Source of the DNA: Acrocarpospora catenulata
Lineage (GTDB): Bacteria; Actinomycetota; Actinomycetes; Streptosporangiales; Streptosporangiaceae
DNA length: 42,305 nt
Reading direction: 5' to 3'
Assembly: GCF_018476525.1 (NCBI RefSeq)
Contig: NZ_JAHCST010000077.1
Span: 1 to 42,305 of the forward strand
Shown: positions 1 through 42,305 of the stretch, in pieces
Layout of the letters: the number at the start of each line of letters is the position of its first letter
How positions within the stretch are numbered: position 1 is the stretch's first letter
Translations under genes and position numbers: made by a program
Notes under the pieces: model-generated
Databases searched by the model: none
Told to the model about the DNA's origin: nothing
Seen by the model: only the letters and a program-made list of their open reading frames with translations

Positions 1-203
1 CTCGTCGAGACCGAGCCGGGATTGTTCACCCAGCCGCGCCCATAGCCCGACCGGCGGGTCTCCGACTAGCCGACCTAACCCAACCCAACCGACAAAAGGG
101 GCATCAACTCGCGGAACGCACTCTCAGAGGCGGTATCCGGCTTCCGAGATTCCAACGATGTCCATGGCTGTTGTTAGCATCGGCGTTAGCAAGGTCTCCC
201 CTG

Positions 204-733
204 ATGGAAGTCGTGGAAGATGGCCTTCTCGATCCACTGCGGCAGGAACTGGCGAACAAAACTACAGAGATCTACGCTAGGCCCGTGCCGCCTTGTCTCG
301 ATATCTACGTGTGGATCTCAGAGCGTAGCCCCGAAGTCTTCGGACAATTCATCGACTGCTACGTCAACGTGGACGACCCCGGTGATGAGCAGTTCCACGC
401 CTTCGAACAGGTTTATGTCCTGGGCATTGCGAACGGCGCGGACAACAAGGCCCTTGATCGGTTGCGCTTCGGTATCAGGCCATCATCACGGTCACACGCG
501 ACGGGGCTGCCGTTCTCGGCCTCAGCGTCGACGTTCCAGACGATCTATCGGAAACGCTGCAACAGGCTGAACGGCTCGTAGAGCAGCTTCAACGGCAGTT
601 CTCTGCTCCCACCGGACTTGCCGGGGTTGAGCTGCCGCCGGCCAGGGACCGCGCTGAATGGGAAGATGAGGACCTCGTGCTACTTCGCACGGGCGAACTC
701 CCCGATCCTAGCCCTGGCGCCAATAACGTCTGA
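204..733 (+). pseudogene. Hypothetical protein gene with a frameshift
   Basis: The reading frame starting at ATG 204 is protein-like (acidic and aromatic, residues such as CLDIYVWISERSPEVF) until about 470-510. A second protein-like frame, shifted by one base, then runs to the TGA at 731-733 (IITVTRDGAAVLGLSVDVP and then a charged helix). The second frame has no start codon of its own, and the first dissolves into Ser/Arg-rich nonsense after the overlap. One ancestral gene of about 175 codons with a 1-base deletion (or a sequencing error) explains this best. I recognise no family. It lies beside an integrase scrap and tRNA-Arg, so it is probably cargo of a decayed element. A TTG at 171 is an alternative start; neither start has a clear ribosome binding site. 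Confidence 0.45.
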
Positions 734-807
734 TCTGTCGATCTCCGGGCCTTCGCGCGGGGCCCTCGCTCGGGAACTCCCCATCACCTGCTGATCAACC
801 GACAACT

Positions 808-1068
808 GTGACAGGCGGCCAACCGCGCAACCTCAATCGCGCATTCGAAGCACATTGCCGGAAGGCGGGCGTTCCTCGAATCCGCGTCCACGACACCCGG
901 CACACCTGCGCCTCACTCCTGGCCGCGCTGGACGTGCATCCCAGGGTCGCGATGCGCATCCTCCGCCACTCACAGATCTCGATGACCATGGACGTCTACA
1001 CCCAGATCCCCAGCCCAGAGACCCGCAAGGCCCTCGACCGGCTCAACCAGAGCCTTGATGGCGACTGA
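808..1068 (+). pseudogene. C-terminal fragment of a tyrosine recombinase (integrase)
   Basis: The 86-residue frame keeps only the end of the catalytic domain: RVHDTRHTCASLL (HxxR box), then LRHSQISMTMDVYTQI, giving the second His and the nucleophilic Tyr. The N-terminal arm, the core-binding domain and the first catalytic Arg are missing upstream. It reads toward the 3' end of tRNA-Arg 80 bp away, the usual arrangement of actinomycete integrative elements that use a tRNA 3' end as attB. It is therefore a remnant of such an element extending leftward from the tRNA. The nominal start at 808 is GTG, but it probably does not begin a functional protein. Confidence 0.8.
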
Positions 1069-1102
1069 CCCCGTTGCTGTATTTCACAGCTGTATGAAGA
1101 TC

Positions 1103-1135
1103 AAAAAGGCCCATCGCGATGATCGCAATGGGCCC
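1103..1135 (-). terminator. Intrinsic terminator of tRNA-Arg
   Basis: The arms GGCCCAT and ATGGGCC enclose CGCGATGATCGCA. On the minus strand the stem is followed by a run of five T, immediately downstream of the tRNA 3' end. This is a textbook rho-independent terminator. Confidence 0.8.
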
Positions 1136-1145
1136 TTGAGTTGGG

Positions 1146-1218
1146 CGCGGCCGAGAGGACTCGAACCCCTAACCTTCTGATCCGTAGTCAGATGCTCTAT
1201 CCATTGAGCTACGGCCGC
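1146..1218 (-). tRNA. tRNA-Arg (anticodon ACG)
   Basis: This is a 73-nt cloverleaf: acceptor GCGGCCG/CGGCCGC, D arm GCTCAATGGATAGAGC, anticodon arm TCTGA-CTACGGA-TCAGA with anticodon ACG (after wobble deamination it reads CGN), T arm with TTCGAGT, and discriminator G. CCA is not encoded. Its 3' end faces an integrase remnant, so it has served as an attachment site. Confidence 0.95.
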
Positions 1219-1592
1219 TGGCTTGTTGCGGTGGCCCTGGGGGCCGGTAGCAACGGGTCAACTGTACCAGTTCGCTGGTGCTGGTAGCGCCAATTAAGGA
1301 GGGGGTGGGGCCTGCGGGTGCCGGGCCCCGGCGGCGCGGCCGGGCCGACTCTGTAGCGATGTTCGACCGCGTCGTATGGAACACGCCCTCAACCCGCTGC
1401 CCCATCGTCGTTGGTTCGCCGGTGCTCCTGTCGATGACTGAGAGCTCGTCTGGCCTGCGGGGTGGGTGGGGGCGGTGGTCTGGGTGGTTGAAAAGGGGCA
1501 AAGAGGGTCAAAGTTCGTGAGGGATGGGCGTGGCTCTGGGGGGTTGGGGTTAGGAAGGGGATATCTGCCTGTATTTCGGCTGATGGGGACGG
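1219..1592. other. Intergenic, no gene seen
   Basis: I find no convincing coding frame here; the open frames are Pro/Arg/His-rich or Gly/Arg-rich shadows of high GC. It should contain the promoter of tRNA-Arg on the minus side and of the 1599 gene on the plus side, but no clear -35/-10 pair stands out. Confidence 0.4.
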
Positions 1593-1598
1593 GTGCTG

Positions 1599-2108
1599 AT
1601 GAACATGGTGATCGTCGCGGCCGGGGTCCTGCTGGTTGTGTTGGTGGTGGTGCGGACTGTGTATCGGCGGCGAGCGGAGGACCTTAACGAGCGGTGGGTG
1701 ACGGAGCGGGTGGAGGGCACGCTGGGCGCGGATGGACGGCGGCTGGCGGATATGGCGATCCTGGTGGAGCGGGCGCGGCAGGCGGGGGTGGCGGCTCGGC
1801 TTCATGTGTCGGGGGCGCCGGCGAAGCTGCCCGCTGAGGTCGATCTGGCGGGGTATCGGATCATTCAGGAAGCTCTGATGAACGCCATCGAGCATGGCGT
1901 TTCCACCGCTACGGTGACCATCGCGTACCGGGCGAACGCGCTCGTGATTGATGTGGACACTCCCATCGGGAGCAGGCCCACGCGGTACTCCGGGGCCAAG
2001 CGGATGCGCGCACGCGCCACCCCGCTCGGGGGGAGCGTCAAGTCCCGGCCGTACGGAGACGGGTGGCGCGTAAGCGCAAATTTCCCGATTGTGTTGGAAC
2101 CGTCTTAG
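1599..2108 (+). CDS. Small membrane-anchored HATPase-like protein (orphan sensor-kinase fragment)
   Basis: One N-terminal membrane helix (residues 3-20) is followed by a cytosolic domain that matches the ATP-binding domain of NarL-type (HisKA_3) histidine kinases. The N-box region YRIIQEALMNAIEHG is intact and followed by the expected beta strands, ending in LGGSVKSRPYGDGWRVSANFPI. The dimerisation/phospho-acceptor helices are absent, the G1 box is reduced to DVDTPIG, and the lid GLRERV is degenerate (AKRMRARA). ATP binding or kinase activity is therefore doubtful. It may be a membrane-tethered decoy or anti-sigma-like protein, or a decaying kinase. No response regulator lies nearby. Starts at GTG 1593 and ATG 1605 are alternatives. 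Its TAG overlaps the asnB stop codon by 3 bases in convergent orientation. Confidence 0.65.
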   Translation: MNMVIVAAGVLLVVLVVVRTVYRRRAEDLNERWVTERVEGTLGADGRRLADMAILVERARQAGVAARLHVSGAPAKLPAEVDLAGYRIIQEALMNAIEHGVSTATVTIAYRANALVIDVDTPIGSRPTRYSGAKRMRARATPLGGSVKSRPYGDGWRVSANFPIVLEPS

Positions 2109-3952
2109 ATGTCGAGCTTGACCTGGTACTCGCGGAGCCAGGCGTCGAGTTGGAGCATGCGCTCCAGCGGGCCCCGGGTCTCCTGCGCGCTCCGGTCGTC
2201 GATCACCCGGCGGGACAACGCCCGGGCCTGGACCGGGTTGATGATCTGCCGGCTAGACAGGTCGTCGTCCCGTAGCAGGTCGCGTACGGCCTCCCGCAAC
2301 GCCATTTCGTAGCCGGGGTCCTGAGTCGACGGGTATGGGCTCTTCACCCGTTGCAGGACGGATTCGGGAAGTACGTCCGCGCAGGCGGCGCGCAGCAGGC
2401 TCTTCTCGCGGCCGTCGAACGTCTTCATCGCCCACGGCGCGTTGAAGACGTACTGCACCAACCTGTGGTCACAGAACGGGACGCGGACCTCAAGGCCGAC
2501 GGCCATGCTCATGCGGTCCTTGCGGTCCAGGAGCATCTGGACGAAGCGGGTCAGATTCAGGTAGCTGATCTCGCGCATGCGGCGTTCGTGGCCGGTCTCG
2601 CCGGGGAGGTGGGGGACCTCGGCGAGCGCCTGGTGGTAGCTGTCGGCCCGATATTTCGGGATGTCGAGCATGCGGAGGACGTCCTGGTCGATCAGGTCCA
2701 GGTTGGCCTGGCCGCTGATGTCGCTGATCGCCAGCCACGGGAAGGTGTCGGCGTTCACCGCTACCGGATCATGGAACCAGTTGTAGCCGCCGAAGACCTC
2801 GTCGGCCGACTCGCCGGACAGGGCCACCGTGGAGTGCCTGCGGATGGCCCGGAACAGCAGGTAGAGCGAGGTGTCCATGTCGCCCATGCCGATCGGCAGG
2901 TCGCGGGCGCGTAGCACGGTCGCGCGTACGGCCGGGTCCATCAGGTCCACCGAGTCCAGCACGATGTCGGTGTGGTCGGAGTCGACGTGCTGGACCAGGT
3001 CGTGGACGTAGGGGGCGTCGGGGGTGGACCTGGCGGAATCGGGCTTGAAGTTCTCCGTGTAGCCGACGAAGTCGACGGCGAAGGAGCGGACCTTGCCCAG
3101 GCCGCTCTCGCGCAGGTCCTTGGCGGCGAGCGCGGTGACCGAACTGGAGTCCAGGCCGCCGGAGAGCAGGGTGCAGAGGGGGACGTCGCTGATCAACTGG
3201 CGGGCGATGATGTCGTTGAGCAGGTCGCGTACGGTGGCCACCGTGGTGGGGATGTCGTCGGTGTGCTCGTAGGAGCACAATTTCCAGTAGCGCCGTTTGG
3301 TGATGCCCTGGCGGCTTACCTTGACGAGTTGGCCGGGGCGTACTTCGTACATGCCTTTGAAGATGGCGTGTTCGGGGGTTTTGACGAACGCGAACAGCTC
3401 GCGGAGGCCGTCGGCGTCGACCACGCGTTCAGCTAGGGGGTTGGCCAGGATGGCTTTGGGTTCGGAGCCGAAGAGGACTCCGTGGAGGGTTGGGTAGTAG
3501 TAGAGGGGCTTGATGCCCATTCGGTCGCGTACCAGGAGGAGTTCCTCGCGTCGGGTGTCCCAGATCGCGAAGGCGTACATGCCATTGAGGTGGTCGGCGA
3601 GGTCTTCGCCCCATTCGAGGTAGGCGTGTAGGACGACCTCGGTGTCGCTTTGGGTACGAAAGCGGTGGCCGTGTGCGGTGAGCTCGCGGCGGAGTTCCTG
3701 GAAGTTGTAGACCTCGCCGCTGTAGGTGAGAACGGCGAGCTCCTGGCCGTCCTCTTCGGCGATCATCGGCTGCCGGCCGCCGAGGAGGTCGATGATGGCG
3801 AGCCGGCGGTGGCCGAGGGCGGCGTGCGGCTGCGTCCAGAGGCCCTCGTCGTCGGGTCCCCGGCAGGCCATCGTGTCCGTCATCCCCCACGCGATCTCCC
3901 TGGTCTGGGTCAGGTCGCGTTTATAGTCCACCCACCCGGTAATTCCGCACAT
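2105..3952 (-). CDS. asnB: Asparagine synthase (glutamine-hydrolysing)
   Basis: It converts aspartate, ATP and glutamine to asparagine, AMP, PPi and glutamate in the cytosol. The start is fixed at ATG 3952: the protein must begin Met-Cys because Cys2 is the N-terminal nucleophile of the class II glutaminase domain (MCGITGWVDY), and a GGAGG lies 8 nt upstream. The glutaminase domain fills about residues 1-215 with GPDDEG and GHRRLAIIDL. The synthetase domain follows with the pyrophosphatase loop SGGLDSSSVTAL, the SGESADEVFGGY segment and the RKDRMSM region. The 615-residue length is normal for actinobacterial AsnB. It is monocistronic. Paralogues of this family also amidate natural products or cell-wall peptides, but nothing nearby suggests that. 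Confidence 0.93.
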   Translation of the reverse strand: MCGITGWVDYKRDLTQTREIAWGMTDTMACRGPDDEGLWTQPHAALGHRRLAIIDLLGGRQPMIAEEDGQELAVLTYSGEVYNFQELRRELTAHGHRFRTQSDTEVVLHAYLEWGEDLADHLNGMYAFAIWDTRREELLLVRDRMGIKPLYYYPTLHGVLFGSEPKAILANPLAERVVDADGLRELFAFVKTPEHAIFKGMYEVRPGQLVKVSRQGITKRRYWKLCSYEHTDDIPTTVATVRDLLNDIIARQLISDVPLCTLLSGGLDSSSVTALAAKDLRESGLGKVRSFAVDFVGYTENFKPDSARSTPDAPYVHDLVQHVDSDHTDIVLDSVDLMDPAVRATVLRARDLPIGMGDMDTSLYLLFRAIRRHSTVALSGESADEVFGGYNWFHDPVAVNADTFPWLAISDISGQANLDLIDQDVLRMLDIPKYRADSYHQALAEVPHLPGETGHERRMREISYLNLTRFVQMLLDRKDRMSMAVGLEVRVPFCDHRLVQYVFNAPWAMKTFDGREKSLLRAACADVLPESVLQRVKSPYPSTQDPGYEMALREAVRDLLRDDDLSSRQIINPVQARALSRRVIDDRSAQETRGPLERMLQLDAWLREYQVKLDI

Positions 3953-4055
3953 GTCTCGATCCTCCAATCAGTAGCGGTAACACCGGAGGCGGAAATCGAT
4001 ATGCCCTGATCAAATAAGCTTGACCTCGGTCAGAGTGAGTGTTTAACAACACGGC

Positions 4056-4087
4056 GACCCCCGGGGCATGCCCTGGCCCCGGGGGTC
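4056..4087 (-). terminator. Strong hairpin closing the tRNA-mimic RNA unit
   Basis: The perfect 12-bp arms GACCCCCGGGGC and GCCCCGGGGGTC enclose an 8-nt loop. There is no T-tract, as is common in high-GC actinobacteria. It sits between the second tRNA-like RNA and the asnB promoter region, so it most likely ends transcription from the 5163 gene and its RNAs. A smaller GCCGTC/GACGGC hairpin lies just before it (4093-4110). Confidence 0.6.
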
Positions 4088-4121
4088 TGGTTGCCGTCAT
4101 ATGGGACGGCCGAGCGTTTAA

Positions 4122-4229
4122 GAATGCCGGTCAGTCATCATTATGTTGCGCTCTTCCATTGAGCTAGGGGCGCAGGTGGAGCACCCCGCGGGACTCGAAC
4201 CCGCACCCTCAACATGCCCTTCGGCATTC
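4122..4229 (-). ncRNA. tRNA-like RNA 2 (circularly permuted tRNA module on a Y-RNA-like stem)
   Basis: Read 5' to 3' on the minus strand: a lower stem GAATGCCG (4222-4229) pairs perfectly with CGGCATTC (4122-4129). Above an internal loop, TGTTG (4210-4214) pairs with CAACA (4144-4148), equivalent to an anticodon stem. Between them the tRNA body is in swapped order: variable AGGGT, T arm GCGGG-TTCGAGT-CCCGC (4188-4204), acceptor 3' strand GGGGTGC, loop TCCACCT, acceptor 5' strand GCGCCCC (4167-4173), U8-A9, D arm GCTC-AATGGAA-GAGC (4150-4164). The acceptor has seven pairs including G3-U70, the alanine identity pair. The 3' half precedes the 5' half, so this is not an ordinary tRNA. The architecture matches YrlA-type bacterial Y RNAs, which mimic tRNA. 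Function is inferred. Confidence 0.78.
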
Positions 4230-4264
4230 GGTTGCCCGGGCGTCGGACGGCGAATGCTGAGCCT

Positions 4265-4398
4265 GGAGCGAGAATCTGAGTTTCAGCGGCCGCCTCTTCC
4301 TGCTTGGGCTACTCCGGCGCGGTGGGGGCCGGAGACGGGATTCGAACCCGCACTGACACCGCATTTCAGCTTCGAGCCTCATTTTCAGCTTGCGCTCC
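4265..4398 (-). ncRNA. tRNA-like RNA 1 (circularly permuted tRNA module on a Y-RNA-like stem)
   Basis: The layout is the same as in its neighbour. The lower stem GGAGCG (4393-4398) pairs with CGCTCC (4265-4270). A second helix TGAG (4378-4381)/CTCA (4277-4280) follows. An anticodon-like stem GCGGT (4358-4362)/GCCGC (4286-4290) is separated from it by a large asymmetric loop. The T arm GCGGG-TTCGAAT-CCCGT (4335-4351) comes first, then acceptor CTCCGGC (4328-4334), a 9-nt loop, acceptor GCCGGAG (4312-4318), U8-A9 and a D arm with GG in its loop (4292-4309). The seven acceptor pairs are perfect. The word GCTGAAA occurs at both broken anticodon edges and once more upstream. It starts 27 nt after the upstream gene's last sense codon, so it is probably co-transcribed and processed, possibly by RNase P at the GCCGGAG end. 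Confidence 0.75.
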
Positions 4399-4405
4399 TC
4401 GCGCA

Positions 4406-4425
4406 CCCGCCCCCGAAGGGGCGGG
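4406..4425 (-). terminator. UUCG-capped hairpin between the 5163 gene and the tRNA-like RNAs
   Basis: Perfect 8-bp arms CCCGCCCC/GGGGCGGG are closed by a TTCG tetraloop, three nucleotides after the stop codon and 7 nt before RNA 1. There is no T-tract. It could be a partial terminator, an mRNA 3'-end stabiliser or a processing boundary. Confidence 0.55.
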
Positions 4426-4428
4426 AGT

Positions 4429-5163
4429 TCACGGTGCGAGCAGGTAGGCGAACAGCGTCTCACCGACGCGCTGGTCGGTGATTTCGGTGCCGTTGGCCTC
4501 CTCCCGCGCGTACTTGACAGCCTCCTGGAGCCTGACGATGCGGACGAGCAGCTCGTTCACCCGGCGCTGCGGAAGCGCGCCGGAGAAACCGATTTTGGTC
4601 CAGTAGCCGACGACCACGTCCTCGTTGTACACCTGCACCTGGGCCGGGTGTTTGTCGGTGGCCGCGGCCAGCACGTGGTTGCGCGGCACCTTCTTGGTCC
4701 GCGTGGTTTTGACCGGTTCGGTGCGCCAGGAGTCGGTGTTCTCGTCCCGGGACCAGGTCTCGGACGGGTCCAGCGTGGGCAGCCGGGAGACGAACGTGTG
4801 CAGTTCGGACAGCTGCTTCTCCAGGAAGAGCAGGTACGTGACGGGCACGTCCGGGACCAGCACGTCGCCGTCGATCTTCACGTCCGCCTTGGCGGAGCAG
4901 TTGGCGACATCCTTGGTGGCGGTGACGTCGAACAGCCGGGTCATCGCCGTCGCGATGTCCACCAGCACCTGCTCGGCCTGCACCTGCACCCGGGTGGACT
5001 CGGCGGGGAGTTGCTCGCCTTCGTCGTCGATGGGCTGGTACGTCCGGGAGATGCCGGACAGCAGGGGCGCCTTCTGGATCAGGTTGTTCGCGTCGTTGAC
5101 CTTGCGCTGGACGTCTGATTTGACGCCTTTCTCCACCGCGAGGATCTGGTTGAGCTTCGTCAC
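4429..5163 (-). CDS. Conserved actinobacterial protein of unknown function linked to tRNA-like RNAs
   Basis: This is a 244-residue soluble protein without signal peptide or membrane helices. It opens VTKLNQILAVEKGVKSDVQ, an alpha-helical region rich in Lys/Gln/Asn. A middle part carries YLLFLEKQLSELHTFV, and a near C-terminal stretch KVPRNHVLAAATDKHPAQVQ leads into a beta-rich segment. I recognise it only as a conserved hypothetical of actinomycetes and know no assigned activity. The GTG at 5163 is chosen because sequence upstream is not protein-like. This GTG overlaps the stop of a 10-codon ORF that has the good Shine-Dalgarno, so translation is probably coupled. Two tRNA-mimic RNAs follow on the same strand. 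RNA binding or handling is an inference from that context only. Confidence 0.8.
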   Translation of the reverse strand: MTKLNQILAVEKGVKSDVQRKVNDANNLIQKAPLLSGISRTYQPIDDEGEQLPAESTRVQVQAEQVLVDIATAMTRLFDVTATKDVANCSAKADVKIDGDVLVPDVPVTYLLFLEKQLSELHTFVSRLPTLDPSETWSRDENTDSWRTEPVKTTRTKKVPRNHVLAAATDKHPAQVQVYNEDVVVGYWTKIGFSGALPQRRVNELLVRIVRLQEAVKYAREEANGTEITDQRVGETLFAYLLAP

Positions 5164-5192
5164 GGCATGACCGTAACGGTTGTGGGCGCCAT
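5160..5192 (-). CDS. Ten-codon leader ORF coupled to the 5163 gene
   Basis: ATG 5192 is preceded by GAGG with a 6-nt spacer, a much better ribosome binding site than anything before the GTG of the next gene. It encodes MAPTTVTVMP and its TGA overlaps the downstream GTG (GTGA). This suggests translational coupling or a regulatory leader peptide. It is too short to support by sequence alone. Confidence 0.4.
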   Translation of the reverse strand: MAPTTVTVMP

Positions 5193-5354
5193 GACACACC
5201 TCAATATTCGATGGCACGAAATATCGGTACTTGGTGGTGTTCGGGCACGCGGGTTCGTGCGGTGCTTCCGGTGACCGGGATAGAGAGTATTTTTCGGGGT
5301 TCGTCCTGGGCAGGACCACTTGGCATGGATTTTTCGGCCTAAGTGGTCCATGCG

Positions 5355-5993
5355 TTATGGGAGGGTTTCGACGCCGATGTGGGTGTGGTGGTGGGTTGGG
5401 GTGTCGATTTCGTCCAGTACGGCTATCGCGAAGTCGGGGTGGGAGATGCGGCTGTCGGCTGCAGCCGGGGCGACGCGGTAGGTGCCGGTTCGCGGGGCGT
5501 TGTAGGCGAAGTCGCCGGACGGGCTGAGCACCAGCCAGTCGAGGGACGGTGTGGCTGTGTGCAGGGTGGTCGTTCCGGCGGCGTGGCCGAGGTAGAAGGT
5601 GCGGTATTCCTGGGGATAGTCCGGGGTGTCCATCAGGAGTTCGCCGGATTCGGTGGGCAGGATCGAGGCCAGGCCGACGACCAGGAGGCGGGGAACGCCT
5701 GCTTTGGGGAGGGCTTCGATGAGGGCCTGGGCGGTGTTGGCGAAGAACGTTTCAGGGCCGGTGGCCGGGTCGTAGACCGTGCTGACGGCGGCGGTGTGGC
5801 CGGGGGCCAGGGCGGCGATCGAGGCTGGGTCAGTGACGTCCGCGGTGGTCACGTGTACGCCTTCGGTGGCGAGATCGGCGTGATTGGCGGGGTTGCGGAC
5901 GGCTGCGGTGACCTCGTGGCCTCGGCGGCGGGCCTCCTGGACGATCGCTCGGCCGGCTCGACCGCCGGCGCCGAAGATGATGATCTTTGCCAT
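5355..5993 (-). CDS. NAD(P)-binding reductase, NmrA/SDR-a type
   Basis: The N-terminus MAKIIIFGAGGRAGRAIVQEA is a Rossmann beta-alpha-beta with GxxGxxG, followed by AAVRNPANHADL, where the basic residues after strand 2 favour NADPH. The 212-residue length fits short atypical SDRs such as YwnB/NmrA-like proteins, which often lack the YxxxK catalytic pair; none is seen here. The substrate is unknown. It is divergent from an HxlR regulator starting 89 bp away, and such pairs usually mean regulation of the reductase by the regulator in response to quinones, aldehydes or other electrophiles. ATG 5993 is followed immediately by the conserved strand, which supports the start. Confidence 0.8.
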   Translation of the reverse strand: MAKIIIFGAGGRAGRAIVQEARRRGHEVTAAVRNPANHADLATEGVHVTTADVTDPASIAALAPGHTAAVSTVYDPATGPETFFANTAQALIEALPKAGVPRLLVVGLASILPTESGELLMDTPDYPQEYRTFYLGHAAGTTTLHTATPSLDWLVLSPSGDFAYNAPRTGTYRVAPAAADSRISHPDFAIAVLDEIDTPTHHHTHIGVETLP

Positions 5994-6081
5994 GGGTACT
6001 CCCGTTGCGCGTGGTCGGCTGCTGGGCTCGGACGTTAGCCAGGGGTGTGGTTACCTCGGGGATACCGGTTACGGTGAAAGC

Positions 6082-6444
6082 GTGAGAGAGCCTCTTCGCT
6101 CGGATATGTTCGATGAGATCTGTCCGTCGGATCTGATGCCGTTTCGGATCGGGGACAAATGGGCGGCGATGATTATTCGCTGTCTTGAGGGCGGGCCGCG
6201 TAGGTTTTCTGAACTGCGTGTTGCTCTGCGGGGGATTACGCCGAAGGTTCTTACTCAGTCTCTGCGTGCGCTTGAGCGGGATGGGCTGGTGCTGCGGCAC
6301 GTGGCTGACTCGGCGACTCCGCGGGTTGAATATGAGTTGAGTGCGTTGGGTCGGAGTCTGCTTGGGCCTCTGGCGGTTATGTGCGCGTGGGCTGAGGAGC
6401 ATTGGGAGCAGTTGCTTGATGCTCGGGAGTCGTGGGCGGGCTGA
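6082..6444 (+). CDS. HxlR-family transcriptional regulator
   Basis: This is a 120-residue winged helix-turn-helix protein. DLMPFRIGDKWAAMIIRCL is the conserved N-terminal helix of the HxlR/DUF24 family, followed by RRFSELRVALRGITPKVLTQSLR (recognition helix region) and a wing ending in VEYELSALGRSL. It has no conserved Cys near the N-terminus except in DEICPSD, the position used for redox sensing by YodB/HypR-type members, so it may sense electrophiles. GTG 6082 is used; ATG 6106 is an alternative. It probably autoregulates and controls the divergent reductase from the 88-bp shared promoter. Confidence 0.85.
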   Translation: MREPLRSDMFDEICPSDLMPFRIGDKWAAMIIRCLEGGPRRFSELRVALRGITPKVLTQSLRALERDGLVLRHVADSATPRVEYELSALGRSLLGPLAVMCAWAEEHWEQLLDARESWAG

Positions 6445-6487
6445 AGGTGGCCGCGGAAGTGTCGGTCGGGTCTGCCAGACTGGCGCG

Positions 6488-6964
6488 ATGAGCGATGAGG
6501 TCTGGCTCCGGGACGTGGTGGAGGGCGATCTTCCGACGTTCTACGAGCAGGAACAGGATCCGGAGGCGACCCGGCGATCACGGTTTCGAGCGCGTGAGCG
6601 GGATGCCTTCATGACCCACTGGACTACGAAGATCCTTGGCGATTCGACGGTGTTCGTGCAGGCCGTGATTATTGGGGGTGAAATAGCTGGGAATATTGTG
6701 GCCTGGTGGGAGCAGGATCGACGCTTTGTCGGGTACTGGTTTGGGTGGAAATTCTGGGGACGGGGTGTCGGTACCCGAGCTCTCACAATGTTTCTGGATA
6801 AAGAGGTCAATCGGCCTCTGTATGCCGACCCGTATGAAGGGAACACGGGCTCGGTTCGGTTGCTTGAGAAATGCGGCTTTCAGCGCATCGGGACGGTGGT
6901 CCATGGTGATGACCAGCACATCATGCTGAGGCTCGATTCCTTACCGGCCGTCAAGAGCACCTAG
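6488..6964 (+). CDS. GNAT-family N-acetyltransferase
   Basis: The 158-residue protein starts MSDEVWLRDVVEGDLPTFYE, like RimJ/RimL-type acetyltransferases. The acetyl-CoA pyrophosphate loop is FWGRGVGTRALTMFL (RGxG). The later NTGSVRLLEKCGFQRIG is the typical motif B, where the conserved Asn and the KCGF turn contact the cofactor. The substrate is unknown; an amino group on a small molecule or a protein N-terminus is typical. It follows the HxlR gene by 43 bp on the same strand and could be read through. Base composition at 6650-6830 is slightly more AT-rich than its surroundings. Confidence 0.85.
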   Translation: MSDEVWLRDVVEGDLPTFYEQEQDPEATRRSRFRARERDAFMTHWTTKILGDSTVFVQAVIIGGEIAGNIVAWWEQDRRFVGYWFGWKFWGRGVGTRALTMFLDKEVNRPLYADPYEGNTGSVRLLEKCGFQRIGTVVHGDDQHIMLRLDSLPAVKST

Positions 6965-7147
6965 CAGAATGACGAGGTCACCGATCCTCGCCGCTATTCG
7001 GCGTCGTTGACGCATCCGTACGGACGCCTGGGCGGTGGTTCGTCCTTACCTCCTGGCCTGGGCTCTTGCGGCTGCGACCGCCAGGGGGGATCACCAGCAG
7101 GCCGAGGCAGGATTAGTTGGGTCTGGCGCTGGCCGAGGGGCGGCAGG

Positions 7148-7578
7148 GACGCGGTAGACGGGCGGGGAGCCGCCGAGATCCTGGGCATCAGCTACAAGAC
7201 GTGGGCAACAAGGGCTGCGACGCGGCCTACGCCCTGCAACCACTCAACCCCGGGCGCAAGACGCTGCTGTTCGACCGCGCCCACGTGGAGGCCGTGGCCG
7301 CCGGCCGGACGCCACCCGCCACGACTGCCACCGCCGACCCGCATCCGGCCGATCTGCTCGACGAGCAGGACGCCGCCGAGGAGCTCGGCGTCACCTATGC
7401 GACCGTCCGGCATGACCGCGCCGTGGTCAGGCCGCCGGGCTGGATGGAGGTCTGCGGCGTGGCCCTCATCAAGCGGGCCACCCTCGCGCGCGTGATCGCG
7501 ACCCGGCCTGGCCGCGGCGTCAGTGGTGGCCGCCCACGTAAGAGCAGCCGACCGCGCAGCACACCCGAACCCGAGTGA
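7148..7578 (+). pseudogene. Frameshifted protein with two helix-turn-helix modules
   Basis: One frame gives DAVDGRGAAEILGISYKTWA, an excisionase/MerR-like HTH start, until about 7205. Continuation is found one frame over (NKGCDAAYALQPLNPGRKTLLF and onward), and a second similar module LLDEQDAAEELGVTYATVRHD follows in that frame to the stop. The two modules share the pattern D-x-x-x-AAE-x-LG-[IV]-[ST]-Y-x-T. A 1-base loss near 7200 separates them. It probably was a DNA-binding accessory or excision protein of the element whose integrase remnant lies at 10160-10979. The C-terminus is basic (GRPRKSSRPRS). Confidence 0.5.
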
Positions 7579-7657
7579 GCGGACGGTTGCCTGACTTCAA
7601 CAGCGTCTTTCGGACCCACCTACGCGCGAGCATGGGCCCCACCGCAGTGAGGCGGAT

Positions 7658-8098
7658 TCATGTTCGTGTGGAAGTCGGCCCCACCTTGATTGTCCTCGCG
7701 ACGACCCCTATCTCTCGGGGGCCGATTATCTTCAGCCAAAGGAGATCGGCTTCGTTGTTGTGATGGTGGAGAAGGTGGTGAGCGTCAGCTGGCCAGGGCC
7801 CGGTCTTCGGCAGCTCGCAAACGATGATCTCGTCGACTAAGTCATCCCCTTCGACTGGGCCGTCCATAGCCATCTGAACCACGTGAGACAGCTCTACCAA
7901 CACGACGTCCTCGGCGCCGCTCGTCAGAGTGATCTTCGCCGTGTTCGTAGAGGGACCGGCATCGACAACGACTGAGTACAGGAAGAAACCGCGGTACCTG
8001 CTGAGATCCACCGCGGCACCATACTTCCGCTTGCCAGGACTGTGCTGCGCTCCAAGTGCCTCCCCAGCCCTGCTCGACTGCTTCTGGCAGATGCTCAT
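7658..8098 (-). CDS. Hypothetical protein
   Basis: Starting at ATG 8098 the frame encodes about 146 residues with ordinary soluble-protein composition: FFLYSVVVDAG, then alternating strands (ITLTSGAEDVVLVELSHVV), an acidic middle, a His-rich patch HHLLHHHNNEA and IIGPREIGVVARTIKVG. I recognise no family. No strong ribosome binding site precedes 8098, and a longer upstream frame exists whose sequence looks non-coding, so the start is uncertain. It lies in a decayed mobile-element region and may itself be non-functional. Confidence 0.4.
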   Translation of the reverse strand: MSICQKQSSRAGEALGAQHSPGKRKYGAAVDLSRYRGFFLYSVVVDAGPSTNTAKITLTSGAEDVVLVELSHVVQMAMDGPVEGDDLVDEIIVCELPKTGPWPADAHHLLHHHNNEADLLWLKIIGPREIGVVARTIKVGPTSTRT

Positions 8099-8129
8099 GA
8101 GCAACAAACAGGTGGGGGGCGTCCTCGGG

Positions 8130-8329
8130 ATCATCGGCGGGTCGTGCTCGTCACGGCCGGTTCGATCGCTGAGTGGGCTAGATCGCGCGCCGGCTGGTCG
8201 CTGACGGCGCCAGCAGAGGCAGCATTGCGGGCGACAGGGGTCAAGCTGTCCACGGTCCACCAGCGGGTGAGCCGTTCCCGGCAGCGGATCGACCGCGCCG
8301 CTGTGGAAACGGCAGCACCAGGGCAGTGA
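8130..8329 (+). other. Possible fragment of a DNA-binding protein
   Basis: A plus-strand frame reads VVLVTAGSIAEWARSRAGWSL, then KLSTVHQRVSRSRQRIDRAAVE before a stop at 8329. The last part resembles the recognition helix of sigma- or LuxR-like HTH proteins. No start or ribosome binding site is evident, so it is either a truncated remnant or chance. Confidence 0.25.
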
Positions 8330-8359
8330 CAGGGCAGTCCTGCCGCATCGTCCACGGAC

Positions 8360-8599
8360 TCAGCCGTCGAGGATCTCGGCCAACACCTCGACCGGATGGC
8401 GGTCGCCGGGTTCGTCCGGCTCCCAGCGCACTCCATGGTCGCCGGGGTAGGCGTTGCGATGATCGAACCGGTCGTTGAGGATCTTGGCGGCAATCCTCTT
8501 CGGGAAGGCGGCGCAGGTGCCGACTGGGGAGTCGGTGAGGATCGGGGTGCGGAAATGCTTGCAGATGGTGCACTGGCTCCCGCCGATACGAACCGTCAT
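8360..8599 (-). CDS. Small Cys-motif protein (CxxCxHF family)
   Basis: This is a 79-residue protein from ATG 8599, with AGGAG 6 nt upstream fixing the start. It contains CTICKHF at residues 10-16, a third Cys in TCAAFPKRI and a C-terminal HRNAYPGDHGVRWEP. This CxxCxHF...CxAFP...HxxPxxGDxGxxWxP pattern belongs to a widespread small-domain family of unknown function; the three Cys and the His could bind zinc. It is divergent from the 8703 gene, 103 bp between starts. Confidence in the gene is good; no function can be assigned. Confidence 0.7.
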   Translation of the reverse strand: MTVRIGGSQCTICKHFRTPILTDSPVGTCAAFPKRIAAKILNDRFDHRNAYPGDHGVRWEPDEPGDRHPVEVLAEILDG

Positions 8600-8702
8600 C
8601 GTCGCTCCTAGCTCCGATGCACAAGCCCCGGCACGCTCTACTCTGACGCCCATTGGTCCGGTATGTGACCCATCTGGGGCCTGAACTCCCCGAGGAGAGA
8701 CC

Positions 8703-9470
8703 ATGCACGTCATCAACCTGACCCCGCACCCCCTCACCCTCTACAGCGCGGACACCTCGGACGTCGTCCAGGACCCCAGCGTGGGCGTCCTCGCGGTCTG
8801 GGAGGTCGCCGGACCGATGGCCCGCCACGCGGAGACCCGGCAGCCCGCCGGGTCCATCGCCTTCCACACCCCGGGCGGCGAAGTCGTACACGTCCCTCTG
8901 ACGGAGGTCGGGTCCGGGGAGGTCACCGGCCTACCGGACCCCCGCCCCGGGGTGACGTGCATCGTGTCCCGTGCCACGGCCGAGCGCACCACCGGCCGCG
9001 CCGACGTCGTCTACCCGGACCGTCCGGTCCGCTCCACCAGTGGTCAGATTGTGGGCTACCGGGCGCTGGCCCGTGCTGTGACCGGTCAGACTCTGCCGGA
9101 CACCTACCGCTTCCAGCACAAGAACCCGCGCCGCGTCCTCGGCGGGAAACGGTGGGAGGACTACGTTAACGGGCAGTTCGTCACCGTCCTGTCGCCGGAC
9201 ATTGCCAGCCAGTTCGGCACCGTGCCCGTCCGCGTCGGCGCCGCGCTGGCGCACCTGCATGGGGAGGTGGTCCGGGAACTGCACGAGGCGCTCGGCTACG
9301 CCCGCCGCCGCGCCGACCACCCGCAATGCCCCGAGTGCCGGGAGTTCGGTGAGCCGATCGCGGGCGAGTGGCCGATGTGGCAGTGCCCGGCTGGGCACCG
9401 CTGGGACGTTGAAACGGCGCTGTCCCGGATCCGGCCCTGCACGGAGTGCCACGGGTACGGCAACCTGTAG
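8703..9470 (+). CDS. Element-encoded protein with N-terminal NLTPH domain and C-terminal zinc ribbons
   Basis: This is a 255-residue protein from ATG 8703, with GAGGAGAG 4 nt upstream. The N-terminal MHVINLTPHPLTLYS is a signature seen in small proteins of actinophages and integrative elements. The middle segment (about residues 90-165) includes VSRATAERT and YRFQHKNPRRVLGGKRWEDY. The C-terminus has two CxxC knuckles, CPECREF...WQCPAGHRW (about 213-237) and CTECHGYG (248-255), likely one or two zinc ribbons. Its function is unknown. Its intact frame and good ribosome binding site contrast with the broken genes around it, so it may still be expressed. Confidence 0.65.
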   Translation: MHVINLTPHPLTLYSADTSDVVQDPSVGVLAVWEVAGPMARHAETRQPAGSIAFHTPGGEVVHVPLTEVGSGEVTGLPDPRPGVTCIVSRATAERTTGRADVVYPDRPVRSTSGQIVGYRALARAVTGQTLPDTYRFQHKNPRRVLGGKRWEDYVNGQFVTVLSPDIASQFGTVPVRVGAALAHLHGEVVRELHEALGYARRRADHPQCPECREFGEPIAGEWPMWQCPAGHRWDVETALSRIRPCTECHGYGNL

Positions 9471-9678
9471 GCCATACGCGACGACCGCCCGCCCCGGGGC
9501 ACCGGGAGGCGGGCGTTACGCATCCCGCAGGTCGCCAGCGGCTCTGGAGTTCCGGGCGTAAGTGATCGTGGTCTCACAATGAACTCACAAGCTCGCCCGC
9601 GACAACGGTATTGAACCGGCCAAGAAAAGTGGCTGATCCGAAACCCGGGCTACCCGCTGTCCTTCGCCTGAGTAGTAG
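9471..9678. other. Intergenic, GC-rich hairpin only
   Basis: Just after the 9470 stop, arms of the type CCGCCCCGGGGC/GGGAGGCGGG suggest a terminator at about 9487-9514. Nothing else coding or structured is seen up to 9678. Confidence 0.35.
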
Positions 9679-9843
9679 CTATTTGTCTGACTCGTCTTGC
9701 ATGCCGTCCACCACATCCTTCACGCCGTAGAGCACACGCTCAAAGATCGGCCAGGCAGCATCGGCGACCACCTCAACCAGTTCCACAAGCTCTCCGAACA
9801 GGTTCTCTAGGGGCGCAGATGAGGATTCGTCATGTCCAGCCAT
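9679..9843 (-). CDS. Small acidic helical protein
   Basis: The 54-residue frame from ATG 9843 encodes one long amphipathic acidic helix (LFGELVELVEVVADAAWPIFERVLYGVKDVV). It has no signal peptide. No good ribosome binding site is visible. It sits next to a holin fragment in prophage-like debris, so it may be a small phage accessory protein. Support is composition only. Confidence 0.4.
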   Translation of the reverse strand: MAGHDESSSAPLENLFGELVELVEVVADAAWPIFERVLYGVKDVVDGMQDESDK

Positions 9844-9946
9844 GAGAGCAACGTACCCCTGCACGCGCGATTCGAGGGGTGGCCCCGGGCCCGCGCTCCC
9901 GAGGCCACCCAGTCGTGCCGGGCTCTCAGGTTCCCGGCACGACGAT

Positions 9947-10126
9947 CTACCGGCCGGTGTGCACCCCGGCGCTGGTGGTGAACCCGGCCGTCTGCGGGTC
10001 ACCGGTCGTGCCCGCGACCAGCAACTTCAGCAGACTCGCCAGAGCAGCCACCCCAGCGATACCACCAATCGCCGCCGAGTCCAGGTCAGTCCAGCCCACC
10101 CCGTTGGCGGTGATCACCGCGAGCGC
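9947..10126 (-). pseudogene. C-terminal fragment of a phage holin-like protein
   Basis: The last 59 residues read ALAVITANGVGWTDLD, then a hydrophobic helix IGGIAGVAALASLLKLLVAG, and a polar tail TTGDPQTAGFTT. This matches the end of the two-helix holins found beside endolysins in actinophages: helix, short Asp-containing turn, helix, polar tail. The first helix and start are missing; upstream in the same frame the sequence becomes the antisense of the integrase. It is a truncated prophage remnant. Confidence 0.5.
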
Positions 10127-10159
10127 CGAACGACACGGGGCCTGCCCATCCCCGACCCG

Positions 10160-10979
10160 AACCTGAAAGTGAACGAGTTCTTCGACACGTGGCTGAAGGG
10201 CAAGCAGAGGCTCAAGGCCAGCACGCTGGCGGATTACGAGGAGGTGATCCGACTTTACGGTAAGCCGGGCCTCGGCCATATGAAGTTGATCGCAGTGCGG
10301 GAGAAGCACCTGACCGAGCTGTATGCCGCGATCCGGCAGATCAACCGGCCGCTGGAAGGGAAGCCGTCCGAGCTGCTCCGCCGCCTGCTGGCGGCGCGCG
10401 CGCTCGCCCCCAAGGTCCATCTGGAAGAGGGCGAGAGGCCTGGACTGAAAAGGCAGAAGCCGTTGACTGAGGCCCGGCTCAGAAAGATCCACGCCATCCT
10501 GTCCTCAGCGTTCAGCACGGCCCGCAAGCACACGCTGATCACGCACGATCCGACCAAGCACATCGAGTTACCTAAGCCGAAGCGGATCCGGCCGATCGGC
10601 TGGACAGACGCCCGGGTGGCGCGTTGGAAGGCCACAGGCAAGATCCCGAGGAAGGTGATGGTGTGGACCCCCGCACAGTGCGGCCCGTTCCTGGACACCG
10701 CCGCCGAGCGCGGGGAACGGCTGTTCCCCTCTTTCATCTGGCGGCAAGCGCCGAGCTGAGATCTGCCAGGCCGGCGAAGCTGACCTCGACCTGGTGGCCG
10801 GCACGCTGACCCTTTGGGAGTCGGAGCCTGAGGACGATGAGGAGAAAGATGAGAGCCTGAAGTCGGAAAACTCCACTCGCGTGGTCTCGCTCGGCCCAGA
10901 GAACGTGGCGCTCCTCATCGAGTGGGGCCAGCGGAAGCGCCGGGAAAGGCTCATCCCGCGGAGAAAACTGTTCTCGTGA
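10160..10979 (+). pseudogene. Broken tyrosine recombinase (integrase)
   Basis: The core-binding domain is recognisable: KVNEFFDTWLKGKQRLKAST at the start, YGKPGLGHMKLIAV, and LTEARLRKIHAILSSAFSTA. At about 10735 the frame is lost. One frame over it resumes with RRAEICQAGEADLDLVAGTL, the region around the first catalytic Arg, then SENSTRVVSLGPENVALL. It stops at 10977-10979 before the HxxR box and the Tyr nucleophile. Missing pieces are the N-terminal arm, frame continuity and the catalytic C-terminus. It points at tRNA-Ser(GCT) 85 bp downstream, its probable attachment site. Confidence 0.8.
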
Positions 10980-11034
10980 CGTTCGGCCTCACCTTGGGGG
11001 TTTGATCTTCATTTGGAGATCAAGAAGGCCCTGC

Positions 11035-11057
11035 TCCCTGGTAGGGAGAGGGCCTTT
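11035..11057 (-). terminator. Terminator of tRNA-Ser(GCT)
   Basis: On the minus strand AAGGCCCT...AGGGCCTT with an inner TCCCT/AGGGA stem follows the tRNA 3' end and leads into CTTGATCT. It resembles the terminator after tRNA-Arg. Confidence 0.65.
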
Positions 11058-11063
11058 GAACTG

Positions 11064-11153
11064 CGGAGGTTCGGGGATTTGAACCCCGGATGGGCTTAAG
11101 GCCCAAACCGCATTAGCAGTGCGGCGCCATAGACCGGACTAGGCGAAACCTCC
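11064..11153 (-). tRNA. tRNA-Ser (anticodon GCT)
   Basis: This is a 90-nt class II tRNA: acceptor GGAGGTT/AACCTCC, anticodon loop CTGCTAA with anticodon GCT reading AGY, a long variable arm (TGGGCCTTAAGCCCA) and T loop TTCAAAT. The discriminator is G. CCA is not encoded. Its 3' end faces a degraded integrase. Confidence 0.95.
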
Positions 11154-11323
11154 CGGTAGCCGATGTGGCTCTGGACAGCGTACCGGCGATCGCCCAAGGC
11201 GGCAAAGCGGATTGCCGTGGCCCTCCCACCCACGCCCCGGCTGCCACCGAGGCCACCCTTCGCACAGGGCGGGGGTTCCCCCGAACGACATCAAGCCCGG
11301 CCCCCATCACCCCCAGCAACCAA

Positions 11324-11368
11324 TGCGCACAACTCTTATCCACAGCCTGTGGAAAAGAGTTGTGCGCA
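11324..11368. repeat. 45-bp palindrome carrying two DnaA-box-like words
   Basis: The arms TGCGCACAACTCTT (11324-11337) and AAGAGTTGTGCGCA (11355-11368) are perfect. Inside them TCCACAG and CTGTGGA pair around one central base, with one mismatch between the two blocks. It contains TTATCCACA (11336-11344), a perfect classical DnaA box, and the inverted near-match TTTTCCACA. It lies 21 bp past the stop of the YceI gene and could also serve as its terminator. Confidence 0.75.
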
Positions 11369-11389
11369 AGGGGATCACCCAGGCAAGAG

Positions 11390-11950
11390 TCAGGCCCGGA
11401 CGGCCTCGCCCTCGATTTCGATTTTGATCTTCTTGCCGACCAGGACGCCGCCCGTCTCCAGGGCCACGTTCCAGGTCAGTCCAAAGGCCTCGCGGTCGAG
11501 CTCGGTCTCGGCCGCGAAACCGAAGATCTCCTGGCCCTGCAGGCTGGTGGTCGCACCGGTGAACTCGGCCTTGAGCGTGACCTGCTGGGTGACGTCGCGC
11601 ACGGTGAGGTCGCCGACCAGGGTGAACTCATCGCCCTGGAAGTCGCGGACGCCGGTGCTCCGGAAGGTGATCTCCGGGAACTTCTCGGCGGAGAGGAAGT
11701 CGTCGCTACGGAGGTGGTTGTCGCGGTCGTTGACACCGGTGGTGATGCTCTCCGCCTTGATCGCCACTTCCACACTGGAGTCCAGCGGGTTCTCACCGAT
11801 TACGATCTTGCCGGAGAACTCGTTGAACTGGCCGCGGACCTTGCTCACCATCATGTGTTTCGCGACGAAGCCGACGCGCGTGTGGGCGATGTCCAGGTTG
11901 AACTCGCCGGCCGCCGGAATGGTCAGGCCCTGCCACTCACGGGTGCTCAT
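11390..11950 (-). CDS. YceI-family protein
   Basis: This is a 186-residue protein of the YceI family, a lipocalin-like beta barrel that binds long isoprenoid or amphiphilic ligands. The start MSTREWQGLTIPAAGEFNLD and the family block IAHTRVGFVAKHMMVSKVRGQ are present, then FRSTGVRD and FTLVGDLTVRDVTQQVTL. There is no signal peptide, as in many actinobacterial members that are cytosolic. ATG 11950 has GGAGAC 6 nt upstream. It is divergent from a MarR regulator, and this pairing is common in actinobacteria and suggests control by it. The exact ligand is unknown. Confidence 0.9.
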   Translation of the reverse strand: MSTREWQGLTIPAAGEFNLDIAHTRVGFVAKHMMVSKVRGQFNEFSGKIVIGENPLDSSVEVAIKAESITTGVNDRDNHLRSDDFLSAEKFPEITFRSTGVRDFQGDEFTLVGDLTVRDVTQQVTLKAEFTGATTSLQGQEIFGFAAETELDREAFGLTWNVALETGGVLVGKKIKIEIEGEAVRA

Positions 11951-12051
11951 AGCTGTCTCCAGGGGTTCGTTGACTTGCGGATGATTGCGCCAACAACTGT
12001 CTACAGGAGGAATATTCCCCGCGTCAACTACCGTCGCGTACACTCGTGCCC

Positions 12052-12540
12052 ATGGAGCTTTTTGACGATCCCCGACTGACGGCGATGGGGTTGTTCGCCG
12101 AGGTCTACACCGGCCTGGCGGACAAGACCAGCGCCGTGTTCGCCGAGGCGGGGTTGTCCGACGTCGACTTCGAAACCCTCATCCGGCTGGCCCGTTCCCC
12201 CCAGCAGAGCCTGCGCATGAGCGATCTCGCCGCGCAGACCTCCCTGTCCACCAGCGGCATCACCCGCGTGGTCGACCGGCTCGAACGCGAGGGCCTGGTG
12301 ACCCGCCAGGCCTGCGCCACCGACCGGCGCGCCTCCTACGCCGTGATCACCGAGGCGGGCACCGCGCGTCTGCGGCAGGTGATCCCCCGGCATCTGGAGG
12401 AGATCGAGGTCTGGTTCACCGGATTGGTCCCCCCGGACCGACTGGCCGAATTCCTCGACACGCTCCGCCTCATCCGCGACGTGGTACGGCCCTGCGCGAC
12501 CGCCGGAGTCACGTCAAGAGTCGACGCTGCCCGGGGATGA
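12052..12540 (+). CDS. MarR-family transcriptional regulator
   Basis: This is a 162-residue MarR-type winged helix protein. An N-terminal dimerisation helix is followed by DFETLIRLARSP, the HTH SLRMSDLAAQTSLSTSGITRVVDRLE and the wing REGLVTRQACATDRRASYAVIT with the conserved DxRxxxxxLT-like pattern (DRRASYAVIT). It is expected to repress the divergent yceI-like gene and itself by binding a palindrome in the 101-bp intergenic region, with release by phenolic or lipophilic ligands. ATG 12052 is preferred; GTG 12046 is two codons upstream. Its 3' end overlaps the convergent sigma-factor gene by 32 bp. Confidence 0.9.
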   Translation: MELFDDPRLTAMGLFAEVYTGLADKTSAVFAEAGLSDVDFETLIRLARSPQQSLRMSDLAAQTSLSTSGITRVVDRLEREGLVTRQACATDRRASYAVITEAGTARLRQVIPRHLEEIEVWFTGLVPPDRLAEFLDTLRLIRDVVRPCATAGVTSRVDAARG

Positions 12541-13009
12541 CCAGCTCGCCGCGGAGTTTCGCGATGCCCCGGGAGACCGTGCTCTTCACGGTCCCGACGC
12601 TGATCCCCAGCGCCTTGGCGATCTCGGGCTCCGTCATGTCCTCGTAGTAGCGCAGCACGATCGCGGTGCGCTGGCGTACAGGTAGCCGGCTCAGCGCGTG
12701 CTCCAGCTCGTCGTAGCGGTGGCCGGGGTCCTGGTAGAAGGCGAGCTCGGGCAGCTCGTCGGCCGGGTACTCCTCCAGCTTCCGCCGCCGCCACCACGAG
12801 ATGTTGATATTGACCATCGCCCGCCGTACGTACCCGTCCAGCGCGGCGCGATCCTGGATGCGGTCCCAGGCCTGGTACGTCTTGGCCAGCGCCGCCTGGA
12901 GCAGGTCCTCGGCGTCGGCCGGGTTGCCGGTCAGCTGGTTCGCCACGCGCAGGAGCGCCGCCCCACGCGTCACCACGTACGCGCGGAACTCCTCGTGGCT
13001 TGCGATCAT
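12509..13009 (-). CDS. SigE-family ECF RNA polymerase sigma factor
   Basis: The 166-residue sigma factor contains only regions 2 and 4. Region 2 is seen in ALLRVANQLTGNPADAEDLLQAAL, where the DAEDLLQ motif is typical, with WDRIQDRAALDGYVRRAMVN following. Region 4 has LPVRQRTAIVLRYYEDMTEPEIAKALGISVGTVKSTVSRGIAKL, the -35 recognition HTH. This is the actinobacterial SigE-like ECF group. No cognate anti-sigma gene overlaps it; the neighbouring membrane and Cys-rich pair at 13240-14995 is divergent. The start ATG 13009 is chosen because upstream sequence is not family-like; its ribosome binding site is weak. Confidence 0.88.
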   Translation of the reverse strand: MIASHEEFRAYVVTRGAALLRVANQLTGNPADAEDLLQAALAKTYQAWDRIQDRAALDGYVRRAMVNINISWWRRRKLEEYPADELPELAFYQDPGHRYDELEHALSRLPVRQRTAIVLRYYEDMTEPEIAKALGISVGTVKSTVSRGIAKLRGELVIPGQRRLLT

Positions 13010-13239
13010 GCGTTCAGAATCCCAGCCGGAGGCCGCCGTCCGGCTGAACCGGGATCCTGGTTTCCGCCCGCCGCCCGCAAAGATCGGGTAAGCCCGCTGA
13101 CAGGAGGCCAGTGCCGGATAGGGTCGGGTTTGCCCCGACCTGGGGGCAACGGATTCCACCACGAGGGGGAATTCTTGCTACCCCACACCCCCCGACGCCG
13201 GAATTATGCCCCTATCAGGCGAGACATCATGTGAGGCTG

Positions 13240-14175
13240 ATGGGTGTGGCGATGCATGAGCGTAGGCGGGCGCTGGCGGCAGCCGTACTCGGCAGGGACG
13301 GCGAGCCGGCGCGGACGGATACCGGCGACGGCGGGACGCTGAGCGCGGTCAGCGGCGTGGTGCTCGACATCAGCCCCCATCTGATCATCATCGAGACCGA
13401 CGAGGCCGCGGAGGAGCGGCTGGTCATCGCGCCGTGGGCGACCGCGTGGCGGGGCGGCAACGTCGCCGTCGCCGACGTGCCGATCGGCTCGCGCGTGATC
13501 ATCCGGACCCGCTCCGGCAAGGTGGTGGACCGCATCTGGTCGGACATCACCCGGCTGACCGGGATCATCCTGGCCGTCACCGGCCGCACCGACCTGGCCG
13601 TCCAGCTCGACTGCGGCCCGCACCGCGGCCGCCGCTCGGTCGTCATCCCCTACCGCTCGTCAGGACGCATCCGGGTACGGTACCCGCGGCTCGAACCCGG
13701 CTACCTCTTCGACGCCATCGGCCTGGTCGAGGACGGCACGGCGCTCGCCCAGCTGCCGGCCACCTCGCAACCGCCCTACCGGGCCACCGCCGTGCCGCCG
13801 CCGTCCCCCACGTACGGCGGGTCGCAGGCGACGATTTCCGGTACGGCCGTCTGGTCCGATTTCACCGACCGAGGGGCGGCGTATCCGATGTTGGAGCGGT
13901 CCGACACCGGCTGCGATGATTCCGGCATCTCCTGCGCCGGCCTGCCGTACCTGGCGCTGGGGTCCGTGGCGCACGTGCGGAACGCCTGCACCGGGCTGGG
14001 AACGGAGGTGCCGATCGTGGCCTGCGGGTGTGTGGCCGGGCGGTTCTGCGACCGGTGCGTGGAGTGCGGCACCTCGCCGCGCGGCCGGATCCTGGAACTC
14101 TCGGCGATCTCGTACGTCGAACTCGGCGGCGACCTGACCAAGGGCTGCTTCAACGCGCGGATGGGAGTGACATGA
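13240..14175 (+). CDS. Conserved protein with Cys-rich C-terminal barrel-like domain
   Basis: The 311-residue protein has an N-terminal beta-rich part (GVVLDISPHLIIIETDEAAEE) with no signal peptide or membrane helix. A Pro-rich linker at about residues 180-200 follows. The C-terminal domain has nine Cys (LPYLALGSVAHVRNAC, VACGCVAGRFCDRCVECG, GRILELSAISYVELGG, GCFN). The VRN...C...RGRILELS...LGG order resembles the double-psi barrel of RlpA/barwin proteins, but this is an inference. It is followed after 22 bp by a MauE-like membrane protein, which favours a redox or disulfide role. ATG 13252 is an alternative start. The ECF sigma gene is divergent upstream. Confidence 0.7.
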   Translation: MGVAMHERRRALAAAVLGRDGEPARTDTGDGGTLSAVSGVVLDISPHLIIIETDEAAEERLVIAPWATAWRGGNVAVADVPIGSRVIIRTRSGKVVDRIWSDITRLTGIILAVTGRTDLAVQLDCGPHRGRRSVVIPYRSSGRIRVRYPRLEPGYLFDAIGLVEDGTALAQLPATSQPPYRATAVPPPSPTYGGSQATISGTAVWSDFTDRGAAYPMLERSDTGCDDSGISCAGLPYLALGSVAHVRNACTGLGTEVPIVACGCVAGRFCDRCVECGTSPRGRILELSAISYVELGGDLTKGCFNARMGVT

Positions 14176-14197
14176 CCGGTCCGAAGGAGGGTGCCCG

Positions 14198-14995
14198 GTG
14201 AACCAGACGATCGCCGTGGCGGCGCAGCCGATTCTGGTCCTGATTCTCACGCTCGGCGGGGTGGCCAAGCTGGCCACGGTGGGCACCGACGCCGAACCCG
14301 GCGCGCTCGGGCGGCTCGGCCCTGCGGTGCTCGCCCCGGAGCGGTTCCGGGCGCCCGCGTTGATCTTCTGCGCGGTGGCCGAGTTCGGGCTGGCCGCCGG
14401 GCTGGTCCTGGTCGATCACCCCGTGCCCCGCTGGATGACGGTGACCTTCTTCGCGGTCGCCACGTACGTGCTCTGGGACCTGCGGCGACGCCGTCCCGAC
14501 GTGGGCTGCGGCTGTTTCGGCGAGGTCAGCGCGCGACCGGTGGGACGGCGGGCGATCGGGCGTACGGTGCTGCTGACCGGCATGTCGGTCATGGTGGCCC
14601 GGTACGGCGAGGCCGGGTTGTCCTGGCCGTCACCGATCTGGCTGGCCGGTGGGGTCGCGCTGCTGCTGGTCCTCTCCCCCGAGATCGAGGAGTCGATGGC
14701 GCGGCTCCGCTACCGCGCCCCCTGCGAGCAGCGGCCGTTCGCCGCCGAGCGGGCCTTCGCGCGGCTGCGGTCCAGCGCGGCCTGGCGCGCCCACTACGAG
14801 CTGCTCCGCTCCGACCAGCCGACCGACACCTGGCGGGAGTTGTGCTGGCGGTTCTTCACGTTCGAGGGCACGGACGGGTCGGACGTCGTCTTCGCGGTCT
14901 ATCTCAGTGGCCGCCGGCCGCCCGTCCGCACGGCGGTGGTCGGCGCGGACGGGCAGCGGGCGCCTCTGCGGGAATCTATCCCTGTATCGGCCTGA
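14198..14995 (+). CDS. MauE/DoxX-like redox membrane protein
   Basis: This is a 265-residue polytopic protein: helices at about residues 8-25, 52-72, 80-95, 120-135 and 145-160, then a soluble C-terminal domain of about 100 residues. The motif GCGCFGE (Cys104, Cys106) just after helix 3 is the hallmark of the MauE family, linked to disulfide formation or maturation of partner proteins. The long cytosolic tail after PEIEESMARLRY is unusual for MauE. GTG 14198 has AAGGAGG upstream. The gene is in an operon with the Cys-rich 13240 gene, so that protein is the likely partner (inference). Confidence 0.8.
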   Translation: MNQTIAVAAQPILVLILTLGGVAKLATVGTDAEPGALGRLGPAVLAPERFRAPALIFCAVAEFGLAAGLVLVDHPVPRWMTVTFFAVATYVLWDLRRRRPDVGCGCFGEVSARPVGRRAIGRTVLLTGMSVMVARYGEAGLSWPSPIWLAGGVALLLVLSPEIEESMARLRYRAPCEQRPFAAERAFARLRSSAAWRAHYELLRSDQPTDTWRELCWRFFTFEGTDGSDVVFAVYLSGRRPPVRTAVVGADGQRAPLRESIPVSA

Positions 14996-15040
14996 GCCTA
15001 GACAGGCCTAGATTCCCGAATCGAGGCGCGCGGCATTCGG

Positions 15041-15084
15041 CTCTCTACGGCTCTCTAGCTTCCCCGCTAGAAAGCCGTAGAGAG
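15041..15084. terminator. Bidirectional hairpin between the MauE-like and AAA genes
   Basis: Perfect 12-bp arms CTCTCTACGGCT and AGCCGTAGAGAG enclose an inner CTAGC/GCTAG stem. It lies between two convergent genes and can end transcription from both. The arm word CTCTACGG recurs at the other end of the AAA gene. Confidence 0.7.
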
Positions 15085-15109
15085 GTCAATGGGACCTCAG
15101 CAGGCCGGG

Positions 15110-16291
15110 TCAGACCGGCTGGGCACGGAGGAACCTCCCGAAGTGGGGGACGGTGAAGGCGATCAGCCCCCGCTCCGCGCTGTAGATCAGCCCCTTCTTG
15201 ATGAGGCTGTCGCGCGCCGGGGACAGGCTGGACGGTTTGCGGCCGAGCGCCTCGGCCACCTCGGCGGTGGGCACGGGATCGTCCCCGAGTTGCGCCATCG
15301 CGTGCATGTAGTCGCGTTCCGCGGGGGTGGCCCGCTCGTACCGGCTGCCGAAGAAGCCGACGGCCAGTTCCTCCTCGGCCTCCGGGGCCGACACCTTGAT
15401 GTCGTCGGCGGTGATCGGGCTGCGCGGCGCCAGGTCCCAGGCCACCTTGCCGTACGCCTGGACGAAGTAGGGGTAGCCGTCGGCCGCCTCGTAGAGAGCG
15501 TCCAGCGCCTCCGGAGTGAAGGCGACGCCCTCCTCGGCGGCGGGGGCGATCAGCGCCAGGTCGGCGGCCTCCCGGTCCAGCTTGTCGATGCGCGCGTACC
15601 GGAACAGGCGCTCGGAGTAGCTCTTGCTGGCCGACAGCACCGAGGGCAGGTGGGGCAGCCCGGCGCCGACCACGATCAGGCGCCCTCCCGTCTGGGAGAG
15701 CTCGTGACAGGCGGCGCAGAGGGCCGAGACGTCCGGCGCCGGCACGTCCTGCATCTCGTCGATGAACAGGGCGATGCCGACCCCGAGGTCGGTGGCCACG
15801 CTGGCCGCGTCGACGAACAACTCGGTGAGGTCGATCTCCAGGTCGCCGGAGTCGGCGCGGCCCCGGCGAGCGGGCACGTCGATGCCGGGCGACCAGTGCG
15901 AGGTGCCCTTGGCGGCGGCCGGGTCGCGCATGGCGAACGCCTTGAGTACGCCGAGGAAGTCGTCGATGCGCTCCGGGCCGCGGTGGCGGGGGGCCAGCTC
16001 GCGGATGGCCATGTGCAGCGCGGCGGCGACCGGGCGCCGGATCGACTGGTCCGGGCGGGCCTCGATCTTGCCCGTGCCCCAGAGCCGCTGCATGGCCATC
16101 GACTTGAAGGTGTTCAGCAGCACGGTCTTGCCCACGCCGCGCAGGCCGGTCACCACCATGCTCCGCTCCGGGCGGCCGCGGGCCACCCGTTCGAGCACGA
16201 CCTCGAACTGCTGGAGCTCACGATCGCGGCCGGCGAGTTCCGGGGGACGCTGGCCGGCTCCGGGGGCGTAGGGGTTGCGCACAGGGTCCAC
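15110..16291 (-). CDS. AAA-family ATPase (Orc1/Cdc6-like) with winged-helix tail
   Basis: This is a cytosolic protein of 393 residues. Walker A is VTGLRGVGKTVLLN and Walker B is GIALFIDEMQDV, with sensor 1 in RLIVVGAGLPHLP and a lid region EALYEAADGYPYFVQ. The C-terminus carries a winged helix (TAEVAEALGRKPSSLSPARDSLIKKGLIY). This architecture occurs in many actinobacteria as an orphan ATP-binding protein related to Orc1/Cdc6 and STAND ATPases. It probably uses ATP hydrolysis to remodel a DNA or protein partner, which is not known. GTG 16291 (VDPVRNPYAPG) is taken as start; GTG 16282 is close by. No clear Shine-Dalgarno is present, so it may be leaderless. Confidence 0.82.
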   Translation of the reverse strand: MDPVRNPYAPGAGQRPPELAGRDRELQQFEVVLERVARGRPERSMVVTGLRGVGKTVLLNTFKSMAMQRLWGTGKIEARPDQSIRRPVAAALHMAIRELAPRHRGPERIDDFLGVLKAFAMRDPAAAKGTSHWSPGIDVPARRGRADSGDLEIDLTELFVDAASVATDLGVGIALFIDEMQDVPAPDVSALCAACHELSQTGGRLIVVGAGLPHLPSVLSASKSYSERLFRYARIDKLDREAADLALIAPAAEEGVAFTPEALDALYEAADGYPYFVQAYGKVAWDLAPRSPITADDIKVSAPEAEEELAVGFFGSRYERATPAERDYMHAMAQLGDDPVPTAEVAEALGRKPSSLSPARDSLIKKGLIYSAERGLIAFTVPHFGRFLRAQPV

Positions 16292-16761
16292 GCTGTCGGA
16301 CTTTATGACCGGATATAGCGAGCGCCGTAGATTTCCGTAGAGAACGCTACGGCGTGTCGCGGATCGGTGAAGGCCCTGGCCTCGGGTGGCCGGGAGCGGC
16401 GCCGCCAGCAGTGCCATGGGCCCTCCTCACCTGGGCGTTCGGGTCGCCGGTCGCCGGAGGGCGCCGGTACGAACCCATGTTCGATCCGATGCCGAAGACT
16501 GTAGCGCGGGATCGAACATGTGCGCGAGCGTTTCCCGGGAAAAGCTCGCACAAAGATCATTTACGGCCCCTCGATGTCGGTATATAGCCCGACCCGGCAG
16601 GGGATTCGGGAACCAAGCCCCGGCAAAAATCCCCCCACAGAACGATCAAGATTCGCGGTACGAGGGGCCCGGCGACCGCCCCGATTCCCCGATTCCACCG
16701 GGCTTGGCGCCCTTCGCCCGTTCCCCGGACCCACCCGAACGCCGTGGGTACCCTCGGAGCC
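16292..16761. other. Divergent intergenic region with several inverted repeats
   Basis: No gene is seen. It contains CGCCGTAG...CTACGGCG (about 16327-16350), the spaced repeat CATGTTCGATCC (16476-16487)/GGATCGAACATG (16509-16520), and next to it a hairpin 16517-16552 built on TTTCCCGGGAAA. These could be operators for the ATPase gene or for the peptidase gene at 16762, or remnants of a small element. Confidence 0.6.
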
Positions 16762-17508
16762 ATGTCAAGGCGCACGTCAGCTCTCCTGCTGGCCGCGGCG
16801 CTGCTCGGCACCGGCGCGTGCGGGGCGGTGCGGGGATCCGAGGCACTCCAGGAATCCCCAGCGGCCAGCCAGATCTCGGCGACCGAAGTAATCGCCGCAA
16901 CACCCTCGGCGACTCCGGCGCCCTCGCCGTCCGAGAATCCGCCCCCGTTCACCTCGAAGATCACCAAGGTGACCCGGGACCAGGTTCGCCACTCCTGGCG
17001 GGAGGGCTGCCCCGTCGGCCTGGACGACCTCCGCATGGTGACCATGACCTACTGGGGCTTCGACCAGAAGCCGCACACCGGCCAGATGGTGCTCAACGCC
17101 TCCGTGGCCGAGCCCGTCGCCTCGGTCTTCCACCGCCTGTACGACTACCGCTACCCCATCCGCCAGATGAAGCCCGTGGACGTCTACAAGGGCGACGACT
17201 ACGCCTCCATCGACGCCGACAACACCTCCGCCTTCAACTGCCGAGCCGCCACCGGCTCCACCCACTGGTCCCAGCACGCCTACGGCTACGCGGTCGATCT
17301 CAACCCGCTGGAGAATCCGTACGTGGAGGCGGACGGCTCCAACGCCCACCGCAACGCCGACGCCTACGTGAAGCGCCCGCTGAAGAAGCCCGGCGTCATC
17401 AACGCGGGAGACCGGGTGGTCCGCGCGTTCGCGGACATCGGCTGGGGCTGGGGCGGCGACTGGTCCGGCATCAAGGACTACCAGCACTTCAGCAAGAGCG
17501 GCCGCTGA
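16762..17508 (+). CDS. Lipoprotein M15-family peptidase (peptidoglycan L,D- or D,D-peptidase)
   Basis: The 248-residue protein has a lipoprotein signal peptide (MSRRTSALLLAAALLGTGAC, lipobox LGTGAC, lipidated Cys20), a Thr/Pro/Ser-rich linker and an M15 catalytic domain from about residue 70. Zinc ligands are the His and Asp in SQHAYGYAVD and the His in DYQHFS, with the family Trp-rich GWGWGGDWSG before it. It should cleave peptide stems of peptidoglycan outside the membrane; whether VanY-like carboxypeptidase or endopeptidase cannot be told. ATG 16762 is preceded by CGGAG. It is monocistronic. Confidence 0.88.
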   Translation: MSRRTSALLLAAALLGTGACGAVRGSEALQESPAASQISATEVIAATPSATPAPSPSENPPPFTSKITKVTRDQVRHSWREGCPVGLDDLRMVTMTYWGFDQKPHTGQMVLNASVAEPVASVFHRLYDYRYPIRQMKPVDVYKGDDYASIDADNTSAFNCRAATGSTHWSQHAYGYAVDLNPLENPYVEADGSNAHRNADAYVKRPLKKPGVINAGDRVVRAFADIGWGWGGDWSGIKDYQHFSKSGR

Positions 17509-17628
17509 CGCCGTACCGGGAAATTCCAGGGAAAGCGCGCCGCCGCTCGCGCGGGAGGGGCCGAGCGGCGGGACGGGGCCGTCAAGGGGACGTCATTCAG
17601 GGGTGAACCAGGACTGCGAAGTCCAACG

Positions 17629-18027
17629 TCACTCGGGAACGCACCAGGTGCTGACCGCGGCCACAAAGCCCTCGGCCTTGGTCACCGGGATGGCCAGCTG
17701 GTCGGCCGCGAACTGGGAGAAGGTCATGGGGTCGTCGGGCGAGGCGAGGATCTTCTCGCAGACCTGGGTGCCCACGGCGAGGGCCTGGGTCTCGTTGGCG
17801 GCCAGGGCCGCGTCGATGTCCTTGAGCGCGGTGAGGAATTCCTGCTTCTGCTCGTCGGACAGCTCGGGTGCGGCGGCGATCGTGATGGCCGACTCCGCCG
17901 GGCTCGCCGCAGCGGCCTGGCCCGGGGCCGACGCGGCACCGGGATCGGCGGTGCTCTCGGCGTCGGTGCCGGAACAGGCCGAGAGAGCAAAAACGGCAAC
18001 AGCGAGTGCTGGAACGAGTCGATTCAT
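17629..18027 (-). CDS. Small secreted lipoprotein, DUF732-like
   Basis: This is a 132-residue protein with signal peptide MNRLVPALAVAVFALSAC and lipobox LSAC (Cys18). An Ala/Pro/Ser linker is followed by a small helical domain with LSDEQKQEFLTALKDIDAAL, TQVCEKI and a C-terminal STWCVPE. The two late Cys likely form a disulfide. The pattern resembles DUF732 domains of mycobacterial and actinobacterial secreted proteins, of unknown function. A perfect hairpin CGCCCGCCCC/GGGGCGGGCG (18043-18072) ends 15 nt before the ATG in its 5' UTR and may affect translation. Confidence 0.8.
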   Translation of the reverse strand: MNRLVPALAVAVFALSACSGTDAESTADPGAASAPGQAAAASPAESAITIAAAPELSDEQKQEFLTALKDIDAALAANETQALAVGTQVCEKILASPDDPMTFSQFAADQLAIPVTKAEGFVAAVSTWCVPE

Positions 18028-18293
18028 GAAAAATCACCCTAACGCCCGCCCCGACGCTAGGTGGGGCGGGCGAGGAATGTCGTGCTATGGACAGCCGGCT
18101 CCTGCTTAACATGGCAGATCGCGGTGAGGGACCATACGTTAACCGGAGGATGAGGACAGATCCGGAAGGATGGCTTACCAGTACATAACGATCAGTCATC
18201 GGCCGCGTCACAACCTAGCGGTAGGGGCTCCGACACGGTCACCCTCATCCGGCGACCGTGGTCAAGGATGACGCGGCGCGACAGGAGAAAATG

Positions 18294-18539
18294 ATGCAAC
18301 AGTGGCTCCGTTCGAGCCCCCTGCCGGCGATCTGGCCCGTGGACCGGTACGAGGTGCGCTGCACCCGTCCGGCGCCCGATTTCACGAGCGTCGACCGGTA
18401 TCACTTCGCGGAGTTCGCCCACGAGGCGGCCGAGGGCGTACAGGCCGTCGGCCTGGCGACCCAGATCGTGGTGGTCCGCGTCGAGGACGGGGTCATCCTG
18501 TTCGAGCAGGGGATGAAGGTTCCTCTGGAGGCCTGGTGA
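18294..18539 (+). CDS. Small conserved hypothetical protein
   Basis: ATG 18294 (or ATG 18291, directly before it) follows GGAG at 18284-18287. The 81-residue product starts MQQWLRSSPLPAIWPVDRYE and has a simple alpha-beta pattern ending QIVVVRVEDGVILFEQGMKV. There is no membrane segment. It is 14 bp before the NUDIX-NYN gene and on the same strand, so the two are probably co-transcribed. I do not recognise the family. Confidence 0.6.
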   Translation: MQQWLRSSPLPAIWPVDRYEVRCTRPAPDFTSVDRYHFAEFAHEAAEGVQAVGLATQIVVVRVEDGVILFEQGMKVPLEAW

Positions 18540-18553
18540 GCCACACTTGAGCC

Positions 18554-19420
18554 ATGGCGGCGAAGGACGGTGACGGCTGGGCCCGGTGCGACCGGGGGCA
18601 TCAACACTGGGGGGTGCACGGCGCGGCCGGTCTGCTCGCCGTCCACCACACCCCCGAGGGTCCGTATGTGCTGATGCAGAAACGGTCCTGGTGGAGCCAT
18701 CACGGCGGCACCTGGGGGCTGCCGGGCGGCGCCAGGGACAGCCACGAGGACGCGATCGCGGGAGCGCTGCGCGAGGCCCGCGAGGAGGTCACGCTGGTCG
18801 GCGAGCTCCTCCAGGTGCGGGGCGTCTACCTGGACGACCATGGCGGCTGGTCGTTCCACACCGTGATCGCCGAGGCGCCGGAGCTGCTGTCGGCCACGCC
18901 CGCCAACGGCGAGAGCGCGGCCATGCGCTGGGTGCTCGCCGACCGGATGGGGCGGCGCAAGCTCCATCCCGGCTTCGCCGAGACCTGGCCCTCGGTACGG
19001 CCGACGCTCAGCCCCGTGGTCATCGTGCTGGACATCGCCAACATCATCGGGGCTCGGGCCGAGCACGGGTGGTGGCGGGATCGCGCGGGCGCCGCCACCC
19101 GGCTCCTCGCCGATTTGGACGCACTGGCCGAGCGTGGGTTGCGCCGCCAGATCGAGGGCCTGCCCGAGCTGACGCTCCGGTTCCCCCGCATGATCGCCGT
19201 CCTGGAGGGCGCGGCCCGGTCCGCCACACCCCCGGAAGACACCCGGCTGACGGTGATCAAGGCTCCCGGCAGCGGCGACGACACGATCGTCGAAGTGGTC
19301 GCCGGGGGCCGGCCCTGGGAGCGGGTGCTGGTGGTCACCGCGGACCGGGCGCTACGGGAGCGGGTGACCTCACTGGGTGCGCTGGTCACCGGGCCCGGCT
19401 GGCTGCTAGATCAGCTCTGA
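18554..19420 (+). CDS. NUDIX hydrolase fused to a NYN (PIN-like) domain
   Basis: This is a 288-residue cytosolic fusion. Residues 20-150 form a NUDIX domain with the box GGARDSHEDAIAGALREAREEV, so a nucleoside diphosphate-X is the expected substrate. From about residue 155 a second domain begins VVIVLDIANIIGARAEHGWW and ends VLVVTADRALRERVTSLGALV. The early Asp-Asn and late TADRALRERV are the signature of NYN domains, a PIN-related RNase fold with acidic metal ligands. The fusion suggests coupled nucleotide or RNA-end clean-up, for example removal of modified caps and then RNA cleavage (inference). ATG 18554 is 14 bp after the upstream gene. Confidence 0.85.
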   Translation: MAAKDGDGWARCDRGHQHWGVHGAAGLLAVHHTPEGPYVLMQKRSWWSHHGGTWGLPGGARDSHEDAIAGALREAREEVTLVGELLQVRGVYLDDHGGWSFHTVIAEAPELLSATPANGESAAMRWVLADRMGRRKLHPGFAETWPSVRPTLSPVVIVLDIANIIGARAEHGWWRDRAGAATRLLADLDALAERGLRRQIEGLPELTLRFPRMIAVLEGAARSATPPEDTRLTVIKAPGSGDDTIVEVVAGGRPWERVLVVTADRALRERVTSLGALVTGPGWLLDQL

Positions 19421-19632
19421 CGGTCCTGAGGTCGCGAAGTGGTACGGGCTGACATGACATCGGCCCCGGCGCTCGGCTGACTCGGACGGTCCCCGGGGGG
19501 CGCGAAGTTGGGCTGACATGACATCCGTACCGGCGCTTGACTGACTCGGGACTGTCCTGGGGGTCGCGAAGTTCCACGCGCATCGGTACCAGCGTTCGAC
19601 TGACTCGGGACTGTCCTGGGGTTCCCGGATCA
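19417..19632. repeat. Degenerate tandem repeats, about 60-64 bp period
   Basis: Four units can be aligned, each built on CTGACTCGGGACTGTCCTGG, GGTCGCGAAGT and a CATCGGTACCAGCGTTCGA-like tail. The first two units are the most diverged and the last is partial. It fills the gap between the NUDIX-NYN gene and the permease gene, so that the permease promoter must lie in or near it. Confidence 0.75.
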
Positions 19633-19650
19633 TCTGCCACGATGGACGGC

Positions 19651-20664
19651 ATGGCTGACCGAGCGACCCTCCACGGGTCGGCCGAACTTCCCCCTGCCGA
19701 GTGGGGTCGCAGGTCCGCGGTGGCGCCTGTGGCTCCCTGGATGTTCGCCGTGGTCATCGGCTTGCTGGTGATCGGGCGGTTCGTGCTCTCGCCGTACCTG
19801 ACGGCTCCGGCGCTGCAGACCTGGGCCACCATCTTTGTGGCGATCTGTGTGCAGGCCCTGCCGTTCCTGGTGTTCGGGGTGCTGCTCTCCGCGGCGATCA
19901 CTGCGTTCGTGCCGCCCTCGTTCTGGACCCGGGCGCTGCCCCGGCGTCCCGCCGCCGCTGTTCCCGTGGCGGGGATGGCGGGCGCGGTGCTGCCCGGCTG
20001 TGAGTGCGCGGCCGTTCCGGTGGCCTCGGGGCTGATGTCCCGGGGCGTGGCTCCGGCCGCCGCGCTGGCGTTCCTGCTGTCCTCGCCGGCGATCAACCCA
20101 GTGGTGATCGTGGCCACTGTGGTGGCCTTTCCCGGGCAGCCGATGATGGCCGTCGCCAGGTTCGCGGCCTCGCTGCTGGTGGCGGTGATCGTGGGCTGGG
20201 TCTGGCTGCGGTTCGGGCGCACCGAATGGCTCAGGATTCCCTCGCGTACGGCGAACGCCGAGTCCAAGTGGGTGAACTTCCGGGACGCGGCGCAGCACGA
20301 CTTCCTGCACGCGGGCGGCTTCCTCGTGGTGGGCGGCCTGACGGCGGCCACCCTGAACGTGCTGGTGCCGCGCTCCTGGCTGGACGCGGTGGCCGGGTCC
20401 ACGTGGCTGTCGGTGCTGGCGCTGGCGCTGCTGGCGGTGCTCCTGTCCATCTGCTCGGAGGCGGACGCGTTCGTGGCCGCCTCGCTCACCGCCTTCTCCC
20501 CCACGGCGCGGCTGGCGTTCCTCGTGGTGGGGCCGATGGTGGACCTCAAACTGATCGCCTTGCAGGCCGGGACCTTCGGACGGCGGTTCGCGGCCCGGTT
20601 CGTTCCGTTGACGTTCGGGCTGGCCGTGCTGGTCAGTGTGGGAGTGGGAGCGGTGTTGTTGTGA
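19651..20664 (+). CDS. YraQ/YcgR-type permease (DUF318/ArsP-like)
   Basis: This is a 337-residue integral membrane protein with about eight helices. The family motif PGCECAAVPVASGL (CEC pair at about residues 112-114) follows the first bundle, and LLSICSEADAFVAASL gives a second Cys-containing membrane motif in the inverted repeat half. FLLSSPAINPVV is also conserved. Relatives export methylarsenite (ArsP) or are partners of YcgQ-type proteins of unknown substrate. The next gene overlaps by 4 bp and is a YcgQ-type protein, so both act together. ATG 19651 is used; ATG 19642 is three codons upstream. Confidence 0.85.
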   Translation: MADRATLHGSAELPPAEWGRRSAVAPVAPWMFAVVIGLLVIGRFVLSPYLTAPALQTWATIFVAICVQALPFLVFGVLLSAAITAFVPPSFWTRALPRRPAAAVPVAGMAGAVLPGCECAAVPVASGLMSRGVAPAAALAFLLSSPAINPVVIVATVVAFPGQPMMAVARFAASLLVAVIVGWVWLRFGRTEWLRIPSRTANAESKWVNFRDAAQHDFLHAGGFLVVGGLTAATLNVLVPRSWLDAVAGSTWLSVLALALLAVLLSICSEADAFVAASLTAFSPTARLAFLVVGPMVDLKLIALQAGTFGRRFAARFVPLTFGLAVLVSVGVGAVLL

Positions 20665-21620
20665 ACCGGCTGACCCAGAGCATGATCCTGGTGTTGCTCG
20701 GCGGGGCGGTGCTGCGGATCAGCCTGCTCTCCACCACGTATCTGAACTACGTGAAGCCGGGGTTCCGGCCGTTCCTGGTGGCGGCCGGGGTCGTCGTGCT
20801 GGCGCTCGGCCTGGCCGGGCTGGTTCAGGAGTGGCGGGGGGCCGCTCGGCCCGTGCCTGAGGACGGGCACGACACCCGTGAGCACGGACAAGACAGCCAC
20901 GGGCGCGAGTTGGACACCCACGGGCAAGACAGGCGTGAGCTCGAGTTGGACACCCGTGGGCGCGAGCAGGACGGGCGTGAGCACGGGGAGGACACCCACG
21001 GGCACGGGCAAGACAGGCGTGAGCGCGAGTTGGGCACCCTCGAGCACGGGCAGGACGGGCGTGAGCACGGGCGGGGCGCTCATGGGCATGGGGAGGACGG
21101 GCACGGGCATGGGCATGGGCACATGCCGCGGGTGGCGTGGCTGCTCTGTTTGCCGGTGTTCGCCATCTTCCTGATCGCGCCGCCCGCGCTGGGCGCGTTC
21201 GCGGCCCGGTCGGAGGAGGCCCCGGCCCGGCCGCCGGAGGCGGCGCTCGACGCGTACCAGCCGCTCGCCGCCGACCAGGTCACCAGCATGCCGCTGGGCG
21301 AGTTCATCGGGCGCGCCTGGGGGGATTCGAACCATTCTCTCGCCGGGAAGCAGGTGCGGCTCACGGGTTTCGTGGTCCCGTCGAAGAAGAAGGACCGCTG
21401 GTACGTGGCCCGGATCCAGATCGCCTGCTGCGCCGCCGACGGCATCCCGCTGAAGGTGGCCGTGCTCGGCGCGACCAGACCTCCGGCGGAGACCTGGGTG
21501 GAGGTCACCGGCACCTGGATTCAGCCCAAATCCGACGACCTCCCGAACGGCACGATCGCCCCTGAGTTGACAGCGAGTTCGGTGGAGGAGATCCCGGCAC
21601 CGGTCGAGCCGTACGAGTAG
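20661..21620 (+). CDS. YcgQ/TIGR03943-type membrane protein with His-rich linker
   Basis: The 319-residue protein has helices at 8-25 and 37-55, then a hydrophilic linker (68-154) of His, Asp, Glu, Gly and Arg, a third helix 157-178, and a soluble C-terminal domain with LTGFVVPSKKKDRWYVARIQIACCAAD and VEVTGTWIQP (OB-fold-like, with a CC pair). The family usually has a short linker; here it is expanded to about 87 residues with over a dozen His and is encoded by degenerate DNA repeats, suggesting metal binding. GTG 20661 overlaps the permease stop (GTGA), so the two are translationally coupled. Confidence 0.85.
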   Translation: MNRLTQSMILVLLGGAVLRISLLSTTYLNYVKPGFRPFLVAAGVVVLALGLAGLVQEWRGAARPVPEDGHDTREHGQDSHGRELDTHGQDRRELELDTRGREQDGREHGEDTHGHGQDRRERELGTLEHGQDGREHGRGAHGHGEDGHGHGHGHMPRVAWLLCLPVFAIFLIAPPALGAFAARSEEAPARPPEAALDAYQPLAADQVTSMPLGEFIGRAWGDSNHSLAGKQVRLTGFVVPSKKKDRWYVARIQIACCAADGIPLKVAVLGATRPPAETWVEVTGTWIQPKSDDLPNGTIAPELTASSVEEIPAPVEPYE

Positions 21621-21621
21621 C

Positions 21622-21770
21622 CGTAGACACCGGGGTAGCGGTCAGAACAGCCGTGGGCACCGGGGTAGCGGTCAGAACCAACCGTAGACACCGAGGTAGC
21701 GGGCAGAACCAACCGTGAACACCGGGCAGCGGGCAGAACCAACCGTGGACATCGGGCAGTTGTAGAAACC
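21622..21770. repeat. Tandem repeats of about 31 bp, five units
   Basis: Units follow CCGTAGACACCGGGGTAGCG then GTCAGAACCAA, with point changes and small deletions (GGTAGCG to GGCAGCG). They begin two bases after the stop codon of the YcgQ-like gene. No ORF or pairing potential explains them. Confidence 0.75.
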
Positions 21771-21878
21771 GGGACGGACGTCCAGCAGGGGGACCTCGAC
21801 GTCCGCCCCGGTTCCGGGGGTCTAACCGGTGGAGGGTTCAACCGGCTAGGTCTAAGCCGCGGAGGACCCTGGCCGCAG

Positions 21879-21996
21879 GATCCCTCCGGGGGGCAAGCCC
21901 ACCGCGCAGGATCCATCCCGCAAGGGCAGGAGGGATCGATCCCTCCGGGGGGCAAGCCCACCGCGCAGGATCCGCCCCGCAAGGGCGGGAGGCCGA
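21879..21996. repeat. Direct repeat, 59-bp period
   Basis: A 36-bp block beginning GATCCCTCCGGGGGGCAAGC is identical at 21879-21914 and 21938-21973. Each copy is followed by CCCGCAAGGGC(A/G)GGAGG. The rest of 21771-22022 shows no gene. Confidence 0.8.
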
Positions 21997-22027
21997 GTGG
22001 GACCCGCCGGAACCGGCCCCGCGTCCC

Positions 22028-22136
22028 CGCCGCGTCGTGGTGGTGGGCGGCGGCCCTGCCGGGCTCAAGGCCGCCGAGGCCGCCGCCCGAGCGTGGCCAC
22101 CTGGTGACCCTGCAGGAGCGCGCCGACGAGCGAGGT
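22028..22136 (+). pseudogene. Fragment of an FAD/NAD-binding oxidoreductase
   Basis: RRVVVVGGGPAGLKAAEAAA is a dinucleotide-binding GxGxxG segment. One base out of frame it continues RGHLVTLQERADERG, the following strand and Glu turn seen in old-yellow-enzyme/dienoyl-CoA-reductase type proteins. Both ends are missing, so this is a scrap of a lost gene. Confidence 0.5.
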
Positions 22137-22363
22137 CTAGTGGCCCGTCACGCAACCTTGACCCGGCAATTCGCGGCCCCCGCCCCTCGACCGAATCCGG
22201 GTCAAGGTTCGGAGACGCCCCACTAGCCCACCGGCGGATTCCACCCGCTGGGGGCCCCGTTTTCCGTACGTCAACACGCTTGATCAGCTCCGATTACCGC
22301 CGGTGCCGGATCGGCGATAGGGGCTGACCTGCAACGAAACGCCATGTGCGGAAAAAACGGGTT
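22137..22363. other. Intergenic, no gene seen
   Basis: Apart from the similar words CCTTGACCCGG at 22156-22166 and GGGTCAAGG at 22198-22206, nothing coding is visible. It holds the 3' end of the CHAP transcript. Confidence 0.3.
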
Positions 22364-22987
22364 CTAGCCGCGTATCCGGGCCAGGAGCTTCGTCAGGTAG
22401 CCGCTCCGCTTCATATGTACGGCGATGAGGGCCAGCGGCAGCAGCACGGCACCGATGGAGACGGGCTCGGGCGGAGGGCCGAAAGGCGCGGAGACCGGCT
22501 GGGCGGCCGCCTCGGCCTTCTGCTGGATCTCGCGAACCTTGTCCGGATAGCCATACCCGACGATGGTGTCCTGATCACGGGTCCTGGTCACCACCGCGTT
22601 GGAGATGTTGCCCTCGATCGTCGTGATCGTGGTGGGACTGATGACCGACTTGACCAGCCCGACATGGTCGATGGCGCTGATGTTCTTGGAGCCGCCCCAG
22701 TCGAAGAAGACGACGGCGCCCGGCTTGGGGGTGGTCCCCCAGGCCCCCTGCTTCTCGAACCACCGGGCATGAGCAGGCGTCCAGGCGAACTGGCCGACGA
22801 CGTCAGCCTGCCCGGTCTGGTGAGCGGCCCAGGAGACGAACATGTCACACCAGGCGGCGTTCTTGTATCCGGCCTCCTTGGCGACGTTCTCACCGAACCA
22901 TTCGCCGTACTTGGAGGCGCCGTTCACTTCCGAGTAGCCCAGCTGGGAGCCGGCCATCTCAAGAAGGGCGTCGCTGTAGCTCGTCAT
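22364..22987 (-). CDS. CHAP-domain amidase/endopeptidase with C-terminal membrane tail
   Basis: This is a 207-residue protein. The CHAP catalytic Cys is in YKNAAWCDMFVSWAAHQTG (about residue 47) and the His in ISAIDHVGLVKSV (about 107), with the third residue likely in TTIEGNISN. PKPGAVVFFDWGG is typical. CHAP enzymes cut peptidoglycan peptides or amide bonds. There is no N-terminal signal peptide; instead a C-terminal helix (VSIGAVLLPLALIAVHM, about 176-192) followed by KRSGYLTKLLARIRG may anchor it. How the domain reaches the wall is unclear. A long structured leader precedes the gene. Confidence 0.85.
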   Translation of the reverse strand: MTSYSDALLEMAGSQLGYSEVNGASKYGEWFGENVAKEAGYKNAAWCDMFVSWAAHQTGQADVVGQFAWTPAHARWFEKQGAWGTTPKPGAVVFFDWGGSKNISAIDHVGLVKSVISPTTITTIEGNISNAVVTRTRDQDTIVGYGYPDKVREIQQKAEAAAQPVSAPFGPPPEPVSIGAVLLPLALIAVHMKRSGYLTKLLARIRG

Positions 22988-23077
22988 AGGATCCCAAGGG
23001 CTCCGGCTCAGAAGGCTCCGCGGGCGGCCAGGAGCCGCGAAAGCTTCGCAAGGACCGCGCCGCGGGACGGTCAGCCC

Positions 23078-23190
23078 GGAGTCGCCTGCGTTAGACGGTG
23101 GGTCGGCGTTCGCTTTACCGGCCCACCGAGCGGCGGCTGGCGCGAACCTTGCGGCTTCTTGGGCCGGGCATTAATCCCGACGCCTCCTCC
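23078..23190 (-). promoter_or_regulatory. Structured 5' leader of the CHAP gene, possible c-di-AMP (ydaO-type) riboswitch
   Basis: On the minus strand GGAG...TCG (23190-23178) can pair with CGACTCC (23084-23078), closing a domain that contains a strong CGGCCCA/TGGGCCG hairpin and the single-stranded GTAAAGCGAACGCCGACCC and GTCTAACGCAGGCG. The last words recall the CCGAA...CAGCTAACC...GCAGGCG core of ydaO/c-di-AMP riboswitches, which commonly precede cell-wall hydrolases in actinobacteria. The match is imperfect, so the identity is a suggestion; the structured leader itself is better supported. Confidence 0.38.
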
Positions 23191-23407
23191 AATGTATCCG
23201 GGTTTAAACGCAGGTCAAACGCCTGATGCACATCTTTACCATTTGCCCGGTAAAGGCGAAGAGTCGCGCTCCCAAGCCCCAGTGGTCACAAGAGTCGCAC
23301 GGTGACAGTAATTCTGCTCAGTGGGATACCTCAACAGGCTCTATGCTCATCAATACGTCATGCTCGGACATCCCGGGCGCAACTCCGGCAAAGGACGGGC
23401 ACCCTTC
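23191..23407. other. Divergent promoter region
   Basis: It holds the promoters of the CHAP gene (minus) and of the 23408 gene (plus). One clear hairpin CTTTACC/GGTAAAG lies at 23234-23255. No gene is seen. Confidence 0.4.
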
Positions 23408-24271
23408 ATGTGGCCTCCCCAACAGCCCCAGGGCCAGCCGGGCCCGAACGAGGGTCCCTGGCAGCAGCCGGGTGGGTACCAGCCCCAGCCTCAGCCCGGC
23501 GGCTATCCGCAAGGCGGCGGATACCCTGGCAGTGGGTACAACCCCCAAGGTCAGAGCGGACCCCAAGGTCAGGGCGGATATCCGCAGGGCGCCTATCCGA
23601 ACCAGTGGGGGTCACAGCCGCCCATCCCGCCCAAGCGCAAGTCGCTGACCGGCTGGGTGGTGGCCGCGGTCGCGGTGGTCGTGGTCGCCGCGGTGGTCAT
23701 CGTGTCGGTGATCGTTAGCTCCGACAGCGAGACCGGCGGTGGCACGGCGTCCAGCCCGACCTCCGAGAGCTCCGAAGCCGCCACCGAGGAGACCACGGAC
23801 AACACCGAGAACGCCACCGACCAGCCGGTGGCCGAGGGCCAGGTCGTCAAGGCGGCCGACAACTCCAGCCAGGTGACCGTGCCGGACAGCTGGCGCACGC
23901 TGAAGCTCAACGACGAGGCCGAGATCCAGCTCGGCAATCCGGGCGACGAGCAGTACCTGGTGGTGCTGACCGAGCCGCAGGCCGACTTCAACCTGGATCT
24001 CGCCGGGTACGCGAAGATCATCATCGACCAGATGTCGAACAACCTGAGCGACCCGAAGGTCTCCTCTCCCCGGCGCATCCGGGTCGGGCAGGCGTCCGCG
24101 CTGGAGTACGAGATCCACGGCACCGCCTCCGGGGTGAAGGTGGCGTACTGGGTGACGCTGGTCGAAGGGGCCGACAACTACCACCAGGTGATCACCTGGA
24201 CGCTGGAGTCGAAGGCGCAGGAGCACGCCTCCGCGCTGCGGCAGATCACCCAGACCTTCCAGGGCACCTGA
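23408..24271 (+). CDS. Single-pass membrane protein with Pro/Gln/Gly-rich cytosolic tail
   Basis: The 287-residue protein begins MWPPQQPQGQPGPNEG; about 80 residues of low-complexity Pro/Gln/Gly/Tyr repeats (PQGGGYPGSGYNPQGQ style) are followed by KRKSLTGW and one membrane helix (about 83-105). Outside lies a Ser/Thr/Glu-rich stalk and a domain with VTVPDSWRTLKLNDEAEIQLG and YHQVITWTLESK, like lipoprotein LpqN or DUF-type ligand-binding folds. Such Pro-rich tails are frequent on actinobacterial envelope proteins. Function unknown. The start at ATG 23408 follows AAAGGACGG at 11-nt spacing; upstream sequence is not protein-like. Confidence 0.75.
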   Translation: MWPPQQPQGQPGPNEGPWQQPGGYQPQPQPGGYPQGGGYPGSGYNPQGQSGPQGQGGYPQGAYPNQWGSQPPIPPKRKSLTGWVVAAVAVVVVAAVVIVSVIVSSDSETGGGTASSPTSESSEAATEETTDNTENATDQPVAEGQVVKAADNSSQVTVPDSWRTLKLNDEAEIQLGNPGDEQYLVVLTEPQADFNLDLAGYAKIIIDQMSNNLSDPKVSSPRRIRVGQASALEYEIHGTASGVKVAYWVTLVEGADNYHQVITWTLESKAQEHASALRQITQTFQGT

Positions 24272-24286
24272 CGCTCAAGCCTCATC

Positions 24287-24319
24287 AACCAGGACGTGGC
24301 CCATGGCCGCGTCCTGGTT
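24287..24319 (+). terminator. Terminator of the 23408 gene
   Basis: AACCAGGACG/CGTCCTGGTT arms with an inner GGCC/GGCC extension, 15 nt after the stop codon and followed by a T-rich CTGTGTTC. Confidence 0.7.
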
Positions 24320-24525
24320 CTGTGTTCAGGGGGAGCACCACGGCATATCGCTCGCCGCGGCCCTGACGGCGTAGGCCGAGGCCGTCCCGCCGCGCGGTGC
24401 CGCCGACGAATCCTCTGGGTGGCCGGGCGAAAGCACGCGAATCGGCTCCCCGGGTCGGGCGAGGTGACCGGCTTGACCCCTATCCTGGCCACGGCTGATC
24501 GGAATCCACCGAAAGAGGGTATTTC

Positions 24526-25182
24526 GTGACATCTCAGCTGGGGGCCAGCGATCGCACACGGTTGCGGCGCATGAAGGAGCGGGAGCGGTCCGAGCGCGCC
24601 GACCTCGACGCCGTACTGGCCGCAGGGTTCGTCTGCCACCTCGGAGCGGTGGTGGACGGCACGGTCATGGTGGTGCCGACCGTGTACGGGGCCACTGCGG
24701 ACACGCTCTACCTGCACGGATCGGTCGCCAGCCGGAGCCTGGTCGCAGCGCCGGCGCAGACGGTCTGCGTGACGGTCACCCATGTGGACGGGCTGGTGCT
24801 CGCACGTTCGGTCTTCGAGCACAGCGTCAACTACCGATGCGCCATGATCTACGGCGTCCCCCGGCTGGTCACCTCGGACGAGGAGAAGCTGACCGGGCTC
24901 CGGGTGGTGACCGAGCAGTGCGCGCCCGGACAGTGGGACTACGTACGGCGTCCCACCCGCAAGGAACTGGCCGCCACCAGCCTGCTGGCGCTCTCCCTCG
25001 ACGAGGCTTCCGTCAAGATTCGTACGGGACCGCCGGACGACGGGGACGGCCCCGACGCGGAACTGGGCCTCTGGGCCGGGATCGCCCCCCTGGTCACCAC
25101 CTGGGGGGAGCCGATTCCCGACCCTCTCCTCCCTGCCGACCTCCCTGTTCCGAGCCACCTGCGCAACGCGTTCGCCCGATAG
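24526..25182 (+). CDS. Pyridoxamine 5'-phosphate oxidase-family protein (FMN split barrel)
   Basis: This is a 218-residue cytosolic protein of the Pyridox_ox_2/NimA-like branch. FVCHLGAVVDGTVMVVPTVYGATADTLYLHGSVAS is the typical first half of the FMN-binding split barrel, with RSLVAAPAQTVCVTVTHVDGLVLARS forming the next strands and SVNYRCAMIYGVPRLV the dimer region. The conserved H in YLHGS and the S/R that follows contact FMN phosphate. A nitroreductase or F420/FMN-linked activity is possible; the substrate is unknown. GTG 24526 has AGAGGG upstream. It is convergent with the GntR gene, 8 bp apart. Confidence 0.82.
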   Translation: MTSQLGASDRTRLRRMKERERSERADLDAVLAAGFVCHLGAVVDGTVMVVPTVYGATADTLYLHGSVASRSLVAAPAQTVCVTVTHVDGLVLARSVFEHSVNYRCAMIYGVPRLVTSDEEKLTGLRVVTEQCAPGQWDYVRRPTRKELAATSLLALSLDEASVKIRTGPPDDGDGPDAELGLWAGIAPLVTTWGEPIPDPLLPADLPVPSHLRNAFAR

Positions 25183-25190
25183 GGAAGGGG

Positions 25191-25925
25191 TCAGGCCTCA
25201 CCGTCCAGGGTCGGCAGCAACCGGGCCGCCGCGCTACGCATGTGGCGGTTCATCGCCTCGGCCGCCACCTCCGGGTCGCGGGCCTCGATGCCGACCAGGA
25301 TCGCCCGGTGCTCGGCCAGCGTGAGCTTCGCGTGGTCGCTGTCGCTGAGCGCGCGCTCCACCCACACCCGGATCAGCGACCGCACACTCTGCAGGATGTC
25401 GCGCAGCAGCACGTTGTCGGCCGCGGCGGCGAGTTCCTGGTGGAAGAGCATGTCCGCCGTCACGAACCGGTGGAAGTCGTCGATGCTCTGTTCCATCGTC
25501 TCGGTGTGGCCGGCCAGCACCCGCAGGGACGCCTCGGTGGCGTGGACCGCCGCCAGCCGGGCGGCCTGGGTCTCCAGGCCGTGGCGGACCTCGATGAGCT
25601 CGCGGGTCTTCTCTGAGCGCAGCAGGATGCCCCACGACAGGGTTTGGGGCAGCAACTCTGAGGTGCTGCCGCTGAGGTAGGTGCCGGAGCCGGCGCGTAC
25701 CGTGACAATGCCGAGGATTTCCAGGGCGGCGAGCGCCTCCCGTACAGCCGAACGGCCGACGCCCATGAGGGTCGCGAGCTGGCGCTCTGGGGGGAGCCTG
25801 GCGCCTTCGGGGACGGCTCCGCTGGCGATGTAGTCCAGCAACCGCCGCGTGACCTCGGCCATGGCGGTGGAGCTCTTGATGGTGCCGCCGAGCGCGGCGC
25901 TCAGACCCTCCGATGGGTTGCCCAT
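25191..25925 (-). CDS. FadR-subfamily GntR regulator of the sugar operon
   Basis: This is a 244-residue regulator. The winged HTH is LPPERQLATLMGVGRSAVREALAALEILGIV followed by the wing VTVRAGSGTYLSG. The C-terminal FCD-type all-helical domain carries metal/ligand residues in HRFVTADMLFHQELAAAADN and LAEHRAILVGIEARD. It is divergent from the sugar operon, so it most likely represses that operon and itself. The intervening 122 bp contain three evenly spaced GGTNNACC boxes that fit FadR-type operators. Ligand: probably an intermediate of the pathway. ATG 25925 is in frame with the family N-terminus. Confidence 0.9.
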   Translation of the reverse strand: MGNPSEGLSAALGGTIKSSTAMAEVTRRLLDYIASGAVPEGARLPPERQLATLMGVGRSAVREALAALEILGIVTVRAGSGTYLSGSTSELLPQTLSWGILLRSEKTRELIEVRHGLETQAARLAAVHATEASLRVLAGHTETMEQSIDDFHRFVTADMLFHQELAAAADNVLLRDILQSVRSLIRVWVERALSDSDHAKLTLAEHRAILVGIEARDPEVAAEAMNRHMRSAAARLLPTLDGEA

Positions 25926-25943
25926 GGCTTAATCCTAGCAACC

Positions 25944-25983
25944 GGTCGACCAAAAAATTGGTCAACCGGTTGACTGGTAGACC
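25944..25983. promoter_or_regulatory. Three GGTNNACC operators at 16-bp period
   Basis: GGTCGACC (25944-25951), GGTCAACC (25960-25967) and GGTAGACC (25976-25983) are exactly 16 bp apart. The first two also form an inverted repeat ACCGGTCGACCAA...TTGGTCAACCGGT with one mismatch. They resemble FadR/GntR operators (TGGTNNNACCA) and lie just upstream of the regulator start, in the divergent promoter. Confidence 0.75.
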
Positions 25984-26047
25984 AATTCTCATGACGATGG
26001 GGTTACCAGTTCATTGCGGGGGGCCGTGATAAGGAGATGCCACAGCC

Positions 26048-27409
26048 ATGACGTCGATGGCCCGCACCGCGGGCGCAGTTGAGAGGTCCGCGATCCGCAA
26101 GGTCACCCTGCGGCTCGTCCCGTTCGTCGCGTTGATGTTCTTCATCAACTACCTGGACCGCACCGCGATCGGCTTCGCGGGGCCGAACGGGATGAGTGAG
26201 GGTCTGGGCCTGACGGCGGCCCAGTTCGGGTTCGCCTCCGGCATCTTCTTCCTCGGCTACATTCTGCTCGAAGTGCCGAGCAACATGGCCCTGCACCGGT
26301 TCGGCGCCCGCAAGTGGCTGGCCCGGATCATGGTGACCTGGGGCATCGTGGCCGTGCTGTTCACCTGGGTGCAGTCGTACGTGCAGCTGTCCGCCCTGCG
26401 GTTCCTGCTGGGCGTGGCCGAGGCCGGGTTCTTCCCCGGCGCGATCCTCTTCCTCAGCCTCTGGGTGCCCGCACGCTACCGCAGCCGGGTGCTCGGCCTG
26501 TTCTACCTCTCCCAGCCGCTGACCACGGTGCTCGGCGCGCCCCTCGCCGGCTGGCTGATCAGCCACGACGGCCTGTTCTTCGGGCTCGACGGCTGGCGCT
26601 TCATGTTCTTCGGCGTCGGCCTGCCCGCCGTGGTCGTCGGCGTGATCGCCTGGTTCTACCTGGTCGACTCGCCGCAGCAGGCCCGCTGGCTGACCCCCGA
26701 CGAGAAGGAGTGGCTGACCGCGGAGCTGGCCGCCGAGAACGCCGGCAAGACCAGCGGCCGGACCAGGCACGGCGCGGGCGCGCTGCGCGCCGCCTTCGGC
26801 AGCGGCCGGGTCTGGACCCTGTCGTTGATCTACTTCGGGTTCGTGTACGGCCTGTACGCCCTGGCCTTCTTCCTGCCGACCATCATCTCCGGCTTCCAGG
26901 AGCAGTTCGGCGTCACCTTCGGCCTGGTGCAGAAGGGCCTGATCACCGCGATCCCGTACCTGCCCGCCGCGCTGGCGCTGTTCCTGGCGACGCGGCACGC
27001 CACCCGGCACGGGGTGCACACCGGGCACATCGCCATCCCGGCCGTACTGGGGGCCGTCAGCATCCCGCTCGCCCTGTTCGCCGGCTCCCCCACGGCGACC
27101 GTGCTGGTCCTCACGGTCACCGCCTGTTCGATCTTCGCCGCGCTGCCCAACTTCTGGACGGTGCCCACCCAGTTCCTGACCGGGGCCGCCGCCGCGGCCG
27201 GCATCGCCCTGATCAACACCATGGGCAACGTCGCGGGCTTCGCGGCTCCCTATGTCACCGGGTGGCTGGCCGACCTCAACGGCGGCGACTACAAGGTGGC
27301 GTTCTTCATGGTCGGCGCGTTCATGCTGCTGTCGGCCGTCCTCATGGTGCTGCTCGGCAGGCAGGAGCGCGTCGGCAGCGACGACCCGCCCGTGCCGGTC
27401 GGCCGCTGA
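26048..27409 (+). CDS. MFS transporter, anion:cation symporter type
   Basis: This is a 453-residue protein with 12 membrane helices. It starts with VERSAIRKVTLRLVPFVALMFFINYLDRTAIGFA, where the NYLDR motif in helix 1 is typical of the ACS family (phthalate, tartrate, glucarate and related carboxylate permeases). GFASGIFFLGYILLEVPSN and RFLLGVAEAGFFPG are also conserved. It should import the operon's substrate; ACS members favour sugar acids over neutral polyols, which bears on the pathway. AAGGAG lies 11 nt before ATG 26048; ATG 26057 is an alternative. The kinase gene follows after 17 bp. Confidence 0.88.
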   Translation: MTSMARTAGAVERSAIRKVTLRLVPFVALMFFINYLDRTAIGFAGPNGMSEGLGLTAAQFGFASGIFFLGYILLEVPSNMALHRFGARKWLARIMVTWGIVAVLFTWVQSYVQLSALRFLLGVAEAGFFPGAILFLSLWVPARYRSRVLGLFYLSQPLTTVLGAPLAGWLISHDGLFFGLDGWRFMFFGVGLPAVVVGVIAWFYLVDSPQQARWLTPDEKEWLTAELAAENAGKTSGRTRHGAGALRAAFGSGRVWTLSLIYFGFVYGLYALAFFLPTIISGFQEQFGVTFGLVQKGLITAIPYLPAALALFLATRHATRHGVHTGHIAIPAVLGAVSIPLALFAGSPTATVLVLTVTACSIFAALPNFWTVPTQFLTGAAAAAGIALINTMGNVAGFAAPYVTGWLADLNGGDYKVAFFMVGAFMLLSAVLMVLLGRQERVGSDDPPVPVGR

Positions 27410-27426
27410 AGCAGGGAGGCTCACGG

Positions 27427-29172
27427 ATGACCCGCTTGTTCAACGACCCGGCGGTCTTCGCCGACGAGATGATCGAGGGCTTCGCCGCCGCCCACGACCA
27501 CCGGGTACGGCTGGCGCCGGGCGGAGTGGTGCGCAGGGACGGCACGCCACCCGGGCGGGTCGCCGTGGTGACCGGCGGCGGATCGGGGCACTACCCGGCC
27601 TTCGCCGGCCTGGTCGGCCCTGGCCTGGCCGACGGCGCCGTGGTCGGCAACGTGTTCGCCTCGCCGTCCGCCCAGCAGGTGGTCTCGGTCGCCCAGGCCG
27701 TGCACGCGGGCGCGGGCGTGCTGCTGACCTACGGCAACTACGCCGGGGACCGGCTCAACTTCGACGCCGCCCAGGAACGGCTGCGCGAGGCGGGCGTCGC
27801 GGTGGAGACGGTCAGGGTGACCGACGACATCTACAGCGCCCCCGACTCCGAGCGTGACCGGCGCCGGGGCATCGCCGGCGACCTGGTCGTCTTCAAGGTC
27901 GCCGGGGCCGCCGCGGCCGAGGGGCGCCCGCTGGCCGAGGTCGCCCTGCTCGCGCGCCGGGCCAACGACCGCACCCGCACCATGGGCGTGGCCTTCTCCG
28001 GCTGCACCCTGCCCGGCGCGGCCGAGCCGCTGTTCACCGTGCCCGCGGGCCGGATGGCCGTGGGCCTCGGCATCCACGGCGAGCCCGGCTTCGAGGAGAC
28101 CGCGCTGCCGACCGCCGACGGACTGGCCGAGCTGCTGGTCTCCCGGCTGCTCGCCGAACTGCCCGGCGACGTGGCCCAGGCCGCGGGCGGGCGGGTCGCC
28201 GTCCTGCTCAACGGGCTGGGCACGGTCGCGCAGGAGGAGCTGTTCGTCGTCTACCGCCGCGTCCGCGCGCTGCTGACGGAGGCCGGCGTCACCGCCGTCG
28301 CCCCCGAGGTCGGCGAGGTGTGCACGAGCTTCGACATGGCCGGCGTCTCACTGACCCTGGCCTGGCTGGACGAGGAGCTGGAGCGCCTCTGGCTCGCCCC
28401 GGCCGACACTCCGGCCTTCCGCCGGGGCGTGGTGACTCCCGCCCTAACCGCCGCCCCGGCGGAGGAAGCGACCCCGGTGGTCCAAAAAACCACCGGGGTC
28501 ACCGCCGACGAGGAGTCGTGGCGGGCCGCGGCCACCGTCGTCCGGCTGCTGGCCGCCGTCGAGGCCACGATCGACGCGCACGCCGACGAACTCGGCCGGA
28601 TCGACGCGGTGGCCGGGGACGGCGACCACGGCATCGGCATGCGGCGGGGCGCCCGCGCGGCCGCCGCCGCCGGGCGGGAGGCCCACGACCGGGGGGCGGG
28701 AGCCGGAACCGTCCTGGTCGCCGCCGCCGACGCCTGGGCCGACCGGGCCGGCGGCACCTCCGGCGCCCTGTGGGGGGTCGGACTGCGGCGGGCGGGCCAG
28801 GCCCTCGGCGACACCGGCCGCCCGTCGGCCGCCACGCTGGCCCGCGCCCTGCACGCCGCCGCGAACGCCGTCCAGGCCGCCGGGGGCGCCCAGGTCGGCG
28901 ACAAGACGCTGGTGGACGTGCTGATCCCGCTGGCCGAGGCGTACGACGCGGCCATCGGCGACGGTCTTTCCCCCACCGACGCCTTCGGCGCCGCCGCGCA
29001 GGCCGCGGAGAAGGCCGCCAACGACACCCGCAACCTGCTGCCCCGCATGGGCCGGGCCCGCCCGCACGCCGAACGCAGCCTCGGCACCCCCGACGCGGGG
29101 GCCGTCTCCCTCAGCCTCGTGGCCCAGGCCGTGCATGCCGTACTCACTGAACAGAAGGTGGAACATCCATGA
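27427..29172 (+). CDS. Dihydroxyacetone-kinase-family sugar kinase (DhaK-DhaL fusion), probable erythrulose-type kinase
   Basis: This is a 581-residue ATP-dependent kinase. DhaK part (1-330): [20 protein letters not shown], and [12 protein letters not shown] carrying the His that binds the ketose carbonyl covalently. DhaL part (370-575): [18 protein letters not shown], with the Asp residues that chelate ATP-Mg, and [12 protein letters not shown]. The GHYPAF variant in place of GHEPAH is seen in L-/D-erythrulose and related kinases, not in DHA kinases proper. With TIM- and RpiB-like genes directly after it, the product is probably a tetrulose phosphate. GGGAGG precedes ATG 27427 by 8 nt. Confidence 0.85.
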
Positions 29173-29630
29173 GCAAGCTCCGCATCGTCGTCGGCGCGGA
29201 CGACGCCGGCTTCGCCTACAAGGAGGCGCTCAAGGCGGATCTGAAGGAGAACGACCGGGTCGAATCGGTCTTCGACGTCTCGGACGACCCGGAGCAGCCC
29301 TACCCGGACGTCGCTATCGCGGCGGCCGAACTGGTCGCCACCGGGCGCGCCGACCGGGCCCTGCTGATCTGCGGCACCGGTCTCGGCGTGGCCATCGCCG
29401 CCAACAAGGTGGCCGGGATCCGCGCGGTGACCGCGCACGACAGCTTCTCCGTGGAACGGTCGGTGCTCAGCAACAACGCCCAGGTGCTCACCTTCGGGCA
29501 GCGCGTCATCGGGCTGGAGCTGGCCCGGCGGCTGGCCAGGGAGTGGCTGACCTACGAGTTCGACGACACCTCCGCCTCGGCGGGCAAGGTCGGGCGAATC
29601 ACGGCGTACGAGGACCGGAGCGCCTCGTGA
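29169..29630 (+). CDS. RpiB-family sugar-phosphate isomerase (EryI/DerI-like)
   Basis: This 153-residue protein is a ribose-5-phosphate isomerase B fold. The catalytic Cys is in [18 protein letters not shown] and the base/anion-binding residues in [23 protein letters not shown]. In tetrose pathways this family converts D-erythrulose 4-phosphate to D-erythrose 4-phosphate; the neighbourhood suggests that role more than ribose isomerisation. ATG 29169 overlaps the kinase stop (ATGA) and its own stop overlaps the next GTG, so translation is coupled. Confidence 0.85.
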
Positions 29631-30388
29631 CCCTGACCATCGGGGTCAGCCTGAAGATGTACTTCGGCTACGACCAGACCGTGCGCTGGTGCCGTACGGT
29701 CGCCGACCGGCTGGGCGGCCATCCGGCGCTGCGCGGCGGCGGGGCGCGGCTGTTCGTGCTGCCCGCCTTTCCCGCCATCGCCCCGGCCGCCGCCGCCTTC
29801 CGGGACACCCCGATCGCGGTCGGCGCGCAGAACCTCAGCGCGGCCGACTCCGGCGCCTTCACCGGCGAGGTGAGCGGCGCGATGGTCCGCGAGGCCGGCG
29901 CCCGGTACGTCGAGGTCGGCCACGCCGAACGCCGCGCCCTGTTCGGCGAGGACGAGTCGACCGTCGCCGCCAAGACGGCCGCGGCGCTGCGCAACGGCCT
30001 GGTCCCGGTCCTTTGCCTGGGCGAGGACCGCCGCATGCCCGCCGCGGACGCCGCCGCCGAGTGCGTAAGGCAACTCTCCTCCGCGTTGCACGCCGCCGAC
30101 CGGCAGGGGCTCGGGGGAATGGTGGTCGTCGCGTACGAGCCGGTCTGGGCGATCGGCGCCGAGCGGCCGGCGGGCGAGGACCACATCACGGCGGTCTGCG
30201 CGGTGCTCCGGCAGGCCGTAACGGCCCGCCACGGACGGGCCGGCAGCACCGTGATCTACGGCGGCAGCGCCGGTCCCGGCCTGCTGACCCGGGTCGCCGG
30301 GGCGGTCGACGGCCTGTTCCTCGGCCGGTTCGCGCACGACCCCGGCGCGCTGGAATCGGTGATCGACGAGGCGGGGGCGCTGGCGTGA
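29627..30388 (+). CDS. Triose-phosphate-isomerase-like sugar-phosphate isomerase (EryH-like)
   Basis: This is a 253-residue TIM barrel. The catalytic triad is seen as Lys in GVSLKMYFG, His in [15 protein letters not shown] and Glu in [16 protein letters not shown]; the phosphate loop is [12 protein letters not shown]. It differs from housekeeping TpiA by SLKMY in place of NWKMN and by the operon setting. EryH-type enzymes interconvert L-erythrulose 1-phosphate and D-erythrulose 4-phosphate, which would link the kinase to the RpiB-like enzyme. GTG 29627 overlaps the preceding TGA; its stop overlaps the next GTG at 30385. Confidence 0.85.
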
Positions 30389-31173
30389 CGATCGGCCTGA
30401 GCACCTACGCCTTCTTCTGGCAGTGGCACCAGAGCAACCCGGCGCCACTCGACCTGGCCGCCATGGTCGACCGCACCGCCGACCTCGGCGCCGGGTTGTT
30501 CCAGATCTGCGACTACCCCCTCATCGAGTCCTTCGACGGCGCCGCCCTGACCGCCCTCCGGCGGCACGCCGCCCGGCGCGGAGTCGCCCTCGAACTCGGC
30601 ACCCGGGGCGTCACCCCAGCCCACCTGGCCCGCTACCTGGACCTGGCGAAGGCGCTGGACGTCACCCTGGTGCGCAGCATGATCCCCGCGTCCGAGCGCG
30701 ACCGGGCCGTCGACCTGCTGCGGGAGAGCGTGCCCGGCTACGCGCAGGCCGGGGTGACCCTCGCCCTGGAGACCTACGAGCAGGTGCCGACACCCCTGCT
30801 GGTGGACATCGTGGCCGCCGTCGGCTCACCCGCCCTGGGCATCTGCCTCGACCCGGCCAACTGCGTGGCCGCCCTGGAACACCCGGCCGACACGATCCGG
30901 CGCGCCGCGCCGTGGGTGCGCAACATCCACGTCAAGGACTTCGCCTTCACCCGCGCGGACGGCTGGGTCGGCTTCCAGCTGACCGGCTGCCCGCTCGGCG
31001 AGGGGCTGCTCGACTACGCGTACCTGATGGCCACCGTCGACCCCGCCGGGCGCGGGATCAACCAGGTCATCGAGCACTGGTTGCCGTGGCAGGGCGACAG
31101 CCCCGGCACGTGCGCCCTGGAGAACCGCTGGACCGCCGCCAACCTGAACACCCTGAGGAGCTGGAACACATGA
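30385..31173 (+). CDS. Sugar phosphate isomerase/epimerase-like TIM barrel
   Basis: This 262-residue protein is of the xylose-isomerase-like AP-endonuclease 2 superfamily. Metal ligands are expected at Glu in TLALETYEQVP (about residue 130), Asp in GICLDPANC, His in RNIHVKDFAF, and a final Glu in QVIEHWLPW. The N-terminus [15 protein letters not shown] fits the first strand. Such enzymes isomerise or epimerise free sugars or sugar acids. Here it could act on the branched or C4 substrate before phosphorylation. It starts at GTG 30385 inside the previous stop and ends inside the next ATG (ATGA), so it belongs firmly to the operon. Confidence 0.82.
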   Translation: MTIGLSTYAFFWQWHQSNPAPLDLAAMVDRTADLGAGLFQICDYPLIESFDGAALTALRRHAARRGVALELGTRGVTPAHLARYLDLAKALDVTLVRSMIPASERDRAVDLLRESVPGYAQAGVTLALETYEQVPTPLLVDIVAAVGSPALGICLDPANCVAALEHPADTIRRAAPWVRNIHVKDFAFTRADGWVGFQLTGCPLGEGLLDYAYLMATVDPAGRGINQVIEHWLPWQGDSPGTCALENRWTAANLNTLRSWNT

Positions 31174-32027
31174 CCGAACAGCAGCTGACCATCGCCGTCG
31201 TCGGAGCGGGCGGCAAGATGGGCATGCGGATCTCCAACAACCTGCAGCGCACCGACCACACCGTCTACTACTGCGAGAACGCCCCCGCCGGCCGGGAGCG
31301 CACCGTCGCGGCCGGCCGGACCGTCACCGAGACCGACGTGGCGGTCGCCGACGCCGACGTGGTCATCCTGGCCGTGCCCGACATCGCGCTCGGCCCCGTC
31401 TCGGCGGACGTCGTGCCCAAGGTCCGGCCCGGCACGGTCCTGCTCACGCTCGACCCGGCGGCGGCGTACGCCAACCTCCTCTACCGCCGCGAGGACATCG
31501 AGTACGCGGTCGCCCACCCCTGTCACCCCTCGGTGTTCCTCCAGCGCAGGACCGAGGCCGAGCTGAACGACACCTTCGGCGGCATCGCCGCCCCGCAGGA
31601 CGTGGTGGCCGCCTTCGAGTCGGCCAACACCGAAGCGCGGGCCGTCGCCGAGACCGTCATCCGGCTCATGTACGCGCCGGTCCTGGAGGTCCACTGGGTG
31701 ACCGTCAAGCAGCTCGCCTACCTGGAGCCGACCCTCGTCGAGGTGGTGGCCTGCATGATCGGCGCGCTGCTGAACGACGCGCTGCGCGAGACGGTCGACA
31801 CCGTCGGCGTACCGGAACCGGCCGCCCGCGCCATGCTGATGGGGCACGTGCAGGTCGCGCTGGCCAACGGGCTGCGCGGGGACAACCCGTTCTCCGACGC
31901 CTGCCTGATCGCGATGGACTACGGCCGCCAGAAGCTCATCAAGGACGACTGGAAGTCCATCTTCGACGACGCCGAACTGGACGCGGTCCTCAAGCAGATG
32001 CTCCACCTGGAGCACATCCACCGCTGA
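31170..32027 (+). CDS. NAD(P)-dependent dehydrogenase with PGDH_C-like domain (ApnO-like)
   Basis: This is a 285-residue enzyme. The N-terminal Rossmann domain is IAVVGAGGKMGMRISNNLQ with VVILAVPDIALGPV. HPCHPSVFLQRR is the conserved catalytic-region block of the phosphogluconate-dehydrogenase C-terminal-like family, continued by the all-helical domain with KQLAYLEPTLVEVVACMIGALL. The family includes D-apionate oxidoisomerase (ApnO), which oxidises and rearranges a branched sugar acid. The presence of this gene next to an erythrulose-type kinase is unusual. It may be the first oxidation step. It is the last of the five overlapping genes; a terminator follows 10 bp later. Confidence 0.8.
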   Translation: MTEQQLTIAVVGAGGKMGMRISNNLQRTDHTVYYCENAPAGRERTVAAGRTVTETDVAVADADVVILAVPDIALGPVSADVVPKVRPGTVLLTLDPAAAYANLLYRREDIEYAVAHPCHPSVFLQRRTEAELNDTFGGIAAPQDVVAAFESANTEARAVAETVIRLMYAPVLEVHWVTVKQLAYLEPTLVEVVACMIGALLNDALRETVDTVGVPEPAARAMLMGHVQVALANGLRGDNPFSDACLIAMDYGRQKLIKDDWKSIFDDAELDAVLKQMLHLEHIHR

Positions 32028-32036
32028 ATTCCTCTG

Positions 32037-32065
32037 CTGTCGGTACCGATCGCTGGTACCGACAG
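32037..32065 (+). terminator. Terminator of the sugar operon
   Basis: Perfect 11-bp arms CTGTCGGTACC/GGTACCGACAG with a 7-nt loop, 10 nt after the last stop. No T-tract. It may also serve the convergent 32473 gene. Confidence 0.75.
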
Positions 32066-32074
32066 TGAAGGTGG

Positions 32075-32473
32075 TTACCCGATGCTGTAGAACGCCGGGT
32101 ACCCCTCACAGCTGCGGGTGGGCAGCTTCCTGACCGACGAGGTCTTGTCGTTGAACTTCCACCTCGACGCTCCGAGGTATTCCACCGACTCCCCGGGCCG
32201 GATGCAGAAGTGCCGGTCCTCGTACCACTTGTCGTCGTACAGCACCCAGGCGGCGTTGTCCGTGTTCCGAATCGAGCTGTACTTGTCCGACCAGGACGAA
32301 CTGAGGTTCGGGGCGTTGACGATGTGCACGGCTTCGTAGCCCTCGAACCAGGAGTCCGTGTATACCCACAGCCCGGCGATCTCCGCGCGCGCGGGAGTGG
32401 CGGTACCCGCGGCACCCAGCGTCGCGGCGACCGCGGTGGCCATGGAGAGCAGAATTCGGGTGGTCCTCGACAT
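32075..32473 (-). CDS. Secreted beta/gamma-crystallin-like protein (I36-type)
   Basis: This 132-residue protein has a Sec signal peptide (MSRTTRILLSMATAVAATLG, cleavage near ATPARA-EIAG). The mature part, about 100 residues, is aromatic-rich: IAGLWVYTDSWFEGYEAVHI, NAPNLSSSWSDKYSSIRN, then FCIRPGESVEYLG and a last Cys in RSCEGYPAF. The two Cys likely form a disulfide. The pattern (bulky strand, DN-A-W, C-x-x-P-G) matches the Streptomyces metalloproteinase inhibitor/beta-gamma crystallin I36 family. GGGGGG 5 nt before ATG 32473 supports the start. Confidence 0.82.
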   Translation of the reverse strand: MSRTTRILLSMATAVAATLGAAGTATPARAEIAGLWVYTDSWFEGYEAVHIVNAPNLSSSWSDKYSSIRNTDNAAWVLYDDKWYEDRHFCIRPGESVEYLGASRWKFNDKTSSVRKLPTRSCEGYPAFYSIG

Positions 32474-32621
32474 GTTTCCCCCCAGAGGAACTGGTTGATC
32501 TGTTTGTCGAGGAAGAGCCTGCCGATCACCTCTTGGTGATGACTTGCCCGCATTTGGCATCGACCAAAATGCGCAGGTCTCCGGCTGGGCGGGATCGCGA
32601 TGTCCGGTTTATCCTGCGGAT

Positions 32622-33428
32622 ATGTTGATCACGGACGAGGAATTGGCCCTGGCGGCGGCGCAAGCAGGAGCTGCTGTCGTGCGCGCCATGTACGGCGAAG
32701 ACTTGGCGCGTTTCGCGAAATCCGCCGTGGACTTCGCCACTGCCGCGGACATCGAAGCGGAGAAGACCATCCTCGACGTCATTCGCGCTGCCCGGCCAGA
32801 TGATGCCGTGACAGGCGAGGAGAGCGGACGCACGGGCCCGGACGGCGCGGAGCGCATGTGGCTGGTGGACCCCCTGTGCGGCACGCTGAACTACGCCGCA
32901 CGGAACATGCTGGTCGCGGTGAACGTCGCCCTGCGCGTGGGCTCCGGCGTCACGGCGGCGGCCTCGGCCGATCCGTTCGCCGACGAGGTGTTCTGGACGG
33001 ACGGCGCCCATGCGTACGTCCGCCGCGACGGCGCCGACGAACGACTCACCCCGTCATCCGCTTCGTACCTGGCGGACGTCAACCTCGACCCACCGTTCTC
33101 AAACGAACCGAACTTCCGAGCCGCCCGGCTCCTTGCCGACCCGAAATTCACTGAACTCTTCCGCCCGCGCGTCATCTCCACCAGCCTGGCGGTGGCCTGG
33201 GTCGCCGCCGGCCGGCGGGCCGCGTACGTCACCGACGGCGACATACGAGACAGCGTGCACTTCGCCAGCGGAATCGCACTGTGCCAGGCCGCCGGCTGCG
33301 TGGTCACCGACATCCACGGCCGGCCACCGCACACCGGTCCGGACGGACTCATCGTGGCTGCCGACCGGGAAACCCACACCGCGTTGCTGGAACTCATCAG
33401 CAACCAGCTGCAATCAGCGGCCGAGTAG
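32622..33428 (+). CDS. Inositol-monophosphatase-family protein with altered metal site
   Basis: This 268-residue protein has the fold pattern of Mg-dependent sugar phosphatases: VDFATAADIEAEKTI (first Asp motif), VTGEESGR (catalytic Glu pair), and IRDSVHFASGIALCQAAGC (last Asp motif). The central motif, normally WxVDPxDGTxNF, reads WLVDPLCGTLNY, with Cys in place of the second metal-binding Asp. That change should weaken or alter Mg binding, so activity on inositol phosphate is doubtful. The wider family also includes CysQ and FBPase II. ATG 32622 follows a weak ribosome binding site. The 3' end overlaps the convergent MFS gene by 15 bp. Confidence 0.82.
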   Translation: MLITDEELALAAAQAGAAVVRAMYGEDLARFAKSAVDFATAADIEAEKTILDVIRAARPDDAVTGEESGRTGPDGAERMWLVDPLCGTLNYAARNMLVAVNVALRVGSGVTAAASADPFADEVFWTDGAHAYVRRDGADERLTPSSASYLADVNLDPPFSNEPNFRAARLLADPKFTELFRPRVISTSLAVAWVAAGRRAAYVTDGDIRDSVHFASGIALCQAAGCVVTDIHGRPPHTGPDGLIVAADRETHTALLELISNQLQSAAE

Positions 33429-34634
33429 GTGCGGGTCGTCCGGTTCCGGTTGCAAAGGCTTGGTGGCCCCGGCGATGAGAAGGGCCACCCCTTGCAGCAC
33501 GACGACGACCAGGAGGGCACGTAGCACGGTGACGTGGTTACCGAGCCAGCCGATCAAGGGCGGGCCGGTGAATGCGGCCAGCTTGCCGACGGTGGAGATG
33601 ACGGTGACGCGGGCAGCGGCGTGCCTGGGGTCGTCGGCGCCGGCGCTCATGCCGACGGGGTAGCCGAAAGCGGTTCCCATCCCCCACAGCACCGCACCGA
33701 GCAAAGCGATCGGAAGATTCGGGCCGAAGATGAACAGCAGCAGGCCGACGATGGTGGTCACGCCGAGGACGCGGAGGACGAGCACCCGTCCGTAGCGGTC
33801 GAGCAGATGTGCCCCGAACCACCGGACCACGGTGACCGCCGCCAGGAAGATCGAAAACCCGATAGCACCGACGGCCTCGGCAGCGCCGTGATCGTCGATG
33901 AGGGCAACCGCGATCCAGTCGTTGGCGGCGCCCTCGCCGAAGGCGAATGCGAGAACGAACAGGCCGACGAGGATGGTCCTCGGTTCCCTCCAGGCGCGCA
34001 GTGTGCCACGAGCCGGGCCGTTCACGTGGTCGTCGACCTGGCGATAGTCGGGGAGATAGTCGCGGGCGGCGAGCGGTACGGCAACGGCCACGATGACGGC
34101 GACGCCCGTGAGATGACCCGCCACGGGTACCTGCAGTGCGACCATGGCGGCGCCGAGCGCCGCGGCGACGACGGTGCCCGCAGCGAATGCGGCGTGAAAC
34201 CTGGGCATGATCGACCGCCCCAGAGCGCGCTCGACCTCGGTTCCCTGGACGTTCATCGCCACATCCCACGCAGCGGCGGCGAAGCCGATGACGAGCAGCC
34301 CCGCGACCAGCACCGCGAGACCGGTGAGATCGCCGAGACCGACGATGACAAGCCCGATACTCGCGAGGATCCCAGTGATGGTGACGGTCCGTCGCTGACC
34401 GAGGCGGACGACGATCGGCCCCGACAACGGCCGGGACACCAGCGCACCGGCGGCGGCACCGAGCAGCACCCATCCGAGCTGCGCGGGCTCCATGTTCAGG
34501 TGATCGCGCAGTTGCGGAATCCTCGCGACCCAGCTCGCGAGGAGGAATCCACAGCCGGCGAACACGACGTAGGTCGCTCGGATCGCTGCGCGGAGCGGGA
34601 TCGATGGTGCCGACTGCGGGGGGATCGCGGGCAT
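33414..34634 (-). CDS. MFS transporter (YbjJ/fucose-permease-like)
   Basis: This is a 406-residue protein with 12 helices. AGCGFLLASWVARIPQLRDHLN is typical of the YbjJ-like MFS branch, followed by GPIVVRLGQRRTV (loop 2-3) and GFAAAAWDVAMNVQGTEVER. FAFGEGAANDWIAVAL in helix 7 is also characteristic of this branch. The substrate is unknown. The lacI-type gene 73 bp upstream on the same strand suggests carbohydrate-responsive control. ATG 34634 is preceded by AAAGG. Confidence 0.85.
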   Translation of the reverse strand: MPAIPPQSAPSIPLRAAIRATYVVFAGCGFLLASWVARIPQLRDHLNMEPAQLGWVLLGAAAGALVSRPLSGPIVVRLGQRRTVTITGILASIGLVIVGLGDLTGLAVLVAGLLVIGFAAAAWDVAMNVQGTEVERALGRSIMPRFHAAFAAGTVVAAALGAAMVALQVPVAGHLTGVAVIVAVAVPLAARDYLPDYRQVDDHVNGPARGTLRAWREPRTILVGLFVLAFAFGEGAANDWIAVALIDDHGAAEAVGAIGFSIFLAAVTVVRWFGAHLLDRYGRVLVLRVLGVTTIVGLLLFIFGPNLPIALLGAVLWGMGTAFGYPVGMSAGADDPRHAAARVTVISTVGKLAAFTGPPLIGWLGNHVTVLRALLVVVVLQGVALLIAGATKPLQPEPDDPHLLGR

Positions 34635-34707
34635 GACGGCCTTTCGGCGGGAACCTCAAAACAGACCGCTCGGCGCCTCCCGGGCGGTTCGCGGACATTG
34701 ATGCGTG

Positions 34708-35721
34708 TCAGGTGTAGGCCGCAGCCGTTGGGTCAGTGCTCTGCCGTGTGATGAGCTGGACCGGAAAAGTCTTCTGCCACGAGGAGGGAAGATCGCCGTC
34801 CAAGAGTGCTTTGGTAGCTGCGGCGGCCATCTCCTCGACCGGTAGCCGCATCGTGCTCAGCGGAGGGTTCGCGCATACTGCGGCAATGCTGTCGTCAAAA
34901 CCGACCACAGCGATGTCGTCCGGGATCCGGCGGCCTGTGGCCGTGATCGCATGCACTGCACCTGCGGCCATCAGATCACTGGACACGAACAGGCCATCCA
35001 CCTCGGGATGCTGTGCCAGCAACTGGGCCGCCGCGCGGTAACCACCCTCGCGTAGAAACCCGCCGCCCGCAGCGATGTCAGGCACACCGGCATCCCCGAT
35101 CAAACCGAGGTGACCGGCTCTTCGGCTACTCGCGCACGCGTTTATCGAGGGACCGTGAATCGCTGCGATCCGGCGGCAGCCGATTTGGTGAAGGTGGCCG
35201 ACAGCGGTGTAAGCCCCAGCGGTGTTCTCCGACTCCACGATAGGAACCGATGAGGCGGGGGTGTTGAGCGATACCACCCGCGGGCAGCGGCGTTGGAAAC
35301 GTATCGCCAGGTCCGGTGGGACGTTGACCAGAACGGCACCGACCGTCGCCTGCCGTGCGACCGTGTCGATGAGCTCTGCCGCTCCCGCCATAAGGCCCAC
35401 GTGGATCTGCAGATGTACGGTGCTGCCGTCGAGCGCGGACATCATTCCCGCGATGACTCGGCTGAAGTAGGGGTGACTACCGATCCAGGACAGGTCGGGG
35501 TCGTAGTTGACCACGACAAGATCAACAACCATCCGACGACCGGAGGCCAGCGCTCGCGCTGCCTGGTTGGGCCGGTATCCGAGGGTTGCCGCTACTTCAG
35601 CGACGCGAGCACGAGTGAGGCCCGAGGCGCCCGGCATGTTGTTCATCGCCCGAGAGGCCGTGGCCCGAGACACACCAGCTTCGCGCGCCACGTCCTCGAT
35701 CGTCGGCTTCCGGTAGGACAT
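34708..35721 (-). CDS. LacI-family transcriptional regulator
   Basis: This 337-residue protein has an N-terminal HTH (TIEDVAREAGVSRATASRAMN) and a hinge helix (YRPNQAARALAS), followed by a periplasmic-binding-protein-like sugar domain with GLFVSSDLMAAGAVHAI, VVGFDDSIAAVCANPPLSTMR. ATG 35721 begins MSYRKP just before the HTH, which fixes the start despite a weak ribosome binding site. It probably regulates itself and the downstream MFS gene. Two LacI-type palindromes lie upstream at 35784 and 35890. Confidence 0.9.
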   Translation of the reverse strand: MSYRKPTIEDVAREAGVSRATASRAMNNMPGASGLTRARVAEVAATLGYRPNQAARALASGRRMVVDLVVVNYDPDLSWIGSHPYFSRVIAGMMSALDGSTVHLQIHVGLMAGAAELIDTVARQATVGAVLVNVPPDLAIRFQRRCPRVVSLNTPASSVPIVESENTAGAYTAVGHLHQIGCRRIAAIHGPSINACASSRRAGHLGLIGDAGVPDIAAGGGFLREGGYRAAAQLLAQHPEVDGLFVSSDLMAAGAVHAITATGRRIPDDIAVVGFDDSIAAVCANPPLSTMRLPVEEMAAAATKALLDGDLPSSWQKTFPVQLITRQSTDPTAAAYT

Positions 35722-35783
35722 ATCGGGCTCACAATCATCATCAACAACCAGCGTCACGAGCCGGTCCTCGAAACGATATGAGC

Positions 35784-35795
35784 GAGAGCGCTCTC
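35784..35795. promoter_or_regulatory. LacI-type operator GAGAGCGCTCTC
   Basis: This is a perfect 12-bp palindrome with the central CG-containing GAGCGCTC core usual for LacI/GalR proteins, 62 bp upstream of the lacI-type start. It could allow autoregulation. Confidence 0.55.
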
Positions 35796-35889
35796 TTAGC
35801 CAGCCGCAATCCGCGACTGCCGAACTACCTTGCGCTACATTTCTGCTGCGCAACGCGATCTCTTATCGGAGAAGATGCACCGCCCGAAG

Positions 35890-35904
35890 CGGAAACCGTT
35901 TCCG
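35890..35904. promoter_or_regulatory. Second LacI-type palindrome CGGAAACCGTTTCCG
   Basis: This is a 15-bp palindrome with one central base and half-site GGAAAC, also typical for LacI-family operators, 106 bp from the first. A pair at this distance could support looping. Confidence 0.45.
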
Positions 35905-36134
35905 TCCGCCGCCACGACTCCTATGCAGGTGCCAGCGGCGGCAGGCGCGGCCCAATCGTGGCTCACCCCATCGAGAGCAGTTGCTGATGCGCCTTTGCCA
36001 CTACACGAACTCTTCCGATCCCGCGGATCGAGACGCCTAGGGCCGACATGCAGCAGCGAACGCGCGTGGATGATGAGGCCACGACCGGCCAAAGATCCGC
36101 AGCGCCGCCTGCGACAGCTGGATCCGGAAACCTG
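35905..36134. other. Intergenic, no gene seen
   Basis: Open frames here are short and low in similarity to anything. The region separates the lacI-type promoter from the 3' end of the 36947 gene. Confidence 0.35.
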
Positions 36135-36947
36135 CTACGACGTGCTGGACGACCAAGAATTGAGGCCGTGGCGGATGGTGTAGTCGGCGGTGGCATACTC
36201 GCCGCCCTGAAGCCGGTCATCGGCGAAATACTCATCCGCCTTGAGGATCCGGTGCACATAAGCTTCGGCGTCATCGCGGGGACGATAGTCGATGTGGTCG
36301 TCCAGCTCCCAGAACCTGCGGGTGTTGGCTGACACCGCGTACGCCGTAGCGAAGGTGACAGGCTGGGTCAGAGCGGCCCAGAAGAACCCGGCGCAGTCGT
36401 GCGGGCTCAGCCAGGTGGCCAGATGGCGTGGCTCGCTCGGCTCAGATTCGAGACTGCCGATACGCAGGCACACCACTTCCAGCCCGAACTTGTCGGCGTA
36501 CAGACGACCCAACGCCTCGACGGCTACCTTGCTGACGCCGTACAGCCCATCCGGACGTGGTGGCATCTCCGCCGAGACCATGCGCGTGGCCGGATAACAC
36601 CCGGTCAGCCGGTTGCTGCTCGCCAGCACCACTCGCCGCGTCCCGACCAGTCGTGCCGCCTCCAGCACATGGTGGGCACCCAGAACGTTGGCCTCCAGCA
36701 GGTCGGCAAGCGGTGCCTCGTCCGGAACCCCGGCCAGGTGCACGACCGCGTCGGCGCCCTCGATGACCGACGCCACATCCTCGACACCGGACAATTCGGC
36801 CCGCCGAACCTCCTCGCCCGGCCCCTGCGCGGTCAACGCCACACGATCGACCGAGATCAACCGCCGTAACCCACGCCGCAAGGGCTCCCGCAGCACGGAC
36901 CCAACCCGCCCGGCGGCACCGGTGAGAACGACCGTATCCAGCGTCAT
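36135..36947 (-). CDS. NAD-dependent epimerase/dehydratase family protein, uronate-dehydrogenase-like
   Basis: This is a 270-residue extended SDR. LTGAAGRVGSVLREPL is the NAD loop (TGxxGxxG); AVVHLAGVPDEAP follows; the catalytic Tyr-Lys is in PDGLYGVSKVAVEALG, and the Ser in VVLASSNRLTGCYP. The SSNR-x-YP...YGVSK order and the length fit Udh-type uronate dehydrogenases, which oxidise glucuronate/galacturonate to the aldaro-lactone. No aldarate pathway genes are adjacent, so substrate remains open. ATG 36947 immediately precedes the Rossmann strand. Confidence 0.82.
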   Translation of the reverse strand: MTLDTVVLTGAAGRVGSVLREPLRRGLRRLISVDRVALTAQGPGEEVRRAELSGVEDVASVIEGADAVVHLAGVPDEAPLADLLEANVLGAHHVLEAARLVGTRRVVLASSNRLTGCYPATRMVSAEMPPRPDGLYGVSKVAVEALGRLYADKFGLEVVCLRIGSLESEPSEPRHLATWLSPHDCAGFFWAALTQPVTFATAYAVSANTRRFWELDDHIDYRPRDDAEAYVHRILKADEYFADDRLQGGEYATADYTIRHGLNSWSSSTS

Positions 36948-37098
36948 GCCCCCGAGTGTGTCATCGCCCACCGACAGTTCTCGCATGATCCGAACACGGT
37001 CTGTCGTCCACACAGTCCGCTGCGATAGCGAAGTGCACGCGACCTTCGGCACGACCAGGCGTTGACTCGAGCCACACTCCGGCGGCGTTGTCCCTCGG

Positions 37099-37131
37099 GG
37101 CCGGGACGAGAGAACTGGTCTCGTCCCGGCC
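37099..37131 (-). terminator. Terminator of the 37969 gene
   Basis: Perfect 13-bp arms GGCCGGGACGAGA/TCTCGTCCCGGCC with a 7-nt loop, starting 10 nt past the stop codon. Confidence 0.8.
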
Positions 37132-37141
37132 GGCCAGTGGG

Positions 37142-37969
37142 TTATGCCAGTAGCGGGTGCCAGCCGTCGCGGTAACGGACGCCATCGCGCCGGAGCCGGA
37201 CCTCGTCGTGGCAGGTCCCGGGGACTGGTTCAGTGTGGATCTGTTCGGGTCGATCCACCACGATGCACACGTCCTCGCTGGGCCACCACCAGCCGCAGGA
37301 GCGCGCCAGTGCGGCCCAGTGGCCGAGGTGGTCGAGTGCGTCCGGCCCGTAGGAGGCCAGTCCGAGCCGGTGCAGGGCGTCGTAGTAAGCGACCCACGCC
37401 GCATCCTGTTGCCCGTACCAACACACCAGTACGGGCCCGCTGCCGGCCAGCGCGGTACGCATCGGCATGCGGAATCCGTGCGCGAGGCTCCGGTGGAGTG
37501 CGGTGCGGATGCCTTGGTGCAGTACGACACCCAGTGGAACGCCGGCGTCGAGTGCCTTCAGCGGTGGCAGTTCGGGCCAGGGCTCGTTGTGTTTGCCCTT
37601 CCGCGCCGGGGACAGTTCAGGGTCGACGTGGGAGATACCGGCGCTGAGTGCGCCGCGCAGCTGGGACGCGACCATGGCCAGATCGCTGGCCAGTGGCGGT
37701 GTCCCCTGCGGGTGAGGATCCCGGATCCACCCATAGAGCTGGTCGAGAGTGGGCAGACCGGCGACAAGCGGAATGGCCTGGTCCGGAGAGTCGACCCATA
37801 CGAACCGGGGCTTTGGGCGAGAAATCCTCGCGTAGATCACGGTCAGGCTGTGTTCGGCGGTCCGCCGGTCGGCTGGCTGCGTGGACAGGCCGTGGTCAAG
37901 CCACTCCTGTCGGATCTTGACAGCTTCCCGCCACCGGTCGTGAGCGCTCTTGCGACGAATGTCGACCAC
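37142..37969 (-). CDS. DUF6745-like protein
   Basis: This protein has about 275 residues. The conserved blocks are RWREAVKIRQEWLDHGLSTQ with ADRRTAEHS near the N-terminus, FVWVDSPDQAIPLV, and near the C-terminus VLVCWYGQQDAAWVAYYDAL, then CGWWWPSEDVCIVVDRPEQI and YRDGWHPLL. This matches the DUF6745 family found in many actinobacteria, often beside leucine-rich or STM4015-like proteins; function unknown. GTG 37969 is a provisional start chosen where family-like sequence begins; the frame stays open for another 83 codons upstream but looks non-coding. Confidence 0.7.
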   Translation of the reverse strand: MVDIRRKSAHDRWREAVKIRQEWLDHGLSTQPADRRTAEHSLTVIYARISRPKPRFVWVDSPDQAIPLVAGLPTLDQLYGWIRDPHPQGTPPLASDLAMVASQLRGALSAGISHVDPELSPARKGKHNEPWPELPPLKALDAGVPLGVVLHQGIRTALHRSLAHGFRMPMRTALAGSGPVLVCWYGQQDAAWVAYYDALHRLGLASYGPDALDHLGHWAALARSCGWWWPSEDVCIVVDRPEQIHTEPVPGTCHDEVRLRRDGVRYRDGWHPLLA

Positions 37970-38380
37970 AAGTTCAGCGGCGTCGTAGCGCCGCGCAGGC
38001 GCGGTCAACGCACGAGGGCGTCGCCGCCCTTTCGGTTGGAGATCATGCCTCGATGATGGCCTGCACTCCGCGGTCCGCGCAACCACTCGACCAATCCCGG
38101 CCCGAAACCGCCGCCGCCGATAGCCGCCTGCTCCGCAGCAGACGACCGGTTGCGGCGAAGCGGGCATGCAGGTCGCGCACGTACTCCCATCCGCACGAGC
38201 GAGCACCTCACCGGCCACATCTGATGGACGAGGAACGCGTCATACGACCTCCGCCTCTGCCGTCACTTCGCGGGACGCTCCCACCCAGTGCTTCTAAGCG
38301 GCAGAAGCGGATACGTCCGTGGCGCAATGCCAGCGCTCGGCCGCGTAGCTCGAAACGGACGGAAGGCTTACCGTGTCCGA
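37970..38380. other. Intergenic, no gene seen
   Basis: It separates the divergent 37969 and 38381 genes. The open frames are Arg/Pro-rich and unconvincing, and no clear operator is seen. Confidence 0.35.
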
Positions 38381-39211
38381 GTGGATCTTCTCGTGGTGGG
38401 TGGCAGCGGCTTTCTCGGATTGGAAATCACCCGTCAGGCGCGGCGCTCCGGTCTTAACGTCGCGGCGACCTTCCACAACCGCGTTCCCGCCGTCGCTGAC
38501 GTTAACTGGAAGAATCTGGATATCCGCCACCGCGACGACGTCACGGCCTTAATCCTCGCAGCACGGCCTGATGTGATCGTCAATGCCGCCTACCGGCAAT
38601 CTGACTGGACAACCACAGCCGAGGGCGCCATGCACGTCGCCCTCGCAGCGGCAATGGTAGGAGCTCGCCTTGTGCACGTGTCCAGTGATGCGGTCTTCTC
38701 CGGTACGACGGCCCGCTACGACGAGACGCACGTCCCGGATCCCACGACACCATACGGTGCCGCCAAAGCCGCCGCAGAGACGGCGATCAAGGGCATAACA
38801 CCGACCGCCGTCATCGCCCGGACCTCACTGATCATCGGTGACGGCGATTCCCAGCACGAGAGACACGTGCACGCACTGGCAGCCGGTGCCGTTACCGGTG
38901 CCCTCTTCACCGACGACGTGCGATGCCCCGTGCATGTCACCGACCTCGCCTCCGCCCTACTCGAACTGGCCGCGTCGCCGTACTCCGGGATCCACCACGT
39001 CGCCGGCAAGGATGCCATCAGCCGCTACGAGCTCGGAGTCCTAATCGCACGCCGGGACGGTCTCGACCAAGCCACTCTTCCTACCGGGCTACGCGTCGAC
39101 ACCGGCCTCCCCGGACCCATCGACGTGCGGCTGGACAGCACCAACACCCAAGCGCGGTTGAGCACCCGCCTACGAGGCGCACGCGAGTTCCTCGCGCCCA
39201 CGCCGAACTGA
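38381..39211 (+). CDS. RmlD-like NAD(P)-dependent sugar reductase
   Basis: This 276-residue protein is an atypical extended SDR. It begins VDLLVVGGSGFLGLEITRQA (Rossmann loop GxxGFLG), then PDVIVNAAYRQSDWT, RLVHVSSDAVFSG and the catalytic YxxxK in DPTTPYGAAKAAAETAI. This order is that of dTDP-4-dehydrorhamnose reductases and of related actinobacterial reductases. No other dTDP-rhamnose genes are nearby, so it may act in another pathway. GTG 38381 is used because the Rossmann strand begins at once. Confidence 0.8.
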   Translation: MDLLVVGGSGFLGLEITRQARRSGLNVAATFHNRVPAVADVNWKNLDIRHRDDVTALILAARPDVIVNAAYRQSDWTTTAEGAMHVALAAAMVGARLVHVSSDAVFSGTTARYDETHVPDPTTPYGAAKAAAETAIKGITPTAVIARTSLIIGDGDSQHERHVHALAAGAVTGALFTDDVRCPVHVTDLASALLELAASPYSGIHHVAGKDAISRYELGVLIARRDGLDQATLPTGLRVDTGLPGPIDVRLDSTNTQARLSTRLRGAREFLAPTPN

Positions 39212-39485
39212 CCAGGACGGCCGACCCGCGCCAACAGCGGACGTTGTAGCGAGGTGCGTCGAACAACTCATTCGCATCCGCTCATCGGCAGAAGAGAACG
39301 ACAGCACGGGTCTGGCGCTCTGAACGATCGAGATCCGTGAAACAAACGTCATGTCGCATCTACCAGCCATCCGCGAGCGCGCACGAATTCCGCCGGGCCG
39401 TATTCGTATGCGTCCGGCATCAGCGCTTTGAACGCTCCCGTCACACCGATTGCATTAAAGCGAATGCCTTCTGGATATCGCAGGA
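39212..39485. other. Intergenic, no gene seen
   Basis: Lower GC than its surroundings in places (39380-39480). No coding frame or RNA is convincing. Confidence 0.35.
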
Positions 39486-39523
39486 CTTTGCAGAGGGTTC
39501 TCTGTCAAGAGTCCTCTGCAAAG
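39486..39523. terminator. Hairpin terminator between convergent genes
   Basis: Perfect 11-bp arms CTTTGCAGAGG/CCTCTGCAAAG enclose a loop that contains TCTCTGTCAAGAG. It is 13 bp past the stop of the minus-strand 40555 gene. The A/T-ending arms give a partial T-tract on both strands. Confidence 0.7.
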
Positions 39524-39535
39524 TATGGTCTGCGG

Positions 39536-40555
39536 TTATTCGGTCTCGCACAGAGCGCGGGCTTGGTCCATGGTCGCGTACGCGGCGGTGTCGCTGCGGC
39601 GGCCGAGGCCGCAGGATGCGGCCACATCGACGGTGCCGCCGACGGCCTTCTCGATCGTGTTGAGGAGGCGGCGCTGGTCGTCGACGGTTCGGTTCTCGTG
39701 CAGGAAACCGGCAACGAACCGGGTGGTGGAGGGCAACCGCAGGCCGGTGAGTGGCTGGTAGAAGTGGGCGGAGGTGACCGGCGGTTCGTCGCCGGCGGCG
39801 AGGGGTGCGTGGATGTACTCCAGCGTGCGCCCGCTCGGCCACCCGTCGGCGATCGCGTTGGCCAGCCGTACCAGTGGACGGGTCGAGGAGAGCCGGCCGA
39901 GTGCCTTGTGACCGAGGTCGCCGAGGCAGAGATGGATGCCGAAGCGAGTGCCGGTCGGCGCGTCGCGGACGGTGCGGTGCAGACCGGCGGTGAGGCGGGC
40001 GGCGGCGACGCCGCCGAGCGGACCGGCCTTCGCCACGAAGACCGTCTCCACCGGAACCTCCAACTGGAACACGACGTCGGACGGCGACTTCGCGTGGATC
40101 GCCGCAATGTCACGGACGGTGGCCTCGCGGAAGGGCTGCCGGTTTCCGGTGATCCGGGTCGGCCCGAGCGCGAACATCGTCATGTCCAAATCGCCGGGGA
40201 TGCCGACCTGGAACGCAAGGTCACCCTCAACGAGGTTATCGAACACCGGGCGGTTGATCTCGTACCAGCGCAGATAGCCCAAATCGAGGCTGTCCCCGCG
40301 TAACTTGTGCCCGCGCCGGACGCGGTAGTTGCGCTGGTGCTTGTAGTCCGAGAAGTCCCCTTCGCGGGCGACTTCCAGATCCGGATGCCCAAGCAGACTC
40401 ATGATCAGCCCAACGACCCAGACCCGCCGATCGCCGGTTTCTCCATCCGGAAGCTGCCGCAGGTGCGGCCCGAGCCGCTCCAGAGCCTCCCGCATCGCCT
40501 CCTCAGCAGTCTCTCCGGGCAGCGTCCCCACCAGCAGCGCTTTGCGTCCTGTCAT
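39536..40555 (-). CDS. UROD/MetE-like TIM-barrel protein
   Basis: This is a 339-residue cytosolic protein. Near the N-terminus it has LLVGTLPGETAEEAM and RQLPDGETGDRRVWVVG, a pattern (LPDGE-x-G-x-R-x-W) typical of uncharacterised relatives of cobalamin-independent methionine synthase and uroporphyrinogen decarboxylase. The C-terminal half has GIHLCLGDLGHKA and YIHAPLA followed by FVAGFLHENRTVDDQ, in place of the MetE zinc-binding His/Cys set, so methyl transfer by the MetE mechanism is uncertain. ATG 40555 follows GAGGGAG. Family assignment is moderate; substrate unknown. Confidence 0.7.
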   Translation of the reverse strand: MTGRKALLVGTLPGETAEEAMREALERLGPHLRQLPDGETGDRRVWVVGLIMSLLGHPDLEVAREGDFSDYKHQRNYRVRRGHKLRGDSLDLGYLRWYEINRPVFDNLVEGDLAFQVGIPGDLDMTMFALGPTRITGNRQPFREATVRDIAAIHAKSPSDVVFQLEVPVETVFVAKAGPLGGVAAARLTAGLHRTVRDAPTGTRFGIHLCLGDLGHKALGRLSSTRPLVRLANAIADGWPSGRTLEYIHAPLAAGDEPPVTSAHFYQPLTGLRLPSTTRFVAGFLHENRTVDDQRRLLNTIEKAVGGTVDVAASCGLGRRSDTAAYATMDQARALCETE

Positions 40556-40864
40556 CTCCCTCTGTGCACCTTTCCAGCGCCCACCCGGCGAGGCCAGGAG
40601 GCGACCACGTTCACACGCAATCGATATCCGGGTGCGGCGCCGAAGCATTTCCACACCAAGGGCGGCCTACCTAGAGGTATAGCGACATGGAACACGGAAA
40701 ATCCGTACCATTCGTGATCCGAGCCTTGATCCCGCTCGACGCAATATCAGCTCGTACGCTGCGCAACGCATCGACAGGCCTACAAACTGCGGCTGACAGC
40801 CCCATGCCCGGCGGCGGAGCCGCTGATTTTGTTCGTGAGTCCTGACCGCAGTCATTCGTGAGTT
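40556..40864. other. Intergenic, no gene seen
   Basis: No coding frame stands out on either strand. It contains the promoter of the 40555 gene and the region after the truncated NUDIX gene. Confidence 0.35.
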
Positions 40865-41121
40865 TCAACCGCACTGCTGGCTGGAACGGTGGGGGATATT
40901 CGTAAGAAGTGACCGCGTTCCTGGCTGGTTGCGGGCGTGGTCTGCCGGACGGAGCTGTCGGAGCCGGCCGATGACGTGGAGCAGGGCGCGGGCGAACCTG
41001 CTGAGCGGGAGCGCGGGCAGTTCGTCCGGCGTGAACCAGGCGAACTCGCTGAGCTCGCCGTCACCGGGTGCCGGAGAACCGAAGATGATCCGGGCCTGGT
41101 AGACGGCGGTGACATGGGCGG
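40865..41121 (-). pseudogene. C-terminal fragment of a NUDIX hydrolase
   Basis: A minus-strand frame reads HVTAVYQARIIFGSPAPGDG, then GELSEFAWFTPDELPALPLSRFARALLHVI and ends at TGA 40865-40867. This is the end of a NUDIX domain: last strand, E-x-x-x-x-W-F-x-x-DELP loop and final helix. The NUDIX box and N-terminus are missing beyond about 41121. The break is only 86 bp from a tRNA-Ser fragment, so the gene was probably cut during element insertion or deletion. Confidence 0.65.
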
Positions 41122-41206
41122 TGCCTCAAGAACCGACTGGCCGTCGTCGATACCCACATCTGATCCAGGCGTATGCACTGGTCAGACGATGTTTCAGGAG
41201 GTAGAG

Positions 41207-41268
41207 CGGAGAGCGTGGGATTCGAACCCACGAGACCGGTCACCCGGCCTAGCGGTTTTCAAGACCAC
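41207..41268 (-). tRNA. 3' fragment of tRNA-Ser (TGA), probable att duplication
   Basis: The minus strand gives the anticodon arm GTGGT-CTTGAAA-ACCGC (anticodon TGA), the variable arm, the T arm with TTCGAAT and acceptor GCTCTCC plus discriminator G. No 5' half follows: upstream of the anticodon stem there is no D arm or matching acceptor strand. A 3' tRNA piece that starts at the anticodon arm is the usual scar of an integrase that recombines at a tRNA. The intact tRNA should lie on the other side of the element, to the right. Confidence 0.8.
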
Positions 41269-41742
41269 TGATCAACGTGCCCTCATCTTGCCTCTGACCT
41301 GCATCAGAACCAAGGCCGACGCTACCCCTTCTCAAGATCATCCCGCGCATATCCCGCGCCCCTGCGCCTCCCCTGAATCCCGGGAAGATCAGGCCCTTCC
41401 TGCGATGCGCCCGCCGGCTGCCGCTTCAGCAAACCCTTAACTGGATCTCCATGCTGACCATGCGAGCTCGGTGCCGAGGCCCGACGAAGGAGGGACACGG
41501 CGTCGATCGCCCCAACCATGGACGACGCGCACCGAAGTGAGCGATCGTCATGACCTCAGCCACTCAACACCATCGGGTGGTTGGGGGCTTCTCAGAGACG
41601 AGGGGGCACCACGCGCCGAGAGGGAAGAGGGACGCAACACAATCTCTTGAAGATGTCCCAAGACGTCCCCAGTCACGGTGTAGAAGGCCTATAGAGGTGT
41701 ACGAGGCTCGACGACGTAATCACGAAAGGCGTCGGAGCCAAT
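41269..41742. other. Left end of an integrated element, no gene seen
   Basis: No convincing coding frame. GC falls noticeably compared with the chromosome to the left, which fits foreign DNA beginning at the tRNA fragment. The 3' part should hold the promoter of the 41743 gene. Confidence 0.4.
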
Positions 41743-41859
41743 ATGAACCCCTTATACAACCCTCTGATCATGTCGGCACGCCTGTTCAACCTGAGCCTAT
41801 TCGCCAGCGCTGCGCTGATGTCCATCGTCGCAAAGACGCGGGGAATCGAGGGCGCTTGA
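41743..41859 (+). CDS. Small hydrophobic peptide upstream of the 41859 gene
   Basis: A 38-codon ORF starts at ATG 41743 with GGAG about 7 nt upstream. It contains a hydrophobic stretch (LFNLSLFASAALMSIVA) that could span the membrane, followed by a basic end KTRG. Its TGA overlaps the ATG of the next gene (TGATG), suggesting coupled translation. Unknown function. Confidence 0.5.
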   Translation: MNPLYNPLIMSARLFNLSLFASAALMSIVAKTRGIEGA

Positions 41860-42305
41860 TGGAGCGCTCTACAACGGCACCTCGGAACTCAGGAATCCGG
41901 ATGAGGTCGGCGGCCGAGCATGGCTCGACCATGGAAATGGGCCAGCAGCAGTACCTGCACTTGGTACGGCTGGCTTGGGATCTACACATGCTGGGCGTGA
42001 GTCCTGCTATTGAACTCGGGCCTGAACGGGTACCCGCAGTGCGAATCTCACGGGCACGTGGCCCGATGCGGGTGATGGCGCGGTTCTCGAACGGGGGTTG
42101 GGTTTTCTCCTGGGGCCGCAGCCGGGATCAACGTATCGGGGTCTTCGACGCGAGAGCGGCGACGCGGATCGCACAGCTTACTAACCTGGGGCTTTCGCCT
42201 GGGAAGCGGCCGGAACCGATCGTTAAACGTGAAAAGTGCCTTGAGCTGGAAGGATTGGACTTGCTGAGGGTCCTGTCCGCACCAACTCGAAAGGCACTTT
42301 CCGAG
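41859..42305 (+). CDS. Hypothetical protein of the integrated element (3' end outside the window)
   Basis: The frame opens at ATG 41859 and stays open for 149 codons to the window edge. It shows a normal codon pattern and mixed composition: YLHLVRLAWDLHMLGVSPAI, VRISRARGPMRVMARFSNGG with WVFSWGRSRDQRIGVFDARA, and a charged tail EKCLELEGLDLLRVLSAPT. This looks like a small soluble accessory protein of actinomycete elements. I recognise no catalytic motif. It is coupled to the upstream 38-codon ORF. The next possible ATG is at 41901. Confidence 0.6.
   Translation, partial: MERSTTAPRNSGIRMRSAAEHGSTMEMGQQQYLHLVRLAWDLHMLGVSPAIELGPERVPAVRISRARGPMRVMARFSNGGWVFSWGRSRDQRIGVFDARAATRIAQLTNLGLSPGKRPEPIVKREKCLELEGLDLLRVLSAPTRKALSE

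What the first reader, a model, noticed from the sequence alone, without database searches (positions are those of the whole stretch)
4122..4398. Two tandem circularly permuted tRNA-like RNAs with Y-RNA-like stems
Seen: on the minus strand two consecutive segments each contain, in order, a T arm, a 7-bp acceptor closed by a short loop, U8-A9, a D arm with GG and a 5-bp anticodon-like stem whose halves come from the outer ends; each sits on further pairing (6+4 bp and 8 bp). That makes four independent helices matching in each of two copies, which chance does not readily give. Known: YrlA-type bacterial Y RNAs carry such a tRNA mimic and bind Ro60 (TROVE) proteins; permuted tRNA genes exist in some algae and archaea. 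Inference: these are Y-RNA-like RNAs, here in a tandem pair without a Ro60 gene in the window.
Basis: partly seen in the sequence, partly recalled or inferred. Interest (0 to 1): 0.92.

Follow-up and report, generated by a model that had tools for sequence, protein, structure and literature searches.

The report
Twin tRNA-mimic RNA beside DUF7873
Next to an uncharacterised bacterial and phage gene lies a conserved, probably non-coding RNA that folds into two back-to-front tRNA look-alikes, built like the Y RNAs that partner the Ro60 protein but travelling with a different protein.

Summary
Minus strand 4362-4286 and 4214-4144 each hold T arm, 7-bp acceptor closed by a loop, U8-A9, D arm and a 5-bp anticodon-like stem; shuffled windows never score as high. 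The element is larger than reported: the DUF7873 gene (PF25283, minus 5163-4429), stem strands A and B around unit 1, the two units, and strand C. At least one unit lies within 900 nt downstream of DUF7873 in 105 of 109 distinct protein-picked loci (82 with two or more) from several phyla and phages, and in 62 of 69 distinct viral contigs. Covariation is strong. Structurally these are YrlA-type Y RNAs, but the genome has no Ro60/TROVE match. Ro60-linked Y RNAs in related genomes sit beside TROVE genes and carry other stem motifs. DUF7873 shows no TROVE similarity. Best reading: a Ro60-independent Y-RNA-like ribonucleoprotein with DUF7873 as its protein; partnership and function are inferred, not shown. 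In most phage stretches fetched it lies among tRNA genes. No held paper names DUF7873.

The parts
4429..5163 (-). DUF7873 gene (PF25283), start GTG, 244 aa; candidate protein partner
   Evidence: Pfam 377 bits; start chosen from alignment A1; lies upstream of the RNA in relatives
4406..4425 (-). 8-bp hairpin with TTCG loop between the DUF7873 stop codon and the RNA
   Evidence: sequence; a GC-rich hairpin is seen by eye at this place in many relatives
4364..4391 (-). strand A: 5' strand of the unit 1 basal stem; in many relatives carries NUNAR repeats at 6-nt spacing
   Evidence: pairing and invariant columns; 6-nt phasing
4286..4362 (-). unit 1, permuted tRNA-like core: AC3' 4362-4358, T arm 4351-4335, acceptor 3' 4334-4328, loop 4327-4319, acceptor 5' 4318-4312, U8-A9 4311-4310, D arm 4309-4292, AC5' 4290-4286
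   Evidence: R1 43.4 bits
4251..4281 (-). strand B: 3' strand of the unit 1 stem (CTCAGAYTCTCGCTCCAGAYTCAGCAT-like), strongly conserved
4222..4229 (-). 5' strand of the 8-bp outer stem of unit 2
   Evidence: helix 10, 92.5% paired, 7 of 7 counted pairs with double changes
4144..4214 (-). unit 2, permuted tRNA-like core: AC3' 4214-4210, T arm 4204-4188, acceptor 3' 4187-4181, loop 4180-4174, acceptor 5' 4173-4167, U8-A9 4166-4165, D arm 4164-4150, AC5' 4148-4144
   Evidence: R1 70.5 bits
4122..4129 (-). 3' strand of the 8-bp outer stem of unit 2
   Evidence: helix 10
4106..4122 (-). strand C: CTTAAACG motif and the outermost stem 4108-4106 with 4243-4241 (3 of 4 family pairs form in the window)
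   Evidence: helix 9, 89.9% paired over 61 loci; motif seen by eye across phyla
4056..4087 (-). GC-rich hairpin, possible 3' end or terminator of the RNA (no clear T run)
   Evidence: sequence; a hairpin at this place by eye in relatives; termination not tested

Best explanation
DUF7873 and the RNA behind it form a two-component ribonucleoprotein. The RNA carries two Y-RNA-like modules. Each is an interrupted basal stem (A:B for unit 1; the two outer helices for unit 2) topped by a closed, circularly permuted tRNA mimic with an intact elbow. DUF7873 binds the stems, as Ro60 binds the Y RNA basal stem (inferred). The tRNA-like heads present elbow and acceptor, without an anticodon loop or a free 3' end, to a tRNA-acting enzyme such as a nuclease or modification or repair enzyme, by analogy with YrlA and PNPase, TruB and DusA (inferred). 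In phages the system probably helps to manage, repair or shield tRNAs during infection (speculative). Shown: structure, covariation, linkage, distribution, no TROVE match in the genome. Inferred: transcription as one unit, protein-RNA binding, recruitment, role.
For: Linkage: 105 of 109 distinct protein-picked loci have at least one unit within 900 nt downstream. Controls on 135 distinct loci, 50 of them RNA-picked: upstream 1 of 99, opposite strand 1 of 135, 1500-2400 nt downstream 0 of 66. Viral contigs, partly overlapping the nine: 62 of 69, antisense 0 of 69, upstream 7 of 65. In one draw of 150 family genomes the 47 with an R1 match of 60 bits or more are the same 47 that have DUF7873 (whole, split or fragment); two further genomes with weak DUF7873 matches (E 4-6e-4) have no R1 match that high; the cut-off was chosen after seeing the scores and the lists were compared by hand. 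Structure: RNAalifold, not told of tRNAs, predicts 54 pairs, 39 with double changes; with anticodon stems added, 92.7% of 3864 cells pair, 44 of 64 pairs have double changes, covariation 0.394 against 0.158 shuffled, 0 of 500. tRNA core positions not demanded by the scanner (units 1 and 2 of 80 loci): U8 80 and 79, A14 80 and 78, R15 80 and 80, Y48 78 and 80. Modularity: Actinomadura L113 and L117 have lost unit 1 but keep A and B, now a hairpin. Over 24 representative loci no third gene is conserved: beside DUF7873 and its shadow frames the widest cluster spans 5 loci at scattered places.
Against: No RNA-seq, binding or phenotype. DUF7873 is mildly acidic (pI 5.5; median 5.9 of 36) and has no significant fold match (best E 0.07 in PDB, 0.013 in BFVD), so nothing but linkage says it binds RNA. 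A:B pairing is not evident by eye in some distant loci (L130; Vibrio phages), where A looks more like a repeated single-strand motif. L104 has DUF7873 and no unit, and 7 of 69 viral contigs show none. The anticodon-like stem is the weakest helix: at fixed offsets it beats shuffles only modestly, and unit 2's is misaligned in A2 (41% paired). In three genomes the DUF7873 frame is broken while the RNA is kept, which may mean decay, misassembly, or that the RNA works without it.
Confidence: 0.68

Rival explanations
1. Permuted tRNA genes: the transcript is joined at the anticodon end, the acceptor loop is cut out by RNase P and RNase Z, and functional tRNAs result, as in some algae and archaea.
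For: Complete tRNA core and permuted order. An encoded NCCA after the 3' acceptor half in 17 and 19 of 80 two-unit loci and 15 and 12 of 34 in viral contigs, above the 1 in 64 expected for CCA at even base use.
Against: No 7-nt anticodon loop can be drawn: in the mainly actinobacterial set A2 the anticodon stem runs on into conserved basal stems. Most loci lack CCA. Acceptor loops vary from 4 to 64 nt. Some loci drop unit 1 whole.
Confidence: 0.07
2. A true Ro60 Y RNA whose Ro60 partner acts in trans.
For: YrlA Rfam matches to both units; same architecture as TROVE-linked units; some genomes have both systems.
Against: No TROVE match in the window's genome. Stem motifs of TROVE-linked units are rare here: a strict 5' motif lies near 9 of 10 units of the set it was drawn from and 12 of 25 of a second set, against 9 of 238 DUF7873-linked units; a relaxed 5' motif, drawn after seeing both sets, near 30 of 35 against 3 of 238, and 5' plus 3' motifs near 29 of 35 against 2 of 238. 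Linkage is to DUF7873.
Confidence: 0.08
3. A phage-derived decoy or sensor: the mimics bind or inhibit host tRNA-cleaving enzymes, with DUF7873 as stabiliser, and the cellular copies are domesticated or defensive.
For: 10 of 13 phage stretches have an ARAGORN tRNA call (9 without the doubtful one in L160), as do 42 of 69 viral contigs. The mimic lacks an anticodon loop but keeps elbow and acceptor. For YrlA a competitive-inhibitor role has been suggested in print (PMC7790460, passages seen).
Against: No functional data. PADLOC gives no hit for DUF7873. Whether cellular copies lie in prophages was not tested.
Confidence: 0.2
4. Strands A and B encode short peptides (KLKLKL / KLRLSLQ), so the element is an unusual mRNA or tmRNA-like tag system.
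For: The period-6 pattern reads as alternating hydrophobic codons in many loci (by eye).
Against: Indels that are not multiples of three in A and in-frame stops in 7 of 94 B-like segments found by a motif search; I saw no conserved start or stop.
Confidence: 0.03
5. Decayed tandem tRNA genes or chance pairing.
For: Adjacent tRNA genes give weak look-alikes.
Against: No tRNA genes here; strong covariation and presence across phyla and phages.
Confidence: 0.01

Closest known systems
Bacterial Y RNAs of the YrlA type (RF02553; YrlA crystal structure 6CU1) with Ro60/Rsr
   Same: Circularly permuted tRNA-like head on an interrupted basal stem; can be tandem (rsr-yrlBA-rtcBA in Salmonella, PMC7790460 passages; one to three units beside TROVE genes in related genomes). 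ARTEMIS (PMC11472068, passages) reports that Y RNA 6CU1 superposes on tRNAs with a circular permutation.
   Different: Linked to DUF7873 instead of Ro60, mostly lacks the stem motifs of TROVE-linked units, has its own strands A, B and C, lies in one block downstream of the protein gene, and is below the Rfam gathering score (as the TROVE-linked units tested also are).
RYPER (Ro60-Y RNA-PNPase), Deinococcus radiodurans
   Same: Proposed plan: a protein on the stem and an enzyme on the tRNA-like head (PMC8394870 and PMC4726728, passages).
   Different: No TROVE protein; the client enzyme is unknown.
Permuted tRNA genes of algae and archaea (PMC3978253, search listing and abstract start only)
   Same: 3' half before 5' half.
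   Different: No anticodon loop junction; conserved basal stems instead.
SPFH/Band-7 modules with a 'novel tRNA-like molecule' (Burroughs and Aravind 2016, recalled; not held)
   Same: A tRNA-like non-coding RNA with a candidate scaffold protein, in RNA-repair and conflict settings.
   Different: I could not compare sequences. A gene annotated band-7-like lies near the element in Rhodococcus phage NiceHouse; other loci were not searched for one. If that molecule is this RNA, the novelty falls.

Membership tests
bacterial Y RNA (YrlA type) | circularly permuted tRNA-like domain with closed acceptor, T arm before D arm | tested here: met
bacterial Y RNA (YrlA type) | basal stem made by the outer ends | tested here: met
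   helices 1, 2, 9 and 10 over 61 loci
bacterial Y RNA (YrlA type) | Rfam RF02553 gathering score (69 bits) | tested here: not met
   41.0 and 23.2 bits; of 17 loci searched (window copy L001 included) 10 have 11 matches of 29.5-41 bits at E 0.1 or better. TROVE-linked units in related genomes also stay below, 28.8-56.2 bits, so this test does not discriminate here
bacterial Y RNA (YrlA type) | Ro60/TROVE gene linked or in the genome | tested here: not met
   0 PF05731 matches in the own genome; linkage is to DUF7873
bacterial Y RNA (YrlA type) | stem motifs shared with TROVE-linked units | tested here: not met
   strict 5' motif 9 of 238 against 9 of 10 and 12 of 25; relaxed 5' motif 3 of 238 against 30 of 35, 5' plus 3' 2 of 238 against 29 of 35. 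Motifs are mine, drawn from the TROVE-linked units
bacterial Y RNA (YrlA type) | binds Ro60 | not testable with these tools
   needs a binding assay
TROVE/Ro60 protein (for DUF7873) | TROVE domain or its fold | tested here: not met
   only Pfam hit is DUF7873; no TROVE or Ro60 title among the 50 listed of 313 PDB fold matches, none with E 0.001 or better
permuted tRNA gene | anticodon loop restored on joining the outer ends | tested here: not met
   a conserved stem continues past the anticodon stem
permuted tRNA gene | mature re-joined tRNA in the cell | not testable with these tools
   needs small-RNA sequencing
tmRNA | open tag reading frame | tested here: not met
   non-triplet indels in A, in-frame stops in 7 of 94 B-like segments

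The most novel reading that the evidence does not exclude
A second, independently partnered class of Y-RNA machine exists in bacteria and phages: DUF7873 replaces Ro60, reads the basal strands through a 6-nt-phased NUNAR repeat (perhaps as an oligomer), and uses two tRNA mimics per RNA to capture two tRNA-acting enzymes or one dimeric enzyme. Phages carry it in or near tRNA arrays to keep tRNAs alive under host attack.
Probability: 0.3. Interest if true: 0.92.

Novelty: new variant of a known kind. Interest (0 to 1): 0.8.

Why it matters
A review says that in all organisms studied Ro60 orthologues bind Y RNAs (PMC4726728, passages). A Y-RNA-like RNA that has travelled with an unrelated protein across bacterial phyla and phages would show that the permuted tRNA mimic is a reusable module, not a Ro60 accessory. 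It would give DUF7873 a first function and phage tRNA arrays a non-tRNA member that was left unannotated in four of the six phage records looked at first. It makes a standing question, what the tRNA mimic is for, testable in phages with laboratory hosts.

Tried and rejected
Peptide-coding reading of strands A and B: rejected. Permuted tRNA genes, tmRNA and decayed tRNA tandems: see rivals. A third conserved gene: none among frames of 110 aa or more within about 6 kb in 24 representatives; the asparagine-synthetase-like gene beside the RNA in the window clusters with genes in only two other representatives (both Spirochaetales, other position), so I do not count it in. Defence or curated family hit for DUF7873: none in PADLOC or NCBIfam. 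Solved relatives: none by sequence; by fold only weak leads (3kdq prob 0.85 at E 0.07; Pur-alpha chains prob 0.2 or less), not used. The BFVD match to a Vibrio phage Vp_R1 protein (prob 0.99 but E 0.013) was not followed. The strict TROVE stem motif looked cleaner on its own training set (9 of 10) than on a second set (12 of 25); I report both. Helix counts on A4 come from units chosen by a scanner that demands pairing and so lean towards the structure. A2 is fairer: 40 of its 61 rows come from loci found by plain DNA similarity and 21 from protein- or family-picked loci, but its rows too passed a loose scan; six loci and several number ranges were left out when the 82 references were prepared, and 21 of those 82 were then left out as near-duplicates or long. 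L141 was dropped from the protein alignment because its frame has a stop codon.

Full report
1. What is there. The finding is at minus 4398-4122 of a 42-kb contig (G000:C157, a 10.3-Mb genome). The nearest named relatives in the DUF7873 search are Acrocarpospora species (records of the window's own genome may be left out of that list). My scanner places the two cores at 4362-4286 and 4214-4144; they are its best two window hits, and 1.69 Mb of dinucleotide shuffles gave no hit of 38 or more. Neither ARAGORN nor Rfam at gathering score reports them. With relaxed thresholds the YrlA (Y RNA-like) model matches both over its full length, 41.0 and 23.2 bits.

2. It is conserved, with a protein. A DNA search of 297 family genomes finds a match in 155; the weaker ones cover only short stretches such as a T arm, while several dozen cover half of the query or more. 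A DUF7873 frame was found by tblastn in all 50 loci I took from that search (in L037 only its C-terminal part). To avoid choosing by RNA I then picked loci by protein: 80 from GTDB genomes, 6 from a phylum draw, 9 viral contigs and 14 phage or plasmid records. Of these 109 distinct loci 82 have two or more units, 23 one and 4 none within 900 nt downstream. Of the four misses, L094 and L121 show both units by eye, L141 has one further off or below the cut, and L104 has none. Controls on 135 distinct loci, 50 of them RNA-picked: upstream 1 of 99, opposite strand 1 of 135, further downstream 0 of 66. A further viral-contig search returned 80 of 132 matching loci, some on the same contigs as before; of 69 distinct and long enough, 34 have two units, 28 one, 7 none; antisense 0 of 69; upstream 7 of 65, which I take to be mostly tRNA-gene junctions but did not check.

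3. Covariation. On 61 aligned loci RNAalifold predicts T arms, acceptors and D arms of both units, a two-part A:B stem around unit 1 and a two-part stem around unit 2: 54 pairs, 39 with double changes. With the anticodon stems added, 92.7% of 3864 cells pair, 44 of 64 pairs have double changes and the covariation score is 0.394 against 0.158 for shuffles (0 of 500); sliding partners by one to three columns drops pairing to 34-46%. The A:B stem hardly varies (2 of its 11 pairs have double changes), so its support is mostly conservation, plus two deletions: Actinomadura L113 and L117 lack unit 1 and keep A and B, which then fold as a hairpin. The anticodon-like helix is the weakest (41% paired for unit 2 in A2, where I see alignment shifts; 76% on A4; modest at fixed offsets). 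tRNA core positions not demanded by the scanner are near-invariant: U8, A14, R15, Y48; in viral contigs U8 33 and 29 of 34, A14 32 and 26 of 34.

4. Other conserved parts. Strand A carries [ACU]UNAR repeats at 6-nt spacing: three or more in 38 of 80 two-unit loci, 0.0 on average in shuffles and 0 at spacings 4, 5, 7, 8 and 9 (the pattern was first seen in these sequences). Strand B (CTCAGAYTCTCGCTCCAGAYTCAGCAT) is strongly conserved in A2. Strand C (CTTAAACG...) lies within the unit 2 stem. Peptide coding of A and B is rejected.

5. Not Ro60. The genome has no TROVE match. In a draw of 296 phylum genomes 8 have TROVE; four of those also had DUF7873 in the earlier draw of 396. The same scanner finds permuted units in 6 of 9 TROVE loci searched, two each in four of them, and relaxed Rfam finds YrlA in 7 of 9 at 30.5-56.2 bits, also below the gathering score; L163 (2.3 kb) and L164 show neither. 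I looked at 12 further family loci chosen from lower-scoring R1 hits plus the second strong one in G066: all twelve have relaxed Rfam YrlA matches (28.8-51.8 bits), and of 10 flanking frames tested 9 are TROVE (the L204 frame chosen was not, and L206 and L209 were not tested). A strict 5' stem motif (GCGNAGGC-like) lies near 9 of 10 units of the first TROVE set and 12 of 25 of the second, against 9 of 238 DUF7873-linked units; L211 and L212 carry a different GGGTCGAA form. With relaxed motifs drawn after seeing both sets, the 5' motif lies near 30 of 35 against 3 of 238, and 5' plus 3' near 29 of 35 against 2 of 238. So two Y-RNA-like systems with the same head and different stems coexist in one bacterial family. 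In 150 family genomes, R1 at 60 bits or more and DUF7873 pick out the same 47 genomes (compared by hand). G066's best R1 match is at another place with a TROVE-type stem; its DUF7873-linked one scores 67.3.

6. The protein. DUF7873 has 244 residues here, with 22 invariant columns in 36 sequences including most of the C-terminal motif AVKYAREEAN (A1). The AF2 model has mean pLDDT 88 and pTM 0.63. Foldseek gives no match with E 0.001 or better in PDB or BFVD. It is mildly acidic. RNA binding is inferred from linkage only.

7. Phages. INPHARED holds 73 records with DUF7873: Vibrio 29, Gordonia 12, Rhizobium 12, Klebsiella 7, Serratia 6, Arthrobacter 3, Pseudanabaena 2, Rhodococcus 1, Microcoleus 1. 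Ten of the 13 phage stretches fetched have an ARAGORN tRNA call; the single one in L160 overlaps the RNA itself and may be spurious. The units lie in unannotated gaps in L148, L149, L152 and L153, while small hypothetical genes overlap them in L150 and L151. In Vibrio phages L154 and L161 one unit is found and unit 1 appears to be missing (by eye). The Microcoleus phage hit (L156) is weak (36.7) and may be chance.

8. Reading. Structure and linkage say: a Y-RNA-like twin tRNA mimic whose partner is most likely DUF7873. By defining features it should not be filed as a Ro60 Y RNA: the head and stem plan are met, Ro60 linkage and the stem motifs are not. It plausibly works like one, with protein on the stem and a tRNA-acting enzyme on the head. 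For YrlA, DusA and TruB modification and PNPase tethering are described in a review (PMC8394870, passages). Which enzyme is used here, and to what end, is open.

9. Literature. 'DUF7873' is in no paper of the held library. Searches for Y RNA with YrlA, tRNA and Ro60; Y RNA with Ro60, bacteria and tRNA-like; permuted tRNA with bacteria; bacterial Y RNA or permuted; Y RNAs with TROVE and phage; Ro60 and Y RNA with bacterial and mycobacteri; and Band-7 with tRNA-like and RtcB list no paper whose title or shown abstract start, or the passages I opened, describes such an RNA with a non-Ro60 protein; the longer listings were capped. Key papers (Chen 2014; Sim 2020; Burroughs and Aravind 2016) are not held, so priority is not established.

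10. Changes on checking. None changes the odds: the relaxed motif still separates the two sets and the linkage counts stand.

Noticed in passing
L204-L215 (fetched) and L162-L171: Ro60/TROVE-linked Y RNAs in Streptosporangiaceae relatives and other actinobacteria occur as one to three permuted units; all those found by relaxed Rfam score below the YrlA gathering cut-off, so the family looks under-annotated there.
   Followed up: partly
G022:C48, G048:C104, G068:C185: In three genomes the DUF7873 frame is split, reduced to a fragment or interrupted by a stop while the adjacent RNA still scores 70 bits or more with R1; assembly error or gene decay not distinguished.
   Followed up: no
L074 and L082 (Nonomuraea turkmeniaca); G271:C55 and C157: Some genomes carry two copies of the DUF7873-RNA cassette.
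   Followed up: no
L141/L285 (IMG/VR contig of 350 kb): DUF7873 relative with an in-frame stop codon under table 11 and one unit about 600 nt downstream; possibly a phage with another code or a decayed gene.
   Followed up: no
L140, L146, L148, L152, L153, L157, L160: Viral and phage copies often keep an encoded ACCA after the 3' acceptor half of unit 1, rarer in cellular copies; cleavage of the acceptor loop in phages is not excluded.
   Followed up: partly
L160:4022-4106 (Klebsiella phage FBKp24): A suppressor tRNA (TTA) annotated in the record and called by ARAGORN overlaps the twin-mimic RNA and may be a false call.
   Followed up: no
window 1144-1218 and 11063-11153, minus strand: Ordinary tRNA-Arg(ACG) and tRNA-Ser(GCT) genes.
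   Followed up: no
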